Under the pieces are notes generated by a model that worked only from the letters and a program-made list of their open reading frames with translations, made no database searches and was not told the DNA's origin. DNA of 64,000 bases from Apostichopus japonicus (lineage: Eukaryota; Echinodermata; Holothuroidea; Aspidochirotida; Stichopodidae), in NCBI RefSeq assembly GCF_037975245.1, contig NC_092562.1:11267001-11331000 (forward strand), read 5' to 3'. Position 1 is the stretch's first letter. Every line of letters begins with the position of its first letter. The position numbers and the translations under genes are program-made. Below are positions 1 through 64,000 of this stretch, piece after piece.

Positions 1-1373
1 AAATGATAGGATAAAATATGATAAAATAACTGACCCTACAGCCAAGACGAGATAAAAAAATATTGAATTGATCTTTGATATAAAACCCAAGGACACAAAT
101 CCACAATTCCCCTGAGTAATTTGCTGAAGGAATTTTATTTCCGTGTGACACTCTTCAAGTGGACAAAACAGGACGGTGAACCACCATTGTGACATTAAAT
201 ATGAAGTACTCCAATTCCCCAGACCACCATTGTGACATTAAATATTAAGTACCCCAATTCCCCAGACCACCATTGTGACATTAAATATTAAGTACCCCAA
301 TTCCCCAGACCACCATTGTGACATTAAATATTAAGTACCCCAATTCCCCAGACCACCATTGTGACATTAAATATTAAGTACCCCAATTCCCCAGACCACC
401 ATTGTGACATTAAATATTAAGTACTCCAATCCCCAGACTGATTGTAAAACCTTCACAACGTATCACACAACATCAAGATCATGAATAGTATGCATAATAC
501 CAACTATCGCTATTCGATGATGATAAACATTGATGATTATCTTATTTTACTTTGTTGTTGTTGTTGTATACCATTGGTACAACAGATCACTCCCACCCTG
601 TGCTCCTTCTGTCCCCCTCCCCCCATCCACATCCTGTCAGATGTTGTAGGATAACCCTAACCTTCTTCACCCCGCCCCCCTACCAGCACCATCTGATGGC
701 TGTAGCTGGATAACCCACATCTCTATCCCTACCCTTCCCCCTCCCCCCCCCCCATCAGGACCTGATAACAGTTGTAGTAGGGTAACATCAAAACTCCTTC
801 ACCTCAAGTCACATAAATGTCAACTACTGTTAATAGCAGTAATCTTTTTTGTTACATTGTAAAATTATATCTTCCTTTGTCTTCAAAAGATAAATATGGA
901 AAGATGCACACAATTATCCTTTACTGAATAATCAACAAGTTTTCCTTATTTCATATCTTGCAGTACGGAAGGTCACTGCAAAGTCAGTTTCTTGTGAATC
1001 CCTCTGAACAATATTAACACCCAATATCCAACTCCCAGTTCTGCGGTTCTTTCCTTCAAAAACACCATGTGATCATCATCACTTGAAAAGATTTTAAAAC
1101 TGCTCGAATGTAACCCGATCATAGTTACATCACACCACCAAATTCCCATAACTTATTTAAAAAAAACAGATGTTAATTATGAAAAGATGAGTCCCTGAAC
1201 CAGGAAGAATGGGAAAATATATGAAACACAAGGTAACAATCATCAAAGAGGCACAACTGTTCATATTTACTGTAAATACGTTATGGATTAACGTATTTAA
1301 CGTTAGTTAATTTAACGTATTTATCGATTTACGTTATTAATAAATCACAATTTAATCTCTCTCTTTATTTAAG
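1..1373. other. Region downstream of SCP2, no gene seen
   Basis: AT-rich DNA beyond the SCP2 3' end. It holds the 43-bp tandem repeat at 179-436, C-rich low-complexity stretches around 595-760, and a short run of AACGTATTT-like repeats around 1275-1340. No coding signal was recognised on either strand. Confidence 0.6.
179..436. repeat. 43-bp minisatellite, about 6 copies
   Basis: Units share ACCACCATTGTGACATTAAA followed by TATTAAGTACCCCAATTCCC. The central copies are identical; the first and last differ by a few bases (GAAGTACTCC in the first). Such homogeneity suggests recent expansion. Confidence 0.92.
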
Positions 1374-1379
1374 GTAAAA
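1374..1379 (-). terminator. Candidate SCP2 polyadenylation signal
   Basis: TTTATT on the plus strand reads AATAAA on the minus strand, about 230 nt after the SCP2 stop codon. Position is plausible, but the region is AT-rich, so a chance match is possible. Confidence 0.3.
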
Positions 1380-1606
1380 GAGCTATAATTATTTTATCTT
1401 CCTCTTCATAAGCATCATGTATGTTACATCATTATTAAAGCAGATAGCAATTCTTTGGAATTGACTGAGTCAATTTGAGTCCTTTTTTCATTTTGTGGGG
1501 TTTGGTGCCGATTAGCGATCGAGACACCGGTCATGTTTCACATCTGATCATTGCATCTGGAATTCGGAGGCCAAATTTGAGCAGCGCCATAAAAGCTTGA
1601 CCACGA

Positions 1607-4600
1607 TCACAGGTTAGCTGGTGGAACTTTTGGCATTATTTGTTGAAGCTTCATCGCAACAGCCATGTTACCATTAAACTTCATTTTTCCAGAGAAGAAG
1701 GCCTGTCAAGGCAAACAAAAACAAAAAATTATAAGAACTGGCAGAAAACAAACAAAAAGTATACTATTCATTTAATTTCTTTGTATAATGTGTGGAACTA
1801 TTTTATTTGAAAGAAAATCAATAATTTAACAACAAGTACCAACAATCATAAAAACACTTTCCACCAATCACCTCCCTGCATTTCTGACTTACATTTTACT
1901 CTCATCACACCCCCTCTCCCACTTCTCATCACACCCCCTCCCTCCCACCTTACATTCCCCTCCCTCCCACCTTACATTCCCCTATATTTCCCTGCAATTG
2001 CTGAAGTTTTAGTGTCCAAATTTGTCAAAATCCCCCAAAAAATCACTTTATTGTTACCTTCTGGGGATGGGGTTGGTGGTGGGGGGACAAACATTCAAGT
2101 TACCAACTTCTAATCCAATGTACAATAAAGCACAACATGACCTATAAAACTATAGTAGCTCTGAAATTGAAATACTTCAAATTAGCAAGAACTGAAATAA
2201 GTATCATTCCCAATTTTTAACCATGTATGGAATAAAATCGCCTACTACAAAATTGTTGTGAGTTTGCTACACAATTTTTGCCCTTTATCTTTGATCTTCA
2301 CATATTGTCAATGTTAAGGACAGTACATGCTACATAGTGATAACATTTTGGGACCAATTTTAATTAATACTCCTAGCATAACTATTTATAGCAGATAAGG
2401 TAATATGAATATGGTCCTTACCGCTTGAGGTTGTAGTTTACCCAGCATGAGGTCGTAAAGATCTGAATCCTTCATGGTGAATGTACAGTCGGCTTTCTCT
2501 GTAAAATTTTTCAAAGCAAAGATCCAAAATTACATGTTTATTTGGGCTAAAACTGAATGCCAAATTACTCATATCGATCGACCAACACTGCATGGGTCTC
2601 TCTTTTTCTGCTTCTGAAATGAAAGTGCATCTCCAAATAGGAATAATTACATTTGTCTGTCTGAATGTCTATCTGTCTGTCTGTCTTTCAATGTTCTTCT
2701 GTTATCTAATATTTGTAGTGAAAATCTAAAACAAAAACTATCCCCCCCCCAAAAAAAAAAAGCATCTCTCCATATATTCCATAATTTTCTATTTATCTGG
2801 AAGATAGTACCACCCAGCAGGTAGAATATCAATATATATGAGTGATGCGATAACCCTCATTGACAGGGGACAACCTATTCCGCATAGTTAAATGATTTGC
2901 AGAAAGACAAAATCATCGCCGATTTGTACACAAACTTAGTATTTTCAGAATTTTAAGGATAGCAAAATTAAAAACAACTCAACAGTTTTTATGCAAACTT
3001 TGATAACTTAATCACTTCCATCCAACTATAAAAGAAACTTTTGGGTCTGTAATTGTCAGAAAGCTAGTCTAAGGTCCATCTGCACAAATAAGTAGAGGAG
3101 TACGGTTTTAGACTTACTGTTGCTTGATCCTCGGGTCACTGACCCATTGCCGTTTTTCACGTCGATGACCCAGGTCTCCTTGGCACCTCCCGGACCATCG
3201 GTGACGTTGAAAGCAAACACTGCCTTTACCTTCTTGACGTATTCTGCCCCCTCCTGAGGTTATTGAAAAGATTTTAAAATTTGTGAGAAAAACTGATGGA
3301 TTTATCCAACGACACATAAAAGACAGAAATGTTAGATTTTCAGATTAAAATAAAGAGGTGAGAATGAAAGGTAGAGCTAACTGTAGCCTAGTCAAATTTC
3401 TTGCTTAAATATATACTGGAATACTCAGAATGCGATAAGGTTCCACTGGTGCTTAGAAAATATGAGCAAACATGCACTGCTATCATATTGCTGTATCATA
3501 AAATCTCTTTGGGGTAACATGTGGGCGGTTCTTAGGCCAACTGCTACTTAGAGCAATGTTTCTGTAGGTTAGGTGACTATTAACCAATTTAAGGGTACTT
3601 TGGACGAGATCATATCTTGGGGGTAACATGTGGACCAATCTTAGGCCAACTGCTACTCAGAGCAATGTTTCTGTGAGTAAGATGAATATTAACCGTTTTG
3701 AGGGTACTCTGGACAAGATCATATCTTGGGGGGTCACATGTGGGCCATTCTTAGGCCAACTGCTACTTAGAGCAATGTCTCTGTACTTGAGAAGAATACT
3801 CACTGTTTTGAGGGTACTTTGGACGAGATCAAAGACTGGCTCGGCCTTAAAGGCCCCGGCTGCTGTAGTGGCTGGATAGAGAGCAGTTCTATTTAAAGAA
3901 AAGAAAGGTAGAAAGGACATTAATATTTCCAAAAGTGATAAAATTTCCAACTATCAAGCGATAGAAAATGGAAGCCTTACACTGTAAATAATGAGTTCAT
4001 TCCTACTTTTGCATTGCATTAGCAACTTGTCATAGCCTTTGCTCTCTTGTTGCCATGGCAGCAATGAAGTATTGGGTTGGATGTGTGTCCTACCTCTTAT
4101 ACCTATCTTAAAGCATTGATAGACCCTGAAGATGCTGTGCTTCAAAGTCAAACTTTTGAACGCAATTTCAATCTACTTAAGCCTCAACGTAAACAGTCAA
4201 GGACGGTAACAATTTTTCTCTTATCATGCGACATGTGCTATCCTTCAGGTTGTTCCTATATATGAATATGTATATTATAAGAAAGAAGTTTTACAAAATG
4301 AAAGAAGGAAACATAGATCTTGTCTGCTGAGGCATTATCAGGAATTATTTCGCCCATTTATCCAAATCTATAAAATAAACTATATTGAATGCTCAATGTT
4401 TGCCGATTTTTTTCATTAAATTGTTCCTTCTCGCTTCGGTGGATAGCAACTAAGCCATTGATTTAATCATTTAGCTTCCAGGCAAAACTAAACCATAGAG
4501 CGACATCATAAACGCTGTCATTACTGTTTTCCTTCAAAAGAATAAATCATGCTCTGAACATCGCAGAGTCACCACACACCCTCTGATTTTAGAGTAATAA

Positions 4601-7600
4601 GGATCATGCTTACTGTGAATATTCGGGGAACCCCTTCTGATAGAGGGCGACAACCACTGCTCCACCCAATCCGATGTTATGTTGCAGGGCCAGCTTGACT
4701 CCAGGCACTTGTCTCTTGTCTGCTTTGTTCCTGAGCTGCCAATTGAGTTCTGTGCACTGAGCAAGTCCTGGCCAAAGGAATGTTAATGAAGGCAGAAATC
4801 ACAATCTCTCATGAATTCCAGTAAAACTTACGGCAGGAAATCAACAGAACTAATTGTTGTATGCTAAAACTAACAAAAGGCCGCATCCTCTCTCACTAGT
4901 GTAACACATGCAAGATAGGTGCAGTATGAGCCAGAGCATCAAGGGAGGTCAAGAATTGGGTATACGATGGGGGGGGGGGGGTAGATGCATGCACATGTGT
5001 ATTTCATTTTCATTGTCATATATTGCCCTAGTGTCTGTTATTACAAAACTGGTGGTTTAATTCATATGAAGTTTTGAAATTAATGTCAATATGTACAGTA
5101 GTGTGTCAATGTCTGTCCTAGTGGCAGCCAGAGGATGTCCAATAGGAAACCAGTCTACCAGTAGGGTCAATAACACACTGTAAGCTTGTGTGTCTGGCTT
5201 TATGTACAAATGTCTGTAGGTGTGTATTATGGTAATATTCATACCTGTGGCACCCAGAGGATGTCCTTTAGATATCAGTCCACCACTAGGGTTTATGACA
5301 TACTTTCCTCCGTAGGTATTATCACCGGCATCGATAAACTCTCCTGCCTTTCCTTTAAGAGAATTAAAAAAAAAGTTTTTGAATTAATTTGATCAGACCA
5401 TGTTAGTATTGATTAAGTCACCTCCAGAGATAGCTAAAAAACTTTATACACTTCTACGGCTCTGTTAATTAAAAACACTTGATTGTACTTTCTCCTTGTA
5501 AGTATGAGAAAATGGTAAACAAACCTCACCAATGTTTTAACCTAAACCTTGCTTTGAGAGTGATATTTTCAATAGCTTTTTTAATACAAGCCACTTGCAG
5601 CACCTTGTACTGAATATACAGATTTTTTTTTATCCCAATTCTTATATTTTTCCACACAAGAAAATTTTTTGAAATTATCTTTAATTAATTCCCTATTAAT
5701 TTATATTTTTTGCAGTGATGCAAAATTGGATGGTGTTGAAGTTTGATAATTGCAATCATTTTCTTTACAAATAGTATTAAAACTAGCTGTAAACTAAGAA
5801 TCAGAAACAGCATGCTGTTTTTAAATAATGACTTCTGAATGAGGTATCAGTTCATCAGACTGCTGTGAAGGGAATGTTTAAAGGGTGTGAAGACTGGCGC
5901 ACAAAGAAACGTCTCATGCCAGTTATCTGACCTAGTATCGAATGAGGTGTAACAGAAGTGTTAGACACCATCATCGATCCCAGAAAATACACACACAGCT
6001 TGCTACCGTTGGTAATTAGACACTAGTGTACAGTCAATACTTACAGCTATGGTCAATACCTACAGCACAGTATACAAACGATACAGCGATGGACATCTCA
6101 GGTCCAGCTAAAGATAACAAGGTATCACGTTTCATTACTGTCTGCATTTTGTAGCGACAAGAAGAAAACTTCACTTGCAAGCAACGGAAAGTTAACTTTT
6201 TCAGAGCACGGCACGCGGTTTGGGGAGAGTCTTCAATGCCTTTCATGTCATATCTTAGACATTCTGCCACTAATTCGAACTAATAGATCTTAGCAAAACT
6301 TAATTTACGAGCATAAATCAATTAAGGACTAAATAAGAAATAAGCAAAGTCTTCTTGAGAACTTTTCGTTTTCGGAATAGTCTTAACGTACAGACTTCGG
6401 CAGATGGTCAGTCTTACCTTCTGGACAGAGTCCGAGGGCTTCATAGGTGATCAATTCATTCGCTGAGAAACAGTCGTGAAGTTCAATGACCTGGACATCC
6501 TCCGGAGTTTTGCCGGCTTTAGAGAAAACTTTCTCGGCTGCTTTTTTGGTCATATCGTATCCAACCTTCGAATGAATGAAGATTGATCAAAACCACTGAG
6601 TGCTAACTGTAACTTTCATGGTTTAAATACTTAAATATGAAACCATTTAGCATGGTCTAATAGTAGCACAGTTTAACTGTAGTAACAGTGCAGTGAACAA
6701 TTTACTTGGTAACGCAGAGCAACATGCTGTGCAGAATGGTTTAATGATAGCAAATAATAATATCATGATTTGACATTAGTTTGTTGTTCTGTAGTTCTGT
6801 AGTTCTGTACTGTATTAGAAGCACAGGGTAATGGTAAGCTGCATAAATAATAGCAGAGTTTAGTAGAAGCAAATTAGCAATCAATAACATAGTTCAATGA
6901 TAGCAATAATATCATGACTTAACATTTGTATGTTGTCATAGTACTATACTTGAATGGATCCACTTGGTAATGGTAATGGGTTTTATTTGTGTGTAAATTT
7001 AGTGGACCTGACGTTTCGATCCTAGCAGGATCTTCTTCAGAGGCTCTTCATTCAAAATAGATGCTCGTGCAAAATTAAGTACTTGTACCCATGCTTTGAG
7101 CCTTGTACTGGAAACAATGGGAATTCTACTTGTACTTGTAACAATGGAATTCTACTTGTAATTGTAACAATGGTAATTCTACTTGTACTCGTACTTATAA
7201 CAATCGGAATTATACTTGTACTTATAACAGTGGTAATTCTACTTGTACTTATAACAGTGGTAGTTCTACTTGTACTTGTAACAATGGGAATTCTACTTGT
7301 ACTCATAACAATGGGAATTCTACTTGTACTTGTAACAATGGGAATTCTACTTGTACTTATAACAATGGGAATTTATACTCGTACTTATAACAATGGGAAT
7401 TCTACTTGTACTTATAACAGTGGTAGTTCTACTTGTACTTGTAACAATGGGAATTCTACTTGTCCTTGAAACAATGGGAATTCTACTTGTACTTATAACA
7501 ATGGGAATTCTACTTGTACTTTAACAATGGGAATTCTACTTGTACTCATACTCATATGGTTGTTCTCGTCCTACAAGACTCGTCTACAAGTATTGCATAT

Positions 7601-10600
7601 GATAGGGCATTACCAGTTTGATGGAACTTTTGTCGTCAAATGTACTGGGACCGTCAGTAACCATTTCCATTGCCAGGATCTCCACAGCGTTAGCCTGCAG
7701 GTTGTGCTTGTGTACAAACTCTTCACTGCAGACAATAGCAGCAGCACTGCCATCCGATGTTGGGCTGCAGGAAGAACCATAAAGGCAAACAAGGGGTCAC
7801 TAAAAACAACTAAGTATGTATAAAGGACTATGTGATACTGCAAACATATAATTGAAACATGAACAGCTATTGAGTTTTATCCCACAAGCATACATGCAAC
7901 TGTTTACCACACTGTATTCCAATAGACACGTTTTAAAACACATGTTAGTAATGTTACATAGCAACCACATATAATCCTAGTGTGAGCGTCACACACAAAG
8001 ATATTCTCGTCCTAGTAAACTCAACCTCATCACGAGAAATACAGTAGTACAATGCGTACAGTGATACAAATGGTCGTACAGACAACATGTGACTTTACAG
8101 GTTTTGATCAAGCCTGAAGCCATTTGGTTAATTCTTCTTATAAATATCTCCTTAAAGGGTGTGAAGACTCGCGCACAAAAAAGAAACGTCTAATGCTGGT
8201 AATCTGACCTAGTTTCAAATGAGGTGTAACAGAAATGTTAGACACCACCATCGATCCCAGAAAATACACACACAGCTTGCTACCGTCGGTATTTAGACAC
8301 TAGTGTACAGTCAATACATACAGCTACGGTCAATACCCACAACACAGTGTATATACAGTAGCAGTGATGGACATCTCAGGTCTAGATAAAAGATAACAAG
8401 GTATCATGTTTCATTACTGTCTGCATTTTGTAGCTTCACGAACAAACATCACTTGCAAGCAACAGAAAGTTAACTTTTTCAGATGGCCGCACAGTCTGGG
8501 ACGGTTCTTCAATGCCTTTAATGTCCTGAAATTACTGACCCAGGAAAGATTATGAAATTATCATCAAAATGACATCATCATTTACTTTGTATCAAGAGGT
8601 AAAATAACTCCCACCCTTACTAACCTCTCTTTTCATATAGAGATGTTGTTTACATTAAACGGTCATCTATAACAATCAAACAGGCAATACTTTAGTGTAC
8701 ACACAATTTCAATGGCAGTTTTTAAGTTTATGAATTTTGTCATATATAGTAATACCTGAAGAAATTACAAAATTGCATTTTTGCAGCAAGTTTGACCATT
8801 TGCATTAGATTCTGTAAATTCGATACCCGATAAATGATTATTCATTAAGCATTTGACACTCACCAACATTGTAACTTGGTAACAGGATCATGAATCAGTG
8901 GAGATGCCTTGATTTGATCCAGTGTGTATTCATCTTGAAACTGGGAATATCTGTCAACCACAGATAAGAAATATGTAAATATATATATATTTATTTCTGC
9001 TTTATTTTATTACAAACTGTCGCTCTGTCTCACCAACACCATAAACCATAAACAGATACAATGATAAAACTATTAAGATGACTCAAAAGCATTTTGACAT
9101 ATCTTGGCACTGTTTATTTAAAAAACAAATAAGAGTTGATATAAAGCTACAACTAATTTACATGAAAATTTAATATTTCCTGTTGTACCATTGTGGAAAA
9201 GTTCATCCTCCTACCAAGCTTCAAAATAGCAGATCAGCCACAAAAGACCAAAATATGAACAGGCTCTATGTTTATGTAATCCTTTAGGATTTTATTTGCC
9301 TCTTTAAAACCCATTGTAAGTTTGTGTATTATACTTGTCCTATTTTTAGTTTAAAAGACGCTTCGTATGACAAATCTTTTGGTATAATTTCTTGTACTCC
9401 AGTAGATTTGTGTTTCCATTTTACGGAGGACACGTGATGCTGCGGTAGGCAAATATCATATGTATAAAGTTTGCTGTTCATGAGAGTGATTAACATACAA
9501 GCTACGCAGGCTCACAAGAACTTACAAATTCACAAGGCACTAACTGAAGTAATACCATAACATGTTATACCTCCATTATAGTGCAGAAAGCATGGATACA
9601 GTAAAATATAATAAGTCACTGACAGCAGTAAAACCATACAAAAATAATATATTTTCATGATTACAGTAATAGTATAACCTACAGTAAGAACACACAATAC
9701 ACTAAATCATATCAATCCCATTAAATACTGTTATCCATGACAGCCATAACAGAACCTATGGACACACTAAATAGTAATTTGCTGTGACACAATATAACTG
9801 TTATCCATGACAACCATAACAGAACCTATGGACACACTAAACACTAATTTGCTGTGCCACAATAACACTGTTAATCATGACAGCCATAACAGAACCTATG
9901 GACACACTAAACAACTAATTTGCTGTGCCACAATAACACTGTTTTCCATTACAGCCATAACAGAACCTATGGACACACTACTGTAAACAACTAATTTACT
10001 GTGCCACAATAACATTGTTTTCCATTGCAGCCATAACAGCACCTATGGACACACTAAACACTAATTTACTGTGCCACTATAACACTGTTTTCCATGAGAG
10101 CCATAACAGAACCTATGGACACACTAAGCAACTAATTTGCTGTGCCACAATAACACTGTTTTCCATTACAGCTATAACAGAACCTATGGACACACTATGA
10201 TGCAATAATTGCAGTGACACCATAAAACTGTTACCCATTACAGCCATAACAGATTCTATAGACACACTAAGCACATTGACATTGAGCCCATAAGAGTGGT
10301 ATCCATTATGTACAGCACTTAAAAGAACCTATGAACATACTTAGAAGTAATTACATTAGCAGAAACAAAAATAAACCATGATAATTCAGCACATGAGACT
10401 TAAAACAACAACCTTTATAATCTACAATCCCTGGATGAAACAGATAACACCTTGAAATTGTTTCAGGTTTCTTATTTTATCTTGCTTTAATCTTTCCAAC
10501 TTGTTCATATAAAGATAAAATTTCTCATCCCTTGTAATTTGAATCATCACATGACAAAGAGATAATTGTTTGGATACTAATTATCAAAATTAATATTTGC

Positions 10601-12571
10601 TTCCTACCATCTATTTCTGTAAAGTTCAAAAGTTTTTTCACCCTTAGTTTTGGTGATAAGCAATCCTTTGACCCCATCAAGTCAAGATCATAAACAGTAA
10701 ATAACATCAAACTTTGAGCGGCTACTGTTTGCATTGATAGGCTGATTGAAGTGTTCGTTAGGAGATACTGTGACGATGCAAAGAACTGGAAACAGAGCTC
10801 TCCGTTGGCATTGGGAACTTAACCTGTCACTTGTTTAGATTTTTGTGGTTTCATATCATGAAAATAGAAACCACCAATAATTTACTATTAACACTACTAC
10901 TGTATCTCCACATATTTTGCAAAAAAGAATGAAGATGTATCTTCAAATTTAATCGTAAATAGAAAGTAATGGGCAAGGTCATAGTTAGCAAGGGTGTTAG
11001 GGAGGGGGGGAGGGGTTATTTGGAGGGCATGTGTCAGTCTTGACAATTATTGAAACTGGCATCTCAACACCAGTTTACCTAACAGGTGAATAGCAGGTGG
11101 GGCAGGAACATGCAGGTCTCTGTAAGCCCACCCTCACCACCTAAAGCCCCACCTACTACCACCTCCCAGTAGCTGAAGCAAGGACCTTGTTTGAGGAAAG
11201 GACTGGATACTAACCACTTGCTCACGTAACCTTATCACTTATTAGTTTGAGTACAACCCCATCAGTACAAGTACAATCCCCTGAGTATGAGTACAACCTT
11301 GAATTGCCATTGACGGAAGTACAAGCACCAATACAGGTTCTGAGCAAAAGTACAAGTACTTAACTTTGTACTAGCAACTATATTAGATTCCAAAAGTGCC
11401 TTGGGTACAAATATGAGTTCAAATCCATGAAGGTGAGTACCAGTGCAGACAACTTATGGTAAGATATCTGTAAAGACTCACGACAAGTCTGCATACCAGT
11501 CTGCTTTGTTCATCTAGGGACTACACTTTATTAATTGTGAAAACCTCCCAATAATGTCTCAAACACTTAAATAAAAATTTAAAGAAATTATAATATCATA
11601 CTTTTGTAACAAGGCATATCAAAAGCAAATTCCTTACCATAATAAACAAACTAGAGAATCGCTAAGGTTTTAAGTTGTATTACAATCTAACAAATCAATT
11701 GTTGCTATGGTATTAAGCATCAATTCTATTCTATGAATTGCATGATAAAAGTCAAAACAGTCTGATCCTGTTTGATGTACCTTGCAGAACTACAGAAATA
11801 CTTACGGGTTCCTGGTGGAGTGCTTGTGGTTTTTCCAGGCGATCTTGGCGAAGTGTTCGGGTTTGGTTCCTGTCATCAAAGCAACAAAGAAAATCCAGCG
11901 ATGTTAAAATTTATCCAGGAAATATCATGTAAGGTCTCTAGGTACCTCGTACACCAGAGAGAAATCAAATACTGCCAGAGAGCCTACGCCAATAAAGTCA
12001 CTAATCTTCTCAAGGCCATCTACCTTGTCTAAAACATCTGACATACAAATAATATGTAGCGTATGCCATAATAGGCTAGCATTAGTACCAGCACAGCAGT
12101 TGGTGGACATGAGACAACAACCCCCCCCCCCCCCCATCATTTCCATCCCATTCCTGCCCCACTTGAAGCCAGTTAACCCAAATTCACATAAAACAGAAAA
12201 GAAACAAAAATAAAAAAATCCACGCTCTTTCCATTACTTTTCTTTTTCCTCTTCCTTTAGAAAATTCTAGTTTCATATAAATATCAATGTTTGGAGAAAT
12301 CCTCAATTTTATTGAGTGCTCAAAATATTTACATCATTTTGATGTCTGATACTACTTTGCAACCTATTTCCTTTGATGATGGGGAATCAAATCAGTTACA
12401 ATACCTCACAATCTGCTTGCACGGTATCAAGGAACATTACAGACAAAAAGTCAAACATTGACATCAACCATACCATTGACTTCATTAACATGATTCATCT
12501 GTTAAAATTATGATAATTTTTAACCACTTTCAGCCAAAGATATTTCTTTGAATGATTGTCTGTCAAATATT

Positions 12572-12636
<65 letters not shown>

Positions 12637-15600
12637 TTATATTTATATGTATAATGTACCATCTTGCCATGATGCCTCGTATTGTTTACCCGTATTAATA
12701 TATTTGCATATTGATGCTACAAATTGCTTCATCTGTTCTCAAGCCAAGAATTCCGATAATGAGCTGATGTAAAGCAATCAACTTTTTAGTCTGGTAAATA
12801 ATGACAACCAGCAACTAATTCTGGACTGGTTGAGTGCTTTAATATTGATTCAATAAATGAAGAAAACATTAATTTGCACCCATTATGACATCATAATGAC
12901 ATCCAACTCACCATATTTGGCCATATGCTCTCTGCCAGCGTTGGCAAAGAGTTGAGCAGCTGGAGGAGATGGCGCAAATCCCTGGAGCTCGGCCATGAGG
13001 GTCACAAAATCTTCCATGGGGTTAGCTCGATCGCTGAACTACAACATTAGAAAGAGAGAGAAATACAAAGTACTTGTAAACAGAACAAGCAAATCCCTTT
13101 CAATTGGAGAAAATAATTTAAATCCTATCCAGGTCACCAGTCACTTTAATTTAAGGTCTAGTCCAGCCATTTTCAGGCATTTCTTCAAACGTAGTCAAGT
13201 CAATGACTCATGCTACTTTACCAAATGGATTTTTTTTTTTTGGGGGGCCAATGGAAAAATTTCAAAAAATTGTTTGAACCACTTCACTTTTGGAAACTTA
13301 GTGACATGAGTTACGAACATTGTTTATTAAAAGCGGCAATATGCGGCACATACTAAATGGTGATTGATCTTATATCTGGAGGAGTCTGTGACAATTACCC
13401 GTCAACTCTCATTTCCTGACTGATGTAACAGTCCCACACACTTACTGTAGATGAATAGGCCTAATGATGAATACCAATTGTTTTTAAAGTGGTTCTATAG
13501 ACTGGTATGTTTGTTTCTATAATAAACTAGGCATATCATTCAATGAGGCACTCCATTGGTTCTATAGAGAGTGATGTCATATATGTCCTTATGTGTGTAT
13601 CTCCACAATAACAGACATTCAGCTGCACAAAAAAAACTGCTTACAAGGACCTAAAATAAACTTGGAGATATCAGGTATAATCAGCTTACAGTATTTTTCA
13701 GTGAACCTGGCTGCATCTTTTCAAATCCTAGAGCGAGCACACAGTCAGCGAGGCCTCCCTCCACCAGATTCTTGGCCAATATCAGGGCGGTAGAGCCCGT
13801 TGAGCAGTTGTTGTTAACCTGGAAAAGAATTTCATATTACCATGTATACTTGTACACTGTAAATTAATGTTACATGGTTTCAGGTAAAACAGATTGAAAA
13901 CGAACCTAATTAACTTAACATTTCAGGTCAAACATAACTGCCTTACACTTTTGGTAAATTTCGGATTAGAGGTGCATGGTGGCCTTTCTACCAAACTCTT
14001 AAGGATGTATATTTTAATCAGTATTCGTGTTTCATTACTTATAAGCAATATATACAATTCATTTATTACTCATTTAAATACGGTTTCCTTAACTAAAAGT
14101 TCCGGTTCTTACAAAACTCTAAAGATGTCTTCAATCTTGGAAGATATATATACACGGCACGCTCATTACCAGACTGACTCATTCAGCATAGATTCTTGAG
14201 ATTTTATCAAACCTGATTTAATCACTAGACATTAATAGAGGGTTTTCTTTTTCTGACTCATTTCCTTTGTTCCTTTGTACACGAAAGTTCTTTTTTAAAG
14301 TTCATTTTGTTTATTTTAAAAATAACAGTGTTCCATCATTGTTAATTGGGTTTCTTTGTTCCAAACAAACTTCCATCTTCTAGTCAGAGTTATCTGTTTG
14401 AAGCTCAAGCTAACATCTGACAGTTTTGATTACATCCAATATTTGTCTTTTTAACAGTTTATATTCCAGCAATCATATTCAGTCCACTTTTCTAGATGGT
14501 AAGACTAAACTCATGTTGAGATAAAAACAACTATATAACCAATAGCTAATTTTTAATGGATTATAATCAGAGCTTTACAATACCTCTATTCTCATTTCAA
14601 AGAAGTTCAATTCTAAAAAGAAAGAAAAAAATTTTGTTTCAAAAGAGATTAAAAACATCAGCTTACATTATAGATCGGTATGCCTGTCATTCCTACACCA
14701 TAAAGCGCCTTCTGGCCGCAAGTTGAATCACCGTAGCAGTAACCAACGGCAGCCTGCTCGATCTGGTCGTAGGTTAGTCCGGCATCTGCAAGGGCTTTAT
14801 TAGTTGCCTCTTTTGCCATCTCTGGGTAGTCATCATGAGTACCTCTGCCAGGTTTCTCAAACTATGAATAAGAAAGTTTTTAACTAACTGTAGCTGTACG
14901 CTTATAAAATGTCAATCAGAGATTTGTAGGTAATTCCGAAAAGTGCAATAAAAATACACTAGTTATAAGTACTGTACAACATTATCCTAAAAGGGCATCG
15001 ATGATGCAGAAGCTCAACTTTGTCATAGTGTGACAGCATTGTATGAATTACATATAATCGCCAAACAACTGCAAATGTAACACTTCTTTGGCAAACAAAC
15101 ATAAAATATCAAGCACACTGGGTTGTTAAAGGGGGAAGTAGTCTGGCGATCTTCCATTTAGAAAAGAAAAAAATATTCTCAGATGGGGCATGATGCATTG
15201 AAGCATAGGTATATATTTATGTCTACATGAATGGTTGTACCAACAACTACTTCTCTATTTTTTTTATGAGGAGCTGAAAGGGAATGGTGAGAGAGGGGGG
15301 GGGTGAGGGGTGTTAACTAAATTAATACTTCGTCACGGTCAACTTGTTTTCCTCTTGGGCAGAGCAAAATTGCACTTTGCAAGATTTTTGTTGATAAGTC
15401 AGGTCAGAACTATGGTATGAGCTGGTGCACATAGGGTTCAAATTATTCTTCACTTAATAAAATGGGTGCATGTACACATGTAACATGCATAAACCGGGCA
15501 AGATGGCTAATAAAGGCAATTAATTTAGCACTTAAAATACCCATTTGAAACAACTATCACCACCAAGTTTTCTCCCCCCACCTCTCCCCAATACATGCAG

Positions 15601-16119
15601 AATGAACAATGACTCCTCCCCCCTATCAGATCCTTACAATGAACGGCTTTAGACAGCTAATATTAGCATTAGAGAAAGCAACATAACTTTAATGATGCGT
15701 AAAAATACCTAGCTTTCTTATTTCAGTGGTCTAAAATTAAGTAGTACTAAACTCAGTTAAAATGTCCAAGTTTGTATAATAAAACAATTTTTTTTAATAC
15801 TACTTTTGCCACAATAACAACTGTGCATAACTACAGTAGCTTAATGCAAAGTAAGAGATATCACTCCTGAAGTGCAAGGACCAGGGTTCACTTGAATTGT
15901 AATGTTAGTCTTTACTAAAATAAATACTGTACTTACTTTTGTCATCCCAACACCCACAACAAATGTCTTGGGTTTATTTGGTGCCATTTCTTCGGCAGAA
16001 GCAAGACTTGAGTTAGTCTGGACGTTAACTGAGAGAATAGAACTGTTGTTTCTCTGTGAAATGTTTTTAAGTGAGGTTGACAATGTGGACCTCGAAATAG
16101 AGAGCATTGATCTTATCAT
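1607..16119 (-). CDS. SCP2: SCP2/SCPx: peroxisomal 3-ketoacyl-CoA thiolase fused to sterol carrier protein 2 (14 exons, complete)
   Basis: Thiolytic cleavage of branched-chain and bile-acid-type 3-ketoacyl-CoAs, with a C-terminal lipid-transfer domain; normally peroxisomal. Coding exons, minus strand, 5' to 3': 16119-15937, 14861-14667, 13818-13690, 13038-12912, 11869-11806, 8950-8864, 7764-7614, 6565-6418, 5352-5245, 4767-4614, 3888-3804, 3253-3118, 2498-2422, 1702-1607. All introns are GT-AG and phases agree; the sum is 1740 nt, or 579 residues plus TGA. Thiolase domain about residues 52-445: nucleophile Cys131 in [13 protein letters not shown] at 342-345, [14 protein letters not shown] at 385-398. 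SCP2 domain about 462-579. Human SCPx is 547 residues; the excess is mainly a 44-residue N-terminal leader rich in Ser/Arg/Leu before an internal Met45 (MAPNKPK), which could be an alternative start. The C-terminus is PPANL, a catalase-like variant PTS1 rather than AKL. The upstream Met is chosen only because it is in frame in exon 1. Family identity is very secure; the start is uncertain. Confidence 0.95.
3506..3834. repeat. Three ~110-bp tandem units that include the 3' end of SCP2 exon 11 and its splice donor
   Basis: Each unit contains TTCTTAGGCCAACTGCTACT (first base varying by unit), then AGAGCAATG, and ends in GGGTACTTTGGACGAGATCA or a close variant. In the rightmost unit this last part is the real exon end (coding LVQSTLKT on the minus strand) followed by donor GTGAGT at 3803-3798. 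In the two units further into the intron the donor position reads GTTAAT, so those copies look decayed. The duplication therefore spans an exon-intron boundary. Confidence 0.85.
5878..6244 (+). mobile_element. TTAA-flanked MITE, family A, copy 1
   Basis: About 367 bp in an SCP2 intron. Starts TTAA-AGGGTGTGAAGACTGGCGC and ends CTTCAATGCCT; imperfect terminal inverted repeats share GAAGACT. The right flank is TTCA, a likely mutated TTAA. TTAA target sites are typical of piggyBac-type elements. No transposase is present, so it is non-autonomous. Three other copies lie in this window. Confidence 0.8.
6976..7060 (-). repeat. Dispersed repeat carrying a hammerhead-like motif, copy 1
   Basis: The minus strand at 7044-7006 reads CTGAAGA, a GATCCT/AGGATC hairpin, then GAAACGTC. 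The outer bases GCCT and AGGT can pair as stem I. The same core recurs at 37379-37417. The motif lies just beside the GTACTTGTA minisatellite. Confidence 0.6.
7107..7550. repeat. ~27-bp minisatellite (GGAATTCTACTTGTACTTGT type)
   Basis: About 16 copies in an SCP2 intron, containing CTACTTGTACTTGTAACAAT-like units with small substitutions. Because 27 is a multiple of three, the array stays open as a long but meaningless reading frame. Related GTACTTGTA-type sequence in the opposite orientation is at about 11240-11370. Confidence 0.9.
8152..8521 (+). mobile_element. TTAA-flanked MITE, family A, copy 2
   Basis: Both ends carry TTAA (8152-8155 and 8518-8521). The left end reads AGGGTGTGAAGACTCGCGC and the right end TTCTTCAATGCCT. 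Same orientation as copy 1, with point differences and small indels. The best preserved TTAA pair together with the copy at 56.6 kb. Confidence 0.85.
9728..10300. repeat. ~70-bp tandem repeat, about 8 copies, in an SCP2 intron
   Basis: Units contain CATAACAGAACCTATGGACA, then CACTAA, a variable 8-12 bp, and TTTGCTGTGCCACAATAAC. Copies vary in length by a few bases (about 69-74 bp); the last unit is more diverged. Confidence 0.9.
11240..11445 (-). repeat. Dispersed GTACTTGTA-type repeat, diverged
   Basis: Repeated AGTACAAGTACAA-like words. Read on the minus strand it resembles the start of the 7.06-7.55 kb repeat, including a TTAAGTACTTGTAC word. Probably the same repeat family in opposite orientation. 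Confidence 0.5.
12575..12650. repeat. (AT)n microsatellite
   Basis: About 75 bp of alternating TATATA with a few AAAT interruptions, in an SCP2 intron. Confidence 0.95.
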
Positions 16120-16647
16120 AGCTTAGCCGGGATTATGCCAACTACCAAAGTCAAGTTAACGTTACACTTAATTGACGAAGTTTAGTTGATACCTCATCCC
16201 TGGTAATTCTAAACGAGTCATTAGTCGATTTTCAAACAAGGTGACTTTCATTAACTGCTGTATTTACTTTTCGTGGAACAGGCCTAACATGTACCAACAC
16301 TTTTGCGAATAACATGCCCTTTGCTCTCTGTCAGGCACCAACACTTTGAGCTTAGGTAAACAATTAGGGCAAAGTTCTATTATGTAGCCTTGCAAACTTA
16401 GTATTTAGAATAAAAGCCAAGTATTTCACAGAACCAAATATATAAATTTTCATTTGTGACGAATAGCTTCTTTTAACACTTGTTGAGTCAGCATTTCTTA
16501 CAGTTTATTCGACTAAAATACTTCCTTTTCCTTCGATTCGAATAGTCTGATTCGAATCAAGCAAAGAAGAACTGGGAAGCCTTAGTGGAAGATGTCAAAT
16601 GTTAATGCATCCTCTAATTACGCAATAACAACCCAGGACGAAAGAAA
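16120..16647. promoter_or_regulatory. Shared SCP2-FDX2 intergenic region, candidate bidirectional promoter
   Basis: Only 528 bp separate the start codons of two divergently transcribed metabolic genes, so both promoters and 5' UTRs must lie here. GATTCGAAT occurs twice, at 16535-16543 and 16549-16557, and could be a paired protein-binding site. No convincing TATA box was identified. Promoter function is inferred from layout alone. Confidence 0.6.
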
Positions 16648-19600
16648 ATGGCTGCGCCCATGAGAAGAGTCGCTTGTCGTTCTTTCCTTGCGTTTTCGCT
16701 ACGTCTTCACCAAAATACAACTTTCAAAAATTTCAAAAGTTTGGCTTCATTTAAATTACCTTCGGCAACAAATTTCTGTCGGCGCATTCATGTTTCGAAA
16801 GGTAAGTTTGAGCCTAACAGTAACACAGAAACAGTAGCCAAGTTAGGGCACAGTCAGTAACACTAGTTAGTAGTACTAGTAGTAACAGTAACAGAAACAC
16901 TAAGTTGGTTAAGTTAGCATCTGGCCTAACTTTAAGTTACAGTTGTCCAAGAGCCAAGTTAAGGTAGGCCAGGCCTTACTAACACAGACATATGTTGCAA
17001 TGCTATGACAAACAATGTCACCGAAGATTACCAATAAATCATGATAAGGTACACCATATTCTAAACATTTGGAGACCTACAAAAAGAAGAAGTATTGTTT
17101 ACCTCTAAAACTTGAAGCTAGTTATAAATTATAGTACTGCCAGGTAGACCTAGTCTCCCATGTAAGTGTAGGGTTTGTTGTGAGCACCTCTGCAATGCAT
17201 GCATGTCAGCTATTATGTATGACAATTGTTTAGGTCTCACAGAAAATCACGTAGTTCATGTGCTGCTTACTGTTTGTAATGAATTAAAGAATTCTCAAAG
17301 TATGTATTATTCTTAATTTGGAATAAGCTTTCAAATTGTCTCCTCATTTTGACTTTATTCAATAATGTCAACCATCCTTTTTGTTTTAGCTGGTGGATTA
17401 AAGAATGGAGAGTTTGAAATGCAAGATCCCAAATCTGAGGATGATGTGTAAGTATTCTTTGCATCCCTAAATATTTGGTGAAAATCCATTTCAGGTTTAT
17501 CATTTTTATATACCTACGTCAGCATAAATTTGCCAAAGCAACTAACAAGAAGTGTGGCAGTAAATGCTCAAACGATTTAAATCAGTAAACAAGGAAGGAT
17601 GATTGATGAAATTGGACTACATGTTTATGGGTCAATCCATGCCAAATCAACAGTGGCCTCCACGTCGACCCTCTCAGAATCGCCTGAAATTGATATGGTG
17701 TCTTGCCATATGTCTCAAAGGATGAAATTGGGCAAAAAAAAAATTTTAAAAATTTTCGTTGCTAGGATACGGCCCCGCCTAGCAACCAAATCCAGATTGC
17801 ATTTTAAGAGCACTTAATTTGTGTCAAGTTTGGAGGCATTTTTTGCATAAATGTAAAGTATTTTATGTCTGATATTGCAGATATTGTGGAAGACATGTGG
17901 CCAGTCTTCGAATTTAGCTAATTTTGAGGAAAATTTACGGTCTCAATTTTTCGTAACAGGTAATTAAAATGGCAGAAAATGAGATAGGGGTCTTTTCTGG
18001 CCCTACTTTGAGTGTGCTCTATATTCACAAGCAGAGGCATGTTTGAGTTTTAATTTCCATAGGATCCTTGTCCAGTGGTAGTTGTACGGGAAAAGTGCAA
18101 AAAAAAAGTCAAGCGGGTCGTACGTTTTACGAACAGCGCCCTCAAACTTAAGAAATCTCACTTCTGGCCCTAATTGGGGGTCCATTTTGGGCCTGTGGGT
18201 ATTTTTTTTTTTTTTTTTAAATAGCATTTTTCAGGAGTGTATTGACCCTATTTTTAAAAACTCAAGTCAAAAAGTTGTGTATTTTGTGTTATCTAGTCAA
18301 ATTTACGACTCGAAAATTGCGAAAATCACTTCGTTCATATGTATGAAAATGCTTGCACAAGCCGATTTGAGTAATTCAAATGACAACAACTTCTTAGCAT
18401 TAGCATACAGGTGCTTAACAATTAGGAGGGTGGTCCACTAGCATAAGGACTACACATAAACTGCATTTTCAGGGTCATATGCCCAACGATGCCTGTGAAC
18501 AGCGCCCTCAAACATCACATTTTACCAATATTTTGGGCTATTTTGGGCATTTCAAGGTCAAATTTGGTCACAATTAAAAGGTTTTTTTTTCGGTTTTTAA
18601 TACAAAATTAGTAAGATATGTATAGTTATGATGCACAGAATGAGCTAAAACATCTTTTATATTAGTTATTAATGCTCTGATGAGCAGCTTAAAGTGGCGT
18701 ATATGAGAGTTACATCAGCTCTACAGAAACATGCTTGCGAGGGCAAACAGTGGTAAAATTGTATCTTCATTCAAGGAGATGTTAAACAACATTAGAAACT
18801 ATTGAAATGTATTTATTAAAAGTGTTCTGTCTAATACTCTTTGACTCCCTCTCACCCCCACCCCCCCCCAGCTCCCTCCCCATAGTGCACTATGCAGATT
18901 TGTATACACACAGTATGTGACTGACTTTTACTGCATAGAGACTGCATAAACATGCATTCAAGGTATACTGAATTATTTGGTATGGTAATCTTCTGCTTCA
19001 AATTGTCTGTATGCATGTAACCCACCCCTCCCACCCACATCCTCAACCCAACCCTATATCAGAATAGAAAATTGTGAACCAGTGCGTACAGTGTGCACTA
19101 TATATGTGTGTACATGTTCAGTACAGTGTTATTTTACACCAAGCAAATAAATACACACTGTCCACAATCATGTACAGTATACACTGTGTACTGGTCATTC
19201 CATTCAATACTGTGCATATATCAATGTCATTTTAAATATTTGAAATGTAGTGTATGCTTTTGCTAATTCAATAAATTAAAAGACTTTCAATAATTTATAT
19301 AAAGGAATGTTTAACCAGTACATAAATGTGCAGTGTGTATACTGTACATGATTTTGGACAGTGTTTATTTAAAAGTGCTTGGTCAAAAATAACACTGTAC
19401 TGAACATGTACACACATATATAGTGCATAGTGCATACTGTGCATATTTCAATGTCTTTTTAAATATTTGCAATGAAGTGTATGCATTTGCTAATTCACTA
19501 AACTAAAAGACTTTTAATATTTTAAAAGGAATTTTTAACCAGTACATACATGTACAGTGTGTATACTGTACATGATTTTGGACAGTGTGTATTTAAATAG

Positions 19601-22600
19601 TAGTTGGTGTAAAATAACACTGTACAGAACATGTACACACATATATAGTGCACACTGTACGCACTGGTTCACATTCATTTTCTATTCTGATATAGGGTTG
19701 GGTAGAGGATGTGGGTGGGAGGGGTGGGTTACATGCATACAGACAATTTGAAGCAGAAGATTACCATACCAAATAATTCAGTATACCTTGAATGCATGTT
19801 TATGCAGTCTCTATGCAGTAAAAGTCAGTCACATACTGTGTGTATACAAATCTGCATAGTGCACTATGGGGAGGGAGCTGGGGGGGGGGGTGGGGGTGAG
19901 AGGGAGTCAAAGAGTATTAGACAGAACACTTTTAATAAATACATTTCAATAGTTTCTAATGTTGTTTAACATCTCCTTGAATGAAGATACAATTTTACCA
20001 CTGTTTGCCCTCGCAAGCATGTTTCTGTAGAGCTGATGTAACTCTCATATACGCCACTTTAAGCTGCTCATCAGAGCATTAATAACTAATATAAAAGATG
20101 TTTTAGCTCATTCTGTGCATCATAACTATACATATCTTACTAATTTTGTATTAAAAACCAAAAAAAAAACTTTTAATTGTGACCAAATTTGACCTTGAAA
20201 TGCCCAAAATAGCCCAAAATATTGGTAAAATGTGATGTTTGAGGGCGCTGTTCACAGGCATCGTTGGGCATATGACCCTGAAAATGCAGTTTATGTGTAG
20301 TCCTTATGCTAGTGGACCACCCTCCTAATTGTTAAGCACCTGTATGCTAATGCTAAGAAGTTGTTGTCATTTGAATTACTCAAATCGGCTTGTGCAAGCA
20401 TTTTCATACATATGAACGAAGTGATTTTCGCAATTTTCGAGTCGTAAATTTGACTAGATAACACAAAATACACAACTTTTTGACTTGAGTTTTTAAAAAT
20501 AGGGTCAATACACTCCTGAAAAATGCTATTTAAAAAAAAAAAAAAAAATACCCACAGGCCCAAAATGGACCCCCAATTAGGGCCAGAAGTGAGATTTCTT
20601 AAGTTTGAGGGCGCTGTTCGTAAAACGTACGACCCGCTTGACTTTTTTTTTGCACTTTTCCCGTACAACTACCACTGGACAAGGATCCTATGGAAATTAA
20701 AACTCAAACATGCCTCTGCTTGTGAATATAGAGCACACTCAAAGTAGGGCCAGAAAAGACCCCTATCTCATTTTCTGCCATTTTAATTACCTGTTACGAA
20801 AAATTGAGACCGTAAATTTTCCTCAAAATTAGCTAAATTCGAAGACTGGCCACATGTCTTCCACAATATCTGCAATATCAGACATAAAATACTTTACATT
20901 TATGCAAAAAATGCCTCCAAACTTGACACAAATTAAGTGCTCTTAAAATGCAATCTGGATTTGGTTGCTAGGCGGGGCCGTATCCTAGCAACGAAAATTA
21001 AAAAAAATTTTTTTTTGCCCAATTTCATCCTTTGAGACATATGACAAGACACCATATCAATTTCAGGCGATTCTGAGAGGGTCGACGTGGAATCGACCCA
21101 AAAATCTGTTGATTTGGCATGGATTGACCCTTATAGGTGTGACTTTTACTTTGGTCCTATCAGTGAAATGATCTTGATAAAAGCATTTTCTGGTGGGTAA
21201 AGTTGATTGCTGCAAAAAATTGCTGAAAATTTCCTGAATCTAACTGAAAACCACATCCTCATAGCATTTTGTATTACAAAGATATGAATTTTGAAAATTT
21301 AGTGATATTTTGTAAATGCATCTGGCAACAGCAGAAGAGATGATGTAATCACGGCACCTTGGCTGAAAATGTAGTTGCTTTTCTTCATAATTTGTCAATC
21401 ACTTATTCACAAAGAAAATGAATATTTCAACAAAAAAGATACATTTTGAAGAAATTCTAAGTATGTACAGAGAACTTTGGCAGCTGTGCAAACATTCAAA
21501 TGTATCAGGTCTCAAGGATTATGATAGCCTAAGTAAAGCTTCCAAAGAGCATTTGCCCAGATGACATCACAGACCCCCAACTGTGATCCAAGTTCCTGGA
21601 ATAGTACAAGGTTTAGCCAGTCACACATGTTTCTTTCAATAAACCATATTTCAAGTTAGGGGCATGATAATGAGAATGGGTTTCAACTACAGTAGAAGTG
21701 TGGAATCTGTTTCACTTCAATATAAGTTTCACATTCTTTGTCATGAGAAAAACCATTTAAGAGTGTTTTTTTCCCCACACTTACCTGACATGTTTCTGTT
21801 TACATTCTCTGTGCAGAGTAAATATTGTTTACATTGACCGTGATGATGTCAGACATGAAATCAAAGGGAAGGTTGGAGACAATGTCATGTACCTCGCTCA
21901 TCGATATGATATAGATATTGAAGGTAAGGCAAATTTATCAATAATATTCTTACAAGAGAGATATTGTGAATTGAGGCAAACTGAAACACACATTAACCAA
22001 GCCAACAGGGTATAATAATAATAATAATGATAACAGTGACAGTAACAGTGACTGTTACGACGACCACGAAGACAACGACCACCACCACCATGATCACCAC
22101 GACCACAATAATAATATAAACAGCAGTGAAACACCAGGGTTGAAAGAGGGAGAAGCCCAGGAGTCTCAGAGGCACATAGAAAATGGTGCACATATCACAT
22201 TGCCTTAAAAAGTGACAGGTTTAATATCAAATAAGATGAAGGAACCAAAACTTGTTGCTCTGTTTTTGTGGTCTCTCAATTCCTCGCTTTAGGGGCTCAT
22301 CTAAAACTTGTCCCTTAGGCCCCAAGTTTATAGTTACACCTCTGAAAATACTTTATATGGAACAAGAACCCCACCCTACCCTATTCCTTTCCATAATTAT
22401 TAAAAGAAAAATAATAATAAAAATAAGCAAAGAAGAGAAAAGTGAAAAAATTCAAGCTGTTTTTCCTTTTTGTGTGTATTACTCTGTTTCATTCTTACCA
22501 AGCCATGTAATAATCCTACATAATTTGGACATTTATTCACTAAGAGTGTACATTTCTGAGGTAACAACCATTTGGTTGCTGCATAAGGGGAGTTATTACC

Positions 22601-25600
22601 CATTGAATCCTGTACATATCAGAAATTTGTGTCCAGCAGATTATAAATGTACTGCCTTATTCTTTCACATTTTATTTTGTTCTTTTGGACTGCTGGTGGA
22701 GTAAAAGCAGCAGTTAATGCTTTAAAATACCATAAAACTTTCCTTCATGGGTGGGGGATGGAGGGGGTGGGGATAGGGGTTGAGAATGATACTGTACCAA
22801 TCATTGTTGCTAGTTAACTATAACTGTGTCTTTAGGTTCATAGCAGACTTAAGGTAGCCATAAATCTCATTTGATCCTATTTATGAAATGTAAAATGTCT
22901 AAAGTCTTAAAATGATAATGATACAGGTTAGAGTCTTGAGGGATCATCATAAGTTTTTGTGTTTCATGAAGTACTTGTAACAATTGTCAAACCTGGTTAT
23001 TTGAACACCAACTTTGGACCAGTAAGACTCTCCTCTGGGTGGATCAAAGGCCTACCACTCTTTTTTTTGTTTGATTTAAGTATCTCCAAAGGGATGAAGG
23101 GTGGTACCAATTTATTATTTTACCAATTTGGCAGCATGTTAGGTATAATGCAATCTGAATTTGATGTAAACAACTCCAAAGCTCATTACGGACGTCCAAA
23201 CAGAAATTTAGTCGACCCAAATGACCTGACAACCATTCAAAAAAGAAATTGTGACCAAGAATCTGGTGGCTGAGACACATATATAGATCATATCGAGACC
23301 AACTTGGGTTACAGTTTAAAGTTTCTGAGCTGTAGCAGTTGTTTTTGTTTTGTTTTTTGGGGGGTTGGTTGGTTGCTGTGTTATAAAAATATGGCATTTT
23401 CTTTTCTGGCTGAATAGAGTTCTCTGTTCCCAAGTGTACCTTATAGTGTTGGCAATTCAACAGAATCAAGTTTTCATTGCATTATTTAACATGAAGAACT
23501 GTCTTTTCTTTGTTTTGAGATATTCTTTTTTGTTCTTCTATATTATAGGTGCTTGTGAAGCCTCCTTAGCTTGCTGTACTTGTCATGTGGTTTTACCAGA
23601 CAATTTCTATGATAAATTATCAGAACCAACAGAAGAGTAAGTAAAGACTCAAAAAGGTTCTAAAAATGGGAAACCATAGATTGAATTTTTTTTCAAATCC
23701 TGTTTTCATTTCATTTTTTTTATATATCTCTATCATAGCATTCTCAGATTCTGAGACCATAGCAGTCTTATTCTAAACCTGAGTGCATATATTCTGTTAA
23801 GATTTTACTGTTTTGTTCTCTTAAACAAGGAAAACAAAACACAAATATGGCAGAATTATTGATTTCATGTCTATAGGTGGTCGTACATTCACTTTTACAA
23901 CAATTTAGAAAATGTTAACATATTTGGAATTTTTAACATATTTAGACTGAATGTTTTCTTACCCTGTTTTCAGTTCAGTTTTATGTATCTTTATAATAAG
24001 AGTCCATAGCAGTCTCATTCCAAGCCTGATGGCATACCCTGTTAAGATTTTACTATCCCCCTCCTCCCCCCTTCTTAAACATGAAAGAATGAAACAATAA
24101 CAAGGAAAAATTGTTGATATCATTTCTATAGGTGGTTGCATCTCACTTGACAACAAGTTAACAAAATGTAACAAAATTTAGATTTTTTTTTACCTCCATT
24201 ATATAATATTTCAATGCAGTTCTACACCAATCTGTAGATCCCTTAAAATGTGACATTTACTTTGGAAGTTTTTCATCTTAGGCTTTACATCTCAGGGTTT
24301 GTATTACAATGAATCTTTTAGAATGTCAGTTAACATTGAGAAGCCACCTTGGTTAGGATCAAAAAGTTTCTGTAGAGCTCTACTGTATAGGCTTTGTCCC
24401 TCCTTGCAGTAATGGTGCATTGAAGTCTTGTACATGCATTAATAATTCCATTCTTCACACATCTTTATACTCTATATGCTCTCTAAGCCAGACCACACTC
24501 CTTCTTCTACCAATCATTTGGAGCTGATTTGGGGCCTAATGTTGCAAATATTCTTTACTCTTAAGTAAGCAGAACTCTGTTCTTTGAGTTGTCTGCAAAC
24601 AAACTACCAAATGATATTCAACCAATCTATCAAAGGTGGTTCCAGGAATGCTTTCCATTTTATTCGATGAAGAATTGCAGCCATTTTGGTAATGGCTCTA
24701 TCAACACAAAATGAAGTCCCACAGTGCATACTTTTGCTGGTACTGATGTTGCATATATATTGTAATAACTAAAGGCAGCTGTTTTAAAATGCTTGACTTA
24801 AATGCAGGTAGTGGTATACTTTTCTTTTTGTCTTTCTATTTTGTTGTATTGGTAGCTAGGCTACAACAGTGATTACAATTTAAAAGGAATACTCAAGTGG
24901 AAAGCATATGTTGGATTAAACTTGCTTTTATAACACAGCACTGATAAAATGAAACATGTTAAATCTAACTGCTTCTTTTTCCAATATAAAATATTGGAAC
25001 ATTTGTATTGTTATTTGTAGTGTTATAGGTCATATGTGAAGGTTATCTATTTTTTTTTGTGGGGGGGTAGTTCTTTTATAGGTGTTAAGGTTATCTATTT
25101 TCTTTGATGGGAGTCCTCTTTTCGATTAAGCCCAAAAGGGTTTCTTAGTTTACTTCCTTTCACATTTCTTACTAATTTGCAGTTATATTGTCTTGTTCAT
25201 CTTGTTATACTATGTGATGAAACAAATAATTCAATACATAAAATATAATGTTATATGAAATTATCCAATAATCTGCGATGGCAAATTTGAACTACATCAA
25301 CAACTCCTCTTGTTTCATTTAATAGGAAAATTATATTTTGATGTAGGTTTGACGTTGAGTGCTTTATGAGCAAGTTAATCAATGGATCCGATGTTGAATG
25401 ATGACTTTAGTGTGGATGGAGATGGGATTTAATTGCATCATAACAAAACAAAAAATGAAGTCAGAGACCGTTTTTAGGCCTTTCCCCTAGATGTGACATG
25501 AAAACCTTTTTGTACAGTGTATTTTCTCTGAAAGGAATTGATATGGTACAACAGGAGACAGACGATATATCTGTGTGGTTAAAATAAATCCATACAGCTA

Positions 25601-27044
25601 ATCATACAATAAAACATCTTATATAAGGCTTCTTTATTTCTTCCCATTTCTTTACGTTTTGTTTTGTTTTTGATTCACAGAGAAGAAGATATGTTGGATC
25701 TAGCACCATTTTTAACAGCAACTTCAAGATTAGGTGAGTTGATCATTTCTATCTTTATCTTACCTCTCTGTGAATTTAAAGGGTGACGTTACGCAGGATA
25801 TTTTTGGTCTTGGATTAAGAGACAATAAAGAAAATCTGAATGCTAGTAATCTTTCTATATAGTTATTCAGGTAATTTTATTTCTTGCCCAAGGCTGAAGG
25901 AATCTATGCGATGGTGGTGGAGTGTGTGTGTGTGTGTATGTGACACTTTCTTGTAAATGCTCTAACTTAAGAAGGATAACTGGGGTACATTTCATATTTG
26001 GTATGTAGGTTCCCCTTTGGTTGAACTGGTTTGGGATTGTTGGTCGTGATGGTCAAAGGTCGTTTGAGGTCAGCACGAGTCAAATCATTGTTCTCCCAAA
26101 ATCTCAAGAAGTAGAAGCTGCATGGAGTTCAAACTTAGTGTGTAGCTTAATGTTGGTAACAAGACGATCTGTAGTATTTTTCATAAATGTCAAAGGTCAT
26201 TTGAGGTCAACAGAGGGGGAAAAAAGTGTGAAAGTCTTGTAATTGATATCTCAAGGAAGGTCGCCTATGCAGTTCTTATATTTGACATGTGGATTTCTTG
26301 TAATTAGTTCAGTGTACCCTATTGTTTGTGGTGGAGGTCAAAGGTCATTTGGGGTCAGCAGAGGGCAAAATGTAAATATATTAAAAGTTATATATCTCTA
26401 GAACCAGAACATGAAAAGAAGATCATATATGCATGATATGATAGCCTTGTGTATTGTATAGTTTTTACACATTTTGATGTAGGTCAGAGTTCATTTAAGG
26501 TCTCCGGGTATCAAAACTTTAACACTATGTAAATAGTAATACCTTATTTCCCTGTCACAAAGTGAATGTTAAAGAGTAATGGCTATATATTGCTTTTATA
26601 GCAGTATTTGTCTTTGTGAGTTTTGGCAAGGTATTGTTGACCCAGATAAAATATTTGCCTTAAAAGTAGACATTAGGTATCAAGCATATTTTATCACAAT
26701 AATGCCACAAGGTAGGCATATATTTGTGCTAATAAATTTGCATGATAGGGGACCTCCTGTTAAAATAACAAGAAAGTGTTATATAAATTAAAAATATGTA
26801 TATTGGCTTATTCCTTCATTGAAATAGTTAGAAAAGTGCTTGTATTAACTGATCGATATTTAAGACTGTTTGAAGTAAATGTTTGGGGGAAAAGGGTATT
26901 ATTTACGATCTTTCACATTATTGCTTTTTTTTTTCTTCAGGTTGTCAAGTAATTTTAACGAAGGAATTAGAAGGCATGGAGGTTCGACTGCCACAAGCCA
27001 CTAGGAACTTTTATGTTGATGGACATGTTCCAGAGCCACACTGA
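16648..27044 (+). CDS. FDX2: FDX2: mitochondrial [2Fe-2S] ferredoxin (6 exons, complete)
   Basis: Electron donor for mitochondrial iron-sulfur cluster assembly, reduced by ferredoxin reductase. Exons: 16648-16801, 17390-17447, 21817-21923, 23549-23636, 25681-25733, 26941-27044; all GT-AG, phases consistent, 564 nt, or 187 residues plus TGA. Residues 1-50 form an Arg/Lys/Phe-rich matrix presequence without acidic residues. The ferredoxin fold starts near 71 ([11 protein letters not shown]). Cluster ligands are Cys109, Cys115 and Cys118 in [12 protein letters not shown], plus Cys155 in RLGCQVIL. The extra Cys116 is Ser in human FDX2. The C-terminus [12 protein letters not shown] is the FDX2 signature and argues against adrenodoxin (FDX1). 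Length matches the family. Head to head with SCP2. Intron 2 (17448-21816) holds a 3.5 kb fold-back element. Confidence 0.96.
17629..21130. mobile_element. 3.5-kb fold-back element with ~1.7-kb inverted arms, in FDX2 intron 2
   Basis: The left end GGGTCAATCCATGCCAAATC is matched by its reverse complement at 21130. The arms stay almost identical over their length with a symmetry axis near 19375, apart from a roughly 10-bp indel near the outer ends and scattered point changes. The element is flanked by TTAT on both sides (17625-17628 and 21131-21134), a possible 4-bp target duplication. The centre (about 19208-19650) is two direct copies of a ~224-bp unit. No transposase was recognised; the identical 119-codon frames in the two arms are low-complexity. 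Family unknown. Confidence 0.9.
21995..22130. repeat. Cryptic trinucleotide tract (AAT/ACG/CCA)
   Basis: Shifting runs of AAT, CAG, ACG and ACC triplets in FDX2 intron 3. Simple sequence, not coding. Confidence 0.7.
22985..23245 (+). repeat. Dispersed repeat in FDX2 intron 3, copy 1
   Basis: Diverged copy of the sequence at about 41945-42190: shared words include AGGCCTACCACT, CTCCAAAG and CAATCTGAATTTGATGTA in the same order and spacing. Class of element unknown. Confidence 0.55.
23660..24180. repeat. Diverged ~255-bp tandem duplication in FDX2 intron 4
   Basis: Two copies share CATAGCAGTCT, CTGTTAAGATTTTACT, and TTCTATAGGTGGT-like words in the same order. The copies differ substantially, so the duplication is old. 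Confidence 0.5.
25960..26550. repeat. ~125-150-bp degenerate tandem repeat with AGGTCAAAGGTCA words, FDX2 intron 5
   Basis: About four diverged units, each with a GGTCAAAGGTCATTTGAGGT-like core and spaced by ATATCTCAAG-type sequence. One unit holds a perfect AGGTCA-A-AGGTCA direct repeat at 26335-26347; the other units have one to three mismatches. Confidence 0.65.
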
Positions 27045-27678
27045 GATTGGTGCAATGCTCTTCAGACTGTTTACAGCTGTTGAATGAGAGGGACAGGACT
27101 GTAAGGTGTACGATACGCATCTAAAAATACATATATATATATATGCATATAGATATAGCAATGTATATATGCATGGTTTCAAAGAGGCACTCATAATGAA
27201 GGTTATGTTATGGATGTGATCAGAAGGTACAACACATATTGGACTAGCATTTTCATTCATAATTCCTACCAAAAATGTAATACCTTATTATACAAATATT
27301 ACTTGACTTCATATTTCATATCTATTTATCTTTAGATTCCTCTTGTCGCACAAAGAACTAATTAATCGATGGGGCTTTCCATAATTATTTACTAGTTGGT
27401 TATAGTCTTGTATGTGTTGCATTGACAATGTTTATCTCAGTGGAGAGAGAGGTATCCATTTGAAGGCCATTTTGTTTTATCTAATGCATTTGTTGTAGAA
27501 ACTGATCATTCACAACAGCTGTAAAATCTAGTCACAGATTTTGTCTCAAGTATGATCTTCCTCTTGTATGGGTTCATACTTGTTTCGTATTTTTCTCATC
27601 GGACATTGGATAAGAATTTTCTGAGGTTATGGCAAAATGTAGCTCTGTCAAGTCAGTAGGTATCCCTGTGATATAAGA

Positions 27679-27684
27679 AATAAA
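27679..27684 (+). terminator. Candidate FDX2 polyadenylation signal
   Basis: AATAAA 635 nt after the FDX2 stop codon, followed by the TG-rich word TTGTGTCTTCCTGTC about 20 nt later. This is a reasonable poly(A) site, giving a 3' UTR of about 0.65 kb. Confidence 0.5.
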
Positions 27685-27699
27685 ATCAATGTTTTGAAA

Positions 27700-29840
27700 C
27701 TTGTGTCTTCCTGTCCTATCAAACATTGTTCAATTGTAAAATTTGTAAACAAAGTAACTGAGGCATTTTTATTGTAGATGTAATGAAAATTAAAGTCTGC
27801 TTAAAAGGAAGGGAGTTTGATTGGTCCAAACTTTACAATGGGTTACTTGACTATTTTCAAAGTGCATATTTTCAAGTTGTCACATATTTCGATATTGTCT
27901 AATTAAAATTATCTTAGGCTGTTGTTCTTCCAAATTGAATTGAACAATGTGAAATGCAACATTATTAATTAGACACTATAGATTAGCAATTATTATAAAA
28001 CTACTTTATATTGATGAATGTTAACTGTGAACAATTTGTCAGCATAAAACTGGTGGCCAAGATACATCTTTTGATCAAATTTAGACCGACATGGATCACA
28101 GTTTTAAGAATTCTATAATTTAAGCTGCCACATCTAGTTGGTGTGCTATGATGTTATTTTGAGGAAAAAAACTCTGTTATACTTTTAATGAGCGAATTTT
28201 GATGCATGTTTAGTGATTTCATTTAGCTGAAACTTTGTACCCAGCATGGAAGCAAATAGACTTTTGAATAGTGTGAAGTTTTTATCATATAAACCATGAT
28301 ATCAGCATGTGTTCAGGACAATGAAAGGGTGTTTGAAAAAATTCTTGTCCAAAAATTAAGTTTGCTGAAATTTTGTGAGAAAAGATTTTCTCAAACGGAT
28401 TATAAAGGGGAAACAGAAGGGAGCATTATTGTACCGAAATTCAATCAACCAGTGAACTAAAATTCTAGTATTTTGAAACTTAAATGTCTAATTTGTCCCT
28501 GGAATGTGAAAAATACTAGTTTAAGAAAGAGTGTTTGGGTAGTGAAATGCTATCGCGTATTTCTGAAAATATTTGTTGATTCTTTTTCTATAAGTTATTA
28601 TTAATAATACTTATTTTGAGTAATGTTCTGTAGGTTTGATGAAAGTTTTGGAAATTGGTAAAATTTCACAAACAGCTGGTTCAGTATGCAAGGTGATCAG
28701 ATAACTTTAGGAATGCAAATCATTGACATCTGTATGTTGATAAGATGAATGAATTACAGTTAACATTTCACCTTATGTGCTTATTCTGTTTGGAATCTTT
28801 GGATTTTTTTCAAATTTGTTCAAAAATTTAAGATGGGGAAAAAAAAAGAAATAGGCTACTCTTAGATAAAAATCTCACTTTACTTTAGCTGATTAGTTAA
28901 CCAATACTAGCAATTTCAGGAAATGTCAGGACTCTCTTTAACAGCTGTGGATGACTGCTTTTGAACTTACCCTTGCAGGAAATTTGTTATTTATTTCTAT
29001 GGCTTCACACCCCCAGGAGCCCTGCCTTGTACCCACAGGATTCATGCACCCTAGGTTTAGTAACACTTTAGTATGTTCTCTTTAGGAAACATAAGAACAC
29101 AAAACAAGATATTCCATAAAAAGTGTTGTTTTTTTTGCTAGGTATGAGAAGCTTCACAATTGGGTCAGTAACTGTTGTATTGTTCAATTATGGTACGTCA
29201 TAGTGCCAATAGAAGATGAAATCTTTCAATTTCTTATATTTCTGTCAAAAGAGAATATTAAAACAGGGTAATTTTAGAAAATTGGACAGTTTTGGTTTTA
29301 AGCTTTCTGTAATGTCACATGGTTTCTGTTGTTTTCAAAAATATCATAAACTCCAGTCTCCCAGGCCTCTCTCTGAGAAGTTTTGATGAACTGTTTTCAA
29401 GAGTTGGTGATTGATTCACACAAGTCAATGATGATAACTGGAATTGTATTTGATCAATTTTGACTATAACAAGCTGAAGTGACCTCTTTGTGATGTAATT
29501 TAATGAGCATGGAATTATTATAATGGGTATTATGAGGTATCCAGCTTGGTGAGGAAGTTATAAATATAAAGATATGCAAATTACTCTATTTGATCTGCAT
29601 CATTTTTTTCAACATCTTGTGGGTAACCCTTCTCCTTAACATGTTTAACACCCGAATCGACAATTGAGAACTTCCCGTGCCCACCACGAACCCCAAATCA
29701 CCTCACGTTTGCAAGAATTGTGAGATACAAAAACACTGCATACGACAATGACCATGGTGAAGTTGAAGACTCACAATAACCTAACTTGCCCATTCTGATA
29801 TATTAAATTCCACTTACGATTCCCATGGTCCATCAAGTAG
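27700..29840. other. Intergenic stretch, no feature recognised
   Basis: About 2.1 kb of AT-rich unique-looking sequence between FDX2 and the MITE at 29.84 kb. No open frame of convincing composition, no terminal repeats and no clear tandem array were seen. Confidence 0.5.
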
Positions 29841-30193
29841 TTAAAGGGTGTGAAGACTCGCGCAAAAAGAAACGTCTCATGCCGATAATCTGACCAAGTT
29901 TCGAATGAGGTGTAACAGAAGTGTTCGACACCACCATCGATCCCAGAAAATACACACACAGCTTGCTACCGTCGGTAATTAGACACTAGTGTACAGTCAG
30001 TACATACAGCTGCGGTCAATATACCCACAGCAGTGTACAAACAATACAGCGATGGACATCTCAGGTCCAGCTAAAGGTAACAAGGTATCACGTTTCATTA
30101 CTGTACTGTCATATTGTATCGATACCAACAAAACGTCACTTGCAAGCAACGGAAAGTTAACTTTTTCAGATGGCCGCACGCGGTTTGGGTTAA
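29841..30193 (+). mobile_element. TTAA-flanked MITE, family A, copy 3 (right end missing)
   Basis: The left end TTAA-AGGGTGTGAAGACTCGCGC is intact and the body matches copies 1 and 2. The sequence stops at CGCACGCGGTTTGGG, about 25 bp short of the right terminal repeat, and is then followed directly by TTAA at 30190-30193. Either a 3' deletion or a variant end. Confidence 0.8.
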
Positions 30194-31946
30194 GTAGTAA
30201 AACCTGATTGTCATTCGGTTCAGAACCATCAACCTGGTTCCTAAAATGCCTTGTTTGAGTTTGAGAGATCCCTATGCTTTGAGTGCCTCCATCCCGGTTC
30301 TGTTAAGACTTTTAGAGTTGACACGTCACTATGGTTTAAGAACATTTATTGTTACCGTAAATGAATTTGTGGTTGACACTTCCTCCTGCAATATTTCTTT
30401 GTTGGACAATTTACCTCTACACATGAGTTTAGATGTTTTACTACACATCGTCCTGTATCACTGGAACTAAAATCTTTGGAGGAAGAAAAATGAGGCAGAG
30501 GCATGTCTTATCAATACTAAACTGCAAGACAGTCTTGACTTTCAACAGGGCTAAGAAAATGTCATTTCAACTTTTGAAGGACACTTAACAGGATAATGTA
30601 GTGGTGTGCACAAGATTCCAAAGGTGTGGGGACTAAATTTTAAACTTCCCCTTGCTGATTAAGGTAGGGGCTTCAACCTGTGTTGTAGATGTAGTGGGGG
30701 AGGGGGGGATGGGTGGTGCTGTCGTCCTTCCCCAGAAAATAGAAAAGATTAAAATCCTCAAATGATACATTGTTAGGTATATTTAGACTAAATTAGGTCT
30801 ATAATTACTGTAGGTAAAATGCAAATGTACTGGTCCTTATAAATACTTTCTGACTTTTCATGTGAGGTGGAAAAGAGTGTGTACCATCTCCCCCTCGAAC
30901 CCCTGGATCCATAGCTGATGCTGTCCTGGGCCTGGAGAGGCGATCTGATTCCTCCCTGAATTAAAGTTAAAACAAGTTGCATTAGTCAATGAAAAGAATT
31001 CGCCACAAGATGACTAAATAGCACGCGTCTTCCAGACCAGAGGTATCGGAGAGCATAGACGGCTCTTCAATTACCAAATTCGGTGCTTCTTGTTACCTTA
31101 CCCCACATGGATCCACATGGATATGTACACCTACAACAAAAAGAATAATTTGAGTTTATATTTTCATCAATTGTTCAATAAAAATGCATATATTATTTTC
31201 TTATTTAAAGACATAACATCCACAGCATAAGGAAACCACAACTGACATTTCTGACTCCCACTATTATTTATACCTGAGTGTGTTTGAGACCAAGCACATA
31301 CCAAGCTTTGTTTATTATGAAGAACAGTTACCTGTCCTGAAAACTTTATTGATTGTTAGCCAAAATGTAAAGACTTAAAGTGTTGGATGTACCACTAAGC
31401 TTTCCAATCCTGACTCATTTGAAGATTTGGAAGGAGCAAATTTTCTGTATCCATTGGACTTTGTGTGTACAGGAATATTTTTCATTCTGTATTAAAAACA
31501 TTCTTATTGTAAATGTAACATACTCAAAATGTGGAATATCTTGTTATGCAACTGTTAGAAGCAGTTTCAATTCTTGCAAAGTTCACAAATTGGTTGTTAA
31601 TAATTTTACCTACTGAATTTTTATTGCTATTTTACTGCTATGTTTACCCTTCTGGATCAAATTTCATACATGTACTGACCTGATACAGGAGTTTTAAGTG
31701 CGCTCTTCACAGGCTAAACTGCACTTCTAATGCAATGCAACAACAGAGAGAATACATGTAGGCTGTCTACAATATCATACTTTAAGCTTCATCAAGCAGT
31801 AGATCTCTATTAAGGCTCTGTGATCCATGTGACACTGGATTCAGTATGCAATTTAATGGAAGAGTGATGGGGGGGGGGGGGGGGAAGGGAATTGAAGTCT
31901 CTCTATATGTTCCTATTAAAAAACCAAAGCCACATTAAATATATCC
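30194..31946. other. Intergenic stretch, no gene recognised
   Basis: AT-rich sequence with a poly-G run (about 31869-31884). The short open frames here have no recognisable domains. It probably contains the DNAJC28 3' UTR: a minus-strand AATAAA is at about 31620-31625. Confidence 0.5.
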
Positions 31947-33137
31947 TTAATCTTTACTTATTGTTTGCCTGAGAACCCTCTTAAAAACTTTATCAGTAAT
32001 CTGGCTCATCACAGACCAAATAAATGTCTCATTATTGTCCTTTGACTCTTCATTTCTCTGCTGTTCCTGGGATTCAATCAACTCTTTTTCATATTCTTCG
32101 TAACGACCTAGCACTTTTTCAACTTCCCTTTCTGGCCTCACATGTACCTTCTGCAGCCGAAGCAATGGAGCAACAAGATTAAAATGAGTAATTTTCTTAT
32201 TGATACCCTTCACTTCCTCTGAAAATTCCAAGACCAGCTGGGTCCACTTCTTCTGGTTAAAATCGTTGAGAGGTTCGGGGCCTAATTTTAATCTCTCTTT
32301 GTAAAGCTTGGATTTCGAATCCGTGAGTAGAAACTTGATGTCTCTCTCCAGAGCCACAAATTCAGGGACAACTCCATTGTTTACCAAAACTTGATTAAGA
32401 TTATGCTGGGATATATCGATAAATGGACAGTATTGTGTTTTAGACGGTAAAGGCCGTCCTTTTCCCGAGAGATTGTCAAAGTCACCCTTTGCCATGGACT
32501 CCTGAATCAGATCTTCCACTAATCTTTCTATTGCATTTGTAACCTTGTTTCTTTTCACGGATTTCTTCTGTTTGACCGTCAAAGACTTGCCGTTGGTTGG
32601 TTGTTCTGCCTGCTTTTGTACTTTGTGATTTGACACTCTCTGAAAAGCCTTTAGCACTTGTTGCTTCTTGTATGTTTTCTCTCTTTGGCTGGGAGATCCA
32701 AAACCAAAGCCACCATAGTTCAAAAACTGTCTATGTTGAGGTGCAATATGACTGTCATCAGAAATATCATCATCTGTTTCTTCTTCTTCGTCTTCCTGAT
32801 TCTCATCTGCATTTCTTAAGTAAGAGTGAACAACTTTATAAGCTTCTTGGAGTTGAGTAAACTTAACAGAATCAGCTGCAGGATTACCACTGTCAGGGTG
32901 ATAAATCTTAGCCTGGTTAATATACTTTTCCCGAAGTTCTTTGAAATTTGGTTCGGCAGACAATTTCAGAATAGAAAATGACTTCTCAAGAGAAGTTGCC
33001 TTCTTCTCCTGAAACAGGAGCACACTGGTTCTGTAAAAGTTGCGATGTAAAATAACTTTATATTGGGCGACACCTATTCTTTTCCACAAGGCCCCAATGT
33101 AGGGCCTATGGTAGACCTTAAGACATCTGTACAACAT
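31947..33137 (-). CDS. DNAJC28: DNAJC28: J-domain protein with C-terminal DUF1992 domain
   Basis: A 396-residue single-exon CDS. Residues 1-37 are basic and hydrophobic without acidic residues, consistent with a mitochondrial presequence. J domain about 52-107 with the HPD motif at 80-82, which stimulates Hsp70 ATPase. An acidic linker rich in Glu/Asp is at 111-129. The DUF1992 region about 201-330 contains AIERLVEDLIQ, GDFDNLSGKGRPLP and RERLKLGPEPLNDFN-type blocks (YKERLKLGPEPLNDFNQKK here). Human DNAJC28 also has a single coding exon. On the minus strand CTTTGTTC..TTACACAG lies just before the start, suggesting a 5' UTR intron. Biochemical role poorly known. A paralogue without J domain lies 9.1 kb upstream. 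Confidence 0.93.
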   Translation of the reverse strand: MLYRCLKVYHRPYIGALWKRIGVAQYKVILHRNFYRTSVLLFQEKKATSLEKSFSILKLSAEPNFKELREKYINQAKIYHPDSGNPAADSVKFTQLQEAYKVVHSYLRNADENQEDEEEETDDDISDDSHIAPQHRQFLNYGGFGFGSPSQREKTYKKQQVLKAFQRVSNHKVQKQAEQPTNGKSLTVKQKKSVKRNKVTNAIERLVEDLIQESMAKGDFDNLSGKGRPLPSKTQYCPFIDISQHNLNQVLVNNGVVPEFVALERDIKFLLTDSKSKLYKERLKLGPEPLNDFNQKKWTQLVLEFSEEVKGINKKITHFNLVAPLLRLQKVHVRPEREVEKVLGRYEEYEKELIESQEQQRNEESKDNNETFIWSVMSQITDKVFKRVLRQTISKD

Positions 33138-34256
33138 TAGGAACTGTGTAATATCCTGGAGCTATAGAAGGCCCAATTTTGAGATGAATAGAGGTCTGTT
33201 GTTGGATGCTGCAGATTAATGTCACTGCAGGTTATTATCCTTAATGATTTTCTGTAACAAAAAGAACAAAGTGAACTTGGTTACTGTACCTTAATAGGCT
33301 ACTGTATTACATAATAAACATCATCAGCAAGGAGACCCACTGATAAGTATTTAAACATGACCTTACATCCAGAACAATTTGAAAGATATTATTCTATATA
33401 CATGAAGTTTACACTCCACTCAAAATAAACCAGCAAATGGCAGTAAGAGAAGTTGTATTAGATGTAATTAATATATACGAGACTAGCAGCTAGGATGCCA
33501 AAACTGTTTACAGCATGGTTTCCCTCTTGATTTAACCATAAAATACAAGTAGCCTGCGAATTTTCACATGGTTTGGGGCTTGCAATGAGTGTGAAGAGAC
33601 CAGGCTTGAAGTCTTATAATCCATTTGTGCAGTCTTGGTACCACTGCTTTACCTTGCCTTTCAGCCAAACAACCTTGAATGTTTTACATCAGCTTAACAC
33701 TTTCTCAAGTACTGAAGGTGATAAATATCTTTAAAACATGCATCATAGAGCAAAGTTGTTTTGGGACGGAACAACCAACCACACATTTCCCAATTTGATT
33801 CAGTGGGCACTACATATTTACAAAGGGATAGCCTAGCTGATGCTATCATCCGGTATACATTGGTCTGCATACTCTGCAACAGGTATAGGCCTATAATTTC
33901 AGAACCAACTTGTGTAAGGTCTATAGGCCTTCATACGTCTATTCACATAATACTAGCCCAAATTACTTTAACACCATGCAACCATTTGACTTACTAATCA
34001 TCAGTTCGAGGTGCAGCCTGTAGGTTATTATGATGCTGGGCTTTTTACCTATAATAACATGGATCGGAGAACTATCAGCTGTATTGGATCGGCTCGGACG
34101 AATGTTCCATAGTAGCGTTTTTTCACGCCATATATTAGCGGTGAAACCGTGAATGTTACACAAGTAAACAAAAGTTATGCAATGCTCCAATTGGGGGCAC
34201 ACACTTATAAAAACACCCGTGTGCGGATTCTGCTCTTGAAGTCGTACTCGCCGTAC
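33138..34256. other. Upstream region of DNAJC28
   Basis: Presumed 5' UTR, a possible 5' UTR intron and promoter of DNAJC28. Open frames of up to 148 codons around 33963-34409 have no recognised family and overlap a MITE. No specific regulatory site could be supported. Confidence 0.4.
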
Positions 34257-34661
34257 AGGCCCGGTCACACTATACCGATTTTTTATCGGAATACCATCCG
34301 ATTTTCCCAGAGGAATCGAAACAGACAGTTTTTCGTTCGGGTCTTCTAGCCACAGTGATAAAGGACCTGATTTGCTATCTGTTGAGCCATTCCGATGTGA
34401 AATAGCCATCTCCTAACTTTTGATATTGACTCCGTTTCCTTTTATAGGTTAGCTATCCGATTTCTCTTCCGATTTTTATCGTTTTTCGATGTGACGTCAC
34501 TTCAGAATGTAGTCCGTTCCAGAACCCCTCAGATTTGGAGTAGGTATTCGAATACTCCACTGCATTCATTACATTCACTACCACAAACCTCACTCTTCGT
34601 CCTAAAATCGGAAAAATCGGACCGTATTCCGATAAAATATCGCTGTAGTGTGACCGGGCCT
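34257..34661. mobile_element. MITE with AGGCCCGGTCACACTA termini
   Basis: The left end AGGCCCGGTCACACTA is matched by TAGTGTGACCGGGCCT at the right end. A further inverted segment (ATCGGAATA / TATTCCGAT) lies inside each end. 405 bp, no coding capacity. No clear target duplication was found, so the superfamily is left open. Confidence 0.75.
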
Positions 34662-35420
34662 ATTATGCAATGATTGTTATCTGAGGAACACTATGGACAT
34701 TTTTATGTCCAGACGAAAACATTGTTAGTTACACTAGATGGAGGACTGGACTGATAATAAAGCTTGATTCAAATACATTTTAAACAGCTCATTGGTGTAT
34801 TCATGTTGAAGTACTGGAAGCAGGGGGTTGTTCCCTATGCTCTACGCTGAGACCCCACGAATAGTTGATTATATAACTCCTTAATAATTATTCGAAATAC
34901 GAGCGACATACAGACTCAAGACGTTTTAAGTTTAGTTTACGTATTTTGCTTATTTATTAGACTATTCTTACAATTACGTGTGAATTATTGTCAATGTTTT
35001 GACGGACTGATACATTTTGTATTGCGAATGTTGAGTTGAATTACTTCCAAATAATGTTGCTGTATTTCGTCAAAAATCCGAGGGAACTCCTGATCGGTCT
35101 GTTCAAATTGTTAACATTCTTCGTCAACTTTCTTACTTTTTGATAGCCCTTGGATTTGCCCAAAGGTTGCACCTTTGGACATATTTCATTTGCATTTTTT
35201 AAAATTTTCCTATAACGTTTCATTCCCTTGGAGAAAGAAAATTCATGTAAGGAAGAAAATAAAGGGAAATTAAAAGTTCACTTACCAGAATTTTTCTTTG
35301 CAAAAGGATATTATGAATATCAATTTCTTTCCGTTGCAAAAAGGAGATAATCCCGATGTACTGTAACTGTAGACTCAATATCTGTTCTTGCGCAACCCAT
35401 CCTCCAGTGACTATTTAAAG

Positions 35421-35756
35421 CAGGGGTTCCCTAATTGGGGTGCATGAACCCCCAGGGGGTGCGTGAGTCCTTCCCAGGGGGTTCGTGAGACGTTTCTGAA
35501 AGTCAAAACTAGAGTACTTTTTGTTGAACTAAAATATGATATATCATATAATTTAGTAATGTACAAAAGTCGTACCTATGGAAAACTCTTTTCGCATACC
35601 GTGCATGTGATAAATAACTGAATTATGAAACAGACACAGGCTGTTATGCGTATTCTAGTATAATAATGACTCAGATCTTGTCTCGAAAAGTGGGGTTCGT
35701 GGACAACTCTGACGTCCACATGGGGTTCGTGGGTGGATAAAGTTAGGGAAACCCTG
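35421..35756. mobile_element. hAT-like MITE, 336 bp, with 8-bp target duplication
   Basis: Ends CAGGGGTTCCCTAA and TTAGGGAAACCCTG. Flanks are ATTTAAAG (35413-35420) and CTTTAAAG (35757-35764), an 8-bp duplication with one mismatch, typical of hAT transposons. Contains several GGGGTTCGTG words. No transposase. Confidence 0.8.
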
Positions 35757-35883
35757 CTTTAAAGGATAACTGTTAGTCACAAAAATTTATTTTTGATAGG
35801 TTGTAGACCAGCTGTTAGAAAACCACTGCTGTCCGTCCACATTACACCTCAATAAATATCATAAATTTTTAAGAAATGACTCC

Positions 35884-36238
35884 TTAAAGGTCTGCTGTAT
35901 AGTCCCTAACTATAGAACAAGCTATCATGGAAAAGTTTCTTGAGATAACGTAATCGACCTGCCTTGGTCGTTAAATGACCTCTTTTTACCAATTAGTCTG
36001 CAACGCCTGCCACATATATTTTCTTGTATGAGGGTCTCTGTGTGAACGCTGTATGATTAACTACACTGTAGACATGAACATATTTCCACACAGTGTTCAC
36101 ACAAAGCTGTTAAGAAGCTATGCAGGCTTACTGTAAAGCCTGAGGTCGAGTTACGACTGTGGCAGGTCGATTACGTAATCACAAAACTTATCCAAGCTAT
36201 GGCGTGCTATAATTGGAGCCAATAAAGCAGATCTTTAA
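35884..36238. mobile_element. TTAA-flanked MITE, family B, with ~85-bp imperfect inverted repeats
   Basis: TTAA at both ends (35884-35887 and 36235-36238). The left end AGGTCTGCT matches the right end AGCAGATCT, and the inner repeat TAACGTAATCGACCTGCC is mirrored as GGCAGGTCGATTACGTAATC. 355 bp. Like family A it targets TTAA and begins AGG, suggesting related piggyBac-type mobilisation. Confidence 0.8.
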
Positions 36239-37206
36239 ACAGCCAATGTTCATCAATTAAAATGGCTGGACTACTTTGTTTAACACTCAAAACCATTACG
36301 TCAGTTCCTCAGATGCGAGGCAAAACTCAATATAAGCAAACAGAGAACTTGTGTGGCTTCCAAATGGCATGTTTACAATGAAGTATAAATTCTTCAAGGA
36401 CAAAATTAAGGTGTTGAAATGTCATCCAAGCTCTGCTGTTAATATGAAGTTCAAAGAACATTATTTTGTTGAGTGCTTAGAATTTATAAAACAATGGATT
36501 AACACTATTTATCATACAGGAAAACAACACAGGTATATATTACTTTTGTTGATATTTCTTTCATTTTATTTTTCTATTTTACAATGACAATTTTGATAAA
36601 TTTCTTATTTCAGGATTAGTACAAAATATTCTCTCAGAGGAAAATAAAAGGAAAAATATAGAGGGGTATGTAATTGCACTTTTATAATACAAGATTTAGT
36701 TATAAATTTCAGTTTTTCATGATTAAAAAGGAACTTCAATAGCAAAAGCAATCCACAACTTATGACTCTGAGAAATATTCCACTGTCATCACTAAAGATA
36801 TATGTACCAACTAGTATGCAGAAAGGTGAGATTCAATAAATTATATTTTAGCAAACCATGAATTTTTAATTTCCTTAAAGCACCTTTCTTGAGCTTGGGG
36901 AGCACAGAGGTGTTAAAGATGCAGAAACAATCAAGTATTGAACATTTGAAGCTATGTGCATTGCCACCTTTAATCTTGCTAATGTTTTGACAAATTAGTA
37001 CAATAGCAACATACTTGGAAACGAGTGAATTATAGACAGATCTCTCTTTGCAGTCTGCTGAATGTTGTCAAGAGCACGATACCTTTGTGTATTAAACTCA
37101 GTGGTATTGCCAGCTGTCATAACTTTTTGATAAAACTTGAAGATAGTGCCACATACAAGGTGCTGTTGTCAGTGATTTGCTGATCGCCGTAGATTTGAGA
37201 TTAAGA
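36239..37206. other. Intergenic stretch, no gene recognised
   Basis: AT-rich sequence; a 78-codon open frame at 36351-36587 has no recognised domain. Nothing else supported. Confidence 0.45.
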
Positions 37207-37378
37207 TAGATCCATCGGATTTTTGAGCTCCGTGGAACACCCGGAGGCCTAAACAAAACCTATATGGAAAGATTCGTAATTTATTGCTGAACAATAATAT
37301 CCACGTTAAACAGAAAAAAAAACTGGAACGCAAAGAAGTTATAAAGCATTATTTGCCGAACTAAATTATTTTCATTTA

Positions 37379-37417
37379 GCCTCTGAAGAAGATCCTGCGA
37401 GGATCGAAACGTCAGGT
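37379..37417 (+). ncRNA. Hammerhead-ribozyme-like motif, copy 2
   Basis: GCCT, CTGAAGA, one extra A, a perfect GATCCT-GCG-AGGATC hairpin, GAAAC, GTC, AGGT. GCCT and AGGT can form a short stem I. ACGT within GAAACGTC is palindromic, so stem III could form only between two molecules. The extra A before stem II departs from the consensus. Activity is not established. Confidence 0.45.
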
Positions 37418-38157
37418 CAACTTACTTTTACACACACTAATTTATTTTGGTCGGAAGAACCAACCATTATCTGGAGGTACGGTATATATCAGGCGCGTAT
37501 CCAGGATTTTCTAACCCGGGGGGCGCGAATTACTATCTAAGCGGAGCGCCACCATCGGTTGGCGCGGAGCGTACAAGAAAATTTCTGGTTTTGATACCCC
37601 CCCAGATCACCGGAAATGACACTTCTCGGGCTTGAAAATGACCAACCAAATGTACACTTTTGCCTGAGAACCAAGTATTTCCCAATTTTTTTTCCATCCA
37701 TAACCTTTTTGAAGATTGTCACCAGTCACACATCATGTTCGACCTCATTGCATGTCCTATGGATCATTGCTTTTGTAGGCGATTCTACGTCACGGCCCAC
37801 AATATCCGAAAGCCCCACTTTTCAAGGTTTTAAGCCCATTATTTGTTGAGAATTTGAAAATTTACATTTCTCGTGAATAAAAGTCACTTGAAAACATACC
37901 CATAATGTTGCACAAAATTCAATCTATGGACAACCAATAGGGAAAAACCTCCTTCAACCCCTAATAGACAGGTACAAATTGCACGAGTAGAGGAAAGTAT
38001 GATGAAGAATGTTGGTGAGGAAATTTTCGAAAATTCAGACACAGTTAATTTGTTGGTGTAGAAATATTAAAACCTCTTATTATGGCTATTATAAAACTTG
38101 GTTGAAGGAAATGAAAAATAGCAGATATTTCCGATATCAGGTATATCGAAACCGAAC

Positions 38158-38621
38158 ACTACACACATAGACGTAGGTCCCGTAGGAGGCGGGGCTGCAG
38201 CCCCCACCCCCCCCCCCCCGCAACCAATTTTTTTCCCATTTTTTTCGGGCACCTACTGAAAGAAAAATAAATAGCAATGAATAGCTTAAAAATTATCTCC
38301 TGGTAATTAAAATAAAGTTCTAAGATTGGCCGACATTACTACTGTAAAAGAAAGTTTGACATAAATGGATCTGTATGCTTTTTCTCCATCTGCATAAGAC
38401 ATTTGGTTGTTTACATTAGCATCCGGCGGTATACTGTGCTACTTTGACGGACCGTAAGGTACACTATGCCATGCAATGTAATGACCGATGCTTGCTTATA
38501 TGATATTGACATCGATATGTTGAACGTGCGCTTCGCGCGCGAAAAATTTTGGCTTTTTTTTCGGGCAAGTCGTTACAGCCCCAAATCCAATTGGGCTACG
38601 CCTTCGACTACACACATAGAC
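38158..38621. mobile_element. Insert flanked by 15-bp direct repeats
   Basis: ACTACACACATAGAC occurs exactly at 38158-38172 and 38607-38621. The intervening 434 bp begins GTAGGTCCCGTAGGAGGC and ends GGGCTACGCCTTCG. A target duplication of this length suits a retroposed (LINE/SINE-type) insert, but no reverse transcriptase or poly-A tail is visible. Confidence 0.55.
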
Positions 38622-38715
38622 AGTTTTTGAGGCTGTTCATCGTGGAACAGGCATTTCAATGCTCACTGATATGATGTTATATCTGCTCTTTGCTTTACAA
38701 ATTCGAACAGGCGTG

Positions 38716-38960
38716 AAGCGAGTAATTGCCAAGGGAGGGGCAAAGCCTGTATGCAAACTATCTAAGCGAAGCGCCACCATGAGTTGGCGCGAAGCGTACA
38801 AGAAAAATTTTCGCCGAAAATGCCTCCCAGATCGCTGGAAATGACACTTCCCAGGCCTTGTAAGTTGCATCTGAGCATTGTCTATTTTGAAATTACTAGC
38901 GATGTCATAAAGAAAATTTGCTCGGGGGGGGGGCCCTCGCCCCCTTCCCGAAATGCGTCA
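38716..38960. mobile_element. Fragment of the hAT-like MITE found intact at 43.5 kb
   Basis: Shares AAACTATCTAAGCG, GCGCCACCA, TGCCTCCCAGATCGCTGGAA and TAGCGATGTCATAAA-type words with 43530-43745, in order. The terminal CAGGCGCG repeats are absent here, so it is partial. A third, shorter relative starts at 37490. Confidence 0.75.
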
Positions 38961-39224
38961 TGTTCCCGACGACCCCGTCGAGTTCAAGACCAGCCACAGT
39001 TGGTTCCATATAGCACAATTGTACAATTGTTTAAGGCGTCCATACACACACGCGTTATGATAGATCATATATAGTATTTATATAGATACATTAGTGAGAG
39101 AGGAAACATGGGAACGTCAAAAATGGAGTTGTTGGTGTAAGGGGTAGGGTGAGGCGCACACCCCCTCCGTAATCCTTGATCTGTCACTGGCTACCCTGTG
39201 TATATAATAGGGAAAAGCGCTTTA

Positions 39225-39405
39225 ACTATGACTGTTCCTCTTTCTCTTCCCGAAGTCTTGGCTATCTTCTACTCCCTCCCTTTCTCCTTTTTCTCTTTTT
39301 TTTCTTCTTCTTTTCCCTTCCTTTCTCTCCTCCTTTTCTTTTTCCCGCTCCTTTTCCCTTTTTTCTTCTCTTTTTTTCTCTCCTCTTTTTCTTACCCGGG
39401 GGGCG
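39225..39405. repeat. Long pyrimidine (CT/TTC) tract
   Basis: About 180 bp almost wholly C and T on the plus strand. Open frames across it are low-complexity artefacts. Could adopt triplex DNA. Confidence 0.85.
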
Positions 39406-39783
39406 CGCGCCCCCAACGCCCCCCCCCCGGATACGCACCTGTATATGTTGCTCTTTTTTCTTCTTTAATCTGTAAAATCATATTTTTTATTAATTCAAAT
39501 GCTATTTAACTTTATAATTGTAAGTGAAGTGACATATAGTTTATTCAGTAATTCAAGTACGATTTTATTCTGATGAATATTTGTTTTATAATGGTACCCC
39601 CCCCCCCCCCCCCCCGGCAAATGTAGTCTTTGTTGATATCTCTACACATGTACGTGTGCATGTGCATGTAACTGTCACATCTGATCTGAGTGAAGAGAAG
39701 ATAAAATACATATTTTATGTGAGCACAAACACGTTGGATTATTATTTGGGTGTTCCACGGAGCTCAAAAATCCGATGGATCTA

Positions 39784-42251
39784 AAAAGTGCTCTCTAAGT
39801 ATCGCCTTGATTGACTCAGTTGCTGTCAGTTGATCTGCTTGAGTAATTTAAATTCTTCCAAGGTCACTAATGGAGAACTTGGGGAACAACACAAACTGCT
39901 ACTTATTGTACAATAATGTGGATGTAGCCGGCCAAAAACGCAGTGACCAGGCGTAAATATATTTTTAAGTTTGGGAAGATTACAAGTGGCACCTTCAAAT
40001 GAGGGTAGGGCCGGTTTACTCTGAGATCGTGGGGACAACTTAAAAAGGCGGAATGCTCACACAAAAACAAACAAATAAAGGTAAAGTGGTGTGTTTACTA
40101 TGCACATGGACGTTGTATTAATATCAATGGGGGTACTTAATGTGAAACTTAATGTGAAACTATATAAATGGGTGTAACTTACATATCTCGGAACTCTTAC
40201 TTCTTATAACGACTCCACTGAACTTAAAAAAAAAATAATACTTATCAGTCCCAACGAAATAATAACAAAATCGCGGCGCGGGTCGACCAAATACAATTTG
40301 AAAACGAAATTGTCTCCTTGGGGAACTTCTAGGGCGGGTCACTTAATTGGGGACGTCTCTGGATGGGTGGTTCTCTGGATAGCTCGCGACTCGGGGAAAT
40401 AACATCTTGTGGCGTCTCAGCTTGGGGCGTCTTTAGGAGAGACTGTTAATCACTCGGGTTGGGTCATCTCAGGGGTTCACTTCTGGATCCAAACAAGGAC
40501 GTAGAATTAAAATGGGGATTTATAGTTCCATCACAACAGAAAATTAGTACAACAAATAATAGGGTTACCAGATATTAGCACAGGATGAAATATAGTTCTG
40601 CCTCCATTGGTACAGCTTCGTGTGATTAACTTTCATTAAATATGAAATTTCCTTGTAAAACAGTTCCAGGTATTTACTAAAATAGAATATCAATTTGTAA
40701 AACAAGCTCCAGGTATTCACTAAATTTCTATAAAAACTCCATGGGTAAATAGCTTCAAGTGTCCATTTAACTTCTAATTAATTTAATACTGGTCCTCTAC
40801 TCTATTACTGGTGAAGTTAGTCTAAGAAAATAATTATGATCTCGTGCCCAACCATCAGTTTCAAACTTAATCCGTCCCCTCTTCTTCTCTAACTATTACA
40901 AACTCGGCGTCAGTGTCTTTTCTTAATTTTCCCCCTACAATGATACCCTATTCACTCCATCCCATAATAATAAGAATACATCCCATAATAATAGTACAAG
41001 GCAACTCACACATGACCATCTTTAACCAATTAAACACAAAGGTTGGTTCATTGAATATTCATGATTTAGCCTTTGTCTCAACATTCCCCCTCTTACTCTA
41101 GACCAGCTTGCCCTCCACTTCCTGGTATCTGAGGTCCAGTGACCAACCAGCTGTCAATTAAATAATTTACCAGACACATTACTTAACTTAAGGTGTCCTT
41201 GGGTACATTTAAAATAATCATCCATCACCAAAACATTCCTATCTAACCAAAAAAGTTATAAAACTGTCCATTTAACCCACAGTTCTGAACAGGATAGACT
41301 GTTGGAGCCATTCATATATTCCTAGAAAATGGGACCACACAAACAATTACTTAGTTAAAGAAAAAGACAGGTCGCACAGGGCCACCCGACCACTAACTGT
41401 TGCCATGTAGTAGTTAGTAATAAATTGAAAATTAAGGGAACTAAAGGTTATTCATTGTCAAATGAATAGAAACAAAAATAAGAAAATGAAAGAAAATGAT
41501 TAAATGGATAAAAACAAAAGTAGGAAAATAAAAGAAAATGATAACTATACATAACATTAACCAGGTTATGCTCTGGTTACATGGACACATATTGTCACCA
41601 ATCAAACCAAAAGTTTTGTGAGTTTGATTTTATTTGACCTACAGTTACAGCACAAAATCGCACACTCATAATGAAAGTGTAAATATTGAGTTAAATTTGA
41701 GTTAATATTTACTAACATTGCATTTCAGTACACCAGATAATATGATGTTTTCTCCATATCAAGACAACCTCAAGTCCTAAAGTGTCTCTAGATAGTCCAA
41801 GCAAGGCAAATTTTTTTGGGCTGTCTTTCAGAAAAGCAGTTCTACTTTTGGGTTGTCCGAACAGCAAATTTGTCCGAAAACTGCAGCAGAAACAACAAAG
41901 AATATCAAATATGTACACTGTAGGCACTAGGCGAGATGTGCAGGTTTGGTGAACAGACCACCAGCTCTGGATTAGTAAAACTCCTCTTCAGATGGATAAT
42001 AGGCCTACCACTGTGCTTTTTTAACTTATTTACTCCAAAGTGATGGAAGGTGATAAAAATATATATCATTTCTTGAGGTATTTAGTTACAATGCAATCTG
42101 AATTTGATGTACACAATTAGTTGTCTCCCTGAAAGACCTCTAAAGCTGGTTTTGGTCATATGGTTTGACTGGACATCCATTAAAAATTTGCTCTACCAGG
42201 TTTTACTGCGTATAGTTCTTTAGGGACATAATGCCTCCAGAGAGTGTAATA
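39784..42251. other. Intergenic stretch between element nest and DNAJC28-like gene
   Basis: No gene recognised. Around 41442-41545 there is a short A-rich duplication (AACAAAAATAAGAAAATGAA type, two copies), and at 41945-42190 a dispersed repeat copy. Confidence 0.5.
41945..42190 (+). repeat. Dispersed repeat, copy 2
   Basis: Same element as in FDX2 intron 3 (22985-23245), sharing AGGCCTACCACT and CAATCTGAATTTGATGTA. Lies just downstream of the DNAJC28-like stop codon. Confidence 0.55.
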
Positions 42252-43118
42252 TTAATCTGTTTGTCTTAGTATTCTGTTAAAGAACCTCTCAGTAAACTGA
42301 CTCAGTGTAGACTTTTTGATGTTTTGATTTGTAATCTTTGGCTCTTCAATCCTTGTTAAATCCTCTGAAACCTTCATACTTTTGGCATGCTCTTTGTAAC
42401 GATCTAGCACTTTTTCAAGCTCTCGCTCTGGTCGCAGGAGAGCCTTTTGCAACCTCAAGGAAGGTACTGATAGATTAAAATTGACAATTATTTTATTGAC
42501 ACCTTTCACCTCATCTGAAAACTCTGAGACCAAACCAGCCAATTTCTTTCGGTTAAAATCGTTGAGAGGTTCAGGACCTAACTTCAACCTCTCCCGAAAG
42601 AGCCTAGATTTACATTCGGCGAGATCTTCTTTGGCTTCTCGCTCCAGAGTTACAAACTCTGGAGCAGCTCCATTATTCTTCAGGACCCGGTTAAGATTGT
42701 ACTGGTGTATGTCTATATAAGGGGACACTGGTTTAGGTGGAATGGGTTTACCCCTGCCAGGAAGATCTTCAAAATCACCATGTTCCACGGATTGGTGAAT
42801 CATATCTTCCACTAATCGTTCTATTGTACCGGTCAGTTGGCCTCTGTCCCCAAACCTATTTTGTTTTAATAGAGACCCAGCCTTGCCATCTGCAGATTCA
42901 TCGTCCTGGTGATCTGTTTCTGACATCTCCTCCACGGCTTTGTTTACTCGATGTAACCTGTAGCTGTCCGCAACTTTACTAGGAGGTCCAAAACCGCCAA
43001 AGGTTCTGTGAAAGTTCCTTTGAAAATTACTGACATCATGTCGCCACATCCATATTCTATACCCCAAACCTCCACAGTTGGGTCTACCGAAGACAAGAAG
43101 ACATTTGCATGACATCAT
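42252..43118 (-). CDS. DNAJC28-like paralogue lacking the J domain (DUF1992 protein)
   Basis: A 288-residue single-exon CDS, clearly paralogous to the gene at 31.9-33.1 kb and on the same strand. Residues 1-39 resemble a mitochondrial leader ending QRNFHRT, matching HRNFYRT (31-37) of DNAJC28. The next residues FGGFGPPSK match YGGFGFGSPS (141-150) of the paralogue, so about 100 residues containing the J domain and acidic linker are absent. DUF1992 region about 98-225 is well conserved (TIERLVEDMIHQS, GDFEDLPGRGKPIPP, RERLKLGPEPLNDFN). The frame is intact over its whole length, so it is probably under selection. TTTCTGTCCATAG just before the start on the minus strand may be a 5' UTR splice acceptor. 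Cannot act as an Hsp70 co-chaperone through HPD. Confidence 0.88.
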   Translation of the reverse strand: MMSCKCLLVFGRPNCGGLGYRIWMWRHDVSNFQRNFHRTFGGFGPPSKVADSYRLHRVNKAVEEMSETDHQDDESADGKAGSLLKQNRFGDRGQLTGTIERLVEDMIHQSVEHGDFEDLPGRGKPIPPKPVSPYIDIHQYNLNRVLKNNGAAPEFVTLEREAKEDLAECKSRLFRERLKLGPEPLNDFNRKKLAGLVSEFSDEVKGVNKIIVNFNLSVPSLRLQKALLRPERELEKVLDRYKEHAKSMKVSEDLTRIEEPKITNQNIKKSTLSQFTERFFNRILRQTD

Positions 43119-43480
43119 TACCTCTATGGACAGAAAATGGTTCTAAGGTTTAGATCTTCTCATATGAACAGGATGATTTAAACTCTGGTCTTGAGCAATG
43201 AATTTCTGTGTGTAAAAAGGAAACAGAGACAAAATAAATCAAATTTTAATTTAAGAAATGAAAATAAAGGCAAATATTACCAACATTTTACAGGAATTAC
43301 AAGATCAGAAAGTTCTACATGGGCATTGTCAGAACATCCTATTTATGATTTATAGTTTGATTAAAGAGTTGCTACAATATCTTAGGAGTTCATAGACAGC
43401 ATTATTTGCATTTGAAAATTATTAGGGCGGAAGAAAATTTGCATATGGATCTCATGTTGTTTGGCCTGCAGTACTCTGTC

Positions 43481-43764
43481 CAGGCGCGTAGCCAGGAGTT
43501 TGCCAAGGGAGGGGCGAAACTGTAGATTCGGCATTGCAAACTATCTAAGCGTAGCGCCACCACGGTTGGCGTGAAGCGTTCAAGAAAATTTTGGCTGAAA
43601 ATGCCTCCCAGATCGCTGGAAATGGCACTTCCCAGGCCTTGTTAGTTGCATCTTAGCATTTTCTCTTTTGAAAATACTAGCGATATCATAAAAACATTAA
43701 AAAAATATATAAAAAATATGCTCAAGGGGGGGCGGCTGCCCCCCCCCCCTTGGCTACGCGCCTG
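43481..43764. mobile_element. hAT-like MITE with CAGGCGCGTAGCCAGG termini
   Basis: Left end CAGGCGCGTAGCCAGG, right end CTTGGCTACGCGCCTG. Flanks are ACTCTGTC (43473-43480) and ACTATGTC (43765-43772), an 8-bp target duplication with one mismatch. 284 bp, ends with a G/C-rich tract, no transposase. It sits about 360 bp upstream of the DNAJC28-like start. Confidence 0.85.
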
Positions 43765-43772
43765 ACTATGTC

Positions 43773-45565
43773 CAAGTTGGCTTACCAGTATAAACAAGCA
43801 GTAGATTAGAAGGACACTAAAGCTGGCCTCAAACTGTTGGGACTAAAGTCAACCCAACTCAGCCTGACCATCATGTCTACTTCTCAGTGGTAATAAAGAC
43901 AGATGGTCTTTTATGATTTTAGATGTCTCTTTATAACAACTGACCCTACAAACTTCTGAGTCCTTTTTGACTACTTATGATTTTACTAAATAAAAAGAAC
44001 CTTAAATGCTTAGAATTGCTTCCTGATGATCATAAAACAATTTAAAGTGATGATGTTGCTCTGATTTTGGCATTGTTTGACAAATTAAGAATGTCTCAAT
44101 ATTATCAGAAAGCATCTGATATTGGGATGACAAGTTGCAACTTAGCAAGCAACTTCCTGACATGTACGGTTTTATTTGCATCTATCCTTATATCTATACT
44201 CTTATATAAGCATGATAAAAACTATATACCTAGGATGTTACCATTAGTTATACCTTCTTCAATCTTTTGAGTTTTGGGACTATTACTATACTTGACAATA
44301 TAGGCAGCACTCACTACCGATATAGCCTACATCTTTAAATTGTAAAGATAAATTTCTTTCAACAGTTACACGTATGAAAAGACCTCCATTTAGACCAACA
44401 AAATGGCTTATCATTGCTTTATTCTAGCCTTATTATTATTTTGTCAGGAACATTGTTTGACTAACAAATGTGACAAGTTGGCTACATGAAAGATACACAA
44501 TTTTGAATGCATGCCACAAACAACATGACCTAGGCCTTATAAGTTTTGGTAACATTTCATTTTGTAACTGATGGTTAGGTTTTTGCACTGTAATAGCGTC
44601 GTATATACATCTTTGCAGAGCGTTAACTTACTGTCGAGAGGTAGGCTAACCTTTCTAATACACAAGCGGGACGTAGTATTGCTAACTCTGCTAACGCGCA
44701 CAAGTACGTTAGGTTAAGCCTAGAATAGGTCAGTAATAGTGATTTACGCAACCTCCAACGATCGAGTGATTTATACGATCACCCATATCACGAATTACGT
44801 GCACCTTAAACTTGGTATATTACCTTACCACCGTGCGCACAGGCGAAATCACCTAAACGGTTGAATAGTGGTTTCATCCAGGTTGTAATATGTTTTCTTG
44901 ACTTGCAGTTACTATCACGTTCAGTCCGGTGTTGCTGTTTTATGTGAATTGAAGATTGTCCCTCTATCTCACGTGTGTAAACAAATATTGCGTAATCAGT
45001 TCAAGGTACAGTAGGTGTAGCTGTCTCACACAGCTGTTTTCAACGAGGGGCAAAGAAAGGGTCATTGATAAGTGGTCGGAAGATAAAAGAAAGGGTGCAT
45101 ATGGCATTTGACTTGTAACCCAGTCCCGTCCTCAAGAAACATTAGTATTGTCAACAAACAACTAAGAAAGTCAAATAATACCCCAACTAATTCAACCAAT
45201 TATTCAATTAATAGACTAACAACCTCAAAATATTTGCCTGTTTGCCTTATTAAGCACTCTGCAATGTCTGAAGTAGTTGGGGATGCAGAACCCGCAGGAA
45301 AGTTCTTGCGAATGATCTTTAATCAAACTGTAAATTGGGAATAATTGATCTCTTAGGAATCATAAATAAATCGACATGGTAGGTATGGGTTAATGAAAGC
45401 AAAAAATACGAAAGAAAATTAAACTAGTAGTTAATCATATGTTCGTAATCTGTATATCATTGTTACTTCATTCATTTTCTATCTTTTAGTAGAAAGAACA
45501 TTTGATGTAGGCTACTCTGAAATACATTAAACAATTTTTTTCATTTAAAAGCACCGCCCGAATCG
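43773..45565. other. Intergenic stretch, no gene recognised
   Basis: AT-rich; open frames up to 78 codons have no recognisable family. No terminal repeats or arrays seen. Confidence 0.45.
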
Positions 45566-46202
45566 TAAGCCATTTTAACATTTAATCGGGAATTTTAGAT
45601 AGCTGAAATTGTTTCTTATTCGAGTTATATCTACAATTCTATTTCAGATATCTGAAATTGAATTCGAGATATCTAATATGCATTTCAAGATATCTAAAAT
45701 GCATTTCGAGATATCTGAAATTGAATGCTAGATATCTGAAATTGAATTTGATATATATATCTGAGATTCTATTTCGAATATCTGACATTGAATTCGAGAT
45801 ATCTGAATTGGAATTTCAGATATCTCAAATTCTCTGGTATTTCGAGATATCTGAAATTGATTTTAAGATATCTGCAATTAATTGTAGATATCTTAAATAA
45901 ATTGGAGATATCTTAAATTGAATTCATGATATTTAAAATGGATTTCGAGATATATGAATTTCAATTTGATATATCTGAAATTCTATTTCAAATATCTGAA
46001 ATTGGATTCGAGATATCTGAATTAGAATTTCAGATATCTCAAATTTTCTGGTATTTCGAGATATCTGAAATTGATTTTAAGATATCTACAATTAATTGTA
46101 GATATCTTAAATAAATTTGAGATATCTGAATTTAAATTTGAGATATCTAAAATTGAAGTCGAGATACCTGGAAGTCCTGATTAAATGTTAAAACGGCTTT
46201 CC
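45566..46202. mobile_element. TIR-bounded element filled with a ~20-bp GATATC array
   Basis: The ends AAGCCATTTTAACATTTAAT (45567) and ATTAAATGTTAAAACGGCTT (near 46199) form an inverted repeat of about 25 bp. Between them are about 18 exact GATATC palindromes plus degenerate ones, spaced about 20 bp, in the context GAGATATCTGAAATTGAATT. A higher-order copy of about 205 bp is visible (45810-45915 versus 46020-46125). Open frames through it are translation artefacts. Confidence 0.8.
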
Positions 46203-47981
46203 ATACGCCCGCTTCGATCCAGTTTCATCCCCAATTGGGACAGCCCCTCGGCTCCATCATCGAGTTTTAAACTGAGATTGAATGGAATTTATCGCTTCAA
46301 TGGGTTTTCGCCAGAATCTGAAATTATTGAACCATGACGGCACGAATTGGTTCGTTCATACAATTACAGTAGACGTGACTAATTAAAGAGACGAAGGAAT
46401 TTTTCATTGGTACAGTTCAAGCCCATAACGTTATGAGTACATGATGAATTGATGTATGTCTGACAAACTTTTACTAGGCTATTTAGCATAGGCATACTGT
46501 CAACAGTCTGTGTACGGTAGCACAGATTAACTCTTTTACAGAACGTGATACCAGTCCCAATTTCTGAGTAAGTAAAGGAGATTAAATCTTTTACAGCTTT
46601 ACATCTGTAAGCAAAAGTTGTTTAAAGACCACAATAGGTCTTCTGATGTTGCTTCTAAGGACAAGTCTTTTTAGGACGAAATTAATTAGGCCTAAATAAA
46701 GGTAACGTTAGACCCAACACTAAGTTACAGTATAGTATAGGCCTAGCCTATAGTCCGTGTCCCACAGCCCTAGCATGAGTGAGTGAGTGTTACTGGTAAT
46801 GAGGTGCAAAAGTACTTGGCAGTATGCCTAACTTTATTGGAATGGTGTAAGGTCTGCTACTCATTTCATTCGGTATGGTACTAGCTAATGCTTAATGGGA
46901 TCCAATCTTGTGAAATTCTGCCATACAGTAGGTATACATACCCCCATGATACCTTTCTGCCATAGGTTACAAGCCTTTCAGTTTCGGCCATGGTGGAAAG
47001 GCTTGAAACCTATGGCGGTTTAGACCAAATTGCAGTTATTCGTGCAAAGAAATTATTAATGTAAATTATTTTTATAAAGGGAAAAACATGGGATATATTT
47101 TGCCCCTTACTAGGTCAAACTGGGTTTCAGATGAAGTTCAAAGTCATTAACACACTCTGCAGATATTTTATTAATGTGATCAATACATGTTATAAATGTC
47201 ACAAAGGGTAAACATCTGGTACATGGATGAAGGTATATGTGAACGATATACATTTATACAATCATCAGTTTAACAGTTACTGAGGGTACCGCTAGGCTAG
47301 GTAGGTAAGTTGTACTGTGTGACTGTTGTTTTGAGTCTGGCTTTTGTGTAACTTGTCGAATGTAACTTTCCCAACAGTTAACCTAATCCAAGTAAACTTT
47401 CATTCATCCTATATGATGACACATGAAATTGTCAGTTATTTATAAGCCAGAAGGTTTCAGTAGATACAGAGAATTTAACATATAAAATTAATGCCACCAA
47501 GACTTAGTGTAAATAAGGTATTTGATCAAAAGCTTATGAAAAAATATGTAAGTACTGTACAGTACATCACCATAAAGAATATAAATTCCAAATCGGACAG
47601 ACAGTTGCAGAGATATTTACAAGAAGTTTACGGTAAGCCCTGCCCACTCTTTAATATTCATGAGTTGAGGACAAAATTTAAAGGGGCCATCTACTCACCA
47701 TAGGTCATCTACCTACCAAGTATGATATTGAAATTGAAATTCCCCAAACTGAATCAAATTGAAGTTACTGCGAATCCAGATATACAGAATTGCTTGACTC
47801 ATTACAAGACTCCATTATAAGTTAGCCTTTGCTCAATTAAAGTTGTATATATGTGACTTATAGTACTGTATGTAATATTTTCTTCCATCTTTTGACCTAC
47901 AGCTACAGCTAAGAGTATCTCATGATATATTACTGATAGGATAGCTGCATTCAGTAACGCTGAACATCAGCCCCTGAGACG
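46203..47981. other. Upstream region of the PTP gene
   Basis: Contains the hairpin at 46957-47018 and the presumed PTP promoter and 5' UTR. A likely 5' UTR splice acceptor (TTTTGACCTACAG) is at 47890-47902. No other gene was recognised. Confidence 0.45.
46957..47018. ncRNA. Pre-miRNA-like hairpin (candidate)
   Basis: The 21-nt arm at 46959-46979 (GCCATAGGTTACAAGCCTTTC has one A) pairs with 46996-47016 with a single mismatch around a 16-nt loop; two more outer pairs are possible. Size and shape resemble a short pre-miRNA, but the near-perfect palindrome could also be a small mobile-element relic. Confidence 0.35.
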
Positions 47982-50900
47982 ATGGACTCGAAACCGCTCA
48001 TCATCTTGGGAGTCATCATCCTGACTCTCCTGGTAGTCGCTGTCGTGCTCTTCATTGTACTGATAATTAAACGGTAACGTAACCTTCCTTACCCCCCCTC
48101 CCTCGCCACCCCCCTTCACTTCAATCATGTATCAATCTGTAACCCAGTGTTTCCTTTTTCCCTTCTTCTTTCTGTTTAGTGTGGTCAGAAATATGACCAA
48201 GCCTGTTCAGTATCTCTCAAAAGAAATTTATGGATGGTCATTAAACTAAAACCAGAACATGTTAAAAATTCTTGACAAGAACAAAAAAAGCAAAATATCT
48301 GGAAATAAAATGATTCCATTACTGCAATTCCGTTCTGTGCCTTTCATCACTCAGATATTTTTTATTAACGACATGTAAATTTGTTGAACAACCAACATAA
48401 GGAACTTAAAAAAGAAAAGAAAAAAAAAAAATCCAAATTTTGACTTCATTCTTTGAAAAGAAAGGTACGGTATACGTTATAGTCGAGCATTTATTAAACT
48501 TTAAGTGTTGAACATCTTGGCAAAATAATATTATTTCAAAATGTTTGCTTTGTGAGGTAATTCTCTGTACATGTTTACAGTAATAACCTTAGTAGGCAAA
48601 AATTTTAAGTTTTTATTTCATTGTTATGATGATTAAAGAATGTGCCTAGTAAACCTGAAGTCTCAAAACTTATCCACTCTGCGTACATAGTCTAGTTTGA
48701 TATGTCTGCTTTATGCTATGAAATGTGCTACAAATGTCCAACACAGTGTGTATCTCTAGTTCCTATTGACTTGGAATAGGTGGAATAGGTTTGCTATGGA
48801 TAAGCTTTTTCATCTATACTTTGTAAAAGTTAACACATTTTGAAGAAAAAAACAGAGAAATGAATATTTTTTTGATCAACATTTTTGGCATCTATGCCAT
48901 CATTGCTGCAAGTTCCATTTTGGGACAAAGAGTGACAATTCTAACCAACACTGTCTGGAAATAATATTTAAGAATGGTATGCAAGCCTCATCAAAATACT
49001 TTCGAGTAAGTTCTTCTTTCACAGGACCCTGCCCCCCCCCCCCAAAAAAAAAAAACATAATTATAACAAATAAATATAGTAAACAACTTTTGCACACTAT
49101 TTCATATAAATGGTGTAAAAACATGTCCATATAAGATTTAACTGCAAGAAAACAGATACATTCAGAGAAAAATTTATTTTGTATTGCATAGCAAAATGCC
49201 GTGGTACTGTATGCTTGCTATACTTGCTATATATTTCTGCAAAGGATGTACATAACAGTCTTTTTAGCCATAGTTACTGAAATAGGGTTGGAGAAGTTAA
49301 ACTTCATGGACCTCAAAACTTCTCCACAAAATGTGACAACCCAAGTGAAAATAAAAGAATTGTGCTTGCTTGATCTAGCCAAAATAATGTTGTATTCTGC
49401 TATTCTGCAAGGCTATAGATCTGCCAAGTCTGCTTCGTAACGACGATCCACCGCTATGTGCCTGAAAATGGGGACGGAAATTTGACTTTGCACCTTCCCC
49501 CACCCACACCATAAACAAGGCTACGCCCCTGTCTGCAAGGCTACGCCAAATCTGGTACATAACTTACCCTTTACAGTTCGTTACGGACAGAAAGAGAAAA
49601 CGTCAAAGCTTACGTTGACTCGATCCAAAGTTGCATCATAATCGTAAAGACAGGGAGAAAAAAAAAGATACCTCCATCAGGCTCATAGTTTCAAGTACTT
49701 TTATAGACTATATATCTGCGTTGTCTTATAGACTATATATCTGCATAGTCTTATATAGACCATATATCTGCATAGTCTTATATAGACTATATATCTGCAC
49801 AGTCTTCCCATCATTTCTTGTACACTCATGTATATATGTGTAAACAGAGCTTTGTGGTTGATCCCTTTGGTTTCTCTTCCCATCAACAGAAAGAGATTGA
49901 GAATCAAGACATTTGAGGTTAAAACTGCACAACAGGGACACCAGAATGCCAGTTACAAACACGATGACACAGGTAAGGAACGTTGGAGGGTGTACAAATC
50001 CTATATATTAAAAAACAGCTGTTCTAGTTGATTTTTATCAATTTTTAAGGTGCTTTCTGATGCTGAAATTCTCCTAAACAATATACAGTACTGTACAGTA
50101 CATGACATACTGTACAATGAGCCAATTTTCATTCCCAACAAGGAAGAACTATGTCATTACACTTTGAAAGTTTCCAATTTGGATATTTCTTTTGGGAATG
50201 ATGAATAGTGAAATGGGAAAAGTTTCTACGGGGATGGAAGGTTGAGGAACAAATGTAGTCCACTTCTTACTAACCTATCAAATTTGGTGATTTAAAATCA
50301 CTAAGAGGGTTTGTTCAGTATGGTCAGTTGCAAACTCATTGCTAGGGTTGCATGTTTAAATAATGCAGATCAAATTTAGTTACTTTGAAGCAATATTTGA
50401 CCCGATTCATTACTCTGGTTATTATTTATCCTTGCATTGTACAGTACTGTGGAAATGTATGAAGTGTATGTGATGATGTATAAAGTATCTTAAAAGTCCT
50501 TAAAAGTAGGTGCAAGTGCCTTTGGAAAGTAGAAGTAAGCAAGTAATTAACAACTTTTGATTTGTTATGTAAGTGCAGTCTACTCTATGAGTTAACTAAG
50601 TGTTATGGAAACAAGTCAGATATTTTACTACAGTGTAAGTCATTCAGTTTTAATACTTCGTGTTGAAGAAGCCATTTCAAATACTTTTGCTTTCACCTTT
50701 TTTCTTTTTTCTCTTAACATACTTTTTTTCTAAAACAAACATTTTCCTTTTAATCCAAATGTAAACAGTGTTGACACAAAAAGAACTATATATTGTAAAG
50801 TTATAAATGTTAAAGGCATATTTTGCATTAAATCTCAAACAATAAGATGTTAGTATCATCATAGCAGACAGTTACAAGAAAGATAAAGTAATTAGCAACA

Positions 50901-53162
50901 AATCTGATATCTAGACGCATCAAAACTGTTAAATGTCTTGAGCAAGTTTTTTTTTCGTAGCTGTGTGAGTGAGATTTTCATCACAATTTCACGTACCTAT
51001 CACAATTTCACATACATATCACAATTTCACATACATATCACAATTTCACATACATATCACAATTTCACATACATATCACAATTTTACATACATATCACAC
51101 ATGTAAGCACAGACCATTGATGGCAGTTGTATTTCCTTGCATACTGTACATAAAAATTTAGTGGTCAAATTTTGTGTAGCATTTTCAAAGGCTCTGATTT
51201 TTATTCTCTCATTGAATACTGTAGTTCCTGTGTAGAAAACATGGTAAATATACATCTTCACACTTGTATATAGCAACTTGCCGACCATTTTGCAATGCGA
51301 TACTGGATAAATTATTCCCTGTATACTGTTATTTTGTGATTTCATCACACGTTTCATATCTTTGTTTCATATTTTTAATGACACCACCAACTTGGCACCA
51401 AGTTATCACATACCACATGGGTGTTCATGCTGTACACACCCAGGTATACCTGTGACAAAATGACAGAGAGTAAATAACATTTAGTTCCCCGTACTTCTGT
51501 CTGTGGTTTGCCGGATTTCAAAAGTTCACACCTCAGGACATTGCTAAGGTGTACATACCAGGGTTATAATTTAGTAGTTCAAATTTTGTGTACATTGCAG
51601 TTTTTGAAGGCTCTGAAGTCTAAAGTTTCTTAATATAAAAATGCTGTATGATTCCTGTGTCCAAAAAAAAGTGTGAAATTTACATCTTTGGACTTGTATC
51701 GCAACTTGACCAATTTGTATAGCGTTTTGCGATGCGATCCCGGAGTAATGATTCCCTGCTGATGATGACGTTTGAGTTATGGAGTCATTTGTTTCGTGAA
51801 GCAGGACAGATGTACATGTAGCCCACTTATTGACAAACCTATCTGCTCAAATCTCACGACACATTTTGCTTTTTGCATCTGCTGTCTCATACCATGAAAA
51901 ACAAAAAACACTGTTGTGAATGTTATGCACTGTTTGAATTTTGTGCGAATTTGAGAAACAAACTTAGGATGACCCCCGTTGACTTGTGCAACTGATAGTT
52001 TATTCACAACTGATGGCAGACCATTCATTGGCCAATAAAATACAGATGCCCCTATTTACTACATTCTGATGTTGTTAAGACATCTCTTTTTGGAGGAACA
52101 CTCTCTCTCTTACATTTCCCATCATGCAATGCATAATTAAGATACAAATTAGTCAATTTACAATTTATATTGCTGCATGAATGTCAAAAGAAAATTAACA
52201 AGAAACAAAAATAATATAATATCGAGACTCTCTGGGCCAAAATTTCACTCTGAAAGCGGTTGCAAGTCAATCCTAGCTAACTTGACCTATTACAAACCAA
52301 AGAGACCTCTCTTTATTTGTCATTAACTGCTTTAACGGGCAATTACTAGACATTTTCATTTTCATTTCCTTAGCTAATGAGGAGAACTGCTTTCGGACTG
52401 AAACATGTCACCCGAGACTCCGAGAGTGAACATTGTATACAGTAACACACTGGCGCGCCGCGCGCATCTGATGGAGCATGAAATATACCTATGTAAATTA
52501 TATATATAGTAATGAAATTGCAAACAGCAACACTTTCTTTTAACCTTGGCATGTGTGAAACATTACAGCCAAACAACTAATTAATATATTAGTCTGTTAA
52601 TGGGTTTGAGATTATGAAGATCACTTCTTGTTACTTCTTCGGGCAATTGACTAGAAAGATTGATTTTAGCTCTGAATTTCACTCATCGTCAGCGTAGCGT
52701 ATGATTTGTGTGACATAGACTTTCTCTTCAAGAACATTCGGCGTTGTTTGGTCGTTTATTTGTTTGTTGGTTTGTTTGTTGTTGTTTTTTGTACTCAAAA
52801 AACACAACAATTGGAAAAACAAAATTTAAGGCTGGCAAATTTGTATTTGTGGATCATAAAATTGATATATATAAATATTAAAGCAACTATTTTAATAACT
52901 TATTAGTTTGAGTTACAAGAGAGTTTGTTTGTAATTCCATTTTCTCAGGAGGGGCCACAGTTATCAACTTCAGACAAGTCGGTGGTTCTGACGTTATCGA
53001 TAGAGGGGTACAACCTGTAGCCGTGATACAACCACCCCCTCAGGTACCACCAATGGACCCTATACCTCTAACCAACCTCATCTCCTACGTGGAAGAGAAC
53101 AAACTGAACGGTGCTCTTGTCGATCAGTGGAGTGTAAGTATCAAGAAAATCATGTTTCGCTG

Positions 53163-53193
<31 letters not shown>

Positions 53194-56100
53194 TATATAA
53201 AAATATATATATTTATTTATATTCCAATTTCAAGGCTGCTCTCTGTCCCTGCATTCAAGTACAACACAGATGAACATGCTTTCTGAACCGACTTTGTGTA
53301 TATTCGATTTTAAGTACTGTCGTTAATACAAGTTAAATTCATCAGACTTGAAGCAGTCATAGTTTGGTGTATCTATCTCAAACACAACAGCTTCATTTGG
53401 TATTTGTTCTTTTGTCCTTTGCCACTATAAATCACATGTATACAGTATAGGGTTGTGCTGGTAGACCAAACCACGTGTATGGGGAGCACTGGTCCGTTCT
53501 TACACTAGACACAGTCCACATACACTGTATAGCAGAATTAAAAACTTGTACTTCTATGCTTTCCCCAAACCCCGACCTTCCCCCCTCCCCTCTCATAATA
53601 TTAATTTTTGCAATATCAAGTTGTGGTCTGATGCTAAACAATAACTCATTTGTTAACAGCTATTCTGAGCATGTCCCATACTACTGTGTACAGTACTCAA
53701 TACTGTATATGTGCAACCCAGTGAATTTATAGGTATTTTCATTATTGTGTTGATTAACTTGATTTACAACATAGCATTAACTGGAAAAGGGACCCACCCT
53801 CATTAATACTTGTATTATTGCCCATTAGATTCTGTTTGCATAGCATTGATTTGTATATATGTGGAGATTCATGTTGAGAATGTTATGATTGTACTGTCAT
53901 GGTGATGCACATGGTTACATGTACTTGACAGAATTACTGTTAGAGGTGTTCAAAGCTACATATATGTGAGAAGGTGTCTGGTTTTGTGTCGATTAGATGA
54001 TTGCATGGGTTCATACTTGTATTGAGTATTGAGTGATTGGATGTTACGATGTTTCAGTGTTGATGATGCGGTTACATACTTAGAGAATCACTGTAAGAAG
54101 TGTTTAAAGCTATATATCTGAGAACGTTTTAGGTTTTGTGTCGATTAGGTGATTTCAGGATAACTGTTAGAAGTGTTTAAGCTATATGAGAGAATGTTTT
54201 TTGGTTTTGTGTTGATGAGGTGATTGCATGGGTTCATAGTTGTATTGAGTAAAGTGTGATTGGATGTTATGATATTTCAGTGTTGATGATCTGTGGTTAC
54301 AAACTTAAAGAGTTATATACTGTTAGAAGTGTTCAAAGCTATATATCTGAGAATATTTTTGGTTGTACAGACTCCCTGTTGTTTGAGAGCATCACATTTG
54401 TGTGAAATAACACACAAGATTGTGGTTTTGTGTTGATGTGTTGCAACTTGGGCAACATCACAGTTGTACCAATTTACACAGACATGGAAATGTTTATTGT
54501 TGTTTTGAGTCATAGATGTGTTGTTGCATGTTTAGAGAATCACAAGTATTGCAAACTGACACACTTAAGCATGTAATGACTTACTGTGTGGATGGATTGT
54601 TGTATACATGTACAGTACTGTAGAGTGCATTGACATTGTTTCAAAATTGTCATGTAGTATATAAACTGCTTTCTTTTCTGCCTTTTTTTCTCCAAAATAT
54701 GAAACTTAAGTAACAATAAAGAAAACCATCGCTGCATTAGTAACAAACTGTTACAGTAATATGTAAAGTCTGGTGTTTCGTTCTCAAGATAATTACATAA
54801 AATTGCGCTCTGCATGCAACACTGCACTGAAGCTTCCTATTGCATCATCACAGAGACCCAACTTCAGACTTGCTATTTCACTAAGTACTAAGACTTACTT
54901 TGTTTTTTTTAGCTTTGAAAGAGAAAGCGATTTGTTTAAAGAGTTATCTTTCCAATTCTCTAACTTTTCTCACTGTTTCGAGGTCTGTTTACAATCGAAC
55001 TTGGGAGGTTAAAGAGAAAGACTCATTTTATTGATTTAAGTTAAGGCTTCCCTATTCTATTTGCACAGTGAGCTATGCTTATAATGGTAACCCATTTTAT
55101 AGTTTCAACGGCATTGTTCCTCTGCTTTAATAGTGACTATATGTTCCCTTCAAATGGATTTGGAGACATAGAGAAGTTATCTTTCAGAAAAAGTAATTCT
55201 AATTGGTTGAGATTTGCAGATCGGACAACACAGACCTTGGCAAATCAGTCCTGAGTTCTTAATGTAGAGTTGCTTGAGGTAAATTACTCCAAATCACATT
55301 CCTGTAGTGCTCACTATAACATTGATGCAGTGCATGTACGTCATTGACTGCATGTAGGGTTTTACATAGTACAGCGGCTATGAGTTATACTAGATTGATT
55401 TAATATGACATTTTGGATGAAATAAGTGTGTGAAACTTTGCCACAAGGAATTTATGGTGATATTTTGCTCTTCATAAACCTCTGTACTTTCTCAAACTTG
55501 GCTGTAGCAGTATGAAACGTAAATATTTATCTAGTCAAATCTTATAATTTTCTAAAGAAATCACATTTTTGACAGTTACTAGATTCATAACAAAACATGT
55601 CGTTTTCCATACGATGTGCACATGTCGATAATAAATCCCCCAAAAAAGATTGCTTTGCCAATTGGTGGTTCACTACTGGGATGGATACAGTGTGACACCT
55701 ACAGTGCAGTGTGCATCCATTTACAGTACTGGTACTGTATATACCTCCCATCATACAGTAGGCTATAGTGGCAAAACATGACCTTCAATACACAGAGACT
55801 TGTTGTCACTTAATGTAATCTAATTTACTCACAAAAGAAACACAAACAACTACACCTTGAATGACTCAGCTGGTCTGTATACAGTAAGTTTGTAGCCTTG
55901 ATGTGAATTCAGGTACCAAAGAAAAGTGTCTGGTTAGTTAGCTGACTTTGACAAAAGGCAAGCCCTGTATGTTTGCGTTTTAAAACGCTTCAGTGAGTTT
56001 CCATTATCGAGTAGAATGGTGCATTGCAGCTTATGTAAACTGGCTCCCTGCTCTAGCCTCGTTCAATGGTATTCATGCACTGTAATCACTTAAAAATAGC

Positions 56101-59100
56101 CTTTTGAAATAGAATAGACTAGACTAACCTCAAAGCTTTGTCGGAATTTTGTTTTGTCCCTTCCAACACTTTGATAGAACTTTAATTATTTTGACAAGAT
56201 TGGAAACTCCCAATTTATTACGTTGGGATTTTCCGAACAATTTGCATGTACTGGCTATGGGTATGCTCTGTGGGCAGATTGTGGCAGTATGGGCCCTGAT
56301 ACCGGTATCGGTAAAGTCTTTCATTACCGATACTGTGGGTTCACAAAAACTTGACATTTTTTTGTGGCAATCTAACGCCATATTTGTAATGTTTAAGCTC
56401 TAAGGGATTTTATTTGTTCAAATAGTATTAGACGATAATGGGATTTAGGTTATCAGAAATATTGGTAATTTCAGCAATTTTGGGCTGCCCCCCCATGAGC
56501 CTGTACATGTACAGTAATCAATGTGTGCTGTAATTCAGGAAAAATAGTAAATACCACTGACAACTTGATTTTAGCCAGTCAATATGTAAAGCTATATCTT
56601 AAAGGCATTGAAGACTCGCCCCAAACCGTATGCCGCGCTCTGAAAAAGTTAACTTTCCGTTGCTTGCAAGTGAAGTTTTTCTCTTGTTGCTACAAAATGC
56701 AGACAGTAATGAAACGTGATACCTTGTTATCTTTAGCTGGACCTGAGATGTCAATCGCTGTATCGTTTGGACACTGTGCTGTGGGTATTGACCGCATCTG
56801 TATGTACTGACTGTACACTAGTGTCTAATAACCGACGGTAGCAAGCTGTGTGTGTATTTTCTGGGATCGATGGTGGTGTCTAACATTTCTGTTACACCTC
56901 ATACGAAACAAGGTCAAATTACTGGCATTAGACTTTTCTTTTAGCGCGAGTCTTCACACCCTTTAAGCAGATATTTAAAGATTTTTAGTAAATGAGTCCT
57001 CAACATATATGTGAAATACTAGGCCTGGCCTGGCCTTGTTACACATTGTGTGTACACAGTATATTGTCAGTTGTGTTGTGAGTGATAATATGTATGAAAT
57101 GCATAAATTTTTTACATTATATACAGTAGTTACATAATGTTGAAACAAATTTTTGATTTGATCTACTTATTGCTTTAATGTAGCTAAAAAAGGAAAAAAA
57201 AAAACTGAACTTCTCTCAGTGGTCAAAACTTTTATCACTTCTCAGTGAATAATTTTGTGTTTAGATTTTGTGTAGCAGTTTCGACGGCTCTGAATCTGGT
57301 CTCCTACAAAATGCTATCATCGTTTCTGTGGACACAAACGGCTTAAACTGTACTAGACCTATATACTGTACAGTACAGGATAGCATACGCCCATTAAAAG
57401 CCCCATTGACTTACACATTAAATCACAAAAGTAATGTGGTCTCTACGTCTAGATAGAAGATCTCACTAGCTAAACGCTACCCATCACTGGATAGCTGACA
57501 AGTTGGTCTCTCATGGCACCATCAAGTTTCCGCATCATGACAGCGCAGATTTTTTGCTATCAGAGCCTGAAGTTTTCGTCAGTTAGCAAACAAACCTCTT
57601 TACTCAGTAGTGTAACAATTTTCGTACGCTGCTCCTGGGAGGCCTAAAGGGGGGTCTAAAATTGCCTCAATTGACCCAATTTGTTCACCACATGTACTTT
57701 CATTCATGTTCTTCAACATGCAAGCCACTAAAAACTAGATCATGATTGATAACACATAACAGGTCAAAAAAGATGTTCTCCTGCTGTTTTTGGCCCTTTT
57801 CCTGAAGGAGAACAATCGGGCGGATGGATATAGACTCTAATGGGAGTATGCCACCTACATGTTTAAATTTGTATCTAGCAATTTGGCCATTGTTTCTTTT
57901 TTAATAGCATTTTGCTATGCATTGCTGTATAAGTTATTCTTTGTTCCCTAGCTACAGTATGCTGACTGGATGGTGTGTGTGTGTGTGAATGTTCACAGTA
58001 GTTGCAAACTCATTCACTTATATACAACCAGCTGTTGTTGTTGTTGTACCAACAAATCTTCTATTGTAGTTGTCATGAGTCACCTGTGAATAATACAAAG
58101 GAAAAATTGCTCTTTTGCTGACGGCTTCTGTTAAAATAGCAAAAAGCTTCTGAAAAGTATTAACTAACCATTTTAAGGTTAAGAAAACAAATTTAAAGGA
58201 GCTGTATAGAGGGCTTAGTGAGGTACAAGCTTCCTTGCTTTAATAGTACTGTAACTATGTGTGTCTTCATATTGAAAAATATATGCATGTGTACCCACAT
58301 ATCATTCTCTCAAAAACCTAAACTGTATTTTAATTGTCTAGAGCTTCATATTCGCTACTTCAGATCCTCTACGTAAACGTACAAAAATCGATTGGATCTT
58401 TCGTATTATAGACATTTTTTAGTGAAAAATGGGATCCAGTCCTTCTGGTCACATCATATTTTACCTTTGTATGGCCCTTGTAAGCTTGCCCTGTGATGAA
58501 TTTTAGTTGCTGTGATAGAGTGCTTGAAATGTTGGCCCGTCCTGCCAGAAAATATGAATCTAACACTGACTTACGTCGAGACGCGACGTCAGAGCGGCAC
58601 ATTGGTCAGACTCAATCAGATCTCACTCTAAGCTTGGCCTTGATACGCTCACAGGAATGTGTTACAGACTGCGCGGTACGGCTGTGAATACAAAAGATCT
58701 CACTCTAAGCTTGGCCTTGATACAATACACAGGAATGTGTACAGACTTTGCGTACGGCTGTGATTCAAAAAATCTCTCAAATAACAAATATCTGAACAAC
58801 AAATTTTGAAGAATGACTACTTAGGGAAGTCTGGAATGTTTTCCTCTCTAAAAGATTCCTAAGTTGCTATTTCACCTGGAAATTCCCATCTAAATCGCTG
58901 TTTTACTTTAAAAACTTGAATTTTCATTGCTACAGTGTAGCTTGCTATTAATAGCGTCCCTGCAGCCCCCGAAACAAAGTGCTTCGACATCACCATCGCT
59001 CATCATTCTCCACTGTTCAAAATATAAAAGTTGGCTCGAGGTTCAAAAATCTGCTTCTCCTGAATCATATGATGAAAAATCCCCGAACTATGACTGTGGG

Positions 59101-61843
59101 AATGAAGAAATGATGAAGCTTTTTTCATATACCCAATAGACTGCCACTATTACCCAAAAGAACCTCAGAAATTTAGACTAAGACTGCCGCTAAAAAATTC
59201 CTTTAAGTCTCACATCACAGCCCTCAATAAAGACTTGGGACCCCTTAACAACTATCAGTTCTACAAACATATGTAATCCGTTCTTTGCTCCTGAATCTGC
59301 TTTCTGTATAGTCATGGTTTATTTGGTTCTCATTCTATCAATGCAACTTACACTTATCTAGGGTCATATTATCATTTTGTTACATTTTGCACGTTTCATT
59401 CGGCTGCCAAGTATTGCTGACGAAGGTCCCAGTGGACCAAAATTCCAATACATTTCCCAAAACAATACTCCTGTATTTTTCTGCTTTTCTTTAATAATAT
59501 TCTTTTGAAGTATACGCGGAATTTCTTTATGTAATATATTCATATAAAATATAGTACCCCTATATGGTACAGTAACTTACAGCATGTTGTTACTCGAGTT
59601 TCAAGCCTGCAGTGTGCTGTGATCATCAGACATAAACAGTCCTGTGACCTTATTTCTTTTTAGCACCATTGGGGTGGTTTGTTGCCATGGCAACACTTTG
59701 AGATGAGCTCTGTTTTTTTGTTTAATACTGTCCTTGGTATGCAAATTTGCCAGATTTTCTTCTACACAGCGGTGGCACTGGCCCGATTCACGTTGTGTGT
59801 GTTCGATACCTTTACTATCTCCCAGCTTATATTTGGCTAATGTTTAACCAGCGCAATAGTTTATAAAGCCCAAGTCACATAGGACACAGAATCTTAAGTC
59901 GTACCTCGGCATTTCAGGAGGACCCTTGAAGCAGCGATTCATAAACCACACAAATTCTCTCAGACACGAAAAGTACCAAAAAGAAAAACAAAACTGTAAA
60001 AGTACGTATGGAACCTGAAAGAGGAAGAAATAAGGTCATATACACGACTGTTTACGTCAAGTTGTCTGATGATGGCCGCACACTGCAGTTGTGAAACTCG
60101 AGTAACAGCATGCAAGCGTTTTTTTCCATCATGTAGTTCATGGAACCTGATCGATGCAAACATTAAACCTGTGTTTCACCTTTTTGCATGTTTTTATCGT
60201 AGATAACAAACATTGAGGCTTTACCAGGAAACTTTATGCTCATCAGTTGCAGTTTTTAAGTGTGAAGAACCGATAAAAAAAGACAAATCGGTTTTCAAAC
60301 TTTGTGCCAGTCTTAACATGCTATTGTATTCAGTCATAATTGGATATTCCCCTGTATGTAACAATATCAACCCCCCCCCCCAAATAAAATATATAAGCAA
60401 AAAACGAAACAAAAATAACCTGACCTGATTTTCTTATTCACACGAGTTGTTAATGAGTAATTAATAAATTTATTGCAAACTTGATGTGTCCCGATGATTA
60501 AGTTTATAATCAAGGAAGTATTTATTCAGTATCGAAAAGTACTACACAAATGGACAAATTGTTCTGATACAATAGCATCTATAGGTACAGTATATACATA
60601 GAGTATTATACTGCTGTATGAGACCAGATTCAGAGTCTTCAAAGTTGCCACTTTTTCAAATTTGAGGACCTAAATGTTATCCATGATAATGCTCTTAATT
60701 TTATATTTTAAAGATTATTTCTTGTTGGGATACAATTTGAAGTTCTTTAAAATCTAGTTTGATTTATTCCTGATATAATTTGGTTGGAGTAAAGCATATT
60801 ATAAGAACATTTGCAGCTCACTTTTTTTCCCCCCTAAAAGTTTGAAAAAACCCAATCTGGATGGTACTGTACCACCGGGTTGTGACCTGACCTGATTTTC
60901 TTATTCACAGGAGTTGTTAATGAGTAATTAATAAATTTATTGCAAAATTGATGTTTCCCGATCATTAAGTTTATAATCAAGGAAGTATTTATTTAGTATC
61001 GAAGAGTACTACACAAATGGACAAATTGTTCTGATACAATAACAAAAATATATATACATAGAGTATAGCAGTTTTTATAGCATGAACCATAGTATTATAC
61101 TGCTGTATGAGACCAGATTCAGAGTCTTCAAAGTTGCCATATTTAAATTTGAACACTTTGAATTTTAAATTTGGACAATTTTATCCCTGATAATGCTCTT
61201 AATTTAATATTTTACAGATTACTTCTTGTTGGGATACAATTTGAAGTTTTTTAAAATCTAGTTTGATTTATTCCTGATATAATTTGGTTGGAGTAAAGCA
61301 TAGAAGAACATTTGCAGCTCACTTTCTTTTCCCCTAAAAATTTTAAAAAACCAATCTGGATGGTACTGTACATCACCGGGTTGTGACAAAGTCATCGCAA
61401 ATGTTGCATAAATTGAAGATACAAGCATTATCCTCTTGATCATACAAGTATTTTGATTGCACTTCTTTGGTTAATCATAAAGACCAGGAATGCCGTGGTC
61501 ATGTTTCGGTAATGTCCTCTGAGCCCCTTAAAAGAAGTGTCATTCATGTAAAAAATTATTGTGTTAGTGTCATGGCCTCCACGCCTACCCACCAAACTTG
61601 CCAAATGTTTCCAATATAATACTGTTATGGGCGTGATCAAACAATATATTTCAGAGCTTTCATAATTTTTTATGTTACATTAATTTATGCGATATTAGTA
61701 ATTCATAATATATATACTTTTTTTAATCAATTTTATGCCTTTTTGATTTTTCCAGAGTTTGCCTCAAGACTTAACCCAGCCAGCCACTGTGGCATTGAAA
61801 AGTGAAAACAAACAGAAGAACCGTTATCGAAATATTATAGCTT
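47982..61843 (+). CDS. Receptor-like protein tyrosine phosphatase, N-terminal part (4 exons; continues past the window)
   Basis: Exons 47982-48073, 49890-49972, 52949-53133, 61756-61843, all GT-AG with matching phases; 149 residues so far, ending in phase 1. Residues 6-29 are one hydrophobic segment (LIILGVIILTLLVVAVVLFI...), followed by a strongly basic KRKRLRIK stop-transfer stretch, so the predicted topology is an almost absent ectodomain with a cytoplasmic catalytic part. An in-frame TGA seven codons before the ATG supports this start. The last exon ends KNRYRNIIAY, the hallmark entry of classical PTP domains, normally followed by DHSRV; the PIPLTNLISYVEENK lead-in resembles receptor PTPs. 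NIIAY resembles the MAM-containing R2B group, but the subfamily cannot be fixed. Catalytic HCSAG lies outside the window. The intron after exon 4 begins with the splice-donor array. Confidence 0.82.
49690..49805. repeat. ~35-bp tandem repeat (ATAGACTATATATCTGCATA)
   Basis: Four units in PTP intron 1, immediately upstream of exon 2. Open frames across it are artefacts. Confidence 0.8.
50988..51100. repeat. ~20-bp tandem repeat (ATCACAATTTCACATACAT)
   Basis: Six nearly identical units in PTP intron 2; the first has CGTACCT in place of CATACAT. Confidence 0.9.
51130..51765. repeat. Two diverged copies of a ~210-bp repeat; third relative at 57.25-57.95 kb
   Basis: Shared ordered words: TTTTGTGTA, AGGCTCTGA, TTCCTGTGT, ACATCTT, CTTGTAT, GCAACTTG, TTTTGCGATGCGAT-like and ATTCCCT. 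Copies at about 51130-51330 and 51550-51765; the 57.25-57.95 kb copy has the same order but is split by about 0.5 kb of other sequence. Confidence 0.6.
52374..52415 (+). other. Degenerate hammerhead-like motif
   Basis: CTAATGA, an imperfect hairpin, then GAAACATGTC. ACATGT is palindromic as in dimeric hammerheads, but the core G is changed (CTAA for CTGA) and the hairpin pairs poorly. Likely inactive if related. Confidence 0.25.
53161..53220. repeat. (AT)n microsatellite
   Basis: About 55 bp of alternating AT starting about 28 bp after the exon 3 splice donor of the PTP gene. Confidence 0.95.
53940..54375. repeat. Diverged ~190-bp tandem repeat in PTP intron 3
   Basis: Repeated GTTTTGTGTCGATTAG, TGCATGGGTTCAT, TGATTGGATGTTA and AAGTGTT.AAAGCTATAT words, two to three copies with indels. 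Confidence 0.65.
54376..56598. other. PTP intron 3 interior, no feature recognised
   Basis: About 2.2 kb of AT-rich intron. Scattered TACTGTACAGTA-type palindromic words, otherwise nothing supported. Confidence 0.4.
56599..56966 (-). mobile_element. TTAA-flanked MITE, family A, copy 4
   Basis: TTAA at 56599-56602 and 56963-56966. In the opposite orientation to copies 1-3: starts AGGCATTGAAGACTCGCC and ends GAGTCTTCACACCCT. Full length (368 bp). In PTP intron 3. Confidence 0.85.
58619..58767. repeat. Two-copy tandem duplication (~76 bp)
   Basis: AGATCTCACTCTAAGCTTGG plus about 50 following bases occurs twice with small indels, starting at about 58619 and 58695. Confidence 0.85.
59412..59450 (+). 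other. Hammerhead-like motif, copy 3 (degenerate)
   Basis: TATTG, CTGACGA, A, GGTCC-CAGT-GGACC, AAAATTC, CAATA. Stem I (TATTG/CAATA) and stem II pair perfectly, but the conserved G of GAAA is missing, so cleavage is not expected. It shares the extra A before stem II with the other two copies. Confidence 0.35.
59579..60112. mobile_element. Inverted-repeat element with ~75-bp arms
   Basis: CAGCATGTTGTTACTCGAGT on the left is mirrored by ACTCGAGTAACAGCATG on the right. The arms continue imperfectly through CTGCAGTGTG / CACACTGCAG and ATCATCAGACA / TGTCTGATGAT to a TAAACAGTC / GACTGTTTA pair. About 0.53 kb, no target duplication recognised, no coding capacity. Confidence 0.65.
60421..61388. repeat. 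~470-bp direct tandem duplication in PTP intron 3
   Basis: Copy 1 about 60421-60887, copy 2 about 60888-61388. Both begin TGACCTGATTTTCTTATTCA and end with ATGGTACTGTACCACCGGGT-like sequence and TTGTGAC. Copies differ by small indels, including an extra ~25 bp in copy 2. Confidence 0.85.
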
Positions 61844-63210
61844 GTAAGTACCTACACTATCATCACAACATACTTCTATTGTGTGTACTGTACCTCATTT
61901 GATAGGGATCAAAATAGAAATATTATAGCTTGTATGTACGTACAATATCATCACAACATACTTCCATTGTGTATACTGTACCTCATATGATAGGGATCAA
62001 AATAGAAATATTATAGCTTGTAAGTACCTACACTATCATCACAGCATACTTCTATTGTGTATACTGTTCCTCATTTGATAGGGATCAAAATAGAAATATT
62101 ATAGCTTGTAAGTACCTACACTATCATCACAGCATACTTCTATTGTGTATACTGTTCCTCATTTGATAGGGATCAAAATAGAAATATTATAGCTTGTAAG
62201 TACCTACACTATCATCACAGCATACTTCTATTGTGTATACTGTTCCTCATTTGATAGGGATCAAAATAGAAATATTATAGCTTGTATGTACGTACAATAT
62301 CATCACAACATACTTCCATTGTGTATACTTTACCTTATTTGATAGGGATCAAAATTGGAAATATAGCTTGTACCTACACTATCATCACAACATACTTCCA
62401 TTGTGTATACTTTACCTCATTTGATAGGGATCAGAATTGATATATTATAGCTTGTAAGTACCTACACTATCATCACAACATACTTCATTGTGTATACATT
62501 ACCTCAATTGATAGGGATCAAAATTGAAATATTATAGCTTGTATATGTACGTACAATATCATCACAACATACTTCCATTGTGTATACCTTACCTCATTTG
62601 ATAGGGATCAAAATTTGAAATATAGCTTGTAAGTACCTACACTATCATCACAACATACTTCCATTGTGTATGCATTACCTCCTTTGATAGTGATCAAAAT
62701 CGAAATATTATAGCTTGTAAGTACCTACACTATCATCACAACATACTTCCACTGTGTATGCTATACCTCATTTGATAGGGATCCAAATAGAAATGTTATA
62801 GCTTGTAAGTACCTACACTATCATCACAACATACTTCTATTGTGTATACATTACCTCATTTGATAGGGATCAAAATTTGAAATATTATAGCTGTAAGTAC
62901 AGTATCTACACTATCATCACAATATACTCCATTGTGTATACATTACCTCCTTTGATAGTGATCAAAGTAGAAATATTATAGCTTGTAAGTACCTACACTA
63001 TCATCACAACATACTTCCATTGTGTATGCATTACCTCCTTTAATAGTGATCAAAATCGAAATATTATAGCTTGTAAGTACCTACACTATCATCACAACAT
63101 ACTTCCATTGTGTATACATTACCTCATTTGATAGGGATCCAAATTTGAAATATTATAGCTTGTAAGTACCTACACTATCATCACAACATACTTCCATTGT
63201 GTATACTTTA
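61829..63210 (+). repeat. ~86-bp tandem array (about 16 units) containing the PTP exon 4 end and splice donor
   Basis: Each unit begins with AAATATTATAGCTT, identical to the last bases of exon 4, then usually GTAAGTACCTACACTATCAT. The first unit is the genuine exon-intron junction at 61843/61844. By eye 12 of 16 units keep GTAAGT, two have GTATGT, one GTATAT and one GTACCT. Units with ATCGAAATATTATAGCTT match 18 exon bases. Reading through the first unit reaches an in-frame TGA. Confidence 0.92.
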
Positions 63211-64000
63211 CTTCTGAGGGATGTTTAGGGGACAAACATTAGCTGGTTTGGCTCAGACTGACTGACAGTATTCTGTGTTTGTGTGAAGTTACAGTGCAGA
63301 ATGAAATAGATTACAGAGCCATTACTATGCAGATACTGCACATTAATCATACAGATGTGAAAAGGAGTTCTGTATTAACTAGCTGTGCAGTCAGTAGTGG
63401 TGCTATGGGAGGGGGACATGAGCAGACCCCAGATTTCCCCCTTGCCAAGTCCGCCCCCCCCCCCCCCCCCCGCCAAATCAGATCAGCTGCTGGCTGGTGC
63501 CACCACTGTGTGCAATTAACTGATATCTAGGTTAGATCAAATTCTAAAGGTCCATCAGAAGTAAATCAATATTTTGCATTACAGTAGTTACTACTGTAGT
63601 ATGACAATACTCTAAAACAACTGAAACAACAGGTGAAACATGTCAGTAATTGTCGATGCCTGTTTTTTTTTTTTGGCCTACTTTTAATTTGCTGTTCTTT
63701 ACAATGTTGAACCTATTGTTTAAATCACTGGTTCCCTAAATAGCGTTGTCACACAGCAATGCATGTACTGTAGGATGGTTTAATTAAATCCCTCCCTGGT
63801 GAATGGTATAAACTGTTCATGCAAAGCAAGAAACCAAATGGATACCATTCAATCTTAGTATATTTCAGGTTTTAAAGGCAAAGAGTAAACTCATTACAAC
63901 CACCATGCATGATGATGTAACTATTTATTGTTGCTTAATGTCAACCAATACTTTAAATCCTGAAATTGACCAATTGATGTTTATCAGGAAATTTGTTACA
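63211..64000 (+). other. Start of the remaining PTP intron, to window edge
   Basis: No next exon (expected to begin completing a Tyr codon and then DHSRV-like residues) was found. Contains a poly-C run (about 63454-63472) and a poly-T run. The gene continues beyond the window. Confidence 0.5.

Follow-up and report, generated by a model that had tools for sequence, protein, structure and literature searches.

Why does an intron of a phosphatase (PTP) gene of Apostichopus japonicus begin with a series of copies of its own 5' splice site, and does the series serve the gene or result from minisatellite growth? The locus was analyzed within a window of 64,000 nucleotides, i.e. the whole stretch of DNA considered, in which Tandem Repeats Finder (TRF) detected an array of period 88 (15.7 copies, 90% matches, score 2162; Table 1). 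The copy number of about 16 given by the original prediction is confirmed, whereas the unit measures 88 bp instead of about 86. The consensus unit consists of 15 nt of exon tail, the donor hexamer and 67 nt of intron, and its head-to-tail repetition falls in the size range of minisatellites (roughly 10-100 bp). Alignment of the units revealed 16 donor positions, 12 of which read GTAAGT (the first one and 11 of the 15 decoys), in agreement with the earlier statement that most decoys have kept this hexamer. GTATGT is found in units 2 and 6, the hexamer of unit 7 has been lost through a deletion and unit 9 carries an insertion.

Searched against the assembly, the unit of this first array gave 16 matches, all of them local, and no copy was found elsewhere, although weak or masked copies could escape such a search. 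With its matches confined to the array, a dispersed satellite or a transposon-derived repeat was not supported. Intron gain by tandem duplication was also rejected: the duplicated segment (15 nt of exon and 73 nt of intron) crosses a junction that already existed.

Table 1. Position of the exons, donors and tandem arrays of the PTP gene (window coordinates unless stated; a slash marks the exon end).
Feature	Position	Strand	Basis or remark
Putative preceding juxtamembrane PTP exon, ...PPMDPIPLTNLISYVEENKLNGALVDQWS	52949..53133	+	flanked by TTTCTCAG and GTAAGTATC; would join 61756-61843 in frame
88-nt exon, phase 0 to 1, coding for SLPQDLTQPATVALKSENKQKNRYRNIIA; the PTP domain starts here	61756..61843	+	PDB match to receptor PTPs from residue 17 on
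88-bp x 15.7 minisatellite (first array)	61829..63211	+	TRF and unit alignment; 16/16 genome matches inside
Real 5' splice site, CTT/GTAAGT, unit 1	61844..61849	+	alone among 16 donors restores the PTP frame
15 decoy donors, 11 of them GTAAGT	span 61932..63167	+	unit alignment
Decoys 1-8	61932, 62020, 62108, 62196, 62284, 62370, 62454, 62541	+	
Decoys 9-15	62629, 62717, 62805, 62893, 62985, 63073, 63162	+	
Next exon of the PTP gene	window-equivalent 64775-64851	+	frame continuity
Second array of the PTP gene	L002:7098-7753, donors from 7082; acceptor at window-equivalent 82080/82081		

The gene product matches receptor PTPs, the best PDB chain being PTPRS (E 5.2e-72). Its assignment to the receptor type is based on KNRYRNIIAYDEYRV, EWPDRD and VHC/SAGAGRTG, found in frame across the exons, the transmembrane and extracellular parts not being located. 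These three stretches are the KNRY motif, the WPD loop and the HC(X5)R loop, respectively. When the 88-nt exon is joined from its first donor to the next exon, the sequence ...KNRYRNIIA/YDEYRVVLDIIDDDNFSDYVNASYMK (KNRYRNIIA-YDEYRVVL) is obtained without any stop. With each of the 15 decoy donors, the frame would run into TGA TAG, which lies 19 codons into the array. Because the PTP frame is restored from the first donor alone, this donor is considered to be the real one, and the unit does span the exon/intron junction of the PTP gene as had been proposed; the designation of the exon as number 4 is not established, a single upstream exon, the juxtamembrane one, having been placed by eye among the open frames of 43.1-61.8 kb. 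Decoy use in the first array would truncate the phosphatase before its catalytic domain, as also anticipated by the original prediction.

A second donor-spanning array was found in the same gene, 19 kb downstream of the first one. It is made of a 45 bp unit of unrelated sequence with 15 donor positions, and read-through into it meets a stop after one residue, directly behind the catalytic Cys. Seven donors of the PTP gene were seen, two of which carry arrays, and this is more clustering than would usually be expected from a blind origin. A further candidate in the window (3506-3831), whose TRF consensus was donor-like, was dropped since GTAAGT is present in none of its three copies and GTGAGT in one.

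Twenty further arrays were fetched from the assembly for repeated AGGTAAGT, and at least 9 of them (7 loci) start at a recognisable coding-exon end. The genes with their first donor at such an end are KRI1, SPTLC1, a glycosyltransferase-21 family gene, an amino-acid transporter, PTP paralogs, EGF and TSP1. The KRI1 array contains 27 AGGTAAGT donors. In KRI1 and SPTLC1, each found at a single locus, the frame is recovered when the next exon is attached at the first donor, so that both genes presumably function despite their array. A stop is met ahead of the second donor in 9 of the 11 arrays read, the SPTLC1 decoys likewise run into stops, and the second donor of the EGF array would add 30 codons without a stop. 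The length of the exon tail varies widely between arrays (about 4 to 46 nt), and AG directly precedes the donor in many units.

The second array of the PTP gene and the arrays found elsewhere move the interpretation away from a device specific to one gene and towards a general by-product of minisatellite growth. Judged from the sequences, we consider it probable (about 0.73) that a repeat-rich genome duplicates across its splice donors largely blindly and that the arrays are tolerated because the exon-adjacent donor would be the one used. Among the options listed in the original prediction, that of a minisatellite which simply arose across the junction is the one supported. The initial duplication would have had its left end about 15 nt inside the exon and its right end in the intron, and slippage or unequal exchange would then have expanded it to 16 copies. 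As all extra copies lie in the intron, behind the first donor, use of that donor would leave the coding sequence intact. The spliceosome would select it by its position beside the exon body (exon definition) and not by donor strength, because 42 of 59 decoys, in the ten arrays scored, have a predicted U1 pairing equal to or stronger than that of the real donor. Occasional decoy use should yield mostly truncated transcripts, probably degraded by NMD, without dedicated function.

The donor bases of the first array had been described as kept while other positions diverged; their divergence at the rate of the remaining unit, combined with no decoy usage, had been named as an observation against a role of the decoys. 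The sequence half of this observation was obtained. Over all 16 units, the donor hexamer shows a mean of 1.5 mismatches per column versus 1.27 in the other columns, and over units 2-15 the values are 1.5 versus 0.94; 60 of the 88 six-column windows (71 of 88 for units 2-15) have no more mismatches than the donor. By this comparison of column mismatches, no excess conservation of the donor over the rest of the unit was found in the first array, and selectively maintained decoys are not supported for it. The hexamer of the second array is less variable (0.5 versus 1.75 mismatches per column, rank 12 of 45) and free of any substitution, which is equalled by only 3 of 45 windows; this array leans to donor conservation in a suggestive manner, without reaching significance.

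These data bear on a possible attenuation by poison splicing, in which decoys would compete for U1, a fraction of the transcripts would end ahead of the catalytic core and the phosphatase output would be set by the length of the array. The stops behind all 15 decoys of the first array and behind the catalytic Cys in the second are compatible with it, since both would inactivate the enzyme, and SRSF1 and hnRNP A1 are described as tuning competing 5' splice sites of human genes in the excerpted text of PMC5585400. We nevertheless regard it as unlikely: the decoys of the first array lack excess conservation, chance alone predicts in-frame stops in intron sequence, the EGF array would lengthen its reading frame stop-free at its second donor, and a like anatomy is found in KRI1, a housekeeping-type gene. 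The broader proposal, that donor-spanning minisatellites form a genome-wide class of length-tunable attenuators whose copy number sets gene output, the PTP gene being doubly tuned, also appears improbable. Under this proposal, up to dozens of 5' splice sites, as strong as the real one or stronger, would lie behind the real donor of each array, and the use of decoys would be mostly unproductive.

The birth or retention of arrays could also favor 5' splice sites, or AG/GT proto-splice sites that allow silent recursive splicing, instead of being blind. With AG before the donor in many units, a splice to any later copy would restore the same exon/GTAAGT junction. The raw counts speak against such a preference, as donor hexamers and octamers were not found in tandem arrays in excess of the reversed motifs (10,243 versus 11,486, 380 versus 453 and 459 versus 455), these match counts being dominated by long arrays. 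The genome contains 27,121 occurrences of AGGTAAGT and 40,132 of the reversed octamer; per genomic occurrence, the frequency of AGGTAAGT in triple arrays is that of the control multiplied by 1.24 and 1.49, an excess to which no significance is attached, the matches clustering in few arrays. Furthermore, TGAA/GGAT tetranucleotide repeats raise the figures of the control octamer, both in total and in arrays, so that both forms of the test are compromised. Distinct arrays were counted by hand over C1, C2 and C3 up to 11.78 Mb (gaps 28-58), giving 11 for the donor octamer, counting that of the PTP gene; the control had 7, plus 4 tetranucleotide arrays, and all these numbers are too small to carry weight. 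Coding ends recognised by Pfam are found at 6 of 18 AGGTAAGT arrays versus 5 of 40 single AGGTAAGT sites (P = 0.08), or at 7 of 18 when SPTLC1 is added (P = 0.035 versus single sites), and an open-frame test of the same comparison gave P = 0.10. On the acceptor side, matches to the pattern TTTTGCAG x3 were swamped by one dispersed satellite of ~53 bp. The presence of two arrays in the PTP gene, the coding-end trend and the excess per occurrence would argue for a splicing-related origin; the raw counts, the unclean control and the wide spread of exon tails, which leaves no fixed anchor, make it distinctly unlikely. The excess of AGGTAAGT per occurrence, the coding-end trend and the substitution-free hexamer of the second array also count against a blind origin.

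In telescripting, U1 protects introns from premature polyadenylation. The first array might accordingly recruit U1 snRNP with its decoys left unspliced, either to aid the first donor or to block premature polyadenylation. Twelve sites able to form seven uninterrupted pairs with U1 (+1 to +7, by direct reading) are gathered in 1.38 kb, and four AATAAA/ATTAAA hexamers lie further along the intron, from 63783 to 64625. The predicted pairing is modest, however (-6.8 kcal/mol versus -14.0 for the consensus), 101 of the 3,615 other GTs of the window pair equally well or better, and donor conservation is absent from this array, so that such a platform is very unlikely. An assembly artefact, or a collapsed or expanded repeat, would agree with the identity of units 3-5 and with the difficulty of assembling tandem arrays, but is made negligible by the many private differences of other units, the large contigs (671.6 Mb in 35) and the like arrays found elsewhere.

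By analogy, human IFI6 (6-16, G1P3) is a precedent for a minisatellite that repeats a splice donor. Its repeat unit is of about 12 bp. The minisatellite reportedly provides multiple splice donor sites (Turri, Cuin and Porter, 1995, Nucleic Acids Res 23:1854). In the first PTP array as well, the 5' splice site lies within the unit, at the exon end, and the first copy is the real donor. According to the excerpted text of PMC4526556, the IFI6 minisatellite gives multiple splice donors, two downstream units being used with three mRNA species as a result, whereas the PTP unit is of 88 bp and downstream use would truncate the protein. Excerpts of PMC2812944 describe internal tandem repeats at exon-intron boundaries of primate segmental-duplication genes (30 bp units, 4 copies on average), which vary between paralogs and have formed novel introns. 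Minisatellite growth at such a boundary alters the splicing options in both cases, but the PTP array stands at the boundary of an existing intron, with 16 copies of an 88-bp unit whose sequence was found in a single place. In a model reported for potato, tandem duplication of coding sequence inside an exon makes a new intron (PMC4974935); a donor copy is likewise placed downstream of the original, whereas the PTP duplication crosses an existing junction and merely lengthens the intron. Human minisatellite VNTRs, for which splicing effects are cited in the excerpted text of PMC8096271, likewise include tandem repeats that overlap genes and exons. The reference set used there amounts to 0.52% of the human genome and tandem repeats make up 7.9% of the present 64-kb window, a comparison which is indicative at most, the thresholds being different and a single window being considered.

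No report of donor-spanning arrays as a genome-wide class was found in the openly licensed full-text literature searched. The choice among several equal 5' splice sites appears to have been investigated mainly in minigenes with two sites. In conserved genes of this sea cucumber, 15 to 27 near-identical donors stand in a row, and such arrays would provide a natural system for testing how a 5' splice site is chosen. If the first donor is used near-exclusively, position beside the exon body would outweigh donor strength and number; if decoys are used, the arrays would represent a new kind of tunable unproductive splicing.

The 88-nt exon and the exon that follows it were joined in phase 1 and read NIIA-YDEYRVVLDIIDDDNFSDYVNASYMK, and later predicted exons of the PTP gene encode YIASQGP, EWPDRD and VHC/SAGAGRTG (slashes mark exon ends). 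The joined 193 residues match receptor-type PTPs of solved structure, with PTPRS as the best match (E 5.2e-72), in agreement with the host gene of the original prediction. Seven donors were seen in this gene (after 53133, 61843, 64851, 72241, 77491, 81081 and, judged by eye, about L002:8216); two carry arrays and TRF detected none at the remaining five. The intron directly upstream of exon 61756-61843 contains a tandem duplication (60418-61381, ~0.5 kb, 85% identical). Across the assembly, PTP-domain exon candidates were found at 548 places (150 scored), many of them clustered on contigs C2 and C16. In the same window, two neighbouring DnaJ-homolog C28-like open frames lie on the minus strand (31947-33137 and 42252-43118), and only the 31947-33137 frame also has a DnaJ domain match.

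Donor arrays, PTP exons and Pfam matches of peptides before first donors (plain coordinates, window; L002, stretch downstream of it; window-equivalent, numbering continued past the window end; other L numbers, loci fetched elsewhere in the assembly)
Feature	Position	Properties	Basis
Upstream juxtamembrane exon	52949-53133	...PLTNLISYVEENKLNGALVDQWS	predicted from in-frame joining and splice signals
Exon at first array	61756-61843	88 nt, encodes SLPQDLTQPATVALKSENKQKNRYRNIIA	predicted from frame and splice signals
First array	61829-63211	period 88, 15.7 copies, 90% matches	TRF
Next exon	window-equivalent 64775-64851	2,931 nt further on, just past the window	predicted from frame and splice signals
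Exon at second array	L002:6930-7081	ends ...LLVHC	predicted from frame and splice signals
Second array	L002:7098-7753 (from the real donor, L002:7082-7753 = window-equivalent 81082-81753)	45 bp, 14.5 copies	TRF
KRI1 array	C2:28048939-28050349 (L012/L025)	54-bp array at KRI1 exon end	
SPTLC1 array	C2:10269107-10270901 (L008/L027)	38-bp array at SPTLC1 donor	
Kri1_C	L012	5.6e-28	Pfam scan
Glyco_transf_21	L005	3.4e-11	Pfam scan
Aa_trans	L015	3.9e-8	Pfam scan
Y_phosphatase	L018	0.0027, below curated cut-off	Pfam scan
EGF	L021	0.0031, below curated cut-off	Pfam scan
TSP1_ADAMTS	L023	0.0041, below curated cut-off	Pfam scan

The unit of the first array is GAAATATTATAGCTT/GTAAGTACCTACACTATCATCACAACATACTTC..., and the equality of its length with that of the exon looks accidental. 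The predicted tandem array of about 16 copies at the exon end was recovered, with 16 donor positions; its unit and end had been given as ~86 bp and 63210, values which TRF corrects slightly. GTAAGT is present at 12 of the 16 positions (the real donor and 11 of the 15 decoys, i.e. the donor copies after it) and GTATGT at two, one being deleted and one interrupted by an insertion. Units 3-5 are identical and a variant block is common to units 2, 6 and 9, a pattern expected from slippage or unequal exchange. When the unit was used as query against the assembly, all 16 matches fell inside the array, which is therefore local at that sensitivity; membership of a dispersed repeat family was ruled out at the same sensitivity.

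When the exon was translated into the next one from each of the 16 donors, the frame was open from the first donor only, and the 15 others led to TGA TAG 19 codons into the first unit. Decoy use would therefore lose the entire catalytic domain, as had been predicted. The companion claim, that the donor was kept while other positions diverged, did not survive the proposed comparison of donor and flanking conservation: the donor hexamer shows a mean of 1.5 mismatches to the consensus per column, against 1.27 outside the nine donor positions (1.5 against 0.94 in units 2-15 alone), and 60 of the 88 circular six-column windows are as conserved or more (71 of 88 for units 2-15). Decoys are thus not preserved in the first array. 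The strength of its donor is unremarkable, its pairing with U1 being predicted at -6.8 kcal/mol where the consensus reaches -14.0; 101 of 3,615 GTs elsewhere in the window are predicted to pair as well or better.

The second array, of unit CATTGTAG/GTAAGTATTATATAGTC... and unrelated in sequence to the first, adjoins the exon whose last residues, VHC, belong to the catalytic loop; 8 nt of the end of that exon lie in the repeated part. GTAAGT occupies 14 of its 15 donor positions, the real one included. Read-through meets a stop after one residue, so decoy use would cost the protein its catalytic loop and all that follows. Mismatches per column amount to 0.5 in the donor hexamer against 1.75 in the rest (rank 12 of 45), or 0.5 against 1.5 for decoys alone (rank 18 of 45), and the hexamer carries zero substitutions, equalled by only 3 of 45 windows. 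This low variability is a hint, short of significance, against a reading by blind duplication.

Genome-wide, raw counts revealed no over-representation of donor motifs in arrays compared with reversed patterns. Triple GTAAGT with gaps of 30-60 gave 5,636 + 4,607 matches (reversed, 5,802 + 5,684), and triple AGGTAAGT gave 320 + 60 with gaps of 28-58 (reversed, 311 + 142) and 277 + 182 with gaps of 59-89 (reversed, 275 + 180). The genome contains 27,121 copies of AGGTAAGT but 40,132 of the reversed octamer; per occurrence, AGGTAAGT is therefore more frequent in triple arrays, by factors of 1.24 and 1.49. These ratios are tentative, since the control octamer is inflated by tetranucleotide repeats and the matches are clustered within arrays. 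A dispersed ~53-bp satellite with TTTTGCAG in every unit was also seen at many places, C1 to C7 among the matches listed.

The triple AGGTAAGT matches listed (first 100 places per gap range) comprise 23 arrays beyond that of the PTP gene, of which 20 were fetched; the other three lie on C5. Thirteen peptides upstream of first donors, picked and trimmed by eye, were scanned against Pfam; fragments may score below the cut-off, as do the Y_phosphatase, EGF and TSP1_ADAMTS matches, and we take the L005 gene to be ceramide glucosyltransferase. No Pfam match was obtained for seven of the 13, among them L008, whose peptide matches in PDB the plant long-chain-base subunit LCB1 (7.9e-6) and serine palmitoyltransferase 1 (7yiu, 2.6e-5). 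L016 and L019, both unscanned, are apparent duplicates of L015 and L018, respectively. A recognisable coding-exon end thus stands at the first donor in 9 of 20 arrays, or at 7 of 18 loci with the two copy pairs merged; the open frames of L006, L010, L014, L017, L020 and L022 had no family match, and no convincing coding end was seen at L007, L009, L011, L013 and L024 (unscanned).

As control, 40 isolated plus-strand AGGTAAGT sites, the first among the matches listed for C1, were taken, and the longest upstream frame was scanned wherever it reached 20 aa (27 sites and, with one second frame, 28 peptides). Five of the 40 had credible families (Ras, at only 0.087, dynein, AIG1, Ldh and fringe); a sixth match, a viral small protein at 0.026, was counted as chance. 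Coding families at 6 of 18 array loci against 5 of 40 control sites give P = 0.08, or 0.035 when the arrays also include SPTLC1, which a different method identified, and open-frame length gives P = 0.10; trimming by eye for arrays and by rule for controls biases these comparisons in favour of arrays. We read these results as showing that arrays do not avoid real donors, any enrichment there being unproven. Elsewhere in the assembly, a mitochondrial-type COX1 lies on C35, and C29 carries fragments of one near 14.7-16.1 kb and near 30.8 kb; the C35 gene is open under several mitochondrial codes, of which only codes 9 and 14 give the conserved residues at its AAA and AGR codons, code 9 with a sensible stop position as well. 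This code usage suggests an echinoderm, possibly a sea cucumber to judge by the COX1.

KRI1 and SPTLC1 are essential. Each was found at one place in the assembly (KRI1 as Kri1_C), a single match being no proof of single-copy status. In the KRI1 array, 25 overlapping triple matches spaced by 53-54 bp correspond to 27 AGGTAAGT donors, and in the part retrieved the six scored decoys all match the real CAG/GTAAGT (-14.0). Splicing from its first donor to the following exon would read ...RWVSLRKTTQY-REEDQSKNEEEDEDDE..., and read-through stops after one residue. The real SPTLC1 donor, TAG/GTGAGT, has a predicted pairing of -10.6 and its decoys, GTAAGT in four of five scored, -9.9 to -10.7; the first donor joins in frame (...RGFYGTI-DVHLFLEEKL), the second would cause a frameshift that terminates within the following exon, and each of the 11 decoys tried leads to a stop. 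On C2, two paralogous PTP genes (at 27.4 and 27.6 Mb) each have an array at the donor that follows ...DPHSDYYNANYI(E/K); the scored decoys predicted to match or beat the real donor number 3 of 4 in one and 3 of 3 in the other. In ten arrays pooled, one without a scorable decoy and the phosphatase array with 11 of 15 decoys reached, 42 of 59 scored decoys have a predicted U1 pairing at least equal to that of the real donor. In 9 of 11 arrays, reading on past the first donor meets a stop before the second is reached, the exceptions being SPTLC1 and the EGF gene. In the latter, an EGF-type exon with a two-copy donor duplication (L021, C3:16161488), use of the second donor would add 30 stop-free codons in frame, a possible route to a longer exon.

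Tandem repeats form 21 merged arrays (7.9%) in the window. The economical reading is that tandem repeats grow largely blindly in this repeat-rich genome and would sometimes cross a donor; the resulting array would be nearly invisible to selection because extra copies would stay intronic while the exon-adjacent donor wins. Judged from inferred usage, choice of that donor would depend less on its strength than on where it lies or on its exon context. Passages of PMC5585400 describe SRSF1 and hnRNP A1 as shifting choice among competing donors in human genes. As in the arrays here, a repeat supplies several donors in human IFI6, where a minisatellite does so according to the account in PMC4526556 of Turri et al. 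1995, a direct precedent as there described. Parts of PMC2812944 report repeats at exon-intron boundaries in primate paralogs, and PMC2891723, in extract, states that introns can originate by tandem duplication. Among the results listed by searches of openly licensed literature, none described donor arrays as a set spread through a genome. The chief interest of such arrays lies in the ready-made natural experiment they offer on how a splice site is chosen.
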